This document shows positions 1 through 64,000 of a stretch of 64,000 bases of DNA, in pieces (the first letter of the stretch is position 1; every line of letters begins with the position of its first letter). Location: assembly GCA_903840415.1 (NCBI GenBank), contig CAIMFY010000096.1, positions 124,001 to 188,000 on the forward strand. Reading direction: 5' to 3'. The stretch is from an uncultured Opitutia bacterium. Its GTDB lineage: Bacteria > Verrucomicrobiota > Verrucomicrobiia > Opitutales > Opitutaceae. The position numbers were made by a program, and so were the translations under genes. The notes under the pieces are model-generated. The model made no database searches. It saw nothing but the letters and a program-made list of their open reading frames with translations, and was not told the DNA's origin.

Positions 1-283
1 GATGAGCCTCGCCGCCGAATGGGGCCCGCACGGCGTCACCGTGAATTGCCTTGCACCGGGCTGGTTTAAGACCGCCCAGACGGCGGTGCTGTATGAGGAT
101 CCCGAGTGGGTCGCTTACCTGACAGACAAGATTCCGCTCCGCCGCCCTGGCCGGCCCGACGATCTCGTGGGCACCGTCGTGTTTTTGGCGAGCGACGCCA
201 GCGCCTACATCACGGGGCAGTTGCTGCTCGTGGATGGAGGCATCTCTGTGAACGTGACCCGGGCCTTGCCGACAAAAAAATAA
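1..283 (+). CDS. SDR family oxidoreductase, C-terminal part (partial)
   Basis: This is the last 93 residues of a classical short-chain dehydrogenase/reductase of the FabG-like type. The N-terminal half, with the glycine-rich NAD(P) site and the catalytic Ser-Tyr-Lys, lies before the window, so the Met codon at base 2 is internal and not a start. Visible family features are the 'VNCLAPG' segment, the helix 'DDLVGTVVFLASDAS' and the terminal 'YITGQLLLVDGG' block, which form the substrate lid and the tetramer interface in this family. The substrate cannot be read from this part. Sugar or polyol dehydrogenases such as gluconate 5-dehydrogenase and fatty-acid FabG enzymes look alike here. The next gene starts 20 bases downstream, so the two may be co-transcribed. 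Confidence 0.9.
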   Translation, partial: MSLAAEWGPHGVTVNCLAPGWFKTAQTAVLYEDPEWVAYLTDKIPLRRPGRPDDLVGTVVFLASDASAYITGQLLLVDGGISVNVTRALPTKK

Positions 284-303
284 TCGTTTCCACTTTTACC
301 GTC

Positions 304-603
304 ATGCTCATCCACTCCGTCTTTTTCTGGCTTAAACCCGGACTCACTGCGGCGCAGCGCAAGCAATTCCGCCGCGCCGTGGAGTCGCTCGCCGGCATCA
401 AGTCCGTCGAGAAGATTTATGTCGGCGCACCCGCTGCCACCGAGAAGCGCCCAATCATCGACGATTCCTACGCGGTGGCACTGACGGTGGTGTGCAAGGA
501 TGTCGCCGCTCACGATGCCTACCAAGTCGATCCCCTGCACCTCGCGTTTGTGGCGCAATGCAAAACGTTCTGGTCGCGCGTGCAGATTTACGACGCGGCG
601 TAG
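304..603 (+). CDS. Dabb (stress-responsive alpha/beta-barrel) domain protein
   Basis: A 99-residue protein that is a single Dabb domain from end to end. It opens with the typical 'MLIHSVFFWLKPGLT' strand, has a conserved helix 'AQRKQFRRAVESLAGI', and ends with 'DAYQVDPLHLAFVAQ', the H-containing C-terminal helix seen in the family. Dabb proteins are small dimeric ferredoxin-like barrels. Some act in stress responses and some as cyclases or small-molecule lyases, so no reaction is claimed here. The ATG at 304 was chosen because the family normally starts a few residues before 'HSVFFWL'. A longer reading frame opening at 106 overlaps the SDR gene and is discarded. It probably forms a short operon with the upstream SDR gene. 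Confidence 0.88.
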   Translation: MLIHSVFFWLKPGLTAAQRKQFRRAVESLAGIKSVEKIYVGAPAATEKRPIIDDSYAVALTVVCKDVAAHDAYQVDPLHLAFVAQCKTFWSRVQIYDAA

Positions 604-626
604 GTTGGGCGTTACTTAGCGTGGTA

Positions 627-650
627 GGTAGTTGTGCGGTAGGAACTACC
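627..650. promoter_or_regulatory. Inverted repeat upstream of the LuxR-type regulator gene
   Basis: The 84-base gap before the response regulator contains a 7-base inverted repeat, GGTAGTT (627-633) and AACTACC (644-650), with 10 bases between the arms. A tighter 5-base pair, GGTAG (638-642) and CTACC (646-650), sits inside it. The position 40-60 bases before the start codon fits an operator or promoter-proximal site. Binding by the product of the next gene is a guess. Confidence 0.3.
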
Positions 651-687
651 CATTAACTTCAGGCCGTGGATCGCGTATCGTCGGGGC

Positions 688-1428
688 ATGGAGTCAGAAG
701 TCATTCCATTTCCCCACCAACGCTATCGCGTGCTGATCGTCGAAGATCATACGGCCATCAGCGAGATGCTCGGCATGCTCGTGCGATCACTGCCGGAATT
801 CGAAATGGTAGGACGGGCGAGCACCTTGGAGCAGGCGAAACGGCTGGCGGGCGACCTGCGGCCGGAACTCGTGGTGCTCGACTGGATGTTTCCGGACGGC
901 AGTGGCGCGGAGTTTTTGGCACAACTCAAGGCGGAGGCGCGGCTCACCGAGGTGCTGGTGTTTTCGGCCACGGCGAGTGCCCATGCCGTGCGCGAGGCGC
1001 TCATGGGCGGAGCCAAGGGTTTCGTCGAAAAAGGTGCGAGCATGACCGTCCTGACTGACGCGCTCCGGGCGGTCGCCGCGGGCCGGGTTTATTTTGGGCC
1101 GGCGACGGCACGCACGGTGGAGGAACTTGTCCGCCAACGCTCACCCGATTCAACCGCACTGTCCGAGCGCGAACGGGAAGTGCTCGGCGCGCTCGCGGAG
1201 GGACTTTCGACCCGAGAAATTGCTGTGCGGCTGAATGTGAGCGTCAAAACCGTGAACAACGTCCGATCGACGGTCGCGGCGAAAACCGGCCTGCACTCGA
1301 TTGCCCAGCTGACGATGCACGCGGCACGCCTCGGTTTGATTCCGGGGCCGCACGATACCTTCGAACGGCCAGTGGTGCCTCTGCCGACGGCCGCCTCGGT
1401 AGTCGAGCAACACAGGACCGCCCAATAG
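688..1428 (+). CDS. NarL/LuxR-family response regulator
   Basis: A 246-residue two-component regulator. The N-terminal receiver (about 12-130) shows 'VLIVEDH' with acidic residues E19 and D20, the phosphoacceptor Asp65 in 'VVLDWMFPDGSG', and a Lys in 'GFVEKG'. After a short linker, a LuxR-type HTH (about 155-215) has the signature 'LSEREREVLGALAEGLSTREIA' shortened by the usual second helix 'VSVKTVNNVRS'. It should bind DNA as a phosphorylation-dependent dimer. No sensor kinase is adjacent; the nearest signalling gene is the chemoreceptor 200 bases downstream. A proline-rich tail of about 25 residues follows the HTH. The start ATG is the only one that preserves a full receiver. Confidence 0.92.
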   Translation: MESEVIPFPHQRYRVLIVEDHTAISEMLGMLVRSLPEFEMVGRASTLEQAKRLAGDLRPELVVLDWMFPDGSGAEFLAQLKAEARLTEVLVFSATASAHAVREALMGGAKGFVEKGASMTVLTDALRAVAAGRVYFGPATARTVEELVRQRSPDSTALSEREREVLGALAEGLSTREIAVRLNVSVKTVNNVRSTVAAKTGLHSIAQLTMHAARLGLIPGPHDTFERPVVPLPTAASVVEQHRTAQ

Positions 1429-1632
1429 GTCCGCCGCCCGCGCGACGCGATTTTCGGTGTCGGAGGCGTTAATGCCCGAGCCAAGTCCCGCGACACCGAT
1501 TGGGATGACGTCCCGAGCATGAAAAGGCAGAATGCCTGACTTCGTGCTTCTGGCGGCTAATCTCGACGGCGTTTTTTTAAGTTAAGTGGGGTGGGGTCCG
1601 TGCCGTAGTTACGGCAACTGCCATATTGTAGG
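1429..1632. other. Intergenic region between regulator and chemoreceptor
   Basis: A 204-base gap. No convincing coding frame is seen: an antisense open frame crosses it but mirrors the codon pattern of the regulator gene. A T-rich stretch at about 1570-1577 is not preceded by a clear hairpin. The only structured element is the dyad at 1602-1615 close to the next start. Confidence 0.5.
1602..1615. promoter_or_regulatory. Short perfect dyad upstream of the haem chemoreceptor gene
   Basis: GCCGTAGTTACGGC is a perfect 6-base inverted repeat with a 2-base centre, placed 17 bases before the GTG start. It resembles the dyad before the LuxR-type gene: both carry GTGC, then G or C, then GTAG, then a mirrored TAC. 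A shared regulator is possible but unproven. Confidence 0.3.
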
Positions 1633-3267
1633 GTGAAACTCCAAACCAAACTCCTGTTCGCGTTGTTAGGTGGCCTGCTGGCCGTTTACTTCGTATCATT
1701 TTTGTTTCAGCAATCCCGCAGCTCGCATGCCGTGGAGAGCTTTTCCACAAGCAGTCGCGGAGGGGAATTGGCTCGCCAGTGGGAATGGGTCGATCGGCTG
1801 CATTTCGCGGCCTCCGCGCCGTTGATGGATGCGATGGCTGATGGGGAAATGGACAAGTTCGCCAATCTCCTTGTCACGCTTCGCGGGGTGCCTGGGCTGC
1901 AGGAGCTTTCGCTGTTCAATCAATACGGGCGGGTGGTTAAATCTTCCGACCCGGCGCGAGTGAAAAAGGAACTCACTGCGGATTTGAAGCAAGCGCTCTA
2001 TGCCTCACCTGCGGTGTTCAAGCGCCGCACTGACGATTCGTTTGAAATCTACCAACCCCTGGCCATTCAGCAAAGGTGCATCGAGTGCCACACGAATCTA
2101 AAGCTGGGGCAGATTCACGGCGTGATTAGCCTGCGCTTCTCGGACGCCGCGCTGAAGACCGCCGAGCAGTCTTGGGTCGGATTCGCCACGGATATGAAAC
2201 GGTCCAATCTGATGACCGCGGTGCTGACCGGCTTGGGTTTGCTGCTTACGGCGGGCCTGCTCGTGGGTTTTTCCATTCACTATTTCGTCAGCGTGCCTGT
2301 GAAGCGGATCGCCGGCGTGCTCGCGGAACAAGGCGGTTTACTCACCGCCTCCGCCGCCGCAGTTGAAACTTCCAGCCAGAGTCTGGCCGAGGGGGCGAGT
2401 GAACAAGCCGCCTCGCTCGAAGAGACCTCGGCCTCGCTCGAAGAGATGACGTCGATGACCAAGCGCAACGCCGACAACGCCGCGCAAGCCAAGGAATTCG
2501 CGGCGCAAACCCGTGCCGCCGCCGACACCGGCGCTACCGACATGGCGCAGATGAAAGGCGCTATGGACGCGATCACGCGCTCCTCGGGTGAAATCGCTAA
2601 GATTGTGAAGACGATCGACGAGATTGCATTTCAGACCAACCTCCTCGCCCTCAATGCCGCGGTTGAGGCCGCCCGCGCCGGCGAAGCCGGCCTCGGTTTT
2701 GCTGTCGTGGCCGATGAGGTCCGCGCATTGGCCCAGCGCTCCGCCCAAGCCGCCAAGGAAACCGCCGCGAAGATCGAAGACTCTGTCAGCAAGAGCGCGA
2801 ACGGCGTGACCATCTCGGCCAAGGTGGCGCAATCGCTCGAGCAAATTGTCGCGGGTGCCAGCAGGGTGGATACCCTAGTCGCCGAGATCGCGACCGCCTC
2901 GCACGAGCAGAGCCAAGGTATTGGCCAGGTAAACTCTGCCGTGTCCGAAATGGACAAGGTCACCCAATCAAACGCCAGCAGCGCCGAGGAGTCCGCCGCT
3001 GCCGCGCAGGAACTCAACGGACAGTCGTTGGCCCTCAAGCAGGTCGTCGCCAGCCTCCAGCAACTGGTCGGCGCCGACGCTCCACCCACTCATGTGAAGG
3101 CCCTCGCGGTGAAGCCCACCGCAGCAGTGATTCAACCGGCAATCGCGGCGCAAAAGCCGTCCGCCAGTGCGATCAAATTCGGTCGGCCGGTTCATTATCG
3201 CGATGGTCTCGCCGTGACGAGCGGTCGCATCGCCGGCGGCGACGACCAGTTTTTCAAAAACTCCTGA
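1633..3267 (+). CDS. Methyl-accepting chemotaxis protein with a haem-binding (DUF3365/Tll0287-like) sensor
   Basis: A 544-residue membrane chemoreceptor. TM1 spans about 6-24 and TM2 about 195-220, enclosing a periplasmic sensor of about 170 residues. Near the end of the sensor is 'CIECH' (149-153), a CxxCH motif that would bind c-type haem covalently, as in DUF3365-type sensors. The cytoplasmic part (about 235-480) is a long coiled coil with the CheA/CheW-binding hairpin '[21 protein letters not shown]'. It looks like a redox, oxygen or NO receptor. The hairpin sequence ('DEIAFQTN') belongs to a different receptor subtype from the three receptors at 40-46 kb ('EISSQTN'), so it may serve another array. 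The start is GTG. It stands alone, convergent with hflX. Confidence 0.93.
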
Positions 3268-3293
3268 ACGCTTCGCGGCTGGCGCTCAGGCGG

Positions 3294-4583
3294 TCAGAGT
3301 CGGGTATCGTTAATGACAAACGGCGCGAAAAATCCGGCCTGCGACGCCGGGAAGCGACCTTTGATACGCACGCCGGCGTCTTCGTGTTCCTGCTCGTGGA
3401 TGTGGCCGAGCTTGTGCATGCGCGCGATGACGTCGTAGCGATCGTGCGGCACGAGGAGATCGGTGGCGCCGAGAGTGTCGGCGATGAGTTCGAGGCAGCG
3501 GGTCTCCAGCGTGTCGATGCCGGCCTTGGTGTGAGCGCTGACAAAGATTGCCTCGGGCACGAGCTGGCGCGCGCGGCGGCGCATCAGGGAGTCGGAAGCG
3601 TCGGTCTTATTGAAAACGGTGACGATGGTCTTGTCGGCGGCGCCGAGTTCGCCGAGCACGGCGAGGGTGGTGGCGTGGTGTTGCTCGAAGTTGGGATTCG
3701 TGACATCGAGCACGTGAATGAGGAAATCGGCGACGACGACTTCCTCCAGCGTGGCCTTGAACGCCTCGACGAGCCCGTGGGGGAGACGGCGGATGAAGCC
3801 GACAGTGTCGGTCACGAGCAGCTTTTGATTGCCGCGGAGCACGAGTTGGCGGGTAGTCGGATCGAGGGTGGCGAAGAGTTTGTCGGCGGCGAGAACGTGC
3901 GCGCCGGTGAGGGTGTTGAGGAGCGTGGACTTGCCGGCGTTGGTGTAGCCGACGATCGCACACGTGGGAATCGGAATGCGCTGGCGTTTGGTGCGCTGCA
4001 CGCCGCGCTGTTTCACGACGCCGGCGAGTTCGGCCTTCAGGTGCGTGATCCGATCGCGCACCGTGCGGCGATCGTTTTCGAGCTGGGTTTCGCCTTCGCC
4101 GCCCATCGCGCCCTTGCCGCGCTGACGCGAAAGGTGCGTCCAAGCGCGGGTGAGGCGCGGCAGGGAATACTCCATGCGGGCGAGCGCGACCTGCAGCGTG
4201 GCTTCGCGGGTGTGGGCGCGGTCGGAAAAGATTTCGAGAATGACTTCCTGCCGATCGATGACGGCGAGGCCGGAGAGTTCCTCCCAGTTGCGCTGCTGCG
4301 CGGGCGAAAGCTCCTCGTCGAACACGATGACGTCGGCGCCATCGGCCTTGGCTTGTTCGCACAGTTCCTTGGCCTTGCCGCTGCCGAGGAGCAGCGCGGG
4401 CGTGGGGCGGCGGAGATTGACGAGTTCGGCGTGAGTGACGGTGAGCCGGAGATTTTCGACGAGTTCCCTCAACTCGAGGAGCAATTCGTCGCCTTCGCCA
4501 TCGCGCATATCGGAGGTCTGGACACCGACTAGGAACGCGCGCTCAAGCTTTTCGGGTCTGGTTTCGTCGAGGAAGTCGGCCAT
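3294..4583 (-). CDS. hflX: GTPase HflX
   Basis: HflX is a ribosome-associated GTPase that splits stalled 70S ribosomes, often under heat or other stress. The 429-residue product has the HflX N-terminal domain ('LLGSGKAKEL', 'VIVFDEELSPAQQRNWEEL'), a helical linker with 'RQRGKGAMGGEGETQLE', then the G domain: P-loop 'GYTNAGKST', switch II 'DTVGFI', 'NKTD' and 'VSAHT'. Length and order are usual for the family. The frame is open to a GTG at 4598; the ATG at 4583 was preferred because it is the stronger codon and begins just before the conserved 'FLVGV'. Neither has a clear ribosome-binding site. It runs alone, divided from korB by a terminator. Confidence 0.96.
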   Translation of the reverse strand: MADFLDETRPEKLERAFLVGVQTSDMRDGEGDELLLELRELVENLRLTVTHAELVNLRRPTPALLLGSGKAKELCEQAKADGADVIVFDEELSPAQQRNWEELSGLAVIDRQEVILEIFSDRAHTREATLQVALARMEYSLPRLTRAWTHLSRQRGKGAMGGEGETQLENDRRTVRDRITHLKAELAGVVKQRGVQRTKRQRIPIPTCAIVGYTNAGKSTLLNTLTGAHVLAADKLFATLDPTTRQLVLRGNQKLLVTDTVGFIRRLPHGLVEAFKATLEEVVVADFLIHVLDVTNPNFEQHHATTLAVLGELGAADKTIVTVFNKTDASDSLMRRRARQLVPEAIFVSAHTKAGIDTLETRCLELIADTLGATDLLVPHDRYDVIARMHKLGHIHEQEHEDAGVRIKGRFPASQAGFFAPFVINDTRL

Positions 4584-4653
4584 GAAAACGTCCGACACAA
4601 CGCTGGCCCGACGGCGAAGTCAACGGGCCAAGGTAAACAGGTGGAGTAGGAAA

Positions 4654-4680
4654 CAAAAACGCCCCGCAATGGCGGGGCGT
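4654..4680 (-). terminator. Rho-independent terminator of the korA-korB operon
   Basis: Read on the minus strand, ACGCCCCGC (pairing 4672-4680 with 4659-4667) forms a 9-base-pair GC-rich stem with a 4-base loop, followed at once by TTTTTGTTT (4658 downwards). It lies about 40 bases after the korB stop codon and before hflX. Confidence 0.85.
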
Positions 4681-4718
4681 GAATCGATCCGCGGTTCGGG
4701 TAACACCCGCCACCGCGC

Positions 4719-5663
4719 TCAGCGCATCTTGGCGAACGTCGCCTGCAGCACTGCGAGATCGGAGGCGTTTTTCGTGCGCTCCCGGGTCTTCGCAATCAGG
4801 CCGGCTTCGAGGGCGTTTTTCGTCTGACGCACGTTGTTTTCGTAGAAGACGCCGAAGGAGCCCGGCCAGGCTTGCTGGGCGAGCTTGAAGGCGGAAACTT
4901 CGTCCGTGACATCGTGGCGGTTTGCGTCCTCGGGCGAGCCGTCGTTTTTCTTTTCCTCGATGAGCGTCCACCTGCCGCCTTTGCGGGGATTGGCGGCGTC
5001 AAAGGCGCCTTCAAAGAACTCGACGCATTCGGACAAAATCTCGACGACCGAAAAGCCCGGGTGCTTCGCGGCGCGGAGCATCATGTCGGTCATATGATTG
5101 ACCTGAGTGGCGTGGCTGCGCGCGACAAACGTGGCGCCGCTGTTGAGGAGCGTGCGCATCGGATTGATCGGCTGATCCATCGCGCCCCACGGATCGGTCT
5201 TGGATTTGAAGCCGATAGGCGACGTGGGCGACGTCTGCTTCTTCGTCAAACCATAGACCGAGTTGTCCATGATGACGTAGGTGAGATTGACGTTCTTCCG
5301 CGCGGTGTGGACGAGGTGATTGCCGCCGATGGAGAAGCCGTCGCCGTCACCGCCGAAGACGAAGACATGAAGGTCGTCACCGCCGAGGCTGATGCCAGCG
5401 GCAAACGGGAGCGCGCGGCCGTGGATAAAGTGGCCGCCGTGGGTGTTGACGAAATAGGGGAAGCGCGACGAGCAGCCAATGCCGGCGAACGTGACGATCT
5501 TTTCGTGCGGGTAGTTCAGCTTTTCGAGGACGCGGTAGAACGACGCGAGCACGGCGAAGTCGCCGCAGCCGGGGCACCATGTGGGGTGATCGGCGACGAG
5601 GACTTTCTTCGAGAGCGGTGCGCCGGGAGCGAGCGGCGGGGTGGCGAGAGCGGTGGCGGACAT
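4719..5663 (-). CDS. korB: 2-oxoacid:ferredoxin oxidoreductase, beta subunit
   Basis: The thiamine-diphosphate subunit of a 2-oxoglutarate-type ferredoxin oxidoreductase, which makes acyl-CoA and reduced ferredoxin from a 2-oxoacid. The 314-residue sequence has the cysteine motif 'WCPGCGD' and 'GIGCSSR' near the N-terminus, which ligate the [4Fe-4S] cluster, then the ThDP/Mg motif 'FGGDGDGFSIGGNH' and 'MDNSVYGLTKKQTSPTS' typical of the KorB/OorB group. With korA (49 bases upstream) it replaces or complements the NAD-linked 2-oxoglutarate dehydrogenase, allowing reductive or anaerobic TCA flux. The family's exact substrate choice (2-oxoglutarate, pyruvate or branched 2-oxoacids) cannot be fixed from sequence alone. 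Confidence 0.95.
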   Translation of the reverse strand: MSATALATPPLAPGAPLSKKVLVADHPTWCPGCGDFAVLASFYRVLEKLNYPHEKIVTFAGIGCSSRFPYFVNTHGGHFIHGRALPFAAGISLGGDDLHVFVFGGDGDGFSIGGNHLVHTARKNVNLTYVIMDNSVYGLTKKQTSPTSPIGFKSKTDPWGAMDQPINPMRTLLNSGATFVARSHATQVNHMTDMMLRAAKHPGFSVVEILSECVEFFEGAFDAANPRKGGRWTLIEEKKNDGSPEDANRHDVTDEVSAFKLAQQAWPGSFGVFYENNVRQTKNALEAGLIAKTRERTKNASDLAVLQATFAKMR

Positions 5664-5711
5664 GGGTCGAGAAATTGAGAGTTGAGAAATGAGGTTTGGC
5701 GACCGGGTGGA

Positions 5712-7589
5712 TTAGCTGGTGGCGAGCGCGCTCTTGCGCATGACGCCGATGGTGGCGTCGAGCTCGGTGCTTTCGATATGCTTGGCAATACCGGCGACGA
5801 TTTCGCTGACCTTGAAGGTGAGGCCGTCGGTCTTGCAGACGCTGGAGATGGCCGGGTTGGCGTAACGGGCGCGAAGCATCATCGCAAACTGGCCGTAGCC
5901 GTAGAGGCCTTCGTCGTTGAGTTCGGCGACCACGATTTTGTGATAGCGCGCGAAAACCTGCTCGAGGTCATTGGGCAACGGATGGATGTGGCGCAAGTGC
6001 AGATGGCCGGCTTTCACGCCCGCCTTGCGCACGCGACCCAGCGCTTCACGACCCGGGCCCCAGCTGGAGCCCCAGGTGACGAGGAGGACTTCGCCGGAAG
6101 AATCGCCGTTCAACTCGGGTGCCGGTAGCGTGGCGGCGAGCTGCTTCAGCTTCTCGCGGCGCTTGATGGTCATCTGCTGGTGAACCTTCGGACTGCCTGA
6201 CGGATGACCCAACTCGTCGTGCTCGAGACCGGAAACCGTCGGATATTTTCCCGACAATATCTTGGAGCCCGGAGGCGCATGGCGGGTGATGCGATCGAGC
6301 GGATAGGGTTTGAAGTCGGCGCCGCGCTCGGAGCGATCGGGTTTCGGATCGACCATGAGCTTGGCGAGGTCGGGTTCCTCGAACACTTCGATGCGCGAGG
6401 ACAGGCCTTGGTCAGAGAGAATGAGCACCGGCGTGCTATAGGCGCGGGCGATGCGGGTGGCTTCGAGCGCGATGTAGAAGCAGTCTTCGACATTCTTCGG
6501 AGCGAGGACGACACGGGGCGTGTCGCCGTGGCTGCCGTAGATCGCCTGCATCAAATCGGATTGCTCCACGTTAGTCGGCAAACCGGTGGACGGGCCACCG
6601 CGTTGGACATTGACGACGATGAGAGGCATCTCGGCCATGGTGGCCCAGCCGAGAGCTTCCATTTTGAGCGAAATACCGGGGCCGGAGCTGCCGGTCATGG
6701 CGAGTTGGCCAGTATAAGAGAAACCGATCGCGGTGGAGATCGACGCGATCTCGTCTTCGCACTGGACGAAGATACCGCCGTATTTCGGCAATTCAACGCG
6801 AAGCGTCTCCATCACCGAAGTCCACGGCGTGATCGGATAAGCGGCACCGTGGCGGACGCCGCCGGTGATGAGGCCGTAGGCGATGGCCATGTTGCCATCC
6901 ATCGTGACCTGAGGGCGACCCGAGGCGCTGACAGCGCGGTCGACCGCCTCGAAGCGGTAAAAGAGATCGCGCAGATTGGATTGCGGCCACGCGTAACCGG
7001 CGTCGAACGCGAGCATGGAGTTGCGGACGATGCTTTCGTCCTTCCCGCCGAAGCGTTCCTTGATGAGCGTGGCGAGTTTCGCCACGTCGAGATCGAACAC
7101 GCGGGCGATCAGTCCGAGCACGAATATGTTTTTGCCTTTGTCTTTCGAGGTGCCGCCGACGGCTTCGACCGTGCCGGCGGTGATCGGGCAGGCTACATAG
7201 GTAAAGCGGTTGTCGCCCTCGGCCGGTGTGACGTGATCGGAATCATAGAGGAGCACGCCGCCCGGTCGGAGCGAGCCGATGTGGGCTTCGTAGCTGTGTT
7301 GATAGAAAGCTACGAGCATGTCGGCGCGGTCGCCGGCGGAGAGGATGTCGCCGGTGCCCATGCGCACTTGGAAGATCGACGGGCCGCCCGAAATGGTGGA
7401 CGGAATCGTCATGTAGGTCATGACGTCCTGGTCGCTGCGGCCGGCGAGGCGGGCGAGAAAACCGCCGATGGACTGGATGCCATCCTGCGAATTGCCAGCG
7501 AGTCGGATGACGACGTCCTGGATGGAACGGGGAGTGCCGGGAGCGCTTGCGGCGCCTTCCGGGTTGGTGGGAGAGTTGGGACTAACCAT
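5712..7589 (-). CDS. korA: 2-oxoacid:ferredoxin oxidoreductase, fused gamma-alpha subunit
   Basis: A 625-residue protein in which the gamma (CoA-binding) domain (about 20-205) precedes the pyrimidine-binding alpha domain (about 225-610), the common KorA/VorB-type fusion. Seen motifs are 'GRSDQDVMTYMTIPSTISGG' in the gamma part, 'GNMAIAYGLITGG' and 'AMTGSSGPGISLKMEALG' in the alpha part, and the C-terminal 'GSSWGPGREALGR'. The frame opens at 7670, but the ATG at 7589 gives the expected N-terminus; the extra 27 residues have no family character. It is first in a two-gene operon with korB, closed by the terminator at 4654-4680. Confidence 0.94.
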   Translation of the reverse strand: MVSPNSPTNPEGAASAPGTPRSIQDVVIRLAGNSQDGIQSIGGFLARLAGRSDQDVMTYMTIPSTISGGPSIFQVRMGTGDILSAGDRADMLVAFYQHSYEAHIGSLRPGGVLLYDSDHVTPAEGDNRFTYVACPITAGTVEAVGGTSKDKGKNIFVLGLIARVFDLDVAKLATLIKERFGGKDESIVRNSMLAFDAGYAWPQSNLRDLFYRFEAVDRAVSASGRPQVTMDGNMAIAYGLITGGVRHGAAYPITPWTSVMETLRVELPKYGGIFVQCEDEIASISTAIGFSYTGQLAMTGSSGPGISLKMEALGWATMAEMPLIVVNVQRGGPSTGLPTNVEQSDLMQAIYGSHGDTPRVVLAPKNVEDCFYIALEATRIARAYSTPVLILSDQGLSSRIEVFEEPDLAKLMVDPKPDRSERGADFKPYPLDRITRHAPPGSKILSGKYPTVSGLEHDELGHPSGSPKVHQQMTIKRREKLKQLAATLPAPELNGDSSGEVLLVTWGSSWGPGREALGRVRKAGVKAGHLHLRHIHPLPNDLEQVFARYHKIVVAELNDEGLYGYGQFAMMLRARYANPAISSVCKTDGLTFKVSEIVAGIAKHIESTELDATIGVMRKSALATS

Positions 7590-7724
7590 GAGGATTGGAA
7601 ACCATGTCAGGTGAACGGGCGGAGTCAACGTGCGGACGCATGGTGGCAAAATATGAGTAGAGATGCGCAAATCCTGAGCACGTGAGAGAAGCCGCGATAA
7701 TGCGGCGGAAACGACCTAACTCAT

Positions 7725-8858
7725 TCAATTGTAGAACAACACGCAGACGCACATCGGCACCTTTGCTTCATTGGCCGTGCGCGTGAGTCGGCCGCTTTGG
7801 GGATCGACGCGAAAAACTGTGAGGTTTCCGGAATCTTGATGCGCGCAGACGAGCCATTGGCCGTCCGGCGAGAGGGCGAAATTGCGCGGCGTTTTGCCGC
7901 CACTGGCGACAATTTCGACGGGTGTGAGCAGGCCAGTCGCAGCGTCGATCGTGAAGACGGCGAGGCTGTCGTGGCCGCGGTTGGAACCGTAGAGGAATTT
8001 GCCGTTCGGATGGATGCGGATTTCAGCGGTGGTGTTCTCGCCCTTGAAATCGGCGGGCAGCGTGGGCACCGTCTGGCGCGGCGTGAGGGAACCAGTAGCG
8101 GTAGTGTAATCGTAGGCGGCGATGGTGCCGCCCATTTCGTTGATCGCGTAAGCGTGCTTGCCGTCGGCGCCAAATTTGAAATGTCGCGGACCGGCACCGG
8201 GAGCGGTCACAACGAAGGGTGGGGTCGCCGGGGTGAGTTTTGCTGTCGCGGGATCGAGTGCGTAGGAGAAAATCTTGTCGAGTCCGAGATCGCAAATGAT
8301 GGCGAAGCGGTTGTCCGGCGAGAGTGTGACGGAGTGCGTGTGCGGCTGATCCTGGCGCGCGGGGTTCGGGCCTTTGCCGGTGTGCTTGATGGCGACGGGC
8401 GCGCCGAGAGTGCCGTCGGCATGAATCGGCATCGAGGCGACATAGCCTTCACGATAATTTGCGGCGATGAGCGTGCGGCCAGTGGCGTCGACGGCGAGGT
8501 GCGCAGGTGGCTGCGCCGCCGGCGAAGGCGAGGCGGGAAGCGGGGTGAGGGTGGCCTTCGCTGCATCGACCGCAAAGCCGACGGCCTGCGCCTGCGACTC
8601 GTGGATCGCGTAGAGAAATTTCTTGTCGGGCGAAAAAGTGATCCAGGCGGGATTGGGCGACTGGGCGGCTAGCGTCGGCTGGCTGAGGGCGCCGGTGGCG
8701 GCGTCGAGTTGGACGGCGTAGATGCCTTGGCTGCCGTCTTTGGTGTAGGTGCCGAGGAAGATGAGGTGGGAGGACATGGCGGAAGCGGAAAGGTGCAGGG
8801 TGAGAGCGAGCGCGGCGAAGGCGGCGCGGAATTTGAGGCGGGGGTGAGTTGCGAGCAT
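7725..8858 (-). CDS. Exported lactonase family protein (6-phosphogluconolactonase-like beta-propeller)
   Basis: A 377-residue seven-bladed beta-propeller of the YbhE/Pgl lactonase family. A signal peptide is visible at 1-27 (basic start, 'AAFAALALTLHLSASA'), so the protein is probably periplasmic and its substrate is unlikely to be cytosolic 6-phosphogluconolactone; an extracellular sugar lactone is more likely. Repeated blade motifs are seen: 'TFSPDKKFLYAI', 'TLSPDNRFAII', 'RIHPNGKFLYGSNRG', 'ALSPDGQWLVCAH'. The family motif 'QDQPHTHSV' is also present. The gene sits between korA (divided by 135 bases) and tdk on the same strand. A weak 5-base hairpin at 7691-7706 lies after its stop codon. 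Confidence 0.88.
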   Translation of the reverse strand: MLATHPRLKFRAAFAALALTLHLSASAMSSHLIFLGTYTKDGSQGIYAVQLDAATGALSQPTLAAQSPNPAWITFSPDKKFLYAIHESQAQAVGFAVDAAKATLTPLPASPSPAAQPPAHLAVDATGRTLIAANYREGYVASMPIHADGTLGAPVAIKHTGKGPNPARQDQPHTHSVTLSPDNRFAIICDLGLDKIFSYALDPATAKLTPATPPFVVTAPGAGPRHFKFGADGKHAYAINEMGGTIAAYDYTTATGSLTPRQTVPTLPADFKGENTTAEIRIHPNGKFLYGSNRGHDSLAVFTIDAATGLLTPVEIVASGGKTPRNFALSPDGQWLVCAHQDSGNLTVFRVDPQSGRLTRTANEAKVPMCVCVLFYN

Positions 8859-8911
8859 GATGAGTATGAGCTAAACAGAAGCGGCGCGGGCGTTCAACCT
8901 ATTGGCGAACT

Positions 8912-9520
8912 TCAAGTGGGAAACGGTGCGCGCGACTCGACGGTGATGTGCAGGGATTCTTTGAAATGCCGGCGGCAGACTGCGACGTAGCGATCGTTGC
9001 CGCCGATCTCAACCTGCGCACCTTGGCGGACGCCTTGGCCGGCGGCGTCGACACGGAGGTTCATCGTGGCTTTGCGCCCGCAGTGGCAGATCGTTTTGAG
9101 TTCGGTGAGGGTGTCGGCGAAGCCAAGGAGCGCGGCGCTGCCGGGGAAAAGTTTCGCCTGAAAATCTGTCCGCAGTCCGTAGCAGAGCACGGGGATGTCG
9201 AGCGCGTCAGCGACTTCGCTGGCCTGCCAGACTTGCTCGGCCGTGAGGAACTGCGCCTCGTCGATCAGGACGCACGACACGGGGGCGGTGGCGTGTTCGG
9301 CGCGAACGCGATTGAGCAGGTTGTCCGAAGTCGCGAGCGAGATCGCACTGGAGCGCAGACCGATGCGCGATTCGATCTTGCCGGGGCCGTAACGCGTGTC
9401 GATCGCCGGCGTAAAGAGGAGAGTGCGCATGCCGCGTTCGCGGTAATTGTAGCTCGACTGGAGCAGCACAGTGCTCTTGCCGGCGTTCATCGCCGAGTAG
9501 TAAAAATAAAGCTTCGCCAT
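8912..9520 (-). CDS. tdk: Thymidine kinase
   Basis: Type II thymidine kinase, phosphorylating thymidine with ATP for pyrimidine salvage. The 202-residue sequence begins '[17 protein letters not shown]', whose 'NAGKST' is the P-loop, then has the DEAQ box 'LIDEAQFL', the lasso-region '[15 protein letters not shown]', and a zinc-ribbon with 'CHCGRKA' and a later 'CRRH'. Length is normal. The frame is open 110 codons upstream, but those codons overlap the MFS gene and lack family similarity, so the start at 9520 was chosen. It lies 40 bases after the MFS gene and may share its transcript. Confidence 0.95.
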
Positions 9521-9560
9521 CGCAGTGAGATTGAGTGGCCGGCGGAAAAAAATCCAGCGC

Positions 9561-10853
9561 TCAGGTCGCCTCGTTTTCGTGCGTGCGCTCCGGCAGCCAG
9601 CACGAGGCGAGTGCGGCCGCGGCAGCGATGGCGCTGACCCAGAGCATGGCACCGCGGAATTCGCCGACCGGCGCGAAGACGCCGAAGACGATTTGGGCGA
9701 TCGCCGCGGCGATGCGGCCGATGTTGTAGCAAAATCCGGCGCCGGTCGTGCGCAGGAGCGTCGGGAACAGCGGCGGCAGATACATGGTGAACAGCCCGAA
9801 GACGCCGCCGAAAAATCCGCCGATGGGCAGCCAAAACCAGGCGAGCGTGGCAAAGTCCCGCGGCACTACGAACGCCCCGAAGATGCTCGCGCCGAGTCCG
9901 ACAAACAGGAGCACGATGGCGCGGCGGTTTCCGAAGCGTTGCGCGAGCCAGCCCGCGCCGAAATTGCCGAGGATCGAGGCGAAGTTGAACGCGAAGAAGG
10001 CGGCCGACACGAGTGTGGTGGTCTCGGCGGCGGGCGTGTGCGCGTCGCCGAGGAGTTTACGTAAGTGCTGCGTTTGCCAGAAAAGGTAGAGCCACCACGC
10101 GGACAGGCCGAGCGCGCAAACGAGCGTCGTGCGCAGCGTCGTCGAGAGCACGTCACCGCGGAAAAGTTCCCGCGCGCTGGGATTTTTGTGGCCGACCGAT
10201 TGCTCGGCCTTCGCCCAAGCCTCCGGCTCTGGCACCTGGCGGCGAATCCAGAACACGAGGAGCGCGGGCAGCACACCGATGAGAAACACATACCGCTCCG
10301 AGCCGGGTGCCATCTTGGCGACGAGCAGGCCGACGAAGACCGCGCCGCTGAGCACACCGATGTTGACGCCCGACTGGAGAATCGCCGCCAGCCACGGACG
10401 CCAATTCTTGGGCCACGTTTCCGAAAGCAGCGAGGCGCCGACCGCCCACTCGCCGCCGATCCCCAGCGCGGCGACGAAGCGAAACAGCATCAACTGCCAC
10501 CATGTCTGCGACAGCGCACACAGTCCTGTGCAAAGCGCATAAGTTAGCACAGTGAGCGAGAGCGCACGACTGCGGCCGAGCAAATCGCCGAGCCGTCCGA
10601 AAAACGCACCGCCCAGCGCCCAGCCGACCAGAAACGCCGCCTGAATGTAGGCGCTCTTCTCCTTGATCGCGGGATTGGTGGCGTCGGTGGTGGCCAGCAA
10701 CTGCATCACAAACGGCGCCGCGACGAGCGTGTAGAGGTGGAGTTCGAGTCCGTCGAACAACCAGCCGAGCCAGGCGGCCACGCCGGATTTCCACTGTTGC
10801 GGAGTGATTTCGCGAAGGTGCGTGGCGTCGCGAGTCGCGGCGGTCAGGGTCAT
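9561..10853 (-). CDS. MFS transporter (sialate/aromatic-acid:H+ symporter type)
   Basis: A 430-residue inner-membrane carrier with about 12 hydrophobic segments. The signature loop '[13 protein letters not shown]' between TM2 and TM3 is the MFS motif A, and '[22 protein letters not shown]' around TM4 is typical of the metabolite:H+ symporter and sialic-acid transporter groups. The N-terminal '[20 protein letters not shown]' matches the same groups, where 'D' in TM1 is conserved. A sugar acid or other organic anion is the likely substrate, but nothing in the neighbourhood fixes it. The ATG at 10853 is preferred to one seven codons upstream, because the family starts close before '[10 protein letters not shown]'. 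Confidence 0.85.
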
Positions 10854-10966
10854 GGGGTTGCGACAGTGCGCCACGCCGCGTGGCGACGCTCAAGCCAAAT
10901 GGATTTTCAAAAACTTGATCTCCATCATGACCGTGGCGCTAATCATGGCGTAGCGTTTGGATTGCG

Positions 10967-11206
10967 ATGAGTTTTTCCTGCCCACATTTCCGTCCCGACG
11001 ACGAACACTGCCTCCGGCTGAACATCGACTGCGTGCCCGGCCGGACGGGTTGTGTGCTCGGCGGCAAGGCCGTGTTCGCTGTGCCGGTCGAGGAGCGCAT
11101 CCGGCTGCGCGAAGAGGAGGAACTCCGCCTCCGAATTGCGGGGCGCGGACGAATCCCCGGCAACGCTAGCTCATCTTCGCGCAGACTCCGTGGCGCGGGC
11201 AGGTGA
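10967..11206 (+). CDS. Small four-cysteine protein, function unknown
   Basis: A 79-residue frame. The N-terminal half looks like a conserved small protein: 'SCPHF', 'EHCLRL', 'DCVPGRTGCVL' place four cysteines at residues 5, 15, 22 and 29, a spacing that could bind a metal ion, followed by 'FAVPVEERIRL'. The last 25 residues are Ser/Arg-rich and low in character, and the stop codon lies inside the 3' end of tag on the other strand, a 41-base tail-to-tail overlap. No ribosome-binding site is clear. I do not recognise a named family. An alternative is that the frame is a chance opening, but the cysteine pattern and the intergenic placement argue for a gene. Confidence 0.55.
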   Translation: MSFSCPHFRPDDEHCLRLNIDCVPGRTGCVLGGKAVFAVPVEERIRLREEEELRLRIAGRGRIPGNASSSSRRLRGAGR

Positions 11207-11744
11207 CGAGGTGGTCGTTGACCATCCCGCTCGCCTGGATGAACGCATAGCAAATCGTCGAGCCGACGAATTTGAATCCGCGTTTCAATAAATCCTGGCT
11301 CATCGCATCGCTCTCGGTCGTGCGCCTCGGAATGTCCTTCATCGTCCGGCGACGATGCACGAGCGGCCGGCCGCCGACAAATTGCCACACGTAGCGATCG
11401 AAGCTGCCGAATTCGCGCTGCACGGCGAGGAACGCCTTTGCGTTCTGGATTGTGGCGGCGATCTTCAGCCGATTCCGCACGATGCCGGCGTCAGCGAGCA
11501 GCGCAGCGGTTTTTTTCGCGCCGTAGCGGGAAATGGCTGCGACGTCGAAGCCGTCGAATGCACGTCGGTAGTTTTCGCGTTTCGCGAGCACGATGGACCA
11601 GCTGAGTCCGGCCTGCGTACCTTCCAGCGTAAGCAGTTCGAACAGCGCGCGATCATCGTGCAGCGGGACGCCCCATTCGGTATCGTGGTAGGCGATGTTC
11701 ATTTCGTTCTGCGGCCACGGGCAGCGAGTGGGACGGGTGCTCAT
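11166..11744 (-). CDS. tag: DNA-3-methyladenine glycosylase I
   Basis: Removes 3-methyladenine from alkylated DNA as the first step of base-excision repair. The 192-residue product has the Tag N-terminus 'RCPWPQNE..IAYHDTEWGVP' and the C-terminal 'CPRHGVC', which together supply the Cys and His zinc ligands of the family. 'LFELLTLEGTQAGLSW' holds the conserved Glu and Trp of the base pocket, and 'GFKFVGSTICYAFIQASGMVNDH' is truncated here only in my quotation, not in the gene: it is the helix-hairpin region near the end. The ATG at 11744 was chosen over one 25 codons upstream, which adds no family sequence. Its start faces the fucosidase gene, 85 bases away. Confidence 0.94.
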   Translation of the reverse strand: MSTRPTRCPWPQNEMNIAYHDTEWGVPLHDDRALFELLTLEGTQAGLSWSIVLAKRENYRRAFDGFDVAAISRYGAKKTAALLADAGIVRNRLKIAATIQNAKAFLAVQREFGSFDRYVWQFVGGRPLVHRRRTMKDIPRRTTESDAMSQDLLKRGFKFVGSTICYAFIQASGMVNDHLVTCPRHGVCAKMS

Positions 11745-11829
11745 CGCGGAAGAGCAAAGGGACACCGGACTGGTCGGCAAGCAATTGGCTCGCGCTTCGC
11801 GCGTCGACCGCAAAAACATCTGTTACCCC

Positions 11830-13509
11830 ATGAATATCCCCCTCGTCGTCCGTCTTGGTGGCGTCGCAATGCTGATGGTCGCGTGCGGTTATCTTCGCGC
11901 GCAGCCGATCAAGGAAGCCGCACCGCTGCCGGCCACGCGCACCGTAGCGCCGGGCCTGTTTGCTCCCAGTTGGGATTCGCTCGCAAAAAATTATCAGTGC
12001 CCGGAATGGTTTCGCGACGCGAAATTTGGCCTCTGGGCGCATTGGTCGGCTCAGTGCGTGCCGGAGGAAGGTGACTGGTATGCCCGCAACATGTATCTCG
12101 AAGGTTCGCCCGACTACAAATACCACGTCGAGCACTACGGCCATCCTTCGAAATTTGGTTTCATGGAGCTCGACCACCTGTGGAAAGCCGACAAGTGGGA
12201 GCCGGAAAAATTGATGCAGCTCTACGTGAAGGCCGGTGCAAAATACTTCGTCGCGCTTGCCAATCACCACGACAACTTCGATGCCTACGACTCGAAGTAT
12301 CACGCGTGGAATTCCGTCAACGTCGGACCGAAGCAGGACATCGTGGGCACCTGGGCAAAGTTGGCGCGCGCGAACGGCCTGCGCTTCGGAGTGACGAATC
12401 ATGCGTCACATGCGTGGCATTGGTTTCAGCCCGCCTACGATCACGATCGCGAGGGGCCGCTCGCCGGTGTGCCTTATGATGCGGCGGCGCTCAGCAAAGC
12501 CGACGGCAAAGGCAAATGGTGGGACGGCCTCGATCCACAGGATCTCTATGGCGGGCTGCGGCTGCCGGTGCCGGCGAGCGTGAAAGATACGAAGTCTGCG
12601 ACCGACTGGCACCGCAAGGTGGACGGCAACTGGTGGGAAAAAATTCCGCCGCTCGACAATCATTATTCCGACAACTGGTTCTTCCGCGCGCAGGACCTCG
12701 TCGATAAATATCATCCCGACCTTTTCTACTTCGACGACGACGAGATTCCGTTCGAGAAAACTGGCCTCGAGTTTGTGGCGCATTACTACAACGCGAACAT
12801 GGCGGCGAATGGCGGAAAATTGGAGGCGGTGATGAACACCAAGCACCTTGCACCCGCGCACAAAACCGCGGGCGTCGAGGACATCGAGCGTGGTGTTGCT
12901 GCCGGCATTCTGCCCGAGCCCTGGCAAACCGACACGTGCATCGGCAGCTGGCACTACGACAAAAAGATCTTCGCGCAGCACAAATATAAGACTGTCGGCC
13001 AGGTCGTCCGCATGCTGGTCGATATTGTCAGCAAGAACGGAAATCTCCTGCTCAACGTCCCCGTCAAGGGCGACGGCTCCATCGACGCCGATGAGATCGC
13101 GTTTCTCGAGGGCATGGGAAAATGGATGGAGGTGAACAGCGAGGGCATCTTCGGCACGCGGCCATGGAAAGTTTACGGCGAGGGTCCGTCAGTCACCGAG
13201 AAGGCGGAGTCGGGGACGTTCGGCGGCGCGCGTGATGTGCGCAGCAAACCCTACACCGCGGAAGACATTCGCTTCACCAAGAAGGGCGATGCGATCTATG
13301 CCTTTGTGCTCGAGTGGCCCGCAGACGGACGCACGACCGTTCACGCGCTCGGCACGAGCGCCATGACCGATCGCGCCATTACGGCGGTTTCCGTGCTCGG
13401 CTCAAAAGACGCTCCAGTCTGGACGCGCGACGAATCCGGTCTGCATGTCACGCTTCCCGCTACGCGCCCGTGCGCCGAGGCGTTCACGCTCAAGGTGTCG
13501 TTGAAGTAG
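11830..13509 (+). CDS. Secreted alpha-L-fucosidase (GH29)
   Basis: A 559-residue GH29 hydrolase that releases alpha-linked L-fucose from glycans. A signal sequence covers about 1-23 ('GGVAMLMVACGYLRA'); the 'MVAC' could also be an atypical lipobox. The catalytic barrel follows: 'WFRDAKFGLWAHWSAQCVPE' is the conserved first strand, 'AKYFVALANHHDNFD' carries the His-His pair, and 'YHPDLFYFDDDE' supplies the nucleophile aspartate region. 'NGNLLLNVPVKGDGSID' closes the barrel, and a beta-sandwich (about 450-559) ends the chain. Length is usual. The frame is open from 11695, but that part overlaps tag. It suggests growth on fucose-containing algal or animal polysaccharide. No fucose catabolic gene is next to it. 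Confidence 0.93.
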   Translation: MNIPLVVRLGGVAMLMVACGYLRAQPIKEAAPLPATRTVAPGLFAPSWDSLAKNYQCPEWFRDAKFGLWAHWSAQCVPEEGDWYARNMYLEGSPDYKYHVEHYGHPSKFGFMELDHLWKADKWEPEKLMQLYVKAGAKYFVALANHHDNFDAYDSKYHAWNSVNVGPKQDIVGTWAKLARANGLRFGVTNHASHAWHWFQPAYDHDREGPLAGVPYDAAALSKADGKGKWWDGLDPQDLYGGLRLPVPASVKDTKSATDWHRKVDGNWWEKIPPLDNHYSDNWFFRAQDLVDKYHPDLFYFDDDEIPFEKTGLEFVAHYYNANMAANGGKLEAVMNTKHLAPAHKTAGVEDIERGVAAGILPEPWQTDTCIGSWHYDKKIFAQHKYKTVGQVVRMLVDIVSKNGNLLLNVPVKGDGSIDADEIAFLEGMGKWMEVNSEGIFGTRPWKVYGEGPSVTEKAESGTFGGARDVRSKPYTAEDIRFTKKGDAIYAFVLEWPADGRTTVHALGTSAMTDRAITAVSVLGSKDAPVWTRDESGLHVTLPATRPCAEAFTLKVSLK

Positions 13510-13584
13510 CCATCCTCGGCGCGCCGCCGTCGCAGTTCGTGAGTGTGAGCACGACCGCGCGATCGCCGCCTAGGCCGGCTGCGC

Positions 13585-14133
13585 TCAGATAAGCCCCAAC
13601 TTCATTTTTCCCTCTTCGGAAATCATCGACTGGTTCCACGGCGGATCCCATGTGATGCGGACATCGGCATCGGACACGCCGGGGACGAGGAGGATTTTAG
13701 ACTTCGCGTCTTCCGCGATCGCCGGGCCCATGCCGCAGCCGGGAGCCGTGAGTGTCATCGCAACCTGAACTTTGTAGCCCGGCTCGGGCACGGAAATATT
13801 TTCCACGTCCATCGAGTAAACGAGCCCGAGGTCGACGATGTTTACAGGAATCTCCGGATCGAAGACGTAGCGCAGCTGTGCCCAGATGGCTTCGGGATCG
13901 GGCGCGCCGTCGGCGAGCGTCGCGCCCTTGACGGTGGTGTCCGTGACGGTCTCGCCGATCGCGTCGCCGTCCTTGCCGTCGATGCGGAAGAGGCCGAAGT
14001 CCGATTGCACAGTGTAGCTGCCGCCGAGCGTCTGGTGAATCATCACCTTCGTGCCGGCGGGCAGCGAGGTCTTGTCGCCGGACGGGATCTGCGTGGCGGT
14101 GACTTCGCGGGAAAGGGTGCGGTCGCGGTTCAT
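13585..14133 (-). CDS. sufT: Fe-S cluster assembly protein SufT (MIP18 family)
   Basis: A 182-residue protein of the SufT type: a unique N-terminal region (about 1-70, '[19 protein letters not shown]') followed by a DUF59/MIP18 domain (about 80-180). The domain shows '[18 protein letters not shown]', '[12 protein letters not shown]' with the conserved cysteine, and '[15 protein letters not shown]'. These proteins help mature or deliver iron-sulfur clusters. The start overlaps the sufD stop by four bases (ATGA), so it is the last gene of the suf operon and translationally coupled to sufD. Confidence 0.93.
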
Positions 14134-15449
14134 TTCGTGAACTTGGTTTGGATCAGTGTGCGCAGCGCGGCGTGGAGTTCGTCGCTAGCGAGGCGGTTGA
14201 GCACGTCCTCGAAGAAGCCGAACGTGAGTAGTTCGTCGGCGGCTTCCTTGCCGATGCCGCGCGACTGGAGGTAAAACTCCTGCTCCGGATCGATGCGGCT
14301 CGTGGTTGCACCGTGGGTGCAGCGGACGTCATTCGCCTGAATTTCGAGGCCGGGGAGCGAGTTGGCCTCGCAGTCGTCGCTGAGCATCAGGTTGCGGTTG
14401 CTCTGGTAGGCGTCGGTTTTCTGCGCGTCGGGATCGACGACGATGAGGCCAGAGAAAATCGTCTTCGCGTGGTCGCGGAGCGCGTTCTTGTAGAGGAGAT
14501 CACTCTTGGTGTTCGGCGCCTGGTGGATTTGCAGCGTGCGCTGGTCGAACTCCTGCGCGTCGTGCGCGACGGTGAGCGCCAGCATTTCGGAAAATGCGCC
14601 CGGCGCCTGCAGCTGCGAGAGCGACTCGTGGCGGGCCTGGCGGGCGCCGAGATGGAGGTTGAGCGACTGCACGCGGGCATCGCGACGGACAATCGTCGAG
14701 TTGAGTTGGAACGACAGCGTGCTGAGGCTCCAGTCCTGCTTGCCGACGTAGGTGATCTGCGAGCCGTGGCTGGCGTAGAGATCGTTCGCGCCGACGGCGA
14801 AGTGCGCATCGGAATCGACGGACGAGCCGAAGTATTCGACGACCGTGACTTTGGAATTGTCGTCCGCGACGACGAGCGTGTGCGGGAACACCGCGGCGCC
14901 CGCGCCCGCCGCGTAGGAGAACACCCCGATGGGCAACTCCACCTCGACGCCCTTCGGCACGTAAATGAACGCGCCGTCGGTGAGAAACGCCTCGTGCAAC
15001 GCCGCGAACTTCGCCGAGCCGAGCTTCGGCGGCTGCGCGAGCAGGTGCTCCTTGACGAGAGCGCAGTGCTGGTGGAGGGCGTTTTGCAGCGTGTCGACGA
15101 TCACGCCGCGCTGCGTGAGATCGGCGGCGAGAGGCTCGCGGGAATCGAGGCGACCGTTCACGAAGACAAGCTTCGCGGACTTTTTGATGCCGATGGGCGA
15201 GTGGAGCTGCGCGGCGGACGCGCCGGCGGACGGAACGTGGAAGCCGTCGAGCGTCAGCGTGGAGCGAGTGCTGAAGCGCCATGTCTCGTCGGTTGCCGAC
15301 GGCATGGGCAAAGCGACGAAGCGTTCATAGGCGGCGCGTTTGCGATTGAGCCACCACTGCGGAAGCGCAGGCAGCCCGGCGAGGTGCGCGGCGAACTTTT
15401 CGGGAGTGAAGGATCCGGTGAGGGACTTGGTTTCGGTCAACGTGGGCAT
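14130..15449 (-). CDS. sufD: Fe-S cluster assembly protein SufD
   Basis: A 439-residue SufB/SufD family scaffold subunit. The central right-handed beta-helix and C-terminal core motifs are present: '[18 protein letters not shown]', 'TVVEYFGSS', '[16 protein letters not shown]', and the C-terminal '[26 protein letters not shown]' region (shortened here to the recognisable '[12 protein letters not shown]'). SufD joins SufB and SufC in the SufBC2D complex that builds [Fe-S] clusters. The gap to sufB is 16 bases, and its end overlaps sufT by four bases. Length is normal. Confidence 0.95.
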
Positions 15450-15465
15450 CGCAGGAAATATTGAA

Positions 15466-16908
15466 TCAACCGACGCTGCCTTCCATTTCGAGGTCGATGA
15501 GGCGCTTGAGTTCGACGGAATATTCCATCGGGAACTGGCGGGCGAGGTCGTTGATGAAGCCGTTCACGCTGAGACTCATCGCCTGACCTTCGGTGAGGCC
15601 GCGCGACTGCATGTAGAAAATCTGGTCGGCGCTGACTTTCGAGACGCTCGCCTCGTGCTGCACGGCGTGGCGATCGCCGCGGACGGAGATGGCGGGATAG
15701 GTGTCAGTGCGGCTATTGGCGTTGATGAGGAGCGCGTCGCACTCGGTGTTGTTTTTGCAACCCTTGAGGTGCTTGGGGATGTGAACGACGCCGCGGTAGG
15801 TGCTGCGGCCCTGGCCGACGGAGATCGATTTCGCGATGATGTTCGAGGTGGTCTCGTCGGCGGCGTGAATCATCTTCGCGCCGGTGTCCTGATGTTGGCC
15901 GTCGTTCGCGAGCGCGATGGAAAGCACTTCGCCGCGGGCCTTGCGGCCTTTCAGGACGACGCCCGGATATTTCATCGTGAGACGCGAACCGATGTTACAG
16001 TCGATCCATTTGATCTCGGCTTCCTCGTGCGCGACTCCGCGCTTGGTGACGAGGTTGAAGACGTTGTTCGCCCAGTTTTGGACGGTGATGTATTGGATCT
16101 TCGCGCCCTTGAGCGCGACGAGTTCGACGACGGCGCTGTGGAGCGTTGAGGTGGAGAACTTCGGCGCGGTGCAGCCCTCCATGTAGACGACCTCGGAGCC
16201 TTCGTCGGCGATGATGAGCGTGCGTTCGAACTGGCCGAAGTTTTCCGCGTTGATGCGGAAGTAGGCTTGGAGTGGCTGCGCGACTTTCACGCCGGGCGGC
16301 ACGTAGATGAACGAGCCACCGGAGAACACGGCGCTGTTGAGCGCGGAGAATTTGTTGTCACCGGTTGGGATGACCTTGCCGAAAAACTTACGGAAAATCT
16401 CCGGATGCTCGCGGAGGGCCTCGGTGGAGTTGGCGAAGATGACGCCCTGCTTCGCGACGAGATCCTTGATATTCGAGTAGGCGGCCTCGGAGTCGAACTG
16501 CGCTTCGACGCCGGCGAGAAACTTGCGCTCCTGCTCGGGAATTCCAAGGCGCTCGAAGGTCTTTTTGATGTCGTCGGGCACTTCGTCCCACGTGCGTTTC
16601 GGTTTTTGGCCGGACGAGAGGTAATAGCGGATTTTGTCGAAATGGATGTTCTCGAGATCCTTGGTGGCCCAATGCGTGGGCATCGGTTTGTCGAGGAAGG
16701 TCTTCAGCGCCTTCAGCCGGAAATCGAGAATCCACGGCGCCTCTTTCTTCACCGAACTGATGTAGCGGACGGTGTTTTCGTTGAGGCCGGTGCCGGCATC
16801 GAACTCGTAATTGACGTCGTATTTGAAGTCGCCGCGCGACTGGTCGATGCCGACGACCGGATTTTCCGCCGCGGTTTCGAGGGTGTCGGTATCAAGAGGT
16901 TGAGACAT
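15466..16908 (-). CDS. sufB: Fe-S cluster assembly protein SufB
   Basis: A 480-residue SufB, the scaffold on which [Fe-S] clusters are assembled. Family marks are '[15 protein letters not shown]' near the N-terminus, '[20 protein letters not shown]', '[20 protein letters not shown]' and '[20 protein letters not shown]'. The 'EGC' cysteine region and the late 'NNTECDALL' cysteine are the persulfide and cluster residues used in known SufB. The ATG at 16908 is preferred to one 16 codons upstream that would overlap the space before sufC. It lies 17 bases after sufC, in the same operon. Confidence 0.96.
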
Positions 16909-16925
16909 GGCGGAGAAGGTTTGGC

Positions 16926-17681
16926 TCAGACGATCGCGAGTTCTTTTTTGACCCAATCGTAACCCTTCGCCTCAAGTTCGAGAGCGAGGGACTTGTCGCC
17001 GCTCTTCACGAGTCGGCCGTCATACATCACGTGGACATGGTCAGGGATGATGTAGTCGAGAAGGCGCTGATAGTGCGTGATGAGGAGCACACCGAGATTC
17101 GGTCCGCGCATGGTGTTGACGCCATCGGCGACGATGCGGAGCGCATCGATGTCGAGGCCGGAATCAGTCTCATCCATGAGCGCAAATTTCGGCTCGAGCA
17201 TCGCCATCTGGAGGATTTCGCAGCGCTTCTTCTCACCGCCGGAGAAACCATCATTGACGGAGCGCGAGGTGAACTTCCGGTCGATCTTCAGGAGATCCAT
17301 TTTCGAGTAGAGGCGCTTGTAGTAGGCGGAGGCGTCGAGTTCTTCGCCCTCGGCCATGCGCGCCTGTTGCGCGGCGCGGAGAAAATTCGCGATGGAAACA
17401 CCGGGGATTTCACTCGGGTATTGAAACGCGAGAAACAGTCCCGCGCGGGCGCGCTCGTCGGCCTCCAGCGCGAGAATCGATTTGCCGTCGAGCAGCACAT
17501 CGCCCGACGTGATTGTGTAGTCAGGGTGGCCGGCGATCGCTTTTGACAGCGTGGACTTGCCGGTGCCATTGGGCCCCATGATAGCATGCACCTCGCCGCT
17601 GCGGATGGCGAGCGAGAGGCCCTTGACGATTTCCTTTTCGCCGATGGCGACGTGGAGGTTTTTGATTTCAAGCAGTGACAT
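16926..17681 (-). CDS. sufC: Fe-S cluster assembly ATPase SufC
   Basis: A 251-residue ABC-type ATPase that drives SufBC2D conformational change. It has Walker A 'GPNGTGKST', the signature '[20 protein letters not shown]', Walker B with '[15 protein letters not shown]', and the H-loop '[13 protein letters not shown]', all typical of SufC. It is the first suf structural gene after the Fur-family regulator, with only 30 bases between them, so transcription probably runs from the regulator promoter through sufT. No cysteine desulfurase (sufS) or sulfur-transfer protein (sufE/sufU) lies in the operon; these must be elsewhere. Confidence 0.96.
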
Positions 17682-17711
17682 GAGAAACAGGGTCGAGGTG
17701 GCGAGTCGCCG

Positions 17712-18134
17712 TCAGTTACGGGCTTTGCCGCGAAAGATGATTTCGACAGACTTGGCGTCGTAGTCTTCCGGCAGGATCGACTTCACTTTTTCGAGCAAGG
17801 CGGGCGGCAGATCGATGTCGTGGGTCTTACCAGTGCGCTCGTCGTGAAAATGTGCGTGCGGCCGCAGATTCGGGCAGTAGCGGGTCGGGCCGCGTTCGAA
17901 ATGGACCGTGCGCACCAAGTCGCAGGAGACGAGCGTCTCAAGGCAGTTGTAAACAGTGGCGAGGGAGATCGTCGGGCGCTCAGCCTTGACGCGGGCGAAG
18001 ACTTCGTCGGCGGTGGGGTGGTCACGCTTCCTCAAGAGCACGTCGTAAACGACCCCGCGCTGCGGCGTGGCGCGCAGGCCGCTATCGGCGAGGCGTTGTG
18101 CAAGGGTGTCGGCTTGGAGCGTGGCGATGGACAT
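17712..18134 (-). CDS. Fur-family transcriptional regulator
   Basis: A 140-residue Fur-superfamily repressor. The winged helix (about 1-85) has 'LRATPQRGVVYDVLL', 'HPTADEVFARVK' and 'ISLATVYNCLETL', the DNA-recognition helix of the family. The dimerisation part keeps a His-rich segment 'RPHAHFHDE', but the usual CxxC structural-zinc motif is absent: the expected position reads 'HFHDERTGKTHD'. It may belong to an Irr- or PerR-like branch; the metal or signal is not certain. The ATG at 18134 excludes 46 upstream codons that lack family sequence. It heads the suf operon and has a Fur/PerR-like dyad 25 bases before its start, which suggests autoregulation together with the suf genes. Confidence 0.9.
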   Translation of the reverse strand: MSIATLQADTLAQRLADSGLRATPQRGVVYDVLLRKRDHPTADEVFARVKAERPTISLATVYNCLETLVSCDLVRTVHFERGPTRYCPNLRPHAHFHDERTGKTHDIDLPPALLEKVKSILPEDYDAKSVEIIFRGKARN

Positions 18135-18158
18135 CAGTCGTGGGAACAGTCCAACCAA

Positions 18159-18173
18159 TTGGAATGATTCTAA
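18159..18173. promoter_or_regulatory. Fur/PerR-box-like operator before the fur-suf operon
   Basis: TTGGAATGATTCTAA is a 7-1-7 inverted repeat with one mismatched pair. It is close to the PerR/Fur consensus form TTATAATNATTATAA, keeping the outer TT/AA and the central AATNATT. It lies 25-39 bases before the regulator's start codon, where it would overlap a promoter. Binding by the adjacent regulator is inferred. Confidence 0.6.
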
Positions 18174-18231
18174 GGTGCAAGCGAGATTTGAAAATATTCC
18201 CGACGATACTGCTTCACCGAGTGGACGGCGG

Positions 18232-18774
18232 TTACGCGGCTCCGGCGTGCCAGCACCAATGCCACGGCTCAAAGGCGATGCCGTGCGGATTGACGCGCGG
18301 GAATGTCAGGCGAAAGCCAAACTTGCCGGCCTGGCGGCGCAACCACCGGAACGCGGCGGTGCGATCGAATTTTTCGGCGAGTCTCATGTCTTCGGGCGAA
18401 CCGATATCGAGGGCGTAACCCGTGTGGTGCTCGCTGAATCCGGGTGCGGCGACGAGTTGGAGGATAGATTCGAGGCTCTGGCCGGCAGCGAGTTTGGCGC
18501 GGATCAGCACGGTTTGGCGGGCGACGCTGCGAAAACCGGAAAGCGGCAACAGCACGATGCCATCCTGCGCCGCGGCCGCCCGCATGCAGCGCCAAGCCGC
18601 GGCTGCGCGCGGAGCGAGCCTAACGATCTGGCCGTCGTCGGGCGCGGGACCGACAGAAACGAGTGAGCGGGTCTCGCGCAGCCGCTTTAGTCGGCGATCG
18701 CGAGCATAGTTCGCAGGCACGGCCAGCTGGAGCGTAGAGCTGCTCCATGGGCTTGATGATCGTCGCGACGACAT
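18232..18774 (-). CDS. D-alanyl-D-alanine carboxypeptidase, VanY/M15B type
   Basis: A 180-residue zinc peptidase of the M15B (VanY) group, which trims D-Ala from peptidoglycan stem peptides. The motifs are 'LLPLSGFRSVARQ', the metal-binding 'SEHHTGYALDIGSPED' (His and Asp ligands), and 'GIAFEPWHW' (catalytic Glu and third His ligand). Residues 1-30 are Ser/Arg-rich and do not form a convincing signal peptide, so either the true start is elsewhere or the enzyme is exported or kept inside by some other means. It is 97 bases upstream of the Fur-family gene on the same strand. The peptidase call is firm; the N-terminus is not. Confidence 0.85.
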   Translation of the reverse strand: MSSRRSSSPWSSSTLQLAVPANYARDRRLKRLRETRSLVSVGPAPDDGQIVRLAPRAAAAWRCMRAAAAQDGIVLLPLSGFRSVARQTVLIRAKLAAGQSLESILQLVAAPGFSEHHTGYALDIGSPEDMRLAEKFDRTAAFRWLRRQAGKFGFRLTFPRVNPHGIAFEPWHWCWHAGAA

Positions 18775-18940
18775 GGCTGGTCGAGTCCGGCGCTTGGGCC
18801 GGCGGCGGCAAGCGCAAATGCGGTGCGCATTTCTTGCACGAGCGATAAGACACTCTGGTTATTTTTTGATGTCGCCAAGAGACCGCGGAACAAAGGCGCG
18901 ATAAGTTTGTAACAACTGCGGACGTTCCCCGTCCTCACCA

Positions 18941-21091
18941 ATGATGTTCCCAGCTCGTTTCTTGAATCGCACCGGTTGGATTAATTCTGCCGCCGGCGTC
19001 CTGATCGTCCTTTTGCAACGCACGCCGGTCGTGCGCGTGCTCGCGACCGCGGAGTCCGCGTTGACGACGCCGGTGGGCGTCCTGCTGCGCGCTTTCGTGC
19101 CAGTGGCCGCATTGGGAGCCGTGAACTCGATGGCCGGAGCCTCGACGTCGCTCGTGGCCAACGTCAACCAACCGGCCAAAGCCACGGTCGGCACGCCTTT
19201 TTCCGAGACGGTCGTCATTCAAGGTCTCGGGGTCAGCTTTGCGCAGTCGTGGGCCGCCGGCGCCGGGATGCCGCCGGGAATCACCCCGCAAGGGGGCAAG
19301 TTGAAAGGTGGACAATGGGTCGTTGATCCTTCGACGGGGACCCTGACTTTGTCCGGCACGCCGACGACGGCCGGCACGTATTCTTTCGGTGTCTCGGGCT
19401 ACCAATATACCGGCCTTACCGGCCCCGTCACCAATGCGACCGCAACGATCGTGGTGGCGGCGGCCCCCAACTCCGCGCCGACGATCACTCTCGCGCCCAG
19501 TTCCGTCACCGTGCTTACTGGTGGTTCGACAACGCTCACGGTCGGTTACTCCGGTTCACCCACGCCGACGTTTCAATGGTTGAAGGACGGCGTCGCGATT
19601 TCTGGGGCGACGAGTGCCACGCTCACGCTAAGTAACATCACGTTTGCCGACGCTGGCGCCTATTCGGTGAAGCTGACCAACTCGCTCGGTTCCGCTACCA
19701 GCCCCGCTGGCACAGTCACGGTCGCGCAGGCACCCGTGGCGCCCGCCATCCTCACAGCGCCGGTGTCGCAAAGCGTCGTCTCCGGCACGACGGTAACATT
19801 CGCGGTGAGCGTGAGCGGCACGCCCACGCCGACGTTTCAGTGGCTCAAGAATAACTCCGGCATCGACAGCGCCACCGGCACAACGCTGACACTGCCCAAC
19901 GTCCAGCTTTCCGACGCCGGTCAGTATTCCGTAACGGTGTCCAACTCGCAGGGCACGATCACGAGTCCGGCCGCCGCCCTGACGGTCACGCAGGCGGCTT
20001 TCGCACCGGTGTTTTCCGCGCCGCTGGTGTCCGAAACTGTGGCGGTGGGCGCGACCGCCGTGTTCACCGCGCCCGCGATTGGGGCGCCGTCCCCGACTTA
20101 TACTTGGTTGTTGAACGGCCAGACGATTCCGGGCGCGATCAGTTCTACCTTGCTGATCCCTAATGCGACGGCCGCCAATGCCGGCGCCTACACAGCCATC
20201 GCCAAAAATTCCCTCGGGATCGCGAGCAGCCCGACCGCGGCGCTCGTCGTCGCCTCCACGAACGATCCGGGGCACCTCACTAATCTTTCGGTGTTGACCG
20301 ATCTTTCGCCGAGCGTGCCGACTTTTACCGTCGGCACCGTGCTCGGCGGCGCCGGCACCAGTGGCAGTAAGCCCCTTGTCATTCGGGCGGCCGGCCCGGC
20401 CCTCACTGCTTTCGGCGTGTCCGCACCGCTCGCGTCTCCGACGCTCGCGGTGCTCGCCGGTCAGACGGTGGTCGCTTCGAATGTCAACTGGGGCGGCTCT
20501 TCGACTCTCGCAGCCGCGATGGCGAGTGTCGGTGCGTTCGCTTACCCTTCGGCCACCTCGCAGGACGCTGCCGTATTCCAGACCCTTCCGGCGCGCGACT
20601 ACACGGTCAGCGTCAGCAGCGCAGTCCCCAACGCCAGCGGCAGTGTGCTCGCGGAAATTTACGATGCGACACCCGCGGGCACTTTCACGGCGACCACGCC
20701 CCGCCTCATCAATGTATCCGTCCTCAAATCGATCAATGCAGGTGGCAGTCTCACGCTTGGATTCACGGTCGCCGGTTCGACCGAAAAAACCGTTTTGATT
20801 CGCGCCATCGGCCCCGGTCTTGCGCCCTTCGGCGTGTCCAGCCCGCTCGCCGATCCGCAGCTTACACTCTATGACAGCACTCAGACTGTTATCGCGACGA
20901 ACAACGACTGGTCCGGCGATCCGGCGTTGACTCAGGCGATGAAGAGCGTCGGGGCGTTTCTGATTTCGGACCCTGCGAGCAAAGACGCGATGTTCCTCCG
21001 GACGTTGCCGGCAGGTGGTTACACGGCGGTCGTGACCGGAAATGGTGGCACCGGTGGCAACGCGATCGTGGAAGTTTACGAGGTGCCCTGA
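18941..21091 (+). CDS. Surface protein with Ig-like domains and a duplicated C-terminal module
   Basis: A 716-residue exported-type protein. After a long N-terminus (1-70) with hydrophobic stretches comes a putative-Ig domain (about 75-175, 'DPSTGTLTLSGTPTTAGTYSF'). Three Ig-like repeats follow at about 180-265, 270-355 and 356-440, each with a 'PTPTFQWLKDG'-like strand and 'DAGAYSV' or 'DAGQYSV'. Residues 445-580 and 590-716 are two copies of one module: 'LVIRAAGPALTAFGVSAPL' and 'VLIRAIGPGLAPFGVSSPL' align, as do 'NWGGSSTLAAAMASVGAF' and 'DWSGDPALTQAMKSVGAF'. Role is likely adhesion or outer-surface structure. The export route is not clear because the N-terminus is not a simple signal peptide. 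It converges with trxB with 15 bases between the stops. Confidence 0.85.
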   Translation: MMFPARFLNRTGWINSAAGVLIVLLQRTPVVRVLATAESALTTPVGVLLRAFVPVAALGAVNSMAGASTSLVANVNQPAKATVGTPFSETVVIQGLGVSFAQSWAAGAGMPPGITPQGGKLKGGQWVVDPSTGTLTLSGTPTTAGTYSFGVSGYQYTGLTGPVTNATATIVVAAAPNSAPTITLAPSSVTVLTGGSTTLTVGYSGSPTPTFQWLKDGVAISGATSATLTLSNITFADAGAYSVKLTNSLGSATSPAGTVTVAQAPVAPAILTAPVSQSVVSGTTVTFAVSVSGTPTPTFQWLKNNSGIDSATGTTLTLPNVQLSDAGQYSVTVSNSQGTITSPAAALTVTQAAFAPVFSAPLVSETVAVGATAVFTAPAIGAPSPTYTWLLNGQTIPGAISSTLLIPNATAANAGAYTAIAKNSLGIASSPTAALVVASTNDPGHLTNLSVLTDLSPSVPTFTVGTVLGGAGTSGSKPLVIRAAGPALTAFGVSAPLASPTLAVLAGQTVVASNVNWGGSSTLAAAMASVGAFAYPSATSQDAAVFQTLPARDYTVSVSSAVPNASGSVLAEIYDATPAGTFTATTPRLINVSVLKSINAGGSLTLGFTVAGSTEKTVLIRAIGPGLAPFGVSSPLADPQLTLYDSTQTVIATNNDWSGDPALTQAMKSVGAFLISDPASKDAMFLRTLPAGGYTAVVTGNGGTGGNAIVEVYEVP

Positions 21092-21106
21092 GCACCGCAC
21101 CGCCGA

Positions 21107-22057
21107 CTACTCGTGGTGGTGTTCGGCGAGCCAGCGCTCCGCCTCGATGGCGGCCTGGCAGCCCATGCCGGCCGCCGTGATCGCCTGCCGATATATGTGA
21201 TCGGAACAGTCGCCGGCGACATAAACGCCGGGGACGTTAGTCTGCACCTGCGAGCCCGCCTGCGGCTTGAAGTAACCGCCTTCATCGACTTCGAGCGGCG
21301 GCGCAAACGACCCCGTGTTCGGAATGTGTCCGATCGCCACGAAGATGCCTTTCACCGGGAGCACGGACTCGGCGCCGGTCTTGACGTTTTTCACTTTGAG
21401 ACCGCTCACCGCACCGTCCTTTACGCCGAGGACTTCGACGGGCACGCTGTCCCAGACCATCTGGATCTTTTCATGGGCGGCTGCGCGATCGGCCATGATT
21501 TTCGAGGCACGCAACGTGTCGCGACGGTGGACGAGGTAAACTTTGCTCGCGAACCGCGTGAGAAACATCGCTTCTTCCGCCGCGCTGTCGCCGCCGCCGA
21601 GGACGGCCACCTCCATCTTGCGGTAGAATGCGCCATCGCAGGTCGCACACGTCGTCACACCCTTGCCGCCGTAGAGTTCCTTTTCACCCGGGATGCCGGT
21701 GAGCCGCGGCGACGCGCCCGTCGCGATGATGACCGTCTTCGCGAGGATGACGCGGTCGCTGCAGATGAGTTGGCGCGGCATCGAGGTGAAATCGACGCGC
21801 TCCACGAGCGTCTGCTCAAAGCGGGTGCCAAAGCGCGTCGCCTGTTCGCGCATGTTTTGCGTGAGCTGAAACCCGTCCACGCCGTGCGGGAAGCCAGGGA
21901 AATTCTCCACCTCGCTCGTCGTCGTGAGCTGGCCACCGGGCAGCGGCCCCTCGAGCACGAGCGGATTGAGATTGGCGCGCGCCGTGTAGATGGCGGCGGT
22001 GAGACCCGCGCAACCGGTGCCGATGATGACGACGTTTTCGACGGAGGAGTTGGACAT
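21107..22057 (-). CDS. trxB: Thioredoxin reductase
   Basis: A 316-residue low-molecular-weight thioredoxin reductase that passes electrons from NADPH through FAD to thioredoxin. Seen are the FAD motif '[18 protein letters not shown]', '[20 protein letters not shown]', the redox-active 'CATCDGAFY' (C-x-x-C), the NADPH motif '[11 protein letters not shown]', '[10 protein letters not shown]', and the C-terminal '[10 protein letters not shown]'. The active-site form CATC is a common variant of the CATCD type. The length is normal. It is divergent from the dipeptidase pair; the 116 bases between them should hold both promoters. Confidence 0.96.
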
Positions 22058-22173
22058 GGTGAGGGTGAAAAAGTGAGTTCAAGCCCGTGGACAGCGCAAC
22101 TGTAGAGATGTTGCGAATTCACCAATTGGAATCTGCGCTTGCGGCGCAGCCGCCGTTCGCGCGACCGTTCGGC
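22058..22173. promoter_or_regulatory. Divergent promoter region of trxB and the exported dipeptidase
   Basis: This gap separates two divergent start codons. It contains ACCAATTGGAAT at 22121-22132, the same 12-mer that overlaps the Fur/PerR-like dyad at 18154-18165. Here the second half of the dyad (ATTCTAA) is not present, so it may be a half-site or chance. No firm -35/-10 pair was assigned. Confidence 0.3.
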
Positions 22174-23412
22174 ATGCTGAAAATATTCCGGCTCGTTGTG
22201 TCGCTCGCGCTGCTCGTCTTGTCCACCCTCCGCGCCGAAACCGACGCCGAATTCTCCGCCCGCGCCCGCGCGCTCCACGAACGGCTCGTGACGATGGATA
22301 CCCACCTCGACACGCCCGCCAACCTCCGCACCGCCGGCTGGGACATCATGCAATGGCACAATTTTTCCGACGACGGCACACAGGTCGATTACCCGCGCAT
22401 GATTGCCGGCGGTCTCGATGGCGGCATGTGGGCCATCTTTACGCCGCAAGGTCCGCTCACACCTGAAGGCCGCGCCGGCGCCCGCGATTCTGCGCTGCAA
22501 ACCACACTTCGCATTCATCAGATGGTCGCCGCGCACCCCGCGCAGTTTGAGCTCGCGCTCGCCGCAGCGGACGCCCCGCGCATCGCCGCCGCCGGCAAGC
22601 GTATCGTTTATCTCAGCATCGAGAATAGTTATCCGATCGGTCAGGATCTCACGCTCGTCCAGACGTTCTACGAACTCGGTGTGCGCGTGCTCAGCCCGGT
22701 CCACACCGCGCACAACGACATGGCCGACTCCGCTAGCGACGCCACGGCGAAGCCCTGGCACGGCCTCAGCCCGCTCGGTCGCCAACTCGTCGCCGAATGC
22801 AACCGCCTCGGCATCGTTCTCGACGCCTCGCACGCCTCCGACGAGGTCTTCGACCAGATGATCGCGCTCTCGAAAACACCGATCATCCTCTCGCACTCCA
22901 GCTGCAAGGCCATCTGCCCGCACCCGCGCAACATCGACGACGATCGCATTCGCAAACTCGCCGCGAGCGGTGGCGTCATCCAGATGAACTCGCTCAGCGC
23001 CTACATTATCGACACGCCGACGAATCCCGAGCGCAACAAAGCGATGGCCGAGCTCTATGCGAAATACGGCAGTCGCCGCAACCAGACGCCCGAGCAACTC
23101 AAGGAAATGAACCGCGAACGCCGCGAGTTCATGGCGAAATATCCCGTGAAGACGGCGACCTTCGACGACTTCATGAAACACGTCCTGCACGCGCTCAAAA
23201 TCGCCGGCCCTGAACATGTCGGCTTCGGCGCGGATTGGGACGGCGGCGGCGGCGTCACCGGCATGGAAGACGTGAGTTACTACTTCAAGATCACCGAGGC
23301 GCTCCTCAAAGCCGGCTACACAGAAGACGATCTGGCGAACATCTGGAGCGGCAACGCCCTCCGTCTCCTGCGCGCCGCGGAGAATTTCGCGAAGACCCAG
23401 AAGAAAGCATGA
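22174..23412 (+). CDS. Exported dipeptidase, M19 (renal dipeptidase) family
   Basis: A 412-residue zinc dipeptidase with a signal peptide at about 1-21 ('VVSLALLVLSTLRA'). The metal and fold motifs of family M19 are present: 'TMDTHLDTP' (HxD), the bridging Glu in 'YLSIENSYPIG', 'LDASHASDEV', 'LSHSSCKAICPHPRNI' and 'GFGADWDGGGG'. It should cleave dipeptides, possibly with D-amino acids, in the periplasm. The frame is open to 22087, but the ATG at 22174 gives a clean signal peptide. Its stop overlaps the start of the next gene by four bases (ATGA), so the two M19 enzymes are translationally coupled. Confidence 0.92.
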   Translation: MLKIFRLVVSLALLVLSTLRAETDAEFSARARALHERLVTMDTHLDTPANLRTAGWDIMQWHNFSDDGTQVDYPRMIAGGLDGGMWAIFTPQGPLTPEGRAGARDSALQTTLRIHQMVAAHPAQFELALAAADAPRIAAAGKRIVYLSIENSYPIGQDLTLVQTFYELGVRVLSPVHTAHNDMADSASDATAKPWHGLSPLGRQLVAECNRLGIVLDASHASDEVFDQMIALSKTPIILSHSSCKAICPHPRNIDDDRIRKLAASGGVIQMNSLSAYIIDTPTNPERNKAMAELYAKYGSRRNQTPEQLKEMNRERREFMAKYPVKTATFDDFMKHVLHALKIAGPEHVGFGADWDGGGGVTGMEDVSYYFKITEALLKAGYTEDDLANIWSGNALRLLRAAENFAKTQKKA

Positions 23413-24542
23413 ACGCCGAGGCACTCCACCAGCGCCTCTTCACGATCGACACCCACAGCGACACCCCGACGTCGAGCTTCGCGCGCGATGGCTGGGATTT
23501 CGCCACGCGCCACGACGAAGCCACCGATCACTCGCAGATCGATCTCCCGCGGATGCGCGGCGCGGTGGATGCGATGGTGTTCGCCGTTTATGTGCCGCAG
23601 GCCGCGCGCACGCCGGCCGGCCATGCCGTCGTGCATGAACTGGCCGTGCGGCATTTCGAGCGCACCCATGCGATCCTGCGGCAGCACGCTGCCGAGTGCG
23701 GTCTGGCGCTTACGGCGGACGACGCGCTCCGGCTGAAAGCCGAGGGCAAGCGCGCGGTTTTTCTCAGCATCGAGAACAGCTACTCGCTCGGTCGCGAACC
23801 GGCGAACGTCGAAAAGTTTTTTCGACTCGGCGTGCGGATGCTCGGTCTTACGCACATGCTCAACAACGACCTCGCGGATTCCTCGACCGATCCGCGCGGC
23901 CCGGAGTGGGGCGGACTCAGCGCGATCGGACGCGAGATGGTGGCCGAGTGCAACCGCCTCGGCATTGTGCTCGACGCCTCGCACGCGAGTGACGATGTGC
24001 TGCGCGACCTCCTCGCGGTGTCGCGCGCGCCGGTGATTTTGTCGCACACCGACTGTCGCGCCGTGTGCGATCATCCGCGCAACGTCGGCGACGAACTCCT
24101 CCGCGCGCTGGCCGCGAAAGGCGGCGTGATCCAAATTAACGCGCTGCCGATTTCGCTCGTGAACGCACCGGGCCACGGCCGCACCGCGGCGAGCGCGGAA
24201 ATTTTGCTGCGTTACAAGGACACCGTGATTTCACCCGAGATGCTCGCAGCCGAGGATCGCGACTATCACCAGGTGGCGATCGATCATCCGAATCCGCCGG
24301 TGGCGTTCGACGATTTTATCCGCCACATCGAACACGCAGCCGCCGTCATCGGCGCGGAACACGTGGGTATCGGCTGCGATCTTGATGGCGGCGGCGGATA
24401 TTTCGACGGGCTGCGCGACGTAGCGGATTTTCCCAACATCACTCGTGCGCTTCATGCCCGCGGCTGGCAGGAGCCGGCGCTCGCGGCCCTCTGGGGTGGT
24501 AACACGCTGCGACTCCTGCGCGCGGTGCAGGGCGCGGCCTGA
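23409..24542 (+). CDS. Cytosolic dipeptidase, M19 family
   Basis: A 377-residue paralogue of the upstream enzyme, starting directly at the catalytic domain ('TIDTHSDTP') without a signal peptide, so it is likely cytoplasmic. It keeps the M19 motifs 'FLSIENSYSLG', 'LDASHASDDV', 'LSHTDCRAVCDHPRNV' and 'GIGCDLDGGGG'. One enzyme outside and one inside suggests stepwise use of dipeptides, perhaps from cell-wall turnover. The start ATG overlaps the stop of the first dipeptidase gene. A dehydrogenase gene follows after 86 bases on the same strand. Confidence 0.92.
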   Translation: MNAEALHQRLFTIDTHSDTPTSSFARDGWDFATRHDEATDHSQIDLPRMRGAVDAMVFAVYVPQAARTPAGHAVVHELAVRHFERTHAILRQHAAECGLALTADDALRLKAEGKRAVFLSIENSYSLGREPANVEKFFRLGVRMLGLTHMLNNDLADSSTDPRGPEWGGLSAIGREMVAECNRLGIVLDASHASDDVLRDLLAVSRAPVILSHTDCRAVCDHPRNVGDELLRALAAKGGVIQINALPISLVNAPGHGRTAASAEILLRYKDTVISPEMLAAEDRDYHQVAIDHPNPPVAFDDFIRHIEHAAAVIGAEHVGIGCDLDGGGGYFDGLRDVADFPNITRALHARGWQEPALAALWGGNTLRLLRAVQGAA

Positions 24543-24628
24543 ACGCGCCGCCGTGTTCACCACTTGACCGCGCGGGGCGATGCGGGCGACATTGTCCGAT
24601 CACCAAAGCGGCCCCTCTCTCGCTCGAA

Positions 24629-25684
24629 ATGAAAACCCACCGCATCGCACTCTATCCTGGCGACGGCATCGGCCCCGAAGTCGTCGATGCCACCGTCACC
24701 GTCCTCCAAGCCGCCGAACGCCAGCTCGGCAACTTCCACCTTGAGTGTGAACGCTTCGATTGGGGCATGGCGCACTACGAGAAACACGGCCGAGTGGCGC
24801 CGGAGGATTTTCTCACGACGCTGCGGCGGTTCGACGCGGTGTTTCTCGGTGCCGTCGGCTGGCCCGCGCGGCTGCCGGATCACGTCACACTCGCGCCGCT
24901 GATCAAGATGCGCCAGACGTTCGATCTTTACGCCTGCGTGCGGCCGGCGCGGACGTTTCCCGGTGTGCAGGGTCCGCTGCGCAGCGACAAACCGATCGAT
25001 CTCGTCGTGGTGCGTGAAAACTCCGAGGGCGAATATGTCGACAACGGCGGCGTGCTCGCGTCCGGCACACCGGACGAAGTCGCGGTGCAAACCGCGCTTC
25101 ACACGCGGCGCGGTGTCGAGCGCATCCTGCGCTTCTCCTTCGACCTCGCGCGCAAACGCCGCCACCGGCTCGCAATGATCACGAAGTCGAATGCCCAGCG
25201 CTACGCCTACGTGCTCTGGGACAAAATGCTCGCCGAACTCGCCCCGCAGTTCGCCGATGTCGCTGTCGAAAAACTCCACATCGACGCCGCGACGCTCGAG
25301 CTCGTGCGCCGCCCGCACACATTTGATGTCATCGTCGGCTCAAATCTTTTCGGCGACATCCTCAGCGATCTCACCGGCGGCATCACGGGCAGTCTCGGCC
25401 TTAATCCGTCCGCGAATCTCGATCCCGAGCGACGCAATCCCTCGTTGTTCGAGCCGGTGCATGGCTCCGCGCCCGACATCGCCGGCAGAGGCATCGCGAA
25501 TCCCGCTGGCTCCATCCTGAGCGCGGCGATGATGCTCGAATGGCTCGGTGAAAACGCCGCCGCAGCCGCAATGCGCACCGCCGTCGAACGCGCGTTCGCT
25601 GACGGCAACCTGACGCTTGATCTCGGAGGCAAACTCACCACGACTCAGTTCACCACCGCGGTCGTGGCGCGCCTCGGTTCATGA
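24629..25684 (+). CDS. Tartrate/D-malate-type decarboxylating dehydrogenase (isopropylmalate dehydrogenase family)
   Basis: A 351-residue NAD-dependent beta-decarboxylating dehydrogenase. The family start 'IALYPGDGIGPEVV' is clear, and 'FLGAVGWPARLPDHVTL' is the version seen in tartrate dehydrogenases and D-malate dehydrogenases rather than in LeuB. Substrate Arg residues appear in 'YACVRPARTFPGV', and the Mg2+ aspartates in 'NLFGDILSDLTGGITGSLG' follow, with 'FEPVHGSAPDIAGRGIANP' at the cofactor site. LeuB remains possible, but the next gene is a dicarboxylate carrier overlapping by four bases, and no leuACD gene is here. So uptake plus oxidation of tartrate, malate or a related hydroxy-dicarboxylate is the best reading. 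Confidence 0.85.
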   Translation: MKTHRIALYPGDGIGPEVVDATVTVLQAAERQLGNFHLECERFDWGMAHYEKHGRVAPEDFLTTLRRFDAVFLGAVGWPARLPDHVTLAPLIKMRQTFDLYACVRPARTFPGVQGPLRSDKPIDLVVVRENSEGEYVDNGGVLASGTPDEVAVQTALHTRRGVERILRFSFDLARKRRHRLAMITKSNAQRYAYVLWDKMLAELAPQFADVAVEKLHIDAATLELVRRPHTFDVIVGSNLFGDILSDLTGGITGSLGLNPSANLDPERRNPSLFEPVHGSAPDIAGRGIANPAGSILSAAMMLEWLGENAAAAAMRTAVERAFADGNLTLDLGGKLTTTQFTTAVVARLGS

Positions 25685-27147
25685 GCGGCGCCGGGGGCAA
25701 GGTTTCGCCGCTCGTCTGGCGTGCCGGAATTCCGCTGGCGGTGGGCGCGCTGATCGCCGTGTTGCCCGCGCCGGTCGGGCTGACGGCCAACGCGTGGTTT
25801 TATTTCGCGATTTTCGCCGCTGTCATTCTCGCGTTGATCACGGAGCCGCTGCCGTCGGCCGCGGTCGGCCTGATGGGCGTCACGCTGATCGCCGTGTTGG
25901 GGTTGCCATTCGGTGTGACGCAGCGGGCCGAACCGGCGTTCCGGTTGCCCGCCGAGGCGATCAAATGGGCGCTGGCGGGTTTCGCGAATAGCACCGTGTG
26001 GTTGATTTTCGGCGCGTTCGTGTTTGCGATGGGTTACGAAAAGACCGGGCTCGGCCGGCGCATCGCCCTGGTGCTCGTGCAGCGGCTTGGCGGGCGCACG
26101 CTCGGGCTCGGCTACGCAATCATGCTGGCGGATCTCGTGCTCGCGCCGTTCACGCCGTCGAACAGTGCGCGCAGCGCCGGCACGATCTTTCCGGTGGTCC
26201 GCGGCATCCCGCCGCTCTACGGTTCGCTGCCCGGCGAATCGGCGCGCAAGATCGGCGCATACCTGATGTGGACGGCGTTTGCGGCGACGTGCGTGACAAG
26301 TTCGATGTTCGTCACCGCCGTGGCACCGAACCTGCTCGCCCTGGAACTCGTGAAAAAAGCCACGGGCGTCGAGGTGACGTGGATTCAGTGGTTCACGGGC
26401 TTCCTGCCGATGGGCGCGCCGCTGTTGCTCGCGCTGCCTTGGCTCGTCTATAAAATTTATCCGCCGGAAATTCGCACGAGCGCAGAAGTCCCGCACTGGG
26501 CGGCGCGGGAGCTGGCGCAACTCGGCCGGATCACGCGGCGGGAGTTGACGATGGGGGCGCTGGTGGTCGTGGCACTCGGCCTGTGGATTTTTGGCGGCAA
26601 CCTTTTCGATGCGGCGCTCGTCGCGCTCGTCGCGATTTCGCTCATGGTAGTCTGCCGCGTGGTGTCGTGGGACGATATCCTTCAAAACTCGTCCGCCTGG
26701 AACACGCTCGTGTGGTTCGCTACGATGATCAATCTCGCGGACGGCCTGAACAAGACCGGTTTCATTGCGTGGTTTGGCCGACACGCGGCGGCGCTGCTGG
26801 TCGGCCACTCGCCGCTTCTTGTGCTGGTCGCCCTCGTCGCGTTCTTCTTTCTCATCCACTACATGTTCGCGGGCCTAACCGCGCACACGACGGCGGTGCT
26901 GCCGGTCGTGCTCGCCGCGGGCGCCGCGGTGCCGGGCATGCCGGTGCGGACGCTGGCGATGCTGTTGGTTTTCACTCTCGGCATCATGGGAGTGCTCACG
27001 CCCTACGCCACTGGCCCGGCACCGGTTTATTACGGCTGCGGTTTTGTGACGCGGCGCGAGTTCTGGCGGCTGGGTCTGATTTTCGGGCTGATCTTTCTGG
27101 GCGCGCTGCTGCTGATCGGCGTGCCGTGGCTCGGGACGGCGGGGTGA
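25681..27147 (+). CDS. DASS-family dicarboxylate/anion carrier
   Basis: A 488-residue inner-membrane carrier of the divalent anion:Na+ symporter family, close in pattern to 2-oxoglutarate/malate translocators. About 12 hydrophobic segments are seen. The two family signature loops are present: 'LAPFTPSNSARSAGTIFPV' near residue 160 and 'AGLTAHTTAVLPVVLA' near residue 405, which bind substrate and cation. Start and stop codons overlap with the upstream dehydrogenase (ATGA), so the two products are made together. Likely substrates are C4 or C5 dicarboxylates such as tartrate, malate or 2-oxoglutarate. Confidence 0.9.
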   Translation: MSGAGGKVSPLVWRAGIPLAVGALIAVLPAPVGLTANAWFYFAIFAAVILALITEPLPSAAVGLMGVTLIAVLGLPFGVTQRAEPAFRLPAEAIKWALAGFANSTVWLIFGAFVFAMGYEKTGLGRRIALVLVQRLGGRTLGLGYAIMLADLVLAPFTPSNSARSAGTIFPVVRGIPPLYGSLPGESARKIGAYLMWTAFAATCVTSSMFVTAVAPNLLALELVKKATGVEVTWIQWFTGFLPMGAPLLLALPWLVYKIYPPEIRTSAEVPHWAARELAQLGRITRRELTMGALVVVALGLWIFGGNLFDAALVALVAISLMVVCRVVSWDDILQNSSAWNTLVWFATMINLADGLNKTGFIAWFGRHAAALLVGHSPLLVLVALVAFFFLIHYMFAGLTAHTTAVLPVVLAAGAAVPGMPVRTLAMLLVFTLGIMGVLTPYATGPAPVYYGCGFVTRREFWRLGLIFGLIFLGALLLIGVPWLGTAG

Positions 27148-27291
27148 CGGCGGATCCGATTGCTGATTCCCGACGAGCGCCGCTATTCGCGATTTGCTAG
27201 CCGGCTGGTAAAAACGGTGCAGAAGAAATTCGAAAAGTGCGGCCGGCCGAAAAAGAACGGCTGAAATACCCGAAGTCACATCCGGAGGATT

Positions 27292-27309
27292 GATTTTCGC
27301 CAGAAAATC
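27292..27309. repeat. Inverted repeat before the FecI-type sigma gene
   Basis: GATTTTC and GAAAATC form a perfect 7-base inverted repeat with a 4-base centre, 28 bases before the sigma-factor start. The surrounding 189-base gap (27148-27336) holds no coding frame I can support. It could be an operator for iron-dependent control or a small hairpin in the leader. Confidence 0.3.
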
Positions 27310-27336
27310 GAAAGGGTCCGTGACAGTCCCGACCCC

Positions 27337-27864
27337 ATGAGTGCCCCGCAGTCTGAGCAATCCCGTTGGTTCGCCGAGCAGGTGCAGCCGCACGAGGCGG
27401 CGCTGCGGGCATTTTTGATCGCTCAATTTCCGGCGCTGACCGATGTGGACGATCTCGTGCAGGAGACGTTTGCTCGCGTGCTGAAGGCGCGGGCTGCTGG
27501 GCCGGTGGAATCGCCGCGCGGACTGCTGTTTGCCGCGGCTCGCAACCTCGCGCTCGACGCGTTGCGCCGCCGGCAGATCGTGGCCTTCGAGCCGATGGCG
27601 GAAAATCCCGATTCGGCCGTCTACATAGACGTGATCGATGTCGCCGAAACTGTCAGCAAACGCCAGGAGCTTGAGCTCCTGACGGAAGCGATCCAGGGGC
27701 TGCCCGACCGGTGCCGTCAGGTGTTTACACTGCGCGCGGTTTACGGCCTGTCGCAGCGCGCGATTGCGGAAAAACTGGAAATCTCGGAAAACACGGTGGA
27801 AAAACAATTGAGCAAAGGCCTGCGGCGCTGCGGCGAATTTTTCGCGCAGCGCGGACTGCCGTGA
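27337..27864 (+). CDS. ECF sigma factor, FecI-like
   Basis: A 175-residue extracytoplasmic-function sigma factor. Region 2 (about 20-85) has 'LRAFLIAQFPALTDVDDLVQ' followed by 'ETFARVLKA' and 'RGLLFAAARNLALDALRRR', the core- and -10-binding part. Region 4 (about 110-165) has 'LPDRCRQVFTLRAVYGLSQR' and 'ISENTVEKQLSKGLRRC', typical of the FecI group. It is followed at once by a FecR gene and two TonB-dependent receptors, so it very likely controls their transcription. The start codon at 27337 is the first in the frame and gives normal length. Confidence 0.93.
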   Translation: MSAPQSEQSRWFAEQVQPHEAALRAFLIAQFPALTDVDDLVQETFARVLKARAAGPVESPRGLLFAAARNLALDALRRRQIVAFEPMAENPDSAVYIDVIDVAETVSKRQELELLTEAIQGLPDRCRQVFTLRAVYGLSQRAIAEKLEISENTVEKQLSKGLRRCGEFFAQRGLP

Positions 27865-27875
27865 GACCCGCATCG

Positions 27876-28907
27876 ATGAACTTGGGCAATTTCAACTTCC
27901 AGGCAAAACTCGACGCCGAAGCCGCCGATTGGGTGGTGCGGCGCGATCGCGGCCTAACGCCGAGCGAGCAGGATGCCTACTTGCAGTGGTTGCGCGAAGA
28001 CGAACGGCGGCCGTCGGCCGTCGCGCAAGCCGAGGCCAATCTGCGTCGCGTGCTCCAGCTTTCCGCGTGGCGTCACGAACACAGCGCCGAGCCGAATCCC
28101 GATTTGCTCGCGCGCCCCCGGCGGTTGCACCCGTGGCGCTGGGTCGCGCTGGCGGCCGCGGCCAGCGTGGCGATCGGTCTCGGCGTGTGGTGGCGCGCCC
28201 CCGCGCCGCGTAGTTCGGCGATTGCGGTGAAGAAAAATTATTTGCGCGTGAACGAACAAATTGCGCTGCCCGATGGATCGCGGGCGGAGTTGCGCGATGG
28301 TTCGACGCTCGATGTGCGCTACTCCGCCAGTGAACGGCGGGTGAGGCTGACGGGTGGCGAGGCCCAGTTTTCCGTGATGAAAGATCCGGCGAAACCCTTT
28401 GTCGTCGAGGCCGGTGGCGTGGCGGTGCGGGCAGTCGGGACGGTGTTCGATGTGCGGCTCGGCGGCTCCGCAGTTGAGGTGCTGGTGACGGAAGGCAAAG
28501 TGCGCGTCGGTCAGGCGGCGACTGAAGCCGGCAGGATTTTTCGATCGCTCGGGCCGGAAAGTGAGCAGCCCACGGTGGCGGCGGGCGAACGCGCTGTCGT
28601 TTTGCGCACCGAAGGGGAGGCGGCGCCGGTTATTGCGGGCCTATCCTCCGATGAAATCCGGAGTGAACTCGCGTGGCAGGCGCCGCGCCTGAAGTTCGAC
28701 GAGACGCCGCTGACGGAAGCCATCGGCGAGTTCAACCGCCGCAACCGCCATCAGCTCGTGCTCGGCGACGCTGAGGTCGGTGCGAAAACGATCGGTGGCA
28801 CGTTCAATCCCGACAATGTCGAGGCGTTCGTGCGGCTGCTGCCGGCGCTCGGCGTGCGCGCCGAAGCGCATGGCGAATACGAGACCGTCTTGCGGAGTGG
28901 CCGCTAG
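27876..28907 (+). CDS. FecR-family sigma regulator
   Basis: A 343-residue single-pass membrane regulator. The cytoplasmic N-terminal domain (about 8-60, DUF4880: 'EAADWVVRRDRGLTPSEQ', 'QWLREDERR') binds the sigma factor. One TM segment lies at about 88-107 ('WVALAAAASVAIGLGVWW'). The periplasmic FecR domain follows ('LPDGSRAELRDGSTLDVRY', 'AVGTVFDVRL'), and the C-terminal 70 residues resemble an STN-like domain that would contact a receptor. An in-frame GTG at 27861 overlaps the sigma stop codon and is an alternative start. It should relay a receptor signal across the membrane to the FecI-like sigma. Confidence 0.92.
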   Translation: MNLGNFNFQAKLDAEAADWVVRRDRGLTPSEQDAYLQWLREDERRPSAVAQAEANLRRVLQLSAWRHEHSAEPNPDLLARPRRLHPWRWVALAAAASVAIGLGVWWRAPAPRSSAIAVKKNYLRVNEQIALPDGSRAELRDGSTLDVRYSASERRVRLTGGEAQFSVMKDPAKPFVVEAGGVAVRAVGTVFDVRLGGSAVEVLVTEGKVRVGQAATEAGRIFRSLGPESEQPTVAAGERAVVLRTEGEAAPVIAGLSSDEIRSELAWQAPRLKFDETPLTEAIGEFNRRNRHQLVLGDAEVGAKTIGGTFNPDNVEAFVRLLPALGVRAEAHGEYETVLRSGR

Positions 28908-28959
28908 GCGTCACGTCCGCTGAAAATATTTGGGCAAGGAGGCACGGAAAGTTTCTGGT

Positions 28960-29002
28960 GGTTCGTCTTCCTAACGAACCGGCCGTTCTGACTCTCGGCC
29001 GG
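28960..29002. promoter_or_regulatory. Two adjacent inverted repeats in the leader of the first TonB receptor gene
   Basis: GGTTCG (28960-28965) pairs with CGAACC (28975-28980), and CCGGCCG (28979-28985) pairs with CGGCCGG (28996-29002). The two repeats overlap by two bases, so in RNA the hairpins would compete or stack. They end 17 bases before the receptor start codon. They could form a leader structure that blocks or exposes the start, or act as a stem without T-run that attenuates fecR readthrough. Confidence 0.4.
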
Positions 29003-29019
29003 ATAACCCCCAATAGCCC

Positions 29020-31278
29020 ATGAAAAACCTGATTGCTCGTGTCCTTTCGCGTGCGCTGCTCGGCGGCGCGTTGTTGCTCCCGCTGGCTCCGTTCCTCTCC
29101 GCCCAAACCGCGCCGGAAAAGAAACCGGCCGAGCCCGATACCATCGTCACGCTCGAAGAATTTAAAGTTAGCACAAGTGTCGGCACCTACGCTGAAACCA
29201 TGTCCACCTCGGCCGGAAAAATCCCGATCGATATGAAAGATATGCCGGCCACCATCCAGGTGCTCAATGCCAGCTTCATCGGCGACAAGCTCGCGGCCTC
29301 GCTTGACGATCTTTATCCTTACGTCGTCGGCATGACGCGCGAGAGCCCGGCGGCCGCCGGCTTCACGCTGCGTGGCTACACGAACAGCGCCACGAACACG
29401 ATGATCAACAACCTCGAGACCGACGGCTTGCCGGGCGGCGCCTCGCGTTTCGGCTCGCCGACGACGGCCAACGTCGAGCGCGTCGAAGTCCTCAAGGGCC
29501 CGAGTTCCGTGCTCAACGGCGCGATGAATCCCGGCGGTCTCATCAACATCGTCACCAAGCAACCCTCGGCGAAGGCCGGCAACACGTTCTTCGGTTCGGT
29601 GGGGGCCTACGCCGGAAGCCAGGGCAAGAACGGCACGGGCTTTTCCGGCTCCCTGGACAGCACCGGGCCGATCGATGCAGAAAAGCACTGGCTGTATCGC
29701 TTCATCACCGCCTACGACGATGTGCCCGCCTGGCGGCAGTATGATTGGGCGAGGAATTATTATTTTTTCCCATCGCTGACCTATCGCTTGGACAAGAACA
29801 CCGAAGCGACCTTGAAGCTGGAACTTCACCGGGAAGCCCGGTTCGGCGTGCAGGATCAGTCACTCGTGGCCCCGGGCAACCTCGCCGCCAACGTGCCGAC
29901 CGACCACTCGATCGTTTATCAGGATTCCAACAATTCGTCCTATGATCGCGGCGACGTCTACAATCTCGTGCTCAGCCACCGCTTCGACAATCAGTGGACC
30001 ACGAAATTCAATTTCCGCGACGTGCAGCACGTCGACGGCCGGCGACTCCTTGAAAATCAAGCCATCAATGTCGCCACGCCCATCGAGAACAGCACGATCA
30101 AGGAGCGCCTGCGCGACACGTGGAATCGGCGTCGCTACACCTATGGCGATTGGAACATCTATGGCGATGTGGGCCCGGACACCTTCAAACAGACGATGCT
30201 GTTCGGTCTCAGCGGCGGGTTCGAGACGCATAATTTCACCCGCTGGCTGTTTCAGAATCCGACCGGCCCAGCCATCAGCGTTTACAACCCCGTCCACAAT
30301 CTGACGACCTATCCGGTGATCAATGCCAGCACGGGCACCGGGCCGACGCAGATCGGTGTCTCCAAGTATTATAACTACGGCGCCTACTTTTCCGACCAGA
30401 TCAAGATCTGCAAGCAGTGGCGGGCTTCGGTCGGCGTGCATACCGAGAAATACGACACGCAATACACCGATTTTGCGGTCCTTCTCGCCACCGGAAAAGT
30501 CGTTAATCCGGGACAAACCGGCCATCCCAAGTCCACCGTGCCGTCCCTCGGTCTGGTTTATGAAGCGAACGATAACATCTCGTTCTATGCGAGCTATGCG
30601 GAGTCGTTCAAACCGACCCCGCCGCAGGGTGTGGCCATCGGCGCCCCGTCACCCGCGCCGGAAATGTCGAACCAGAAAGAGCTCGGCATGAAAACTGATT
30701 TCCTCAATCGCAAGCTCGGCGTCACGCTGTCCGTTTATGAGATCGTGCGGAAAGACGTCATTGAAGCGGTTCCCAACGCCTACGACCCCGTCACCGGCAT
30801 TCAAATCTACCGCGCGCTGTCCAACAAGAGCCAGGGCGTCGAGTTGTCCGTGAACTACCAGCCGGTGCCCCACTGGCAGACGCAGATCGGATTTAGCGAC
30901 AACAATGCCCGCATCACCCAGTCCGTGAACCCCAATCTCGTCAACGCCGAGTTGGCCAATGCGCCCCGCATCAGTGGCAACTTCTGGACGCGCTACAATA
31001 TCCCCGACGGTGCGCTCCGTGGATTTGGCATCGGTTTTGGCCTGATCCACACGGGCGAACAAAATCTGCTCGTCGACAACCGGCCCGGCTTGGGGCTCAC
31101 CCTGCCGGCCGTCACGCGGGCGGATCTGGCCTTCTATTACAAGTTCAAGCATTACGATTACGCCATCAACATCAACAACGTCACCGATAAGTCGTATCTC
31201 GCCGGCGGCGACGCGCCCACCGATATCGTGCCCGGCTCGCCGCGCAAGATCACCATGTCGGTGCGGTTCCCGTTCTGA
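29020..31278 (+). CDS. TonB-dependent siderophore-type receptor
   Basis: A 752-residue outer-membrane receptor. A signal peptide covers about 1-28. It is followed by a short linker with 'EEFKVSTSVGTYAET', then the plug ('DMPATIQVLNASFIGD', 'GFTLRGYTNSATNT', 'NVERVEVLKGPSSVLNG', 'NPGGLINIVTKQP') and a 22-strand barrel that ends in '...KITMSVRFPF' with the terminal Phe needed for barrel assembly. Motifs are of the TonB-siderophore receptor group (FhuA/FpvA-like plug). No STN domain is present, unlike in the next gene. Placed after FecI/FecR, it is probably iron-chelate related. A strong terminator follows it. Confidence 0.93.
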   Translation: MKNLIARVLSRALLGGALLLPLAPFLSAQTAPEKKPAEPDTIVTLEEFKVSTSVGTYAETMSTSAGKIPIDMKDMPATIQVLNASFIGDKLAASLDDLYPYVVGMTRESPAAAGFTLRGYTNSATNTMINNLETDGLPGGASRFGSPTTANVERVEVLKGPSSVLNGAMNPGGLINIVTKQPSAKAGNTFFGSVGAYAGSQGKNGTGFSGSLDSTGPIDAEKHWLYRFITAYDDVPAWRQYDWARNYYFFPSLTYRLDKNTEATLKLELHREARFGVQDQSLVAPGNLAANVPTDHSIVYQDSNNSSYDRGDVYNLVLSHRFDNQWTTKFNFRDVQHVDGRRLLENQAINVATPIENSTIKERLRDTWNRRRYTYGDWNIYGDVGPDTFKQTMLFGLSGGFETHNFTRWLFQNPTGPAISVYNPVHNLTTYPVINASTGTGPTQIGVSKYYNYGAYFSDQIKICKQWRASVGVHTEKYDTQYTDFAVLLATGKVVNPGQTGHPKSTVPSLGLVYEANDNISFYASYAESFKPTPPQGVAIGAPSPAPEMSNQKELGMKTDFLNRKLGVTLSVYEIVRKDVIEAVPNAYDPVTGIQIYRALSNKSQGVELSVNYQPVPHWQTQIGFSDNNARITQSVNPNLVNAELANAPRISGNFWTRYNIPDGALRGFGIGFGLIHTGEQNLLVDNRPGLGLTLPAVTRADLAFYYKFKHYDYAININNVTDKSYLAGGDAPTDIVPGSPRKITMSVRFPF

Positions 31279-31308
31279 TTCGCGGGTGTTAGCCAATATT
31301 TTCAGCCA

Positions 31309-31342
31309 GTCGTCCCGCCGCAAGGCGGGGCGACTTTTTTTT
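31309..31342 (+). terminator. Rho-independent terminator after the first TonB receptor gene
   Basis: GTCGTCCCGCC (31309-31319) pairs with GGCGGGGCGAC (31324-31334) through an 11-base-pair stem with one G-T pair and a GCAA tetraloop, followed by eight T residues (31335-31342). This separates the first receptor gene from the second, which therefore probably has its own promoter in the next 75 bases. Confidence 0.92.
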
Positions 31343-31415
31343 GACGTTGCGCCACGGGTCCGAACGCTCGTCATCTTGCGGCCGCCGACTCGTCCGGCGT
31401 TTCCATACCAACCCC

Positions 31416-33953
31416 ATGACGATGGCCCTGTTCCGTGTCATCACGCGTGCTTTCGCGGTGGCCGCGCTGCTGCTCCCGCTGGCGGAGCGTGCCGCGATTG
31501 TGCCGAGACAGTTCTGCGAACTGCCGGCCGGTGAGGCCCCAACGACCCTGCGGGTCTTTTCCGATCGATTTGGCACGGAGGTGCTGTTCGCAACCGAAGT
31601 GGTGCGCGGCGTGCATACTCAGGCAGTGCGTGGTGACTTTACGGCGCGCGAGGCGCTCGACCGCATGCTGGCCGGCACCGATCTTGTCGCGGTCGCTGAT
31701 GAGCGTAGCGGCGCACTCGCCATCAGTCTCCGACGTAAATCCCCACTGGAAAATTCTCAGGCGCAAAAACGCGAACTCGCCTCTGGGGCCGCGTTATCTG
31801 GTGCCGACCGATTTGTGCAGCTCGAAGAATTTAAGGTCAGCACCACCCTCGGCACCTACGGGGAGACGACCACTTCCGCTGGCAGCAAGACCCCGATGAA
31901 TATGCGCGATCTGCCCGCCACCGTGCAGGTGCTCAATTCGGCGTTCATCGAGGACAAACGCGCCCAGTCGCTCGAAGATCTTTATCCCTATGTGGTCGGC
32001 ATGACGCGCGAAAGCACGGCGGCGCTCGGTTTCACCCTGCGCGGCTTCAGCAACAATCTCACGAACACACTCCTCAACAATGTGCAGACTGACGGACTGC
32101 CCGGCCTCGCTTCGCGGTTCGGCTCGCCTACCACCGCCAACGTCGAACGTGTCGAGGTGATCAAGGGCCCGATTTCGGTGCTCTATGGTTCGATGAATCC
32201 GGGCGGCATTATCAACGTGGTTACGAAACAACCGCTAGCCCGCAGCAGTCGCAATTTCTACGCCACCCTGGCGAGCTTTGCCGGCCAGAACAGCGGCCTC
32301 GGCGACAATGTGAGTTTTACGGCGACGCTCGACACGACTGGTCCGCTCGACGCTGGCAAACATTGGCTCTACCGCTTGATCGCCGCCTACGAGGATGAAA
32401 GCGGGTTCCGGCAATTCTCCTGGGCCAAGAATTATCATCTCTTTCCGTCGCTCACCTACCGCCTCGACCAGAACACCGAGGTGACCGTGAAAGTTGAAAT
32501 CATCCAGCAGCACCGCTTTTCCGATCAATATCTCGTCGCTCCATTCCGGTTAATCCAAAACGTCGCGCGATACGACGTCACCTATCAGGATCGCCGCAAT
32601 ACGGAATACGATCGCGGCGACATCTACGCGGTGCTCTTCAAACACCGCTTTGAAAACCGGTGGACGTTGAAGGCTAATCTTCGCGATGTGCAGCACGTCG
32701 ATGGCCGCGATCCCCTCGAAAATCGTTCCATTACCAACGCCACGCCTGTGGCCGACAGCCTTGTGATCCAGCGCTATCGCGACACGTGGAACCGGCGCCG
32801 TTACACCTACTACGATGTGAACTTCTATGGCGAGGTCGGCCCCGAGTGGTTCCAGCACACGCTGCTCCTCGGCCACAACGGCGGTTATGAGACGCACGAT
32901 TTCATGCGCTGGATCTTCGCGACGCTGCCTGGAGGCGTGAGCGTTTACGATCCGGTGCATGATACGCGGCCGTTTCCCTATGTGGTTTACGACCCGGCCG
33001 TCGGCCCGTCGCAGAATGCCATCTCGAAATACTACAACTTTGGTTATTACGTCTCCGATCAGATCAAACTCGGAAAAAATCTCCGCGCCTCGGCTGGCCT
33101 CCACTTCGAGACTTACGACATGACGTATCTCGACACGGCCCCAGTCACGAATTCGCGGTTTGCCCTGACGTCGCGCTCCACGGTTCCGTCGGTGGGCCTC
33201 GTTTACCAACCGCACGAATGGCTCTCGCTTTACGCCAGTTACACGGAGTCGTTCAAGCCGTCGCCGCCGCAGAACGTGGACGAAAACAACCACGGATTCT
33301 CGCCGGAGATCGCGAAGCAGGTGGAAGTCGGCGCGAAGACGGAGTTCCTCGCCGGCAGACTTGGTGTGCTGCTCTCGCTCTACGATCTCCGGCGTCAAAA
33401 TGTTTCCGAAACGGTCCCGCTCGCGTTCCTCCCCAACAACGTCCAAATCTACCGCCTCATCGGCCGGCAGCAGAGCCAGGGCGTGGAGTTGTCCATCAAT
33501 TGCCAACCGCTGCCCCATTTTCAGCTTCAGATCGGTTACACTTACGACGACGCGCGCACGACCGCATCCGTTGATCCCGCACTGATCAACGCCAAGGTCG
33601 CCAACGCACCGCGCCAAAGTGCGAATTTCTGGGCACGCTACAATTTTCCTGAAGGATCGTGGCGCGGGTTCGGCGTTGGCTTCGGCCTGATTTACGTCGG
33701 CTCGCGTAACGGCCTGTTGCCCGCGACTCCCAAGGCCACCGACACGTTTCCGTATCTCTCGCTGCGCACGATGCCGATTCCGTCGAACACCCGCGCCGAT
33801 GTTGCGTGCTACTACCGCTGGCGCCGTTACGATTTTGCCATCAACGTCACCAACGTCACTGACCTCCGCTACATCGCGAGCGCCGATTCAGAGATCGATG
33901 TGGTGCCCGGCGCACCGCGTAAAATTTCCGCCTCGTTGCACTATATTTTCTGA
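31416..33953 (+). CDS. TonB-dependent receptor with N-terminal STN signalling domain
   Basis: An 845-residue receptor paralogous to the previous gene product. It carries a signal peptide (about 1-28), then an STN domain at about 30-100 ('PTTLRVFSDRFGTEVLFATE', 'REALDRMLAGTDLVAV' seen as 'EALDRMLAGTDL'), which in known systems contacts FecR and starts surface signalling. The linker 'EEFKVSTTLGTYGE', plug ('NVERVEVIKGPISVLYG', 'NPGGIINVVTKQP') and barrel follow, ending in Phe ('SASLHYIF'). Upstream in-frame codons to 31341 would fall on the terminator, so ATG 31416 was chosen; ATG 31422 is nearly as good. This receptor is the likely input for the FecIR pair 3.5 kb upstream. Confidence 0.93.
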   Translation: MTMALFRVITRAFAVAALLLPLAERAAIVPRQFCELPAGEAPTTLRVFSDRFGTEVLFATEVVRGVHTQAVRGDFTAREALDRMLAGTDLVAVADERSGALAISLRRKSPLENSQAQKRELASGAALSGADRFVQLEEFKVSTTLGTYGETTTSAGSKTPMNMRDLPATVQVLNSAFIEDKRAQSLEDLYPYVVGMTRESTAALGFTLRGFSNNLTNTLLNNVQTDGLPGLASRFGSPTTANVERVEVIKGPISVLYGSMNPGGIINVVTKQPLARSSRNFYATLASFAGQNSGLGDNVSFTATLDTTGPLDAGKHWLYRLIAAYEDESGFRQFSWAKNYHLFPSLTYRLDQNTEVTVKVEIIQQHRFSDQYLVAPFRLIQNVARYDVTYQDRRNTEYDRGDIYAVLFKHRFENRWTLKANLRDVQHVDGRDPLENRSITNATPVADSLVIQRYRDTWNRRRYTYYDVNFYGEVGPEWFQHTLLLGHNGGYETHDFMRWIFATLPGGVSVYDPVHDTRPFPYVVYDPAVGPSQNAISKYYNFGYYVSDQIKLGKNLRASAGLHFETYDMTYLDTAPVTNSRFALTSRSTVPSVGLVYQPHEWLSLYASYTESFKPSPPQNVDENNHGFSPEIAKQVEVGAKTEFLAGRLGVLLSLYDLRRQNVSETVPLAFLPNNVQIYRLIGRQQSQGVELSINCQPLPHFQLQIGYTYDDARTTASVDPALINAKVANAPRQSANFWARYNFPEGSWRGFGVGFGLIYVGSRNGLLPATPKATDTFPYLSLRTMPIPSNTRADVACYYRWRRYDFAINVTNVTDLRYIASADSEIDVVPGAPRKISASLHYIF

Positions 33954-34054
33954 TCAGGATCGAACCGCCTGCCGCAGCGAACCTGACGCTGACCTCGAGG
34001 AAAACACGGTGGGCCGCCCCAGTAAGGTCGCGCGGGGCTGCGTCGGCTTCGTCA

Positions 34055-34930
34055 TCAGGCCGATGGCTGCAATGCGGGATACGTGAATGCGAGGAAATGC
34101 GCGGTGTTGAGCGCGAAGTGGGTGAGGATGCTCGCTTCTATTCGTTGCGTGCGCTGATACACCCAGCCATATCCAAGCCCGGCCACGGTCGCCAGCGCCA
34201 CGTAGGCGGCTCCACCCGCAGCGTGCGCGAGTCCGAACAACCCAGCTGCCACTCCCAGCGCGAGCCACGTGCCCCATGACCACCGTCGCCAGAGGTGTTG
34301 CAACTGCGCCTGGATGAAGCCGCGAAAAAGCGCCTCTTCCGCCAGGCAGGTGAAGCAGAGGTTAACCCACAGCCAGAGCCAGATGACCGGCGGAAATTTT
34401 AATTCGAACCGCACATAGCCCATCGCAAGCGACAGCACAAAAATGACCGCGATCACGCACCCCGCCCGCGGCGCGGCGGTGGCGAGCATCGCCCGCCATT
34501 CCGCGACGTGTGCCAAGCGCGAATGGCACCAGCCGAGGATGAAGAGGCCGACGAGCGTCTTGTCGTAATTGAGATAGAGTGTGAACGGAATCGCGTCGGC
34601 GCTGAACCGGACGGCTGAAATCACCCGAGGATTATTGAATCCGGGCAGACGGTGAAGCATCAGGCCGGCTGCGAGGGCAAGTAGGGCAGCACCCGCCGCG
34701 ATGCGTTGCCAGCGCTGGACCGGAGGATGGGCGAACCAAAACGTGGTCCCAACGAGCGCGGCAATCCATCCGAGTCCGATCGGTTGCACGATGCCGCTGG
34801 CGAGCGCCGTGACCAAAGAACCGATCCAAGGCAGCAACCAGAAGTTTCGGCGCGCCACCGAAACGCGGTCGCCCGCTCCGAGCCACAACGCGAGGACCGC
34901 GAGCGTGAGCAAGGTGAAGGTGGGAACCAT
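34055..34930 (-). CDS. CPBP-family intramembrane metalloprotease (CAAX protease-like)
   Basis: A 291-residue polytopic membrane protein with about eight hydrophobic segments. The ABI/CPBP motifs are present in the C-terminal half: 'EEALFRGFIQAQL' (paired glutamates and Arg) and later 'FGLAHAAGG' and 'THFALNTAHFLAF', which supply the His and Asn residues of the Rce1-type active site. Known members process prenylated proteins in eukaryotes or act in peptide-bacteriocin immunity and protein maturation in bacteria; the substrate here is unknown. It converges with the second TonB receptor gene and diverges from the signalling operon. Confidence 0.88.
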   Translation of the reverse strand: MVPTFTLLTLAVLALWLGAGDRVSVARRNFWLLPWIGSLVTALASGIVQPIGLGWIAALVGTTFWFAHPPVQRWQRIAAGAALLALAAGLMLHRLPGFNNPRVISAVRFSADAIPFTLYLNYDKTLVGLFILGWCHSRLAHVAEWRAMLATAAPRAGCVIAVIFVLSLAMGYVRFELKFPPVIWLWLWVNLCFTCLAEEALFRGFIQAQLQHLWRRWSWGTWLALGVAAGLFGLAHAAGGAAYVALATVAGLGYGWVYQRTQRIEASILTHFALNTAHFLAFTYPALQPSA

Positions 34931-35144
34931 CGCTCCACGCTACGAGGGCCCGTCGAGATTTTGCCACTCCGTTCTGCGGGGCGCCGAGATCGTCTTATAC
35001 CGCGCGAGGATCGCCGTTTGCGAAGAGCGGGTTCCGCGGCGCAAAAAAATCTCCTCAAGCGGAACCGCGATAGAGCCGATGTTATGACATGTGCAACAGC
35101 ATCTGCGCATTCTGCTCGGGTTTGCTGGATGCGATTAGCATCGT
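34931..35144. promoter_or_regulatory. Divergent promoter region of the protease gene and the signalling operon
   Basis: A 214-base gap between divergent starts, with no supported coding frame. It must hold the main promoter for the 18.7-kb operon that begins at 35145. A short dyad lies at 35128-35142 next to the XRE start codon. No -35/-10 pair was assigned with confidence. Confidence 0.5.
35128..35142. promoter_or_regulatory. Dyad adjacent to the XRE start codon
   Basis: GATGCGATTAGCATC is a perfect 5-base inverted repeat with a 5-base centre, ending two bases before the XRE start codon at 35145. It occupies the place where a ribosome-binding site would be expected, and no such site is visible. 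It could be the XRE protein's own operator, or a hairpin that controls translation. Confidence 0.35.
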
Positions 35145-35375
35145 ATGAACCTTCAAGAGCCCAATTTTTCACGAGTCTTGTCCAATGTGCGGCAACAGCT
35201 CGCTATGAGCCAAGAGGACTTGGCGCGGCAACTCGGGGTCAGCTACGCGACGGTCAACCGCTGGGAAAACGGGCATTCCCGGCCCTCGAAACTCGCAGTC
35301 GCCCAACTCAGCGCCTTCTGCGATCGGATGATCGCGCAGGGCAAGCTCGTCTTAGCGGAGGAATCGCGGACATGA
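35145..35375 (+). CDS. XRE-family helix-turn-helix regulator, first gene of the signalling operon
   Basis: A 76-residue protein that is almost wholly a Cro/C1-type HTH (about 10-65): 'LSNVRQQLAMSQEDLARQLG' and 'VSYATVNRWENGHSRPSKLA', with the typical recognition helix 'YATVNRWENG'. No sensor or dimerisation domain is attached. Its stop codon overlaps the start of the phosphatase gene by four bases (ATGA), so it is made with the partner-switching proteins and may autoregulate the operon. Such small XRE genes before response-regulator genes could act as local repressors or as adaptors; which applies is unknown. Confidence 0.88.
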   Translation: MNLQEPNFSRVLSNVRQQLAMSQEDLARQLGVSYATVNRWENGHSRPSKLAVAQLSAFCDRMIAQGKLVLAEESRT

Positions 35376-36496
35376 AGACGAGCGGCGAGCGGCAATTGCC
35401 CCCCATGGTCCTCGTGGTGGAAGATGATCCGACCACGCGGCGGACGTTGCAGGGTCTGCTTGCGGGCGCGGGCTTTCGGACGGCGACGGCGGAAACTCAG
35501 GCGGGTGCCTGGCCCGAGATTCGGGCGCAGCGTCCGGACCTGATGCTTCTGGATGTAAACTTGCCGGATGGAAATGGCTTCGAGATTTGCCAGAGGCTGC
35601 AAAAGGAACCCGGGCTGGGGCAGATCCCAGTTTTGTTTATTTCCGCCAACGATGAGTTGGCGGCGAAAGTGCGGGGCTTCGAAGTCGGTGGAGTCGATTA
35701 TATTTCCAAGCCGCTTGCCGGCGCCGAAGTGCTGGCTCGAGTCGGCACGCACCTGCGGGTCAAGCGCGCTTACGAGGCGCTCGTGGAATTGCAGGCGGAG
35801 CGCATGGAACGGCTGGCGAGCGCCCAAAAAAATACCATGCCGCAGCCGGCGGATCTGCCGGAGGCCAAGTTCACCGTCGCGATCCGACAGAAACTTCAGG
35901 CGGGCGGCGATTTTTACGACGTCATTCCTTCCGGCGAAAACAGTGTCGATTATATGGTGGCGGATGCCAGCGGCCACGACTTGGGCGCTTCCTACTGGAC
36001 CGCGGCGCTCAAGGCGCTGGTGTCGGAATACGCCAATCCGCTCAACTCTCCGGCCGACGTGCTGCGCGCGCTCAACAACGCGCTGCTGCGCATCCTGCCC
36101 GCCGGCGCGTTTTTCACGGTCATCTACGCCCGGCTGAATCGCCGGAGCCATCGCCTCAGCATCGCCAACGCCGGGCATCCGCCCGCGATCGTCACGCTCG
36201 CGCGCGGCGACGAAGTCATCGTCGTTCAGCAGGAGGGCGATGTGGTTGGCGCATTTTCCGACGCCGTTTTCGGAGTCACGGAAATGAAGCTGAATCAGGG
36301 TGACCGACTGTTCCTTTATTCTGACGGGCTCGTGGAGACGGGTGGTTCGGCCGCTGCCGGCGTGCGGCGTCTGGCGGACGCGTGCCGGGCCGGCTCCGCC
36401 GGGCCGCTCGCCGAGTTGGTGCCGTCGCTCGTGAACGAGATCGCAGCCGGTCACGATGCCTCGGACGATGTGGTGCTACTGGGAGTGGACGCATGA
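35372..36496 (+). CDS. Response regulator with SpoIIE/PP2C-type phosphatase output (RsbU/HsbR-like)
   Basis: A 374-residue receiver-phosphatase. The receiver (about 12-128) has 'VVEDDP' (E17, D18, D19), phosphoacceptor Asp61 in 'LLDVNLPDG' and Lys113 in 'YISKP'. A short coiled linker (130-155) leads to the SpoIIE-type PP2C domain (165-374) with metal ligands in 'GGDFYD' (178-183), 'DASGHD' (198-203) and the terminal 'DASDDVVLLGV'. In known partner-switching systems this enzyme dephosphorylates a STAS antagonist. The anti-sigma kinase and STAS genes follow immediately, each with overlapping or near-overlapping codons, so the module is complete. The receiver should be controlled by CheA or by the hybrid kinase of the same operon. 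Confidence 0.93.
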   Translation: MKTSGERQLPPMVLVVEDDPTTRRTLQGLLAGAGFRTATAETQAGAWPEIRAQRPDLMLLDVNLPDGNGFEICQRLQKEPGLGQIPVLFISANDELAAKVRGFEVGGVDYISKPLAGAEVLARVGTHLRVKRAYEALVELQAERMERLASAQKNTMPQPADLPEAKFTVAIRQKLQAGGDFYDVIPSGENSVDYMVADASGHDLGASYWTAALKALVSEYANPLNSPADVLRALNNALLRILPAGAFFTVIYARLNRRSHRLSIANAGHPPAIVTLARGDEVIVVQQEGDVVGAFSDAVFGVTEMKLNQGDRLFLYSDGLVETGGSAAAGVRRLADACRAGSAGPLAELVPSLVNEIAAGHDASDDVVLLGVDA

Positions 36497-36924
36497 AAAC
36501 CCACGCCCCGATCCCCGTGCGCGTTTTGCGCCGCGAAATTCCCTCGCGCCTTCCGGTGGTAGAATCCCTCTGTCGCGAGATCCGCGCGATCCTCCAGCAG
36601 AACGGACTGACCGCAGTCGCCTTTCCGGTGGAATTGTCCGCCCGGGAGTGCCTGAACAACGCCGCGCTGCACGGTAACCAGCGATTGGCGACTAAGCGCG
36701 TCGGTCTCGATTTCCGCATTGGTCGAAAATGGATTCGCCTGCAGGTCACCGATCAGGGGCGCGGCTACAACTGGCGCCGGGCGCGCGCTGCCGCGCTCTC
36801 GGACGGCACGAAGACGTCCGGCCGCGGCCTCGTTATCTGCACCCTCTACGCCCAGCGCGTCGCGTTCAACCAGCGCGGCAACCGCATCACCCTCTGGCTA
36901 GCGAAAACGAAAAAGGAGCAATGA
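36493..36924 (+). CDS. RsbW/SpoIIAB-type serine kinase (HATPase_c anti-sigma factor)
   Basis: A 143-residue GHKL ATPase. The N box is 'ELSARECLNNAALHG' (E52, N55, N56), the G1 box 'TDQGRGY' contains Asp87, and 'SGRGLVI' (110 onward) is the G2-like lid. No histidine phosphoacceptor domain is present, as expected for a serine kinase that phosphorylates STAS proteins and binds a sigma factor or another partner when the STAS protein is phosphorylated. ATG 36493 overlaps the upstream stop codon. The real target, whether a sigma factor, FlgM-like protein or an enzyme, is not encoded beside it. Confidence 0.88.
   Translation: MKTHAPIPVRVLRREIPSRLPVVESLCREIRAILQQNGLTAVAFPVELSARECLNNAALHGNQRLATKRVGLDFRIGRKWIRLQVTDQGRGYNWRRARAAALSDGTKTSGRGLVICTLYAQRVAFNQRGNRITLWLAKTKKEQ
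36913..36918 (+). promoter_or_regulatory. Shine-Dalgarno sequence deciding the STAS gene start
   Basis: AAGGAG lies 8 bases before the ATG at 36927 and only 2 bases before an earlier in-frame ATG at 36921. The spacing favours 36927. The site lies inside the last codons of the kinase gene. Confidence 0.75.
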
Positions 36925-36926
36925 TT

Positions 36927-37238
36927 ATGTCTGACTATACCATCGAAAAACGGGACCACGCTCTCCACCTGACCCTGACGGCCGACCTGACGGCGAGCGT
37001 CGTGCCCGGACTGCAAGCCGCCCTGCGCACCGCTCTCGGAGCCGACGTGACGGAAGTTGTGGCCGACCTGTCGCACACCGTGATGCTGGACTCGAGCGGC
37101 ATCGGCCTGCTCATCGCCACGAGCAACGCCCTTGCGAAGCGCGGCGGTCGCATCCGCGTCGTCAACGTCGCCCCCGATATCCTGCAACTGCTGCAAAGCA
37201 TGCGCCTGACGGCGCGGCTCAACACCAGCGGTCGCTAA
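36927..37238 (+). CDS. STAS-domain anti-sigma factor antagonist
   Basis: A 103-residue single STAS domain of the SpoIIAA/RsbV type. The phosphorylation loop is 'MLDSSGIGLLI', with Ser56 the likely phosphoacceptor (first Ser of DSSG), and the flanking helices 'AALRTALGADVTEVVADLS' and 'GGRIRVVNVAP' fit the fold. It is the expected substrate of the RsbW-like kinase and the SpoIIE phosphatase encoded just before it. CheA begins 14 bases later, which ties the partner switch to the chemosensory genes in one transcript. Confidence 0.92.
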   Translation: MSDYTIEKRDHALHLTLTADLTASVVPGLQAALRTALGADVTEVVADLSHTVMLDSSGIGLLIATSNALAKRGGRIRVVNVAPDILQLLQSMRLTARLNTSGR

Positions 37239-37252
37239 ACCCCGGCACCACC

Positions 37253-40200
37253 ATGGAAGACGAACTGCTCAACGAGTTTCTCAACGAGTCCCGCGAACAT
37301 CTCGCGACGATCGAAACCGATCTGCTGACGATCGAGGAAGGCGGCGCCAATGTGGACGAGGATCTCGTTAACAAAGTGTTTCGTGCCGCTCATTCCATCA
37401 AGGGCGGCAGCGGCTTCTTCGGTCTGACGAAGGTCAAGGAACTCGCGCACAAGGCCGAGACTGTCCTCGACATGCTCCGCTCCGGGAAAATGGTTCCCAA
37501 CGCCGAGATCACTAACGTCCTCCTCGCCGCGTTCGACAAGCTCCGGGAGATGGTCAACAACGTCGCGAATCAGGAGCAGGCCGACATCGCCGACCTGCTG
37601 GTCGCACTCGCCGGACTCGCCTCGTCCTACCTGCCGGCCGATCAAAAGGCGTCGCTCACGCAGAGCGTGGCGCTTCATCCGCCGGGCGACGAGCACACCA
37701 CCGTAACGGTGCCGCAGGTGGATTTCGACCGCGCGCGCCGCAGCGGCCAGCACGTGTATTGCGTGGACCTGGACCTCATCCACGACATCGAGCGCAAAGG
37801 CCGAACCGTCCTGTCCGTCTTCCGCGACATTTGGGAATCCGGCGAAATTCTGGACTGCGCCGTGAACTATGAGGCCGTCGGCGATCTGGATTCGCCGCTC
37901 GGCAATCAACTGCCGCTGCGGCTCGTCTTCGCCACGATCATCGGCCCGGGCGACATCGGAGTGCTCATCGAGGTCAGCGAAGAAAAACTCAAGGTCCTCT
38001 TCGATCCGAGCCAGACCACAACCCCGCCGCAACCGATCATGACCCCGGTCGCCCCCTCCCAGAATTTTGCCGTGCCGCCCCCGCCGGTGCCGCTCTCCTT
38101 CGCGCTCGCCACGCCGCCGGCTGCGACCGAACCCGCGACCTCGACCAAACTGGCCGTCTCGGAGACCCAGCTCTCGACGGACACCCGCACGGCCGCCGCG
38201 GCCGGCGATCGGACGCTCCGCGTCAACGTCACCCTGCTCGAGAGTCTGATGAATCTCGCGGGCGAACTCGTCCTGAGCCGTAACCAACTCCGCGCCGCCA
38301 TCGCGCAGGACGACGACCGCTCGCTCACCGAGGCCGATCAGCGCATCAACCAGGTTACCTCGGAATTGCAGGACGCGATCATGCAGACGCGCCTGCAGCC
38401 TATCGGCACGGTGTTCGGCAAGTTTCCCCGCGTCGTGCGCGACATCGCCAACGCCCTTGGCAAGGACGTACAACTCGACATCCACGGCCGCGACGTGGCA
38501 CTCGACAAGAGCCTGATCGAAGGTCTCTCCGATCCGCTTACCCACATGGTGCGCAACGCTGTCGATCACGGCATCGAGACGCCCGAGGAGCGGACGCGCG
38601 CCGGCAAGAAAAGCCAGGGCACCGTCCGCCTCGAAGCGCGCCACGAAGCCGGCCAGATCGTCATCGAGATCGCCGACGACGGCAAAGGCCTTGACCCGCG
38701 CAAGCTCGGCAAGTCCGCCGTCAAAAAAGGCCTGATGACCGCCGAGAAAATGGCGGAGCTTTCGGAGCAGGATCTTTTTGCCCTCATCTTTTTGCCCGGT
38801 TTCTCCACCGCGGAACAGGTCACTGATATTTCCGGCCGCGGCGTCGGCATGGATGTCGTCAAGACCAACCTCGACCGACTCGGCGGCAAAGTGGAAATCC
38901 ATTCCGTCATCGGCAAGGGCGCGCTCTTCCGCATCAAGCTGCCGCTCACGCTGGCCATCATGCCCTCGCTGATCGTGTCGGTGGGCCGCGAGCGGTTCGC
39001 GATCCCGCAGGTGAACGTCGAGGAGTTGCTCCACATCAACGTCGAGGACATCGCCAAGCGGATCGATGTGATCGGCGATGCGGAGGTGCTGCTCCTGCGC
39101 GATCGCATTTTGCCGTTGCTGCGCTTCGGCACGCTGCTCGGGCTCGCCTCGGATCGTCCGGCCAACAGCGAACTCGAGATCGCCGTCGTCACCACCGGCA
39201 CTCTGACTTACGGCCTGGTGGTGGACGCGTTCCACGACACCGAGGAAATCGTCGTCAAACCGCTGGGACGCCATCTCAAGGGGCTCCACGAGTATGCCGG
39301 CGCCACTATTCTCGGCGACGGCGCCGTGGCGCTGATATTGGATATCGGCGGGGTCGCCAACAAAGCGGAATTGGTGGCGGTGGCCAAGTCGCTCGCCGCG
39401 CACACCACGATCGAGGAAAGCCAAACGACCCGCACCGCAGAAACACAGTCGCTGCTGCTCTTCCACAACGCTCCCGACGAGCTTTGCGCGACGTCCTTGG
39501 CTTCGGTCCTGCGCATCGAGCGGATCAAGCCGGAGCAGGTAGAAACCGTGGCCGGCCGCCGCACGATGCAATATCGCGGCACCCTGCTGCCGCTGGTGAC
39601 GCTCGCCGATGTTGCTCGGGTAAAAGCCATCGGCGATGCCGCTGATTTGGTCGTCATCGTGACCAACGTCCGTGGCCGCGAAGTCGGCCTGCTCGGCGCG
39701 ATGCCGGTGGATGTCGTCGAAACTCAGGCGGCCATCGATCTCACGACGCACCGGCAGAAGGGCGTCGCGGGTTCGGCCATCATCGGCAACCGCATTGCCA
39801 TGGTCACCGACATGTTTGAGTTGGTGGACGGTGCCTGCGCCGACTGGGGCATCTTGCCGCCTGCGTTGCCCGAGGCCATCGCCACCGGAAAAAAATTCGT
39901 GGTGCTGCTCGCGGAGGATTCGGATTTCTTCCGCGCTCAGGTCAAACGCTACCTCGAGGAAGATGGCGATGCCGTGCTCGATGCCCCCGACGGCGAAAGT
40001 GCCTGGGAACTGCTGCTCGAACATCTCGACGAAGTGCAGGCCGTCGTCACCGACATCGAAATGCCACGGCTCACTGGCCTCGGCCTCGCCCAGCGTATCC
40101 GCGCCGACCGCCGCACCTCCAAGCTGCCGATCGTTGGCCTCAGCTCGCTCGCGGGCGAGGAAGACATCGCCCGCGGCAAGGCCGCCGGCTTCGACGATTA

Positions 40201-40294
40201 CCAAGTGAAACTCGACCGCGACCAACTCCTCGCCTGGGTGCGCCTCCACTCCGGCCAACTCGCGGCGTCCGAACCTGCCCTGCTCACCACCTGA
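37253..40294 (+). CDS. cheA: CheA-type kinase with tandem CheW-like domains and a C-terminal receiver
   Basis: A 1013-residue chemotaxis-type histidine kinase. Domains in order are: Hpt (1-110) with His47 in 'AAHSIKGGSGFFG'; a P2-like domain (about 150-250); a Pro-rich linker (255-318); dimerisation helices (320-385); HATPase (390-565) with the N box 'HMVRNAVDHGIETPEE' and G box 'DDGKGLD'; CheW-like domain 1 (568-705); a second CheW-like domain (730-860, 'QSLLLFHNAPDELCATSLAS', 'RGTLLPLVTLADV'); and a receiver (881-1000) with Asp934 in 'VVTDIEMP'. Two CheW-like domains in one CheA is unusual. It would be linked to receptors through the CheW gene 6 kb downstream, and could phosphorylate its own receiver, CheB and the phosphatase's receiver. 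Confidence 0.94.
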   Translation: MEDELLNEFLNESREHLATIETDLLTIEEGGANVDEDLVNKVFRAAHSIKGGSGFFGLTKVKELAHKAETVLDMLRSGKMVPNAEITNVLLAAFDKLREMVNNVANQEQADIADLLVALAGLASSYLPADQKASLTQSVALHPPGDEHTTVTVPQVDFDRARRSGQHVYCVDLDLIHDIERKGRTVLSVFRDIWESGEILDCAVNYEAVGDLDSPLGNQLPLRLVFATIIGPGDIGVLIEVSEEKLKVLFDPSQTTTPPQPIMTPVAPSQNFAVPPPPVPLSFALATPPAATEPATSTKLAVSETQLSTDTRTAAAAGDRTLRVNVTLLESLMNLAGELVLSRNQLRAAIAQDDDRSLTEADQRINQVTSELQDAIMQTRLQPIGTVFGKFPRVVRDIANALGKDVQLDIHGRDVALDKSLIEGLSDPLTHMVRNAVDHGIETPEERTRAGKKSQGTVRLEARHEAGQIVIEIADDGKGLDPRKLGKSAVKKGLMTAEKMAELSEQDLFALIFLPGFSTAEQVTDISGRGVGMDVVKTNLDRLGGKVEIHSVIGKGALFRIKLPLTLAIMPSLIVSVGRERFAIPQVNVEELLHINVEDIAKRIDVIGDAEVLLLRDRILPLLRFGTLLGLASDRPANSELEIAVVTTGTLTYGLVVDAFHDTEEIVVKPLGRHLKGLHEYAGATILGDGAVALILDIGGVANKAELVAVAKSLAAHTTIEESQTTRTAETQSLLLFHNAPDELCATSLASVLRIERIKPEQVETVAGRRTMQYRGTLLPLVTLADVARVKAIGDAADLVVIVTNVRGREVGLLGAMPVDVVETQAAIDLTTHRQKGVAGSAIIGNRIAMVTDMFELVDGACADWGILPPALPEAIATGKKFVVLLAEDSDFFRAQVKRYLEEDGDAVLDAPDGESAWELLLEHLDEVQAVVTDIEMPRLTGLGLAQRIRADRRTSKLPIVGLSSLAGEEDIARGKAAGFDDYQVKLDRDQLLAWVRLHSGQLAASEPALLTT

Positions 40295-40331
40295 CCCACC
40301 CTTTACTGATAAAATTTAACGCTCCGAAATC

Positions 40332-42557
40332 ATGAACCTCAACAACCTCAAGACAGGAAACAGACTCACCCTCGGCTTCGGCTTTGTGACCGCGCTGTTG
40401 CTGCTGCTCGCCGCTAATTCGTGGCGACAAATGGATGCCATCGACCAAGGCATGAACACCGCGCTGGCGCAGGCCAACAAGATGGTTACGATCAAAGATG
40501 TCGACAGTCTGACCAACACGATTGACCTCGAAATTTGGGGCCTCGTCACCGCCAAGGATTCCGCAGACAAACAGGCGCACAAGGCCGCGATCGCCAAGAC
40601 GCGCGAGGAAGCCCAGCGCAAGATTGCCCTGCTGAAGTCCCAAGCCGGACACCAGCAAGACAAGGATCTGCTGGCGGCGCTGGAGACGGCCCTGACTACA
40701 GCCGATGCTCTCAATCAGCGTGTCATCGATCTCGGGCTCAAGAGCGATGGTCAGGAGGCCAAGGCACTGGAGCTGTTTCAAAACGAGGGCGCGAAAGTGA
40801 TGTTCGAGAAAATCGATCCGGCGATCGATGCGATGGTCACCTATCGGGAGAAGCGCATTCAGGAGGTGGTGACCGCCGCCGAGGCCGCCTACAGTCAGGC
40901 GCGCTGGACACTGGTCATCGGTGCGGTGGCGGCATTGGTGCTCGTGGTGTTTTTCGGCATTGTCATCACCCGAAGCATCGTGGTCCCGGTTAGGGGCTAC
41001 GTTGGATTCACCCAGCAGCTGGCCAGTGGTGATTTTTCCAAAGCGGTGCCGGAGGCCCTCCGCCAGCGCGGTGACGAAATGGGCGATCTGGCGCGCGCAT
41101 TCGATACCATGACGGACAATTTGCGCAAGCTGTTGCGCGAGATCAACGGCGGGGTGGAAACCCTCGCCGCATCTGCCACCGAACTCTCCAGCGTGTCCGG
41201 GCAAACGGCTGTCGGCGTGAAATCGATGTCTGACAAGACCGCCACGGTCGCGGCCGCCGCCGAGGAAGCGAGCGCCAACACGATGTCCGTCGCGGCCGGC
41301 ATGGAACAGGCCGCCACGAACCTCTCCTCGGTCGCCAGCGCGACAGAGGAGATGAGCGCCACGGTCGGCGAAATCGCCGCCAACTCGGAAAAAGCCCGCA
41401 ACATCAGCGAGCAGGCCACGGCCCAGACCGAGAGCATCTCAAGCATGATGCAGCAACTCGGGCAGTCCGCCCGCGACATCGGCAAAGTAACCGAGACCAT
41501 CACGGAAATTTCCTCGCAGACCAATTTGCTGGCGCTCAACGCCACCATTGAAGCCGCTCGCGCCGGTGCCGCTGGCAAAGGCTTCGCCGTCGTGGCGAAT
41601 GAAATCAAGGAACTCGCCCGGCAAACTGCCGCCGCGACCGAAGACATCAAGGCCAAGATTTCCGGCGTGCAGACTTCCGCCGGCAGCGCCATCGCCGACA
41701 TCGACAAGATCGCCAGCGTGATCAAGGAGGTGGGCTCCATCGTTTCCAACATCGCTGCCGCCATCGACGAACAGGCCAAGGTGACGAAGGACGTCGCGGG
41801 CAACATTGCCCAGGCCACCGCCGGCGTGAAGGATTCCAACGAGCGTGTGGCGCAGACGGCCACCGTCTCGAAATCCATCGCGCAGGATGTTGCCAGCATA
41901 AGCGCTGCCGTGAGCGACATCCGCTCCGGCGGCGAACAAGTCGAGGCCAGTGCCGCCGAACTCTCCCAACTCTCCGACAATCTGCGGCAGTTGGTGAGCC
42001 GCTTCCGGACCAACGATACGGGCGCAGGTGCCACCAATACCGCGCGTTCGCGCTCTCATTCCGATGCCGCTGACAGTGGCAGCAGCGCGGCATCCGCCGA
42101 TCGGATATCAGCACCGCCGCCCGAACGGGCGCATCGCCCGTTCATCGAATGGTCCGAGAGTTATTCCGTAGGTGTGCCAGCGATGGATCAACATCACAAA
42201 AAGCTGTTTGATTTGATCAACAGCCTCCACGCTGCCATGCGAACTGGTCAAAGCCGCACCGCCTTGGGCGCGGCGTTGGAGGAGTTGGCGAATTATGTGA
42301 ACTATCATTTCGCCGCCGAGGAAAAGCTGATGAAACAGCACAATTGCGCCGGGCTGGCCGACCAGATCGCGGCACACTCCGGCTTGGTTGAGAAAGTCAC
42401 TGCGCTGCGCCAGCAGTTTGCCAGCGGTCAGCAAGGTTTGGGCGTCGAAGTGCTCAACATGCTCCGCGACTGGCTGGTGAATCACATCCAACGCAAGGAC
42501 AAGGCCTGCATGTCCACCGTCTGCGAAGTGGCCCGGGCCCGCGCGACCACACGCTAG
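40332..42557 (+). CDS. Methyl-accepting chemotaxis protein with C-terminal haemerythrin
   Basis: A 741-residue receptor. A four-helix-bundle sensor (about 30-195) lies between TM1 (about 13-30) and TM2 (about 197-218); HAMP follows (about 220-272), then the signalling coiled coil with the tip '[21 protein letters not shown]'. After a Ser/Ala linker (about 560-600), residues 605-735 are a bacteriohaemerythrin: '[20 protein letters not shown]', '[11 protein letters not shown]' (HxxxE), 'AAHSGLVEK' and 'HIQRKDKAC' (HxxxxD) give the expected diiron ligands. The haemerythrin is cytosolic and after the signalling part, so oxygen binding would act on the receptor from the C-terminal side, as described for DcrH-type proteins. 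Next receptor gene starts 24 bases later. Confidence 0.94.
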
Positions 42558-42568
42558 AACAATCAAAC

Positions 42569-42572
42569 GGAG
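42569..42572 (+). promoter_or_regulatory. Ribosome-binding site for a TTG start
   Basis: GGAG, eight bases before TTG at 42581, is the only good ribosome-binding site in front of the second receptor gene and supports the TTG start. No in-frame ATG lies before the first transmembrane segment. Confidence 0.65.
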
Positions 42573-42580
42573 ACATACCT

Positions 42581-44374
42581 TTGTTTAACTTCAATAATTT
42601 GAAAATCGGCCGTCGGCTCGGCGTCACTTTCGGAGCCATGGTTGCAATGATGCTGGTTGGCACAGCAATGGCGCTCTACGCGGTTACGTTCCTCAAGACG
42701 ACGATGGCCTCGAGTCTCGACGAATCTAAGATGATGGAGCAAATCCGCTGCGTCCGTTCAGACTTGGACGACGTATATCTCAACATCTGGAACACCCTTG
42801 CTGAGAAGGAGCCGGTCAAAAAAAATGAGCGCAAGCAGGCTTTGGAGGCAGCTCGTGCGAGCTACCTCAAACGCATCAATGACCTTAAAGCGTCTAATTT
42901 GGATGAGGCGGGAAAACGCTTGTTCGAGACGTTAGAAACCGCACTCGCCGCAGCCAGAAACACAAACGGTAAAGTCATCGCCTTGGCGACCGAAGGCAAG
43001 GATGCCGAGGCAACAAACCTCATGTTAGCAGAAGGCACTAAGCTGAGGAAGCGCGTCGATGAGGCCTTCGACGCAATTGTCCGCATGCAAGCTGATCAAA
43101 TCAACGCTGCCAACGAGACAACAGCAAAGCGCTTGGTGACATTCTACGAGCTCTTAATTGCCGGCTTGGCTGTCGGGTTGGTCCTCGCGGTTTCCTTCGC
43201 GCTTTATATCACGCGCGGCATAGTCCGTCCGCTCTCAATTGGCGTTAATCAGCTGAACCAGGTCAGTCGCGGAAACCTGACAGAGGACGTGCCGAATGTA
43301 TTGCTGAGTCGGAAGGACGAGGTAGGCGAACTCGCCCAATCTCTGCAGTCCATGACTGAAAACATGCGCAAATTAGTGCGCGATGTTTCGACTGGGGTGG
43401 AGACACTGGCCTTATCGGCCAGCGAACTCTCCACGGTCTCGGGAAAGACTGCGGTTGGCGTGAAATCGGTGTCCGACAAGACCACCACGGTTGCGGCGGC
43501 CGCCGAGGAGGCGAGTGCCAACACGATGTCCGTCGCGGCCGGCATGGAGCAGGCAGCCACAAACCTCTCGTCGGTGGCGAATGCCACGGAACAGATGAGT
43601 GCCACGGTCGGCGAAATCGCCGCCAACTCCGAAAAGGCCCGCAGCATCAGCGAACAGGCGACTGTGCAGGCCGAGGGTATCTCGGGTCTCATGCAGCAAC
43701 TCGGACAGTCGGCCCGCGAAATCGGTAAAGTCACCGAGACGATCACCGAAATTTCCTCTCAAACTAATTTGTTGGCGCTCAACGCCACCATCGAGGCCGC
43801 CCGGGCTGGTGCCGCCGGCAAGGGCTTCGCCGTCGTCGCGAATGAAATCAAGGAACTCGCCCGCCAGACCGCCGCCGCCACCGAGGACATCAAGGCCAAG
43901 ATCGGCGGGGTGCAGTCATCCGCTGGAAGCGCCATCGCCGATATCGACAAGATCGCCAGCGTGATCAAGGAAGTCGGCGCCATCGTTTCCAACATCGCTG
44001 CCGCGATCGAGGAGCAGGCGACGGTAACGAAAGATGTGGCTGGCAACATCGCCCAAGCCACCGCCGGCGTGAAAGATTCCAACGAGCGCGTCGCCCAGAC
44101 CGCCACCGTCTCAAAAACCATTGCCCAAGACGTGACTGGCATCAGTGCCGCTGTGAGTGACATCCGTTCCGGGGGCGAACAGGTGGATGCAAGCGCAGCA
44201 GAGCTCTCCAAACTCGCCGACGAGCTTAGGCAGATGGTTGGACAGTTCCAGATCAACCAAGCGACCACAGAGCGCACGGGCGCACCGAGGACGAGCCGCG
44301 AGCACGCCCACGTAAACGGCACGAGTGTGGTCAGCGGCCCAGCATCTACAAATCGGATATCCCTTCATGCTTAA
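42581..44374 (+). CDS. Methyl-accepting chemotaxis protein, second receptor of the operon
   Basis: A 597-residue receptor starting at TTG with a GGAG ribosome-binding site. TM1 (about 15-36), a four-helix-bundle sensor (40-180), TM2 (about 187-210), HAMP (about 212-265) and a signalling coiled coil with '[21 protein letters not shown]' follow in order. There is no C-terminal accessory domain, only a 40-residue tail. The first ~280 codons are visibly more AT-rich than the neighbours, while the rest is nearly the same as in the two flanking receptor genes, so it looks like a chimera in which a foreign or older sensor was joined to the local signalling domain. The stop codon overlaps the next receptor gene by eight bases. 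Confidence 0.92.
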
Positions 44375-46559
44375 ATCACTGAATAACCTGAAACTGGCCA
44401 CCCGCATCGTCGCGATCACGCTGCTTATCGTGAGCGGTGTCGTCGCGGTGAACTACGCCATCTTCGTTCGCAGCTACCGCGCGAGCGCCCAAACCGCCAT
44501 GTTCGAGAAAGCCAAGGTGTTCAGCGCCGTGGCCGACGAAGCGAAGAACCACGTCAGTCTGTTGCACCGCACCGGGGCGATTGACGACAAGGTCCTCGCC
44601 GCCGAACTCAAGACCGACCTCGCCGCCGGCAAGGCCGTCAAGGACACCAAGTTTTTTGCCACTATCCCGGTGGTCGCCGGCTGGACGGCCGCCGAAGAAG
44701 CGGCGAAGCGTGAGAACATCGAGTTCCGCATCACATCGTTCAACTCGCGCAACAAGGATCACGAGCCGGCGCCGGGCTCGTTCGACGAACAGTTGTTGCG
44801 TCGTCTCACCGACCAAGTCGCCGCGAACCAGGGCGAGGTGATCCAAGCCGTCAATCCGGCCGACAACTCGCTGCACGTGATGCGCGCCGTGAAGCTCACC
44901 GAAAACTGCCTGATGTGCCACGGCTCGCCCGGCAGCAAATGGGACGTGAACCACGACGGAAAAGATTTGACCGGACACGTCATGGAAAGTTGGAAGGCCG
45001 GCGACATGCACGGCAGCTACCACGTCGTGATGCCTCTCGCACCCGTGAGCGAGCAGGTGACCGCCTTTCTGCTGAACGGACTGAGTTGGACCGTCCCGCT
45101 GCTGGTGGTCGTCATCGGCCTTTTTGTTTACCTGATCACGGTGTCGATCGGGCGGCCAGTGGAAGCGCTCAAGGACAGCACGACTGCCATCGCCCACGGC
45201 GATCTGAAGCATGAAATCCCCGCCAACCTCCTGATGCGCGGCGACGAAATCGGCGACTTGTCCCGATCGATGCGCGATTTGAGCACCGCGCTCCGCAGCT
45301 CGCTGCTCGAAGTGCTCAGCAGCACCGGCACGCTTGGCGTTCTCTCCGATGGCCTGCACACCACGTCGCAACGCCTGACCATCAGTGCCCGCAGCACCTC
45401 CGAGCGTGCCGACACCGTCGCCGCCGCCGCCGAGGAATCGAGTGCCAACACCGCCTCCGTCGCGACTGGCATGGAGCAGGCTTCGGCCAATCTCTCCTCT
45501 GTTGCCGCCGCTACCGAGGAACTCAGCGCCACCGTCGCTGAGATCGCCGGCAATTCCGCTCGTGCCCGCCTCGTCGGCGAGCAAGCCGGCGCGCAGGCGC
45601 AGGCCGTGGCGTCTGTCGTCCAAGAGTTGGGCCAAGCCGCCCAAGCCATCGGCAAGGTCACGGAAACGATCACCAAAATTTCCGCCCAGACCAACCTCCT
45701 CGCGTTGAACGCCACCATCGAAGCCGCCCGTGCCGGTGCCGCTGGCAAAGGTTTCGCCGTGGTCGCCCATGAAATCAAGGAACTGGCGCGTCAAACGGCC
45801 GCTGCGACCGAAGACATCAAGTCCAAGGTCTCCGGCGTCCAAATGTCCACCGCCAGCGCGATCACTGACATCGAAAAAATTTCCGGTGTTATCCAAGAAG
45901 TCGGCCAGTTGGTGGCCAGCATCGCCACGGCGATCGAGGAGCAGACTGTCGTCACCAAGGACGTCGCCTCGAATATCTCACAGGCCTCCGCCGGCATTCA
46001 CGAGGCGAACGACCGCGTCGCGGAAACTGCCACCGTCTCGAAATCCATCGCCGCTGACATTGCCCAAGTCAGCAGCCAGGGCCGCGCGATCAATAACGAC
46101 AGCACGCGCCTCCAGGAAGATGCCGACATGCTGCGCGGTGTTTCGGAACGGCTCAAGCAGCTCACTGCGCGGTTCCAACTAGGCCAGCAGACTGACTTCG
46201 CCGCCATCAAGAAGGGCCATCTCCAGTGGCGCAACCGGCTGATCGACATGTTTGAGGGCCGACAGAACCTGACCTCCGCGGACGTCGTCGATCACCATAG
46301 TTGTGCGCTCGGCAAATGGTATGACCACGACGGCCAGGAAAAATTCCAGCAGATGCCGAAGTTCCAGCAATTGGGCACCGACCACGCGGCCTTCCACGCG
46401 CTCGTCGCCGAGATCGTGCAGATGTGGAACGGCGGACGGCAGACCGAGGCGCGCCAGCGCTTCGACAAGTTAATTCCGATGACCACGCAACTCTTCGCGC
46501 TCCTCGACGAAATCGCCCTCGACACCGCCAACGAACCCACCTCTACCCATGAACGGTAA
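44367..46559 (+). CDS. Methyl-accepting chemotaxis protein with haem sensor and C-terminal CZB domain
   Basis: A 730-residue receptor. TM1 (about 12-34) and TM2 (about 237-260) flank a periplasmic DUF3365-type sensor with the c-haem motif 'CLMCH' (181-185), shown by '[13 protein letters not shown]'. HAMP and a signalling coiled coil ('[21 protein letters not shown]') follow. The last 120 residues form a chemoreceptor zinc-binding (CZB) domain: 'GHLQWRNRL' (His), '[10 protein letters not shown]' (Cys in the C-x-LG-W motif) and 'DHAAFHALV' (HxxxH), giving the 3His/1Cys site. Haem outside and Zn/Cys inside make it a likely two-input redox receptor. The ATG at 44367 overlaps the previous stop. 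Its own stop overlaps CheW by 11 bases. Confidence 0.94.
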
Positions 46560-47037
46560 TTCTCACACCTCCGACGACGCACTGCTGCTGGCGAGTTTCG
46601 CTCTCGGTGACGCCGTCTTCGGCATCGATGCCCAGCAGATTCAGGAAGTGGCGAAGGTAGGTGAAATCACGCCCGCGCGCCATGCTCCGGCCTGCGTGAT
46701 CGGCATTCGCAATCTGCGCGGCCGCGTCATTACCGTCTTGGATCTGCGCATCCGGCTGGAACTGGGTGCGGTGCAGATCGGACACGACAGCCGCGTGCTC
46801 ATCGTCGAAGGCGAGGGCGGTGAGCCTGTCGGCCTGCTCGTGGACCGCGTCGATGACATGATCGCGGTCAATCCCAAGGATATCATGGCCGCTCCACCGA
46901 ACATGAATGGCGTGAAGAATCGCAACCTGCGTGGCGTGTTTCGCGGCGGCAAACGCCTCGTCGCCGTGCTGGATCTCGCCTCGGTGCTCCACACCGATCT
47001 GGGCGAGGGCCTGACCCAAGAGAAGCTCACCGCATGA
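46549..47037 (+). CDS. cheW: Chemotaxis coupling protein CheW
   Basis: A 162-residue CheW that links receptors to CheA. The two beta-barrel subdomains show '[18 protein letters not shown]', '[20 protein letters not shown]' and '[12 protein letters not shown]', typical of CheW. Its start lies 11 bases inside the end of the third receptor gene, and its stop overlaps the CheB start by four bases, so the set is translationally coupled. It is the only free CheW in the operon; CheA itself contains two further CheW-like domains. Confidence 0.94.
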
Positions 47038-48161
47038 GCCTCCGCGTCGTCGTGGCCGATGATTCGGTTTTGTTTCGCCGAGCAATCAGCGATGCGCTGG
47101 GCGCGTTGCCCGACGTGGAAGTCGTCGGCAGCGCGGCCAACGGCAAGCTGGCGCTCCAGAAAGTGCGCGATCTCAAACCCGATCTGTTGACCCTCGATCT
47201 TGAGATGCCCGAGATTGACGGGCTGGCCGTGCTCGACGCGCTCCGCCAAAGCGGCAGCAAGATGAGCGTGATCGTGGTGAGTGCGCTCACGCGCCGCGGC
47301 GGCGACATGACGCTGCGCGCCTTGGAAAAGGGCGCGTTCGACTTTATCACCAAGCCCGATACTGCCGGCCCCGACGAAAGCCGCGAAGCGATCCGGCGCG
47401 AACTCGCGCCGCGCTTGCGCGCCCTGTCTAATCGGGTCGCCGTGCGCAAACTTCTGCATCATCCGGCGCCGGTGCCCGCTCCGACGATCGCCAGCGTTCC
47501 GCGGCCCGATCCCAAACCAGTGCATGCGGGCCTCGCAGAAATCGCCGGCCGGATGAACCGGCTTGTGTCGCCCAATCGGCCCGAGATGGTGCTCATCGGT
47601 GTCTCCACCGGGGGCCCGAATGCACTGGCGCGGCTGATGCCCCAACTGCCGAAAGACCTCGGCGTGCCGATCCTAATCGTGCAGCACATGCCGCCGGTTT
47701 TCACTCTGTCGCTCGCTGAAAGTCTCGCCGCGAAATGCGGCGTGAAGGTGCGCGAAGCTACGCATGGCGACATTCTCGCCGCCAACACCGCCTACATCGC
47801 GCCGGGCGGCCGCCAGATGCGTCTGGCCCCTGGCCCCGACGGCAGTCGCGTCATCCAGATCACCGACGATCCCTCGGAGAACAACTGCCGCCCGGCGGTG
47901 GATTATCTTTTCCGATCGGTCGCAACGCATTTTCCGGGCCGCGCCATGGCGGTGATTCTTACCGGCATGGGCAGCGACGGCACGATCGGCTTGCGGCTGC
48001 TCAAACGGCACAACGCTTTCGTCATCGCGCAAGATGAGGCGAGTTGCGTGGTTTTCGGTATGCCCAAGGCGGCGGTGGACGCCAAAGTCACCGATGTGAT
48101 TTTGCCGCTCGAAGCCATCGCGGCCCGCATCACCGCCACCGTGCGCGGAGGTCACTCATGA
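47034..48161 (+). CDS. cheB: Chemotaxis response regulator protein-glutamate methylesterase CheB
   Basis: A 375-residue adaptation enzyme that removes methyl groups from receptor glutamates when phosphorylated. The receiver (1-125) has 'VVADDSVLFRRAI' and Asp55 in 'LTLDLEMPEIDG'; after a linker (130-175), the methylesterase domain (about 185-370) has the catalytic triad Ser in 'IGVSTGGPNAL', His in 'IVQHMPPVF' and Asp in 'TGMGSDGTIGL'. It overlaps cheW (ATGA) before it and cheR (ATGA) after it. Presence of CheB and CheR shows that the operon has a full adaptation system. Confidence 0.96.
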   Translation: MSLRVVVADDSVLFRRAISDALGALPDVEVVGSAANGKLALQKVRDLKPDLLTLDLEMPEIDGLAVLDALRQSGSKMSVIVVSALTRRGGDMTLRALEKGAFDFITKPDTAGPDESREAIRRELAPRLRALSNRVAVRKLLHHPAPVPAPTIASVPRPDPKPVHAGLAEIAGRMNRLVSPNRPEMVLIGVSTGGPNALARLMPQLPKDLGVPILIVQHMPPVFTLSLAESLAAKCGVKVREATHGDILAANTAYIAPGGRQMRLAPGPDGSRVIQITDDPSENNCRPAVDYLFRSVATHFPGRAMAVILTGMGSDGTIGLRLLKRHNAFVIAQDEASCVVFGMPKAAVDAKVTDVILPLEAIAARITATVRGGHS

Positions 48162-49000
48162 GCGTCACCATCACTCGAGACGAATTCACCGTGTGGTCTC
48201 GTTACATCTACGAGATTTGCGGGATTTTTCTCGACGATTCCAAAGGCTACCTCTTGGAAACGCGGCTCAGCAGTCTGATGCGCGAGGTCGGCGTGGCGGG
48301 CTTTTCGGAACTTTATTACAAGGCGAAGTCCGATCTCACTAACGCGCTGCGCCGCAAAATCGTCGATGCCATCACGACGAACGAGACCTCGTTCTTCCGC
48401 GACAGCGCGCCGTTTGATCTGCTGCGGCACAAGTTGATCCCCGAGCTTGTGGACCGCCGCAAGAAGGCCGGCCTGCGGCTCGTGCCGATCCGGATCTGGA
48501 GCGCGGCTTGCTCCACGGGACAGGAAGCCTACAGCACGGGCATCGTGCTCAAGGAACTGCTGGTCGATACGAACAGCTACGATATCCGCATCGTCGGCAC
48601 CGACATCTCGGACAAGGCCGTCGCACAGGCCAGCCACGGCTATTTCTCGCGGATGGAACTCGAGCGCGGCATGCCCGGCGACAAGGCGAGCCGCTACTTC
48701 GTGCCCAACGGTGACCGCTGGAAAATCCGGGACGACATCCGAGGCATGGCCTCGTTTCGCACGATGAACCTGCTGCAGCCGTTTTCCTTTCCCGCGCCGT
48801 TCGACATCATTTTCTGCCGCAACGTCGCGATCTATTTTACCGAGCCGGACAAAATCCGCCTGTTTCAAAACCTCGGTCGCAGCCTCGCCCGCGACGGCGC
48901 GCTGATCATCGGCTCAACGGAATCGCTCACCGGCCTGTGCCCGGAGTTTGAACCGAAGCGTCACCTGCGTTCCGTGTTCTACCAGAAAAAAGAAGGGTGA
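48158..49000 (+). CDS. cheR: Chemotaxis protein methyltransferase CheR
   Basis: A 280-residue SAM-dependent methyltransferase that methylates receptor glutamates. The helical N-terminal domain (1-75) is followed by 'TTNETSFFRD', the SAM site 'IWSAACSTGQEAYS', 'GTDISDKAV' and 'DIIFCRNVAIYF', all CheR signatures. None of the three receptors ends in the NWETF-type docking peptide, so CheR should bind receptor coils directly. The ATG at 48158 overlaps the cheB stop; longer open codons upstream are inside cheB. Confidence 0.96.
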   Translation: MSVTITRDEFTVWSRYIYEICGIFLDDSKGYLLETRLSSLMREVGVAGFSELYYKAKSDLTNALRRKIVDAITTNETSFFRDSAPFDLLRHKLIPELVDRRKKAGLRLVPIRIWSAACSTGQEAYSTGIVLKELLVDTNSYDIRIVGTDISDKAVAQASHGYFSRMELERGMPGDKASRYFVPNGDRWKIRDDIRGMASFRTMNLLQPFSFPAPFDIIFCRNVAIYFTEPDKIRLFQNLGRSLARDGALIIGSTESLTGLCPEFEPKRHLRSVFYQKKEG

Positions 49001-49003
49001 CAG

Positions 49004-53335
<4,332 letters not shown>

Positions 53336-53419
53336 ACCACCGCAATTTGACAACGGCGCATGAAACAAAAATCTCCCTCAGGAAACCGGTTTTTTGGTCG
53401 ATCCCTTTAACGCCAAACT

Positions 53420-53815
53420 ATGAAAACACTCATCGTGGAGGACGATTTCACGAGTCGTTTGCTCCTGCAGGAATTGCTGAATCGCTTCGGCCCGGCCCAT
53501 ATTGCCGTCAACGGCCGGGAGGCGACCGAAGCCGTGCGTCTGTCGCTGGAGATCAACGAACCCTACCATCTAATTTGCCTAGACATCATGATGCCGGAGA
53601 AGGACGGACAGCAGGTGCTCAAAGAAATCCGGGCCATGGAACAAGCTCGCGGCACCACCTCCACCAACGGCGCAAAAATCGTGATGACCACGGCATTGGA
53701 CAGAATCAGAAACGTCAGTGACGCCTACTATAACCTGTGCGATGCCTATCTCAATAAGCCTATCCGCAAGGCGCAGCTGCTGGACGAACTGCGCAAGCTG
53801 AAGTTGATCGCCTGA
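53420..53815 (+). CDS. Single-domain response regulator (CheY-like)
   Basis: A 131-residue stand-alone receiver. It has 'LIVEDDFTSRLLLQELL' with the acidic pair, Asp55 in 'ICLDIMMPEKDG', the switch region 'IVMTTALDR' and Lys in 'YLNKPIR'. A short insert 'ARGTTSTNGA' lies before beta-4. No output domain follows, so it would act by protein contact or as a phosphate relay or sink for the hybrid kinase that precedes it by 84 bases. Its product is the only free CheY-like protein of the operon. The strong hairpin at 53811-53839 overlaps its stop codon. Confidence 0.92.
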   Translation: MKTLIVEDDFTSRLLLQELLNRFGPAHIAVNGREATEAVRLSLEINEPYHLICLDIMMPEKDGQQVLKEIRAMEQARGTTSTNGAKIVMTTALDRIRNVSDAYYNLCDAYLNKPIRKAQLLDELRKLKLIA

Positions 53816-53839
53816 GGCCCGGCGGTCGCCGGGCTCAGG
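53811..53839. terminator. Strong hairpin at the end of the signalling operon
   Basis: CCTGAG-G-CCCGGCG pairs with CGCCGGG-CTCAGG, a 13-base-pair stem with one bulged G and a 2-base centre. It lies between two convergent genes and includes the stop codon of the response regulator. There is no T-run, so it may stop transcription in both directions only with help from other factors, or stabilise the 3' end of the mRNA. Confidence 0.6.
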
Positions 53840-53858
53840 TGCGATAGGTCCGGCCCGG

Positions 53859-54677
53859 CTACTGGCCGGTTTTGGCCATCATCGCGGTGAAATAGCTCTG
53901 ACCTTCCGTCACCATTTGGTTCGGATCGTTTTGGAAAGTGCGGTTGTCGGTCTCGATGGCCATCACGCCGGACCAGTTCGACTTTTTGATCTCGGCGAAG
54001 AGGCCGGCGTAATTGGCCGCGCCGGTTCCGAGGGCGACGTCGAGGATGACGTCTTTGCCGTCGGCTGCTTTCTCGATTTTCTTGTCCTTGAAATGAATGT
54101 CGTAGACGCGGTCGCCGTAGTCGCGAAACACCTTCGCGGCGTCGAAGCCGGCCGCCGTCACCCAGCCGACGTCGAGGCACGCGCCGATCCGTTTGTCGCG
54201 CTTGGCCAAGATGCCGAGCACCGTCGCCGGATCGCCGTAGGTCGTGCCCTTGCCATGGTTGTGGATCGCGAGCTTGAGATCGAATTCCTTCACGAGCGCC
54301 TCGAGGCTGTCCCATTCGGCTATGTCTTTTGGTTCGACGACGATGACTTTGGCGCCGACGAGCTTGGCGAACTCAAAGAGCTTCCGGTTCTCCTCCGGTT
54401 TGAGCGAGGTCTTGCTGACCCCAAAGGTGTAGCACGCGAGACCCTTCGCATCGAGGATCGCCTTCTTGCGGAGCGTTTCCTCCTTCGTCGCCTTGGGATC
54501 GAACTGCGAGTCGATGAACTGCAGTTGCGTGATGTGGTGTTTGACGGCGAAATCGACGACCTGGTCGAAGGTCATCTTGTTGCAGGTCCAAGTCTGGAGT
54601 CCGAGTTGCACGTTGCCGGCGTGGAGCGACGACAGTGAGGCGAGGCCGAGAGCGAGAAGGGCGAGGATTTTTTTCAT
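53859..54677 (-). CDS. Exported TIM-barrel sugar isomerase/epimerase family protein
   Basis: A 272-residue xylose-isomerase-like TIM barrel with a signal peptide (about 1-20, 'LLALGLASLSSLHA'). Fold motifs seen are 'LGLQTWTCNKMTFDQVVDF', 'VIVVEPKD', 'LAIHNHGKGTTYGDP' (metal-binding His and Glu-like region), 'IGACLDVGWVTAAG' and 'VYDIHFKDKKIE'. In gut and soil bacteria such proteins occur with DUF1080 and Gfo/Idh enzymes in 3-keto-glycoside pathways, and that set surrounds it here. The frame is open upstream, but the ATG at 54677 gives a clean signal peptide. The DUF1080 gene is 32 bases upstream in the same direction. Confidence 0.9.
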   Translation of the reverse strand: MKKILALLALGLASLSSLHAGNVQLGLQTWTCNKMTFDQVVDFAVKHHITQLQFIDSQFDPKATKEETLRKKAILDAKGLACYTFGVSKTSLKPEENRKLFEFAKLVGAKVIVVEPKDIAEWDSLEALVKEFDLKLAIHNHGKGTTYGDPATVLGILAKRDKRIGACLDVGWVTAAGFDAAKVFRDYGDRVYDIHFKDKKIEKAADGKDVILDVALGTGAANYAGLFAEIKKSNWSGVMAIETDNRTFQNDPNQMVTEGQSYFTAMMAKTGQ

Positions 54678-54709
54678 GAGAGATTTGATTGCGAGCGAAC
54701 GGGCGCCGA

Positions 54710-55342
54710 TCAGGGCAACTCCGCGAGGCGGATGTTGCGGTAATCCACTTTCATTTTTACGTTGGGGTGGATTTGCAGCCCGAGCGGCGCCGCGCCGGAA
54801 AACTTCGCGTTGGTATATTCCGATGCCTTGGTGCCGTTGATCCAACACGTAAAGGTATCGCCCTTCGCCTGAATGCGGAAGGTGTTCCATTCGCCCTCGG
54901 GCTTCATCAATTTCTTGAACTCTTTGGCTTGGCCGGCTTCGGGATAGGCGGGCTTTCCGCCGGTGTAAAACGAACCGGACATATCCACGAGGAGGCTGCC
55001 GGAAACACCGAGCTGCAGCTGGATTCTCGGTTTGCGCATGTCGAGTCCCGTGTCGATGCCGCGCGGCATGATGCCATCTTTCCATCGCACATCGAATTCG
55101 ATCACGAAATCACCGTAGGACTTTTCGGTCAGGAGGTAGTTGCCCTTGAGGGCGGCGTTGTTTTCACCGACGAGGATACCGTCTTCGACGCGCCAGAAGG
55201 CGTTGTTCACGGCGTTTTGCCAGCCAGTGAGATCTTTGCCGTTAAAGATCGGTTCTAGCTTGGGCGCAGCGTCGGCAGCGAACGCCGGCAACGGGACAAG
55301 CAGAGACAACAGGAGCGGGACGAACATGGGGCGGAGGTTCAT
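54710..55342 (-). CDS. DUF1080 family protein (3-keto-disaccharide hydrolase-like)
   Basis: A 210-residue secreted protein with signal peptide (about 1-22, 'LLLSLLVPLPAFAA') and one DUF1080 concanavalin-like domain. Motifs are 'LEPIFNGKDLTGWQ', 'YLLTEKSYGDFVIEFDVRW', 'MPRGIDTGLDMRKP', 'GEWNTFRIQAKGDTFTCWI' and 'GLQIHPNVKMKVDYRNIRL', all usual for the family. Members cleave 3-keto-glucosides made by Gfo/Idh oxidoreductases or bind glycans. With the TIM-barrel protein downstream and Gfo/Idh enzymes 2.5-5 kb away it fits such a pathway. The 106-base gap upstream (55343-55448) should carry its promoter; I see no other feature there. Confidence 0.92.
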   Translation of the reverse strand: MNLRPMFVPLLLSLLVPLPAFAADAAPKLEPIFNGKDLTGWQNAVNNAFWRVEDGILVGENNAALKGNYLLTEKSYGDFVIEFDVRWKDGIMPRGIDTGLDMRKPRIQLQLGVSGSLLVDMSGSFYTGGKPAYPEAGQAKEFKKLMKPEGEWNTFRIQAKGDTFTCWINGTKASEYTNAKFSGAAPLGLQIHPNVKMKVDYRNIRLAELP

Positions 55343-55448
55343 AAAAAAACGTTAGGGGAATTCGCTTAGCGGTAAAAAGTGCGAACAGTCGAGTGACGGA
55401 AGAACGCGCGAATGTTTGTGGTGGGCGGGCCCTGGCCGTGCGGCTCGC

Positions 55449-57812
55449 TCAATCAATCTGTAATTCGGTGATCGACCAGGTGCCGGTCGCACGTTTCGGC
55501 GTGGCCTTGATAATCAGGTAGCGGCCGCGGATGCCCGCGGGAAGATCGATGACGGTTTTTTCACGCCGGCCCGTGGCCGAAGCGCGGACCGTGCCGGGCT
55601 GCGCGGGATCGTCGGTCACGAAGACCTCGACCTTTCCCGGAAAATCGCCCGGCCGGCCGGTCTCGTCGAGGGTGATACGGCGCATCGGGCGCACCTTTTT
55701 GCAGTCGACCTGAATCCATTGGTCCGTGTTCGCGGGTGCGGACCACGCGGTCTTCGCGTTGCCATCGGTAAGATTGCCGAGTTGGCCGGTGCCGGCAGAC
55801 GCGGTGACGACTGGCGGCCAAACTTGATTGGCGTGAATCGCCAGCGCGGCGTCGCGGGCGTCGTCGGCGAGCGTGGTGTCGGTTTGTAGTTTTTCGGCAA
55901 GCGCCAGCGCCGGAGAGCTCGCACCGCGGCCGAGCAGTAAAAGCAAACTCTGGCGCGTCTCGCGCGGCTTGGCCACCGCGAGCAGGCGCGCGACCACTTC
56001 CGACGGCTCGGCGGACGGCGCAACGCGGGTGCGTTCGAGAAATCCGATCGCGCCTTTCACGGCGGCTTGACGCGCGTCGTCGAGCGGAGACTTTTCCGCC
56101 GCCGCGACGAGCAGTGGCAGCGCGGACCGCTCGGGCCAGCGCGCCAAGGCGTCGATCGCGGCCGATGCGACATTGGCCGCTGGCGAGAGCGCGAGCCGGC
56201 CGGTGCATTCGAGCGCGGGCGTGTCGCCGAGCCGCGTGACCGCGGGCAGCAGGCGAAGCTGATCGGCCGGGCCGCCGCGATCAACGGCATCGGTGATAAG
56301 GTGGTCGCGGGCGACGGCGTCGTGATTGCGCTGCGAGATGCTGACCAAGGCGCGCTGGGCGCGGGTGATTTCCTGGCTGTCGGTGGCGGCGATGGTCCAT
56401 GCGAGCATCGCGGCTTGGTCGGAGGCGGGCGCGATTTCGCCGGCCGCGCGCACGGCGGCGGCGCGCACACCACCGTCGGGATCGGCGCGGATTTTCCAGA
56501 GCAACGGCAGAGCCTCGGTCATGCCGCGCAGGCCGATCATTTCGAGCCACACGGCGCGCAATCGCGGTTCGCCCGATGCAGCGCCGGCGAGGATTGCGTC
56601 GTTCACGCCGGGGCCGTTCAGGCGCGCGAAACTCTGACGCGCGAGCTTGGCGTCGTCGCCGCTCACCGTGACGAGAAATTGGGCGAGTTGGTTGGCGACG
56701 TCGGCGTTGCCGGGCAGTTGGCCGAGCGCCGCGAGCGCGGTGGTGCGCACAGCAGGATCGGGATCGGCAAGAGCTTTCGCGGCGGCCGGGACTAGCGCAG
56801 CTTCATGGCGCCGGGCGAGTGCGGCGATGACGGCGCTTTTCGTGGGCGCATCGTAGGAGTCGAGTTTGCTGAGTAGGGTGGGGGCGAGTTCCTTGGCCGG
56901 CAGCGTGGCGATCGCTTCGAGAGCGATGCGTTGGGCGACGATATCTTCACCGGTGAGCACGCGGTCGATGCGCTGGACCGCCTCACTGGGCTCGCGGTCG
57001 AGCAGGGCGCGCCACGCGAAGGCGCGTTGGGCGGCGGAAACGCGGGCATCGGCGAACACACTCTGGAAGACTGCGGTGCCGTCTGCGGTCGGCAGGCGCC
57101 AAGCGCACGCGAGCCGGGCTTCAATCATCGGGCGCGCGGCGGGGTTGGGCGCGCCTGTGAGCGCGGCGAGTGCGGCCGTGTTGCCGATTTGCCCGAGTGC
57201 TTTGGTCGCGGCGGCGGCGATATGTTCGTCTTTGTCTGATAGGAGCGACGTGAGCGCCGGCACCGCGCTGGCGATGCGGCGGTTGCCGATGGATTGGACG
57301 AGCGCGAGGCGGTTGCCATTGTCGGCCTCGGCGAGGGCGTGAAGAAACGCCGCATCGACCGCGGCGCCGGGGACGGGCTCAAGCGCGAGGCGGGCCACGT
57401 TGGCGAGCCGTTCGTCGGTCAGCAGCGGCGCGAGGGTGGCGACCGCAGTGGCGATGTCGTCAGCGCGCGAGAGCAACTGGCCGAGGCGCTGGCCGGCGGC
57501 CTGCTGGGCAGTGAACGTCGCATCGGGCTGTTTGAGCAACTCGACGAGATCGCGGACGAGAGCGGAAACTTTCGTGGCATCGGCTCCGGCAGCGACGATG
57601 GCGCGGTCGAGGGCTTCGAGTGACTGCTGACTGCCGGAGTAGTCGAGGAGCTTGAGGGGAGAACTCGCCGAAGCGGATTCGGCGGCGATCGGTTGGGGAG
57701 CGGCCGGGGCGATCGGAGTGGTGGCCGGTGCGGTGCAGCCGGCGACAAGCCAGAGAGCCGCAGCGCAGCAGCAGGGGAGGGACGGGACGCGGAAAATAGT
57801 TTTGGAGGACAT
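55449..57812 (-). CDS. HEAT-repeat lipoprotein with C-terminal discoidin-like domain
   Basis: A 787-residue predicted lipoprotein: the signal peptide ends in the lipobox 'LVAGC' with Cys26. Residues 80-640 are an array of HEAT/PBS-type helical repeats, seen in recurring motifs such as 'VPALTSLLSDKDEHIAAAAT', 'KALADPDPAVRTTALAALG' and 'DPDGGVRAAAVRAAGEIA'. The last 125 residues ('LTDGNAKTAWSAPANTDQWI', 'VDCKKVRPMRRITLDE') look like an F5/8-type C (discoidin, CBM32-like) domain that may bind sugars. The role is probably scaffold or substrate docking at the outer membrane. The stop of the upstream Gfo/Idh gene is 24 bases before its start, so they form one operon. The repeat count needs a profile search. 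Confidence 0.85.
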   Translation of the reverse strand: MSSKTIFRVPSLPCCCAAALWLVAGCTAPATTPIAPAAPQPIAAESASASSPLKLLDYSGSQQSLEALDRAIVAAGADATKVSALVRDLVELLKQPDATFTAQQAAGQRLGQLLSRADDIATAVATLAPLLTDERLANVARLALEPVPGAAVDAAFLHALAEADNGNRLALVQSIGNRRIASAVPALTSLLSDKDEHIAAAATKALGQIGNTAALAALTGAPNPAARPMIEARLACAWRLPTADGTAVFQSVFADARVSAAQRAFAWRALLDREPSEAVQRIDRVLTGEDIVAQRIALEAIATLPAKELAPTLLSKLDSYDAPTKSAVIAALARRHEAALVPAAAKALADPDPAVRTTALAALGQLPGNADVANQLAQFLVTVSGDDAKLARQSFARLNGPGVNDAILAGAASGEPRLRAVWLEMIGLRGMTEALPLLWKIRADPDGGVRAAAVRAAGEIAPASDQAAMLAWTIAATDSQEITRAQRALVSISQRNHDAVARDHLITDAVDRGGPADQLRLLPAVTRLGDTPALECTGRLALSPAANVASAAIDALARWPERSALPLLVAAAEKSPLDDARQAAVKGAIGFLERTRVAPSAEPSEVVARLLAVAKPRETRQSLLLLLGRGASSPALALAEKLQTDTTLADDARDAALAIHANQVWPPVVTASAGTGQLGNLTDGNAKTAWSAPANTDQWIQVDCKKVRPMRRITLDETGRPGDFPGKVEVFVTDDPAQPGTVRASATGRREKTVIDLPAGIRGRYLIIKATPKRATGTWSITELQID

Positions 57813-57836
57813 GGTCGGAGAAGCCGTGGGCGGGGG

Positions 57837-59156
57837 TTAGAGGGTGCCGTAGGGCGCGCGCCGCGGGCGGTCGAGCCAGCGCGAGGCGATTTCGTCGCCG
57901 ACGATTTCCTCTTTCACCGGATCCCAGTGCACGGGGCGGCCGATGCGTTCGGCGATGGCGTTGAGATGGCAGATTGTGGCAGTGCGGTGGCCAATCTCGA
58001 CGTCGGCGATCGGGCGCTGGCGTGTGCGCACGGCGCTGAGAAAATCGGATTGGTGATTATCGCTGAGGTAGAGGTGGACGTCGTCGCCGCGGAGCGGGCG
58101 AGTGGCGAGTTCCGGCGGATTGGTTTCCAGGACGTCGTTGCGCCCCACCCAGATCGTGCCGTTGGTGCCAGTAAACTCGATCATTGCCTTCAAGCCTTTG
58201 TCGACGCGTTCGACATGGAGGCCGTTGGCGTAGATGTGGGTTTGGTAGGTAGTGCCTTTCCAGCCCTTCGGAATAAACTCAACGGGTCCGGAGTCGTCCA
58301 TGCCGAGCGCCCATTGGATGATGTCGAAATGGTGCGCGCCCCAGTCGCCGTTCTTGCGGGCGCCATATTCATAGAAACAACGCCAGCCGCCGCCGTAATC
58401 GCCCTTGACGCGAAGTTCGTGATACGGGCGCCACGGCGTCGGGCCGAGCCAGCGATCGTAATCGAAGCCGGTGGGAACCGGCTGTTCGGGCAATGCGAGC
58501 GCCGGCGGAAATTCGCCGAGGCTAGTGCGCACCAACGTAAGATCGCCGATCCAGCCGTTGCGGACCATTTCGGCCGCCTTGCGGAACGAATATTCGGAGC
58601 GCTGTTGGGTGCCGGTTTGGAAAACGCGACCGCAGCGTCGGGCGGTGTCGGCCAGCACGCGGCCTTCACGCACGGTGAGCGTCAGGGGCTTTTCGCAGTA
58701 GACATCCTTGCCGGATTTCATCGCGGCGTTGGCGATCGGCGCGTGCCAGTGATCGGGGGTGCAAATCCAGACGGCGTCGATGTCGTCGCGGGCGAGGAGT
58801 TCCTCGTGGCATTGGTAGGCCATCACGCCGCGGTAGGTGCCGCTGGACTGTGATTCGCCGTAGGTTTTTTCGGCTTCGTCGCGGCGTTTGACGGCCTTGG
58901 CGAACATGACATCGCATAGCGCCAACACGCGGCAGTCGTCGCGGCCCATGACCGCGGAGAAATGGCCGCCAAATTGCAGGCCATTGCCGATGAAACCGAT
59001 GTTGAGGCGGTTGCTCGGGGCCGTCCGGCCGAATAGCGTGGAGGGCACGATGCTCGGCGCGATGGCGTAGGCGAAAATGCCGGCGAGGCCCTGCTTGATG
59101 GCGGTGCGGCGAGTCACGGTCGCGGCGGGTGAGGATTTTTTTTCAGGCGAGTGCAT
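57837..59156 (-). CDS. Gfo/Idh/MocA family oxidoreductase with Tat signal
   Basis: A 439-residue NAD(P)-dependent oxidoreductase. The N-terminus has a twin-arginine signal ('TRRTAIKQGLAGIFAYA'), so the folded protein with its cofactor is likely exported. The Rossmann start is 'LNIGFIGNGLQFGGHFSA'. The catalytic Lys is in 'DVYCEKPLTLTV', and the C-terminal Gfo/Idh sheet domain has 'GDWGAHHFDIIQWALGMDD' with the active-site His. Such periplasmic enzymes oxidise C3 of glycosides to 3-keto forms or work with tightly bound NAD(P). It is first in the minus-strand operon with the HEAT lipoprotein gene. Confidence 0.92.
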   Translation of the reverse strand: MHSPEKKSSPAATVTRRTAIKQGLAGIFAYAIAPSIVPSTLFGRTAPSNRLNIGFIGNGLQFGGHFSAVMGRDDCRVLALCDVMFAKAVKRRDEAEKTYGESQSSGTYRGVMAYQCHEELLARDDIDAVWICTPDHWHAPIANAAMKSGKDVYCEKPLTLTVREGRVLADTARRCGRVFQTGTQQRSEYSFRKAAEMVRNGWIGDLTLVRTSLGEFPPALALPEQPVPTGFDYDRWLGPTPWRPYHELRVKGDYGGGWRCFYEYGARKNGDWGAHHFDIIQWALGMDDSGPVEFIPKGWKGTTYQTHIYANGLHVERVDKGLKAMIEFTGTNGTIWVGRNDVLETNPPELATRPLRGDDVHLYLSDNHQSDFLSAVRTRQRPIADVEIGHRTATICHLNAIAERIGRPVHWDPVKEEIVGDEIASRWLDRPRRAPYGTL

Positions 59157-59458
59157 GGGGTGAAGAAAATTGCTGGGACTGCGGGCAATGGTCGCGGCGG
59201 GTTCGCAGGGCGGCTGGAGCCGACCAGACAGACATCGCCGTGGGGTGCGCCGGAAGGCAAGACGGCAATACTGGCTCGGTGGTGACTTTTTTCGAGCCGA
59301 TGACCGAGAATATTTTCAATTGCGCCGGGGGCGGACAAGGGCACGCGAAGATGTCGGAAAATGTGCTGGCCAACCGTCTGCGCGGCTGGAGAAAGTTTGC
59401 GGTAGGCATCGACTCGCGCGTTTGGCGTGTTCTATTTTGCCGCCTCCTCTTTCACCCC
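59157..59458. promoter_or_regulatory. Divergent intergenic region in the sugar cluster
   Basis: A 302-base gap between two divergent genes (Gfo/Idh on the minus strand, DoxX-like on the plus strand). I see no coding frame I can support, no tRNA and no strong terminator. Both operons of the sugar cluster must be transcribed from here. AT-rich patches at about 59286-59320 and 59430-59440 are the best places for promoters, but no pair of boxes was assigned. Confidence 0.5.
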
Positions 59459-59908
59459 ATGACTGAAAAAACCTCCACCTCCCGCTGCGAATACACGGCA
59501 GCGTTTCTTCTGCTCCGCCTTTTTCTCGGCCTGCGCACACTGCTTGCCGGTCTCGAAAAATTTGAGGGCAAGGGCACATATTCCTTTGCGAACTATTACG
59601 AGAACATGGGCCGGATGGCGTCGGGCATCACCGGTGCGTCATTCCTGCCGCTGTGGGCCACGAAGAATTTTGCGCACTCCATCGGCTACCTGCTCCTAGC
59701 GCTCGGTGCCGCGCTGCTGCTCGGGGTGAAGACCCGTGCGACGCTCACGCTCACCGGCCTGACCTACGTCGGCCTGTCATTCGGTCTGATGGCCGTTCAG
59801 GAATCCGAGGGCGTGGCCTGGCTCGCGATTCACGTCATCATGATCGCCGGGGCCCTTGTGCTCGTGCAGCACGAGCGCTTCGCGTTGTGGCCCTGCAAAA
59901 AAGACTGA
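59459..59908 (+). CDS. DoxX-like small membrane protein
   Basis: A 149-residue integral membrane protein with four hydrophobic helices, at about 14-32, 72-92, 95-112 and 118-137. The first helix with 'LLLRLFLGLRTLLAGLEKF' and the 'FANYYENMGRMASGI' loop fit the DoxX-like pattern of quinone-linked or redox-assisting membrane proteins. Function in the family is poorly known. Its position, 10 bases before a Tat-exported Gfo/Idh gene, suggests that it could serve as a membrane electron acceptor or partner for that enzyme. This last point is inference. Confidence 0.75.
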   Translation: MTEKTSTSRCEYTAAFLLLRLFLGLRTLLAGLEKFEGKGTYSFANYYENMGRMASGITGASFLPLWATKNFAHSIGYLLLALGAALLLGVKTRATLTLTGLTYVGLSFGLMAVQESEGVAWLAIHVIMIAGALVLVQHERFALWPCKKD

Positions 59909-59918
59909 GCCCCGCGCC

Positions 59919-61304
59919 ATGTCCGCTTCATCCACCCCTCTCACGCGCCGGGATTTCCTCGCGACCGGCGCCAAGCTCGGCGCGTTGCTCGCGACCGCGC
60001 CCTACATCGCGCGCGCCGCCGGCCCCGCCGGCAAATCCGATCAACTCAACGTGGCCCTGATCGGGTGCGGCGAGCAGGGCCGCGTCCTGCTCAATGCGGC
60101 CCTGAAAATCCCGAACATCCGTTTCGTCGCGGTCTGTGACATTTGGACCTACAACCGCACCTACGCCGAACGCCTGCTAAAAAAATTCGGCCACGATCCG
60201 AAACCTTACGAGGATTACCGGGAGGTCCTGTCGAGTCATCCTGAACTCGACGCGGTCATTATCGCTACGCCGGATTTTCGGCACGCCGAGCACACCGTCG
60301 CGGCACTCAAGGCCGGCAAGCACGTCTATTGCGAGAAGCTCATGTCGAACACCGTCGAGGGTGCGCGCTCGATGGTGATCGCCGCCCGCGAGACGAAAAA
60401 ACTGCTCCAACTCGGCCACCAGCGCCGGAGCAACCCGCGCTACCTGCACGCGCGCGACAAGATCGTCCGCGATGCTCGTCTCCTCGGCCGCATCACCAAC
60501 ATCAGCGGCCAGTGGCACCGGGCGGTGACAGACGACTTCGGGTTTCCCGTCGGTCAGGCGATTCCCGAGGCGAAGCTAAATCAATACGGCTTCGCCAACA
60601 TGCATGAGTTCCGGAACTGGCGTTGGTTCAAGAAATACGCCGGCGGCCCGATGTCGGATCTCGGGGCGCACCAGATCGACGTCTATAACTGGATGCTCGG
60701 CGCGAATCCGCGCATGTGCATTGCGAGCGGTGGCGTCGACTACTACAAGACCCACGAGTGGTATGACAACGCGATCGCGGTCTTCGAGTATCCGACGAAG
60801 GAAGGCCTCGTCCGCGCCACATACGAAGTGCTCACCACCACGAGCGCCGGCGGCGGCTACCACGAGTATTTCATGGGCGACGAGGGCGCGATGAAGATTT
60901 CTGAAAATCCGAAATACACGAAAATCTACCGCGAGGCCCGTGCGCCCGAGTGGGACCAGTGGGCGGCGAAGGGGATCGTGGCCAGCCCGCTCTCCGGCGA
61001 AGGCGCGCCGCCGCCGGTGAAGCCGTGGGAAAAAGTCGGGGTGAAAAAACTCGGCGGTCCCTCGAAGGCCACCGTCGATGTGCGTGAAACTGCCGCGCTC
61101 TCCGCATGGGAAATCCCGATCACGCTCGACAAGGCGATCCACCAGCCGCACCTCGAAAATTTCTTCGACGCGATCCGTCTCGGCACGCCGCTCAACTGCC
61201 CCGGCGAGTCCGCGTTTGCCACCGCCGTCACCATTCTGAAAATCAACGAATCCATCGCCGCACAAAAAATGCTTACCTTTGTGCCCGGCGATTTCACCGC
61301 CTGA
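59919..61304 (+). CDS. Gfo/Idh/MocA family oxidoreductase with Tat signal, second copy
   Basis: A 461-residue oxidoreductase with a classical Tat motif at the N-terminus ('LTRRDFLATGAKLGALLATA'). The Rossmann part has 'LNVALIGCGEQGRVLLNA' and 'VAVCDIW'. The usual 'EKP' of the active site reads 'YCEKLMSNTVE': the Lys is kept but Pro is replaced by Leu. Later motifs are 'GPMSDLGAHQIDVYNWML' with the catalytic-site His and 'PHLENFFDAIRLGTPLNCP'. It is not a close copy of the enzyme at 57.8 kb, so the two may act on different sugars or in opposite directions. The exported discoidin-like protein follows 20 bases later. Confidence 0.92.
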   Translation: MSASSTPLTRRDFLATGAKLGALLATAPYIARAAGPAGKSDQLNVALIGCGEQGRVLLNAALKIPNIRFVAVCDIWTYNRTYAERLLKKFGHDPKPYEDYREVLSSHPELDAVIIATPDFRHAEHTVAALKAGKHVYCEKLMSNTVEGARSMVIAARETKKLLQLGHQRRSNPRYLHARDKIVRDARLLGRITNISGQWHRAVTDDFGFPVGQAIPEAKLNQYGFANMHEFRNWRWFKKYAGGPMSDLGAHQIDVYNWMLGANPRMCIASGGVDYYKTHEWYDNAIAVFEYPTKEGLVRATYEVLTTTSAGGGYHEYFMGDEGAMKISENPKYTKIYREARAPEWDQWAAKGIVASPLSGEGAPPPVKPWEKVGVKKLGGPSKATVDVRETAALSAWEIPITLDKAIHQPHLENFFDAIRLGTPLNCPGESAFATAVTILKINESIAAQKMLTFVPGDFTA

Positions 61305-61324
61305 GTCCGACTCATTCTTTCTTT

Positions 61325-61984
61325 ATGAAACGCTCCTTCTGTTCATTGCTCGTCCTCCTCGCCACCGCTGCGCTCGTGCGCGCCGAAGACAAAGTCCCCC
61401 TCAAGCTTGATCTGCCGAAGCCGCTTTTCGCCGGCACGCCACGTCCGATTTCACTCCCCAACCTCGAACCGCCACTCGTCGGCAAACGCCCCGACCTCAT
61501 GGTGCCCGCTGGCACGGTGTTGTTGTCGAGAGGCAAGCCCGTCACGAGCAGCGACTCGCTGCCGGTGATCGGCGAACTCGCGTTCATCACCGACGGTGAC
61601 AAATCCGGCGTCGACGGCACCTACGTGGAACTTGGGCCGATGGTGCAATGGGTGCAGATCGATCTCGGAGCGCCGGCGAAACTTGCGGCGATTGTCGTGT
61701 GGCATTTTCATTCGCAGGCCCGCGTTTACCACGCCGTCATCGTGCAGGTGTCCGACGATCCCACGTTCAAGCAGAACGTCCGCACGCTCTTCAACAACGA
61801 CGACGACAATTCCGCGAAGCTCGGCAAGGGCACCGACTTCGCCTACATCGAAACCAACGCGGGCCGCGTGATTGATGCCAAGGGCGCGACGGCGCGCTAC
61901 GTCCGCCTTTACAGCAACGGCAACACGTCCGACGAGCTGAACCACTACTGCGAAGTCGAAGTCTTTGGCCAGCTGGCGAAGTGA
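61325..61984 (+). CDS. Exported discoidin-like (F5/8 type C) domain protein
   Basis: A 219-residue secreted protein. The signal peptide is at about 1-20 ('FCSLLVLLATAALVRA'). After a Pro-rich linker (25-60), residues 70-217 form a discoidin-like beta-sandwich: 'FITDGDKSGVDGTYVELGP', 'WVQIDLGAPAKLAAIVVWHF', 'TARYVRLYSNGNTSDELNHY' and 'CEVEVFG'. The W-x-Q-x-D-L-G motif is the standard mark of F5/8C domains. Such proteins may bind glycans or the partner enzyme. It ends the DoxX-Gfo/Idh operon and has the same domain type as the C-terminus of the HEAT lipoprotein on the other strand. Confidence 0.85.
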   Translation: MKRSFCSLLVLLATAALVRAEDKVPLKLDLPKPLFAGTPRPISLPNLEPPLVGKRPDLMVPAGTVLLSRGKPVTSSDSLPVIGELAFITDGDKSGVDGTYVELGPMVQWVQIDLGAPAKLAAIVVWHFHSQARVYHAVIVQVSDDPTFKQNVRTLFNNDDDNSAKLGKGTDFAYIETNAGRVIDAKGATARYVRLYSNGNTSDELNHYCEVEVFGQLAK

Positions 61985-62007
61985 TTTTGTTGGTCGCGTC
62001 GGTCGCT

Positions 62008-62051
62008 GACCGCCGTGGTTTGGTTTGCAGCGCGGCACAATCCCGGCGGTC
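62008..62051. repeat. Inverted repeat after the discoidin-like gene
   Basis: GACCGCCG (62008-62015) and CGGCGGTC (62044-62051) are perfect 8-base inverted repeats, 28 bases apart, in the 98-base gap before the glycosyltransferase genes. No T-run follows. It may end the upstream transcript or be chance in GC-rich sequence. Confidence 0.25.
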
Positions 62052-62082
62052 ATAGCAAGGTCGCTGCTACAACCCCGGTCCC

Positions 62083-63522
62083 GTGCGCTCGCATCTCCTC
62101 CGCCACCTTCCGTTCGCAGTCGTCGCGTTGATCGCGCTCGGGCTGCGCACGCACGATTTGGCGCACCGGCCGATGCATGCGGATGAGGCCAACCAGGCCG
62201 TCAAGGTCGGCGAACTGCTGGAGACGGGCCGCTACGCGTTCGACGCGAACGATCATCACGGCCCGACTTTATATTATGCGGCGCTGCCGCTCGCCTGGAT
62301 GCGCGGCCAGCACTCTCTCGCCGCGCTCGATGAAACGACCGTGCGGCTCGTGCCGGCGATCGCCGGCACGATGGGAGTGCTGCTGCTCGCGGCGTTTGCC
62401 GCGCCGCTGGGGCGCTGGCCCGCGGTCGCGGCGGCGGCGTTCATGGCGGTGGCGCCGCCGGCGGTTTACTACAGTCGCTACTTTGTGCAGGAGACATTGC
62501 TCGTGACGTTCCTGCTCGCGGCGCTCGTCTGCGCGCAACGCTGGTGGCGCACCGGCCGGATCGCCTGGGCGATCGGCGCCGGCGTGGGTGGTGGCTTGAT
62601 GCTCGCGACGAAGGAGAGCGCGCCGCTCTTCGCGGTCGCAGCCGTGGTGGCGTTGCTCGCGGTGCGGGCGCATTTGCCGGCAACGCGGCGCGTCGGGCGT
62701 GATATTCTGATCGCCGGCGGAACAACGATCGCGGTGGCGCTGGTTTTCTATTCGTCGTTCGGCACGCACTTCGCTGGGGTGCGCGATACGGTGGCGGCAG
62801 TGGGCCATGGTTGGAATCGGGCGACGGGTGACAGCGGCCACGAAAAGCCGTGGTGGTATTATTTGAGGCTTTTCACGTGGCAGCGCAGCGGCGGACTCGT
62901 CTGGGAGCAGCTCGCGTTTTCCACGCTCGCTTTGATCGGTGGAGTGGCGGTCTTTTTTTCTGAGCGGAAATTGCTCCGGTGGGCGGCAGTTTATCTGGTC
63001 GTTATCGTCGCAGTTCTATCACTCACGCCTTACAAGACGCCCTGGCACGCGATGCAACTGGTGCCCATGTTGTCGTTGCTCGCGGCGGGCGCGATCGCGG
63101 CGATGCCGGTCGGCTGGATGGCCGCAGTGGTCGGTGGGATCGTGCTCGCGGCGCAAGGTTTTCAGACCAACCGCGTCGCGTTCGTTTATCCTGCCGACGA
63201 GCGCAACCCTTACGCCTACGTCCACAGCTCGCCCGATGTGCGGAAATTTCGCGCGCTCGCAGAGACGGCGCTCGCCCGTTCGCCTACGCAACCGGTGCGC
63301 ATCATCAGCGAGGAATACTGGCCGTTGCCGTGGTATCTGCGTGGGTTGCCGCGCGTCGGATATTGGTCTGCGCCGCCTGACGACTGCGACGGCGCGCTCG
63401 TCATCGCGTCGGTAGGGCAGGCTGGGGCGGTGCGCGCGAAATTGCACGGCAACTATCGCGAAGCGTTGCTCGGCCTGCGGCCCGGCTTCGTGTGCAGCGT
63501 CTTCACGCCCGCTTCGCCATGA
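62083..63522 (+). CDS. GT-C type membrane glycosyltransferase (TIGR03663/GT39-like)
   Basis: A 479-residue polytopic protein with about 10-11 hydrophobic helices. The first loop has 'RPMHADEANQAVKVGELL', where Asp-Glu match the catalytic acidic pair of GT-C glycosyltransferases that use polyprenyl-phosphate sugars, and 'FDANDHHGPTLYYAALPLA' fits the TIGR03663 group. The soluble C-terminal part is about 100 residues. The start is GTG at 62083. Its stop overlaps the start of a GT2 gene by four bases; a GT2 that makes the polyprenyl-phosphate sugar donor followed by or paired with a GT-C enzyme is a common arrangement. Target polymer or protein unknown. Confidence 0.85.
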   Translation: MRSHLLRHLPFAVVALIALGLRTHDLAHRPMHADEANQAVKVGELLETGRYAFDANDHHGPTLYYAALPLAWMRGQHSLAALDETTVRLVPAIAGTMGVLLLAAFAAPLGRWPAVAAAAFMAVAPPAVYYSRYFVQETLLVTFLLAALVCAQRWWRTGRIAWAIGAGVGGGLMLATKESAPLFAVAAVVALLAVRAHLPATRRVGRDILIAGGTTIAVALVFYSSFGTHFAGVRDTVAAVGHGWNRATGDSGHEKPWWYYLRLFTWQRSGGLVWEQLAFSTLALIGGVAVFFSERKLLRWAAVYLVVIVAVLSLTPYKTPWHAMQLVPMLSLLAAGAIAAMPVGWMAAVVGGIVLAAQGFQTNRVAFVYPADERNPYAYVHSSPDVRKFRALAETALARSPTQPVRIISEEYWPLPWYLRGLPRVGYWSAPPDDCDGALVIASVGQAGAVRAKLHGNYREALLGLRPGFVCSVFTPASP

Positions 63523-64000
63523 CGCCGCACTACTCGCTCGTCGTGCCGATTTACAACGAGGCCGGCAACATTCTCCCGCTGACCGCTGATGCCGTCGCGG
63601 TGCTGGAGACGCGCTGGCGGCCGTTTGAAATTATTTTTGTCAACGACGGTAGCACTGACGAATCGGCCACTGAAATCGCGACGGCGGTGCAGCGCTGGCC
63701 GCAGTGCACGGAGCTGCGCCTGCCGCGACGTGGTGGGCAAGGACCCGCGCTCTTCGCCGGATTGCGCGCCGCGCGGGGCGAAATTTTGCTCACGATGGAT
63801 GGCGACGGACAGAACGACCCGCGCGATTTTCCGGCGCTGCTCGAACTCGTCGAGTCCGGCCGGCTCGACGTCGCGTGCGGCTGGCGCGTCGATCGGCACG
63901 ATTCCTGGTTGCGCCGCGAGCTGTCGCGTTTCGCGAATGCGATTCGTCAGGGTATTTTCGATGACGGCGTGAACGACTCGGGTTGCCAGTTGAGGGCGAT
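63519..64000 (+). CDS. GT2 family glycosyltransferase (partial, cut by window end)
   Basis: The first 160 codons of a glycosyltransferase family 2 enzyme. 'YSLVVPIYNEAGNI' opens the nucleotide-binding fold, 'FVNDGSTDESA' and 'LTMDGDGQNDP' (DxD-like metal site) follow; 'NDSGCQLRAM' is where the window ends. The pattern fits polyprenyl- or dolichyl-phosphate mannosyltransferase-like enzymes that load a sugar on a lipid carrier. ATG 63519 overlaps the stop of the GT-C gene, so the pair should be made together. Whether C-terminal membrane helices are present cannot be seen. Confidence 0.88.
   Translation, partial: MTPHYSLVVPIYNEAGNILPLTADAVAVLETRWRPFEIIFVNDGSTDESATEIATAVQRWPQCTELRLPRRGGQGPALFAGLRAARGEILLTMDGDGQNDPRDFPALLELVESGRLDVACGWRVDRHDSWLRRELSRFANAIRQGIFDDGVNDSGCQLRA

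Follow-up and report, generated by a model that had tools for sequence, protein, structure and literature searches.

A membrane chemoreceptor of Verrucomicrobiota with a predicted periplasmic c-type heme sensor and a C-terminal CZB zinc-binding domain

The sCache_heme family comprises c-type heme sensors in which the CXXCH heme motif is 99% conserved (preprint PMC12889525). For its signalling members, both NO sensing and redox sensing are reported; their affinity for NO is high, no stable oxy complex is formed, and the axial cysteine of the redox type is absent (preprint PMC12889525). Among described proteins, Geobacter GSU0582 and GSU0935 and the sCache_heme-HAMP protein of P. azotoformans have a periplasmic Cache fold, the CXXCH motif, two transmembrane helices and a HAMP domain, to which the Geobacter pair adds an MCP domain. 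In GSU0582 and GSU0935 the heme ligand switches with the redox state, and NO is bound (PMC8396549). The periplasmic c-heme sensor can also be combined with a second cytoplasmic module. An example of such an arrangement is DcrA of Desulfovibrio, where this module is a PAS domain (PMC8396549).

CZB domains respond to oxidants (HOCl) via a Zn-Cys thiolate (PMC8262984) and may follow external redox conditions indirectly, through the pool of free zinc (preprint PMC13370339). In TlpD of H. pylori, McpA of Salmonella and the membrane-bound receptors of the CZB survey, a 3His/1Cys CZB domain follows the MCP domain at the C-terminus. The membrane receptors listed in the survey carry 4HB, globin and PAS/Cache sensors, and a c-heme sensor is not named there (PMC8262984). 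Because the list already includes globin-CZB receptors, there is in principle a precedent for joining a heme protein to CZB. Both domain families are published, and their pairing is undescribed in the literature searched: no description of DUF3365 and CZB in one protein was found, no CZB is reported for GSU0582, GSU0935 or the P. azotoformans protein, and the sCache_heme preprint (PMC12889525) does not mention zinc or CZB.

The receptor described here carries both modules. It is encoded on the plus strand at 44367..46559 of the window, i.e., of the whole 64,000-nucleotide stretch of DNA from an uncultured Opitutia bacterium that was analysed. The open reading frame of 730 aa starts with an ATG codon at 44367, and the end of the upstream receptor gene (42581-44374) overlaps this start by 8 bases. 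The order of the protein is TM1, sCache_heme, TM2, HAMP, MCP signalling domain and CZB. The Tll0287-like/DUF3365 (sCache_heme) domain covers residues 39-223 (44481..45035, +) and includes the c-type heme attachment motif CLMCH at residues 181-185 (44907..44921, +). It is followed by HAMP at residues 260-310 (45144..45296, +), by the core of the MCP signalling domain (Pfam MCPsignal) at residues 405-557 (45579..46037, +) and by CZB at residues 618-684 (46218..46418, +), with the predicted zinc ligands H618, C646, H673 and H677. All four Pfam domains exceed the curated cut-offs; the Tll0287-like match (PF11845) scores 68.3 bits (cut-off 24.1; E 1.2e-18), and the CZB match (PF13682) scores 57.0 bits (cut-off 29.4; E 2.6e-15).

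The Tll0287-like domain is flanked by two hydrophobic segments, at about residues 8-35 and 231-265. This topology assigns CLMCH to the periplasmic side of the membrane and CZB to the cytoplasmic side. The Cache fold, CXXCH, two transmembrane helices and HAMP are thus shared with GSU0582, GSU0935 and the P. azotoformans protein, and the MCP domain with the Geobacter pair, whereas CZB, which is not reported for these three, sets the receptor apart. In comparison with the CZB receptors, the 3His/1Cys domain stands after the MCP domain as in TlpD, McpA and the survey proteins, but TlpD is soluble and cytoplasmic and has no c-heme sensor, whereas the present protein is membrane-bound with a predicted one. 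The HAMP and MCP signalling domains, together with the Che partners, identify it as a methyl-accepting chemotaxis receptor. Its only three cysteines all belong to the two sites: C181 and C184 lie in the heme motif, and C646 is the cysteine of the zinc site.

The N-terminal part aligns to Tll0287 (PDB 5b82) in a phmmer search with an E-value of 0.01. AlphaFold2 models of the heme domain and of the CZB part were built from six-sequence alignments. The heme-domain model (pLDDT 85.1) finds the same Tll0287 structure, 5b82, as its best PDB match in Foldseek (E 2e-7, probability 1.00), and the domain of Geobacter GSU0935 (3b42) is among the next, weak matches. The model has a Cache fold, in which the motif lies in helix 147-153 and is followed by strand 182-191 (fragment numbering). 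In the alignment, CXXCH is invariant across six fused proteins, from 95% down to 27% heme-domain identity, with the residues C149, C152 and H153 in the numbering of fragment A1. Tll0287 and the P. putida protein have a cysteine as the distal ligand, whereas the heme domain of the present receptor has no other cysteine to serve as an axial or distal ligand. A missing axial cysteine and a labile sixth ligand set the NO-sensor type apart from the Cys/His redox type. Conservation points to M45, M206 and H215 as candidates for the sixth ligand; of these, M45, a methionine in a helix, is shared by the receptors of the operon type and one member of the remote family f4 (both described below), and is replaced by Leu in one remote relative. 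The genome encodes cytochrome c assembly proteins.

At the opposite end of the chain, the C-terminal part aligns to the CZB domain of DgcZ (3t9o; phmmer E 0.025). In this alignment H618, C646, H673 and H677 fall on the 3His/1Cys residues of DgcZ, which we take to be the zinc ligands of that structure. The four positions (H42, C70, H97 and H101 in the numbering of fragment A2) are invariant across the six fused proteins, and together with the C-x-L/F-G-x-W motif they are unchanged down to 25% identity. The Cys-x-Leu-Gly-x-Trp core is common to the known CZB chemoreceptors and the present one; position 2 of the motif is Ala here, and receptor CZBs favour Arg at this position (PMC8262984). The CZB-part model has a pLDDT of 82.7 and matches the DgcZ CZB (3t9o) and the DosC MID domain in Foldseek with a probability of 1.00, but with an E-value of 0.095 and a query TM of 0.53-0.60. 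The CZB assignment is therefore based on the Pfam match and on the conservation of the predicted ligands, with the fold match as support. The sequence-only reading had located CLMCH in the periplasmic part and a 3His/1Cys CZB site at the C-terminus, and both placements hold, as the profile matches, the hydrophobic segments and the 3t9o alignment agree with them; mutated ligands, which it named as grounds for refutation, were looked for by alignment, and all heme-motif and zinc-ligand residues are intact. Its description of two redox-sensitive metal centres on opposite sides of the membrane stands with respect to the intact sites and their location, but the wording is too strong for zinc, which is not itself redox-active.

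A search of genome contigs with the receptor protein returned three loci, all from Verrucomicrobiota MAGs, with orthologues at 96% (L066, the same locus as G232:C51), 78% (L064, subdivision 3) and 75% (L065) identity. CLxCH and the four zinc ligands are kept in all three. In an order-level survey of 273 genomes, PF11845 matches occurred in 33 and CZB in 12; at the phylum level (387 genomes), the corresponding counts were 50 and 15. Fused PF11845-MCP-CZB proteins are present in six Verrucomicrobiota genomes (G000, G232, G030, G062 and the genomes of L064 and L065). Those of G030 and G062 (L117 and L118) have 708 and 705 aa, are encoded by orphan genes and belong to another family (f4), with 27-29% identity to the window receptor in the heme domain and 25-29% over the compared parts; despite this distance, the residues of the heme motif and the zinc ligands are all unchanged. 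A plasmid survey outside the phylum found no fused heme-CZB protein. The idea that the pairing is unique to the source genome was rejected by the orthologues and the remote f4 members. The sequence-only reading knew heme-type DUF3365 receptors and CZB receptors as separate kinds, and their pairing is indeed not described in the literature searched, but it is not a one-off, being present in at least six Verrucomicrobiota genomes. Two independent profile matches, the conservation in distant relatives and the fold matches exclude chance, and the pairing of the heme and zinc sites in the receptor is confirmed as real, intact and conserved.

A further receptor with both modules is encoded on contig C16 of G232 (L079 5957-7969, -). 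It has a CIECH sensor with a weak PF11845 match (E 0.17), and its CZB domain (E 8.4e-10) is above the cut-off. Its counterpart in the window is a second c-heme receptor at 1633-3267 (+), which has CIECH, the same heme sensor and a weak match to Mcp40H-20_sensor (PF21563); this receptor has no CZB, and no CZB remnant was found downstream of it. Other arrangements were also observed. At G248:C9:120244-121431 (L072, L045), a stand-alone DUF3365 match and a small CZB-only match share a strand and lie within about 0.7 kb, which may mean that the two sensors can also act as separate adjacent proteins. Receptors at L040, L043, L044 and L053 of other Verrucomicrobiota begin with two CZB domains in tandem, presumably on the periplasmic side, an arrangement that is little described.

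The history of the fusion was followed in domain trees, which are built from short domains with long branches and are individually weak evidence. In the signalling-domain tree, the operon-type receptors nest within the group formed by the adjacent receptors of the same operons; the f4 type is placed elsewhere, and the G232:C16 receptor falls in a different major class. A single clade of operon-type and f4 signalling domains was rejected (p-AU 0.0004), and one of operon-type and G232:C16 signalling domains was rejected more strongly. A joint clade was likewise rejected for the operon-type and G232:C16 CZB domains (p-AU 0.00013), and the CZB of G232:C16 groups with small CZB-only proteins. Common descent of all fused heme-CZB proteins as one family is therefore rejected by both the signalling-domain and the CZB trees. 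Since common ancestry of the operon and G232:C16 types is rejected, two or more separate origins of the pairing are probable. For the heme domains (p 0.11) and the CZB domains (p 0.39), a single clade of operon-type and f4 members is not rejected, so these two types could go back to one old fusion whose signalling part was exchanged later, for instance by gene conversion between neighbouring genes of the operon; f4 may therefore be either a third assembly or a descendant of that fusion.

These results bear on the explanation that the co-occurrence of heme and CZB is incidental domain shuffling without functional meaning. Sensor and tail domains do shuffle freely within the order, where CZB is also found at the receptor N-terminus and as small CZB-only proteins, and the sensor domains in the CZB survey are diverse (PMC8262984). 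Nevertheless, distant Verrucomicrobiota have a fixed operon whose orthologous receptors retain the pair, the trees indicate more than one assembly, and a CXXCH sensor is present in 7 of the 10 C-terminal-CZB receptors of the Verrucomicrobiota loci, a small sample that is biased by having been fetched partly by the heme domain. Meaningless shuffling is thus considered unlikely.

Chemosensory pathways can serve functions other than the control of flagella. Examples of such alternative-function pathways are Wsp and Frz, which have a CheA-REC fusion and their own CheB, CheR and CheW, and exist in addition to the flagellar system. The operon 35372-53335, in which the heme-CZB receptor is encoded, likewise combines CheA-REC with its own CheB, CheR and CheW. 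It is tightly packed, with all genes co-directional (+). It is headed by genes for a REC-SpoIIE (PP2C-type) phosphatase (35372..36496; start approximate, mechanical ORF from 34706), a HATPase_c_2 (RsbW-like) protein (36493..36924) and a STAS (anti-anti-sigma-like) protein (36927..37238), and this head of the operon is kept in L064. The next gene encodes a hybrid CheA with Hpt, a dimer domain, HATPase, two CheW domains and REC (37253..40294). Two 4HB-HAMP-MCP receptors, one with a C-terminal bacteriohemerythrin (40332..42557) and one of 597 aa without this tail (42581..44374), precede the heme-CZB receptor, and CheW (46549..47037), CheB (47034..48161), a CheR-type methyltransferase (48158..49000; start from the MSVTITRDEF reading, identity by synteny and sequence) and a hybrid histidine kinase with dCache_3, three PAS, HisKA, HATPase, two REC and Hpt domains (49004..53335) follow it; the domains of CheA, the two receptors, CheW, CheB and the hybrid kinase were assigned by Pfam. 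The gene order is kept in L064 and L066, although hemerythrin-type receptors differ in number, and in L065 over the part covered. Where the operon has SpoIIE-phosphatase, HATPase and STAS genes, Wsp and Frz have a diguanylate cyclase or a gliding regulator.

The full set of CheW, CheB and CheR and the presence of flagellins in the genome would suit a receptor of flagellar chemotaxis that serves redox sensing or aerotaxis and has no special output. However, of the two CheA genes of the genome, the other lies on contig C104, which has two of the four flagellin matches; the CheA of the operon has its own REC domain, the operon starts with REC-SpoIIE, HATPase and STAS, and no stand-alone CheY or flagellar gene was seen in it. 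A purely flagellar role is accordingly improbable. Because the other CheA is on the flagellin contig and the operon has putative output genes of its own, the operon looks like a second chemosensory system, as judged by gene order. By the same criterion, the REC-SpoIIE/HATPase/STAS genes may link the CheA array to a partner-switching output. No described case of a chemosensory pathway with CheA and STAS partner-switching was found in the literature searched, where the looser search covered the top-ranked titles.

The tails of the neighbouring receptors vary. The counterpart of receptor 42581-44374 at L066 (5739-7976, 745 aa) has a hemerythrin tail, which the window copy appears to have lost or never had. 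As the hemerythrin tail differs between sister-genome counterparts, receptor tails look dispensable. According to one explanation, the heme end alone senses, and CZB gives no second signal but serves structure or localisation, or holds a stable zinc ion for structural purposes. This explanation would gain from the variation of the tails and from the role of the TlpD C-terminus in polar localisation as well as function (PMC13001251), but the four zinc ligands and C-x-L/F-G-x-W are invariant down to 25% identity, and the CZB zinc sites of TlpD, DgcZ and McpA respond to oxidants or zinc (PMC8262984, PMC13370339), so that it has little probability.

The preferred reading, to which a probability of about 0.65 is assigned, is that the receptor integrates a periplasmic heme input and a cytoplasmic zinc input and sets the activity of the CheA-REC kinase of its operon, with a likely partner-switch output. 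The domain order, the topology given by hydrophobicity, the intact ligands, the conservation of the operon and the cytochrome c assembly genes are observed; from them we infer the metal loading, the ligands sensed, the joint reading of both inputs and the output. According to this reading, the state of the heme would shift TM2 and HAMP, and the 3His/1Cys zinc site at the cytoplasmic C-terminus would read labile zinc or the thiol-oxidant status. Zinc occupancy would then act on the same signalling bundle from the other end of the chain, via the C-terminal tail. Both inputs would converge on one CheA-REC kinase, shared with the hemerythrin-tailed receptor of the same operon. Such a receptor would resemble DcrA in joining a periplasmic c-heme sensor to a second cytoplasmic module, which is PAS in DcrA, hemerythrin in the hemerythrin-tailed receptors, such as the neighbouring 40332-42557, and zinc-binding CZB here. 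The output would most likely run through the REC-SpoIIE/HATPase/STAS partner-switch and the hybrid kinase rather than through the flagellar motor alone, and may be a stress or lifestyle response. A further proposal, which is put forward tentatively, is that heme and CZB were joined repeatedly and independently in Verrucomicrobiota as a transmembrane coincidence detector, which would set periplasmic NO/redox against the cytoplasmic zinc/thiol state, and that the array drives a partner-switching stress response and not motility.

If both sites work, a single protein would monitor the oxidant and NO chemistry of the periplasm and of the cytoplasm. Either site can be knocked out by a single residue (C181/C184/H185 or C646), which makes the two-input integration accessible to direct tests. 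That the pairing recurs suggests that it is selected for, and through the operon 35372-53335 a chemosensory array may be connected to a SpoIIE/STAS partner-switch.
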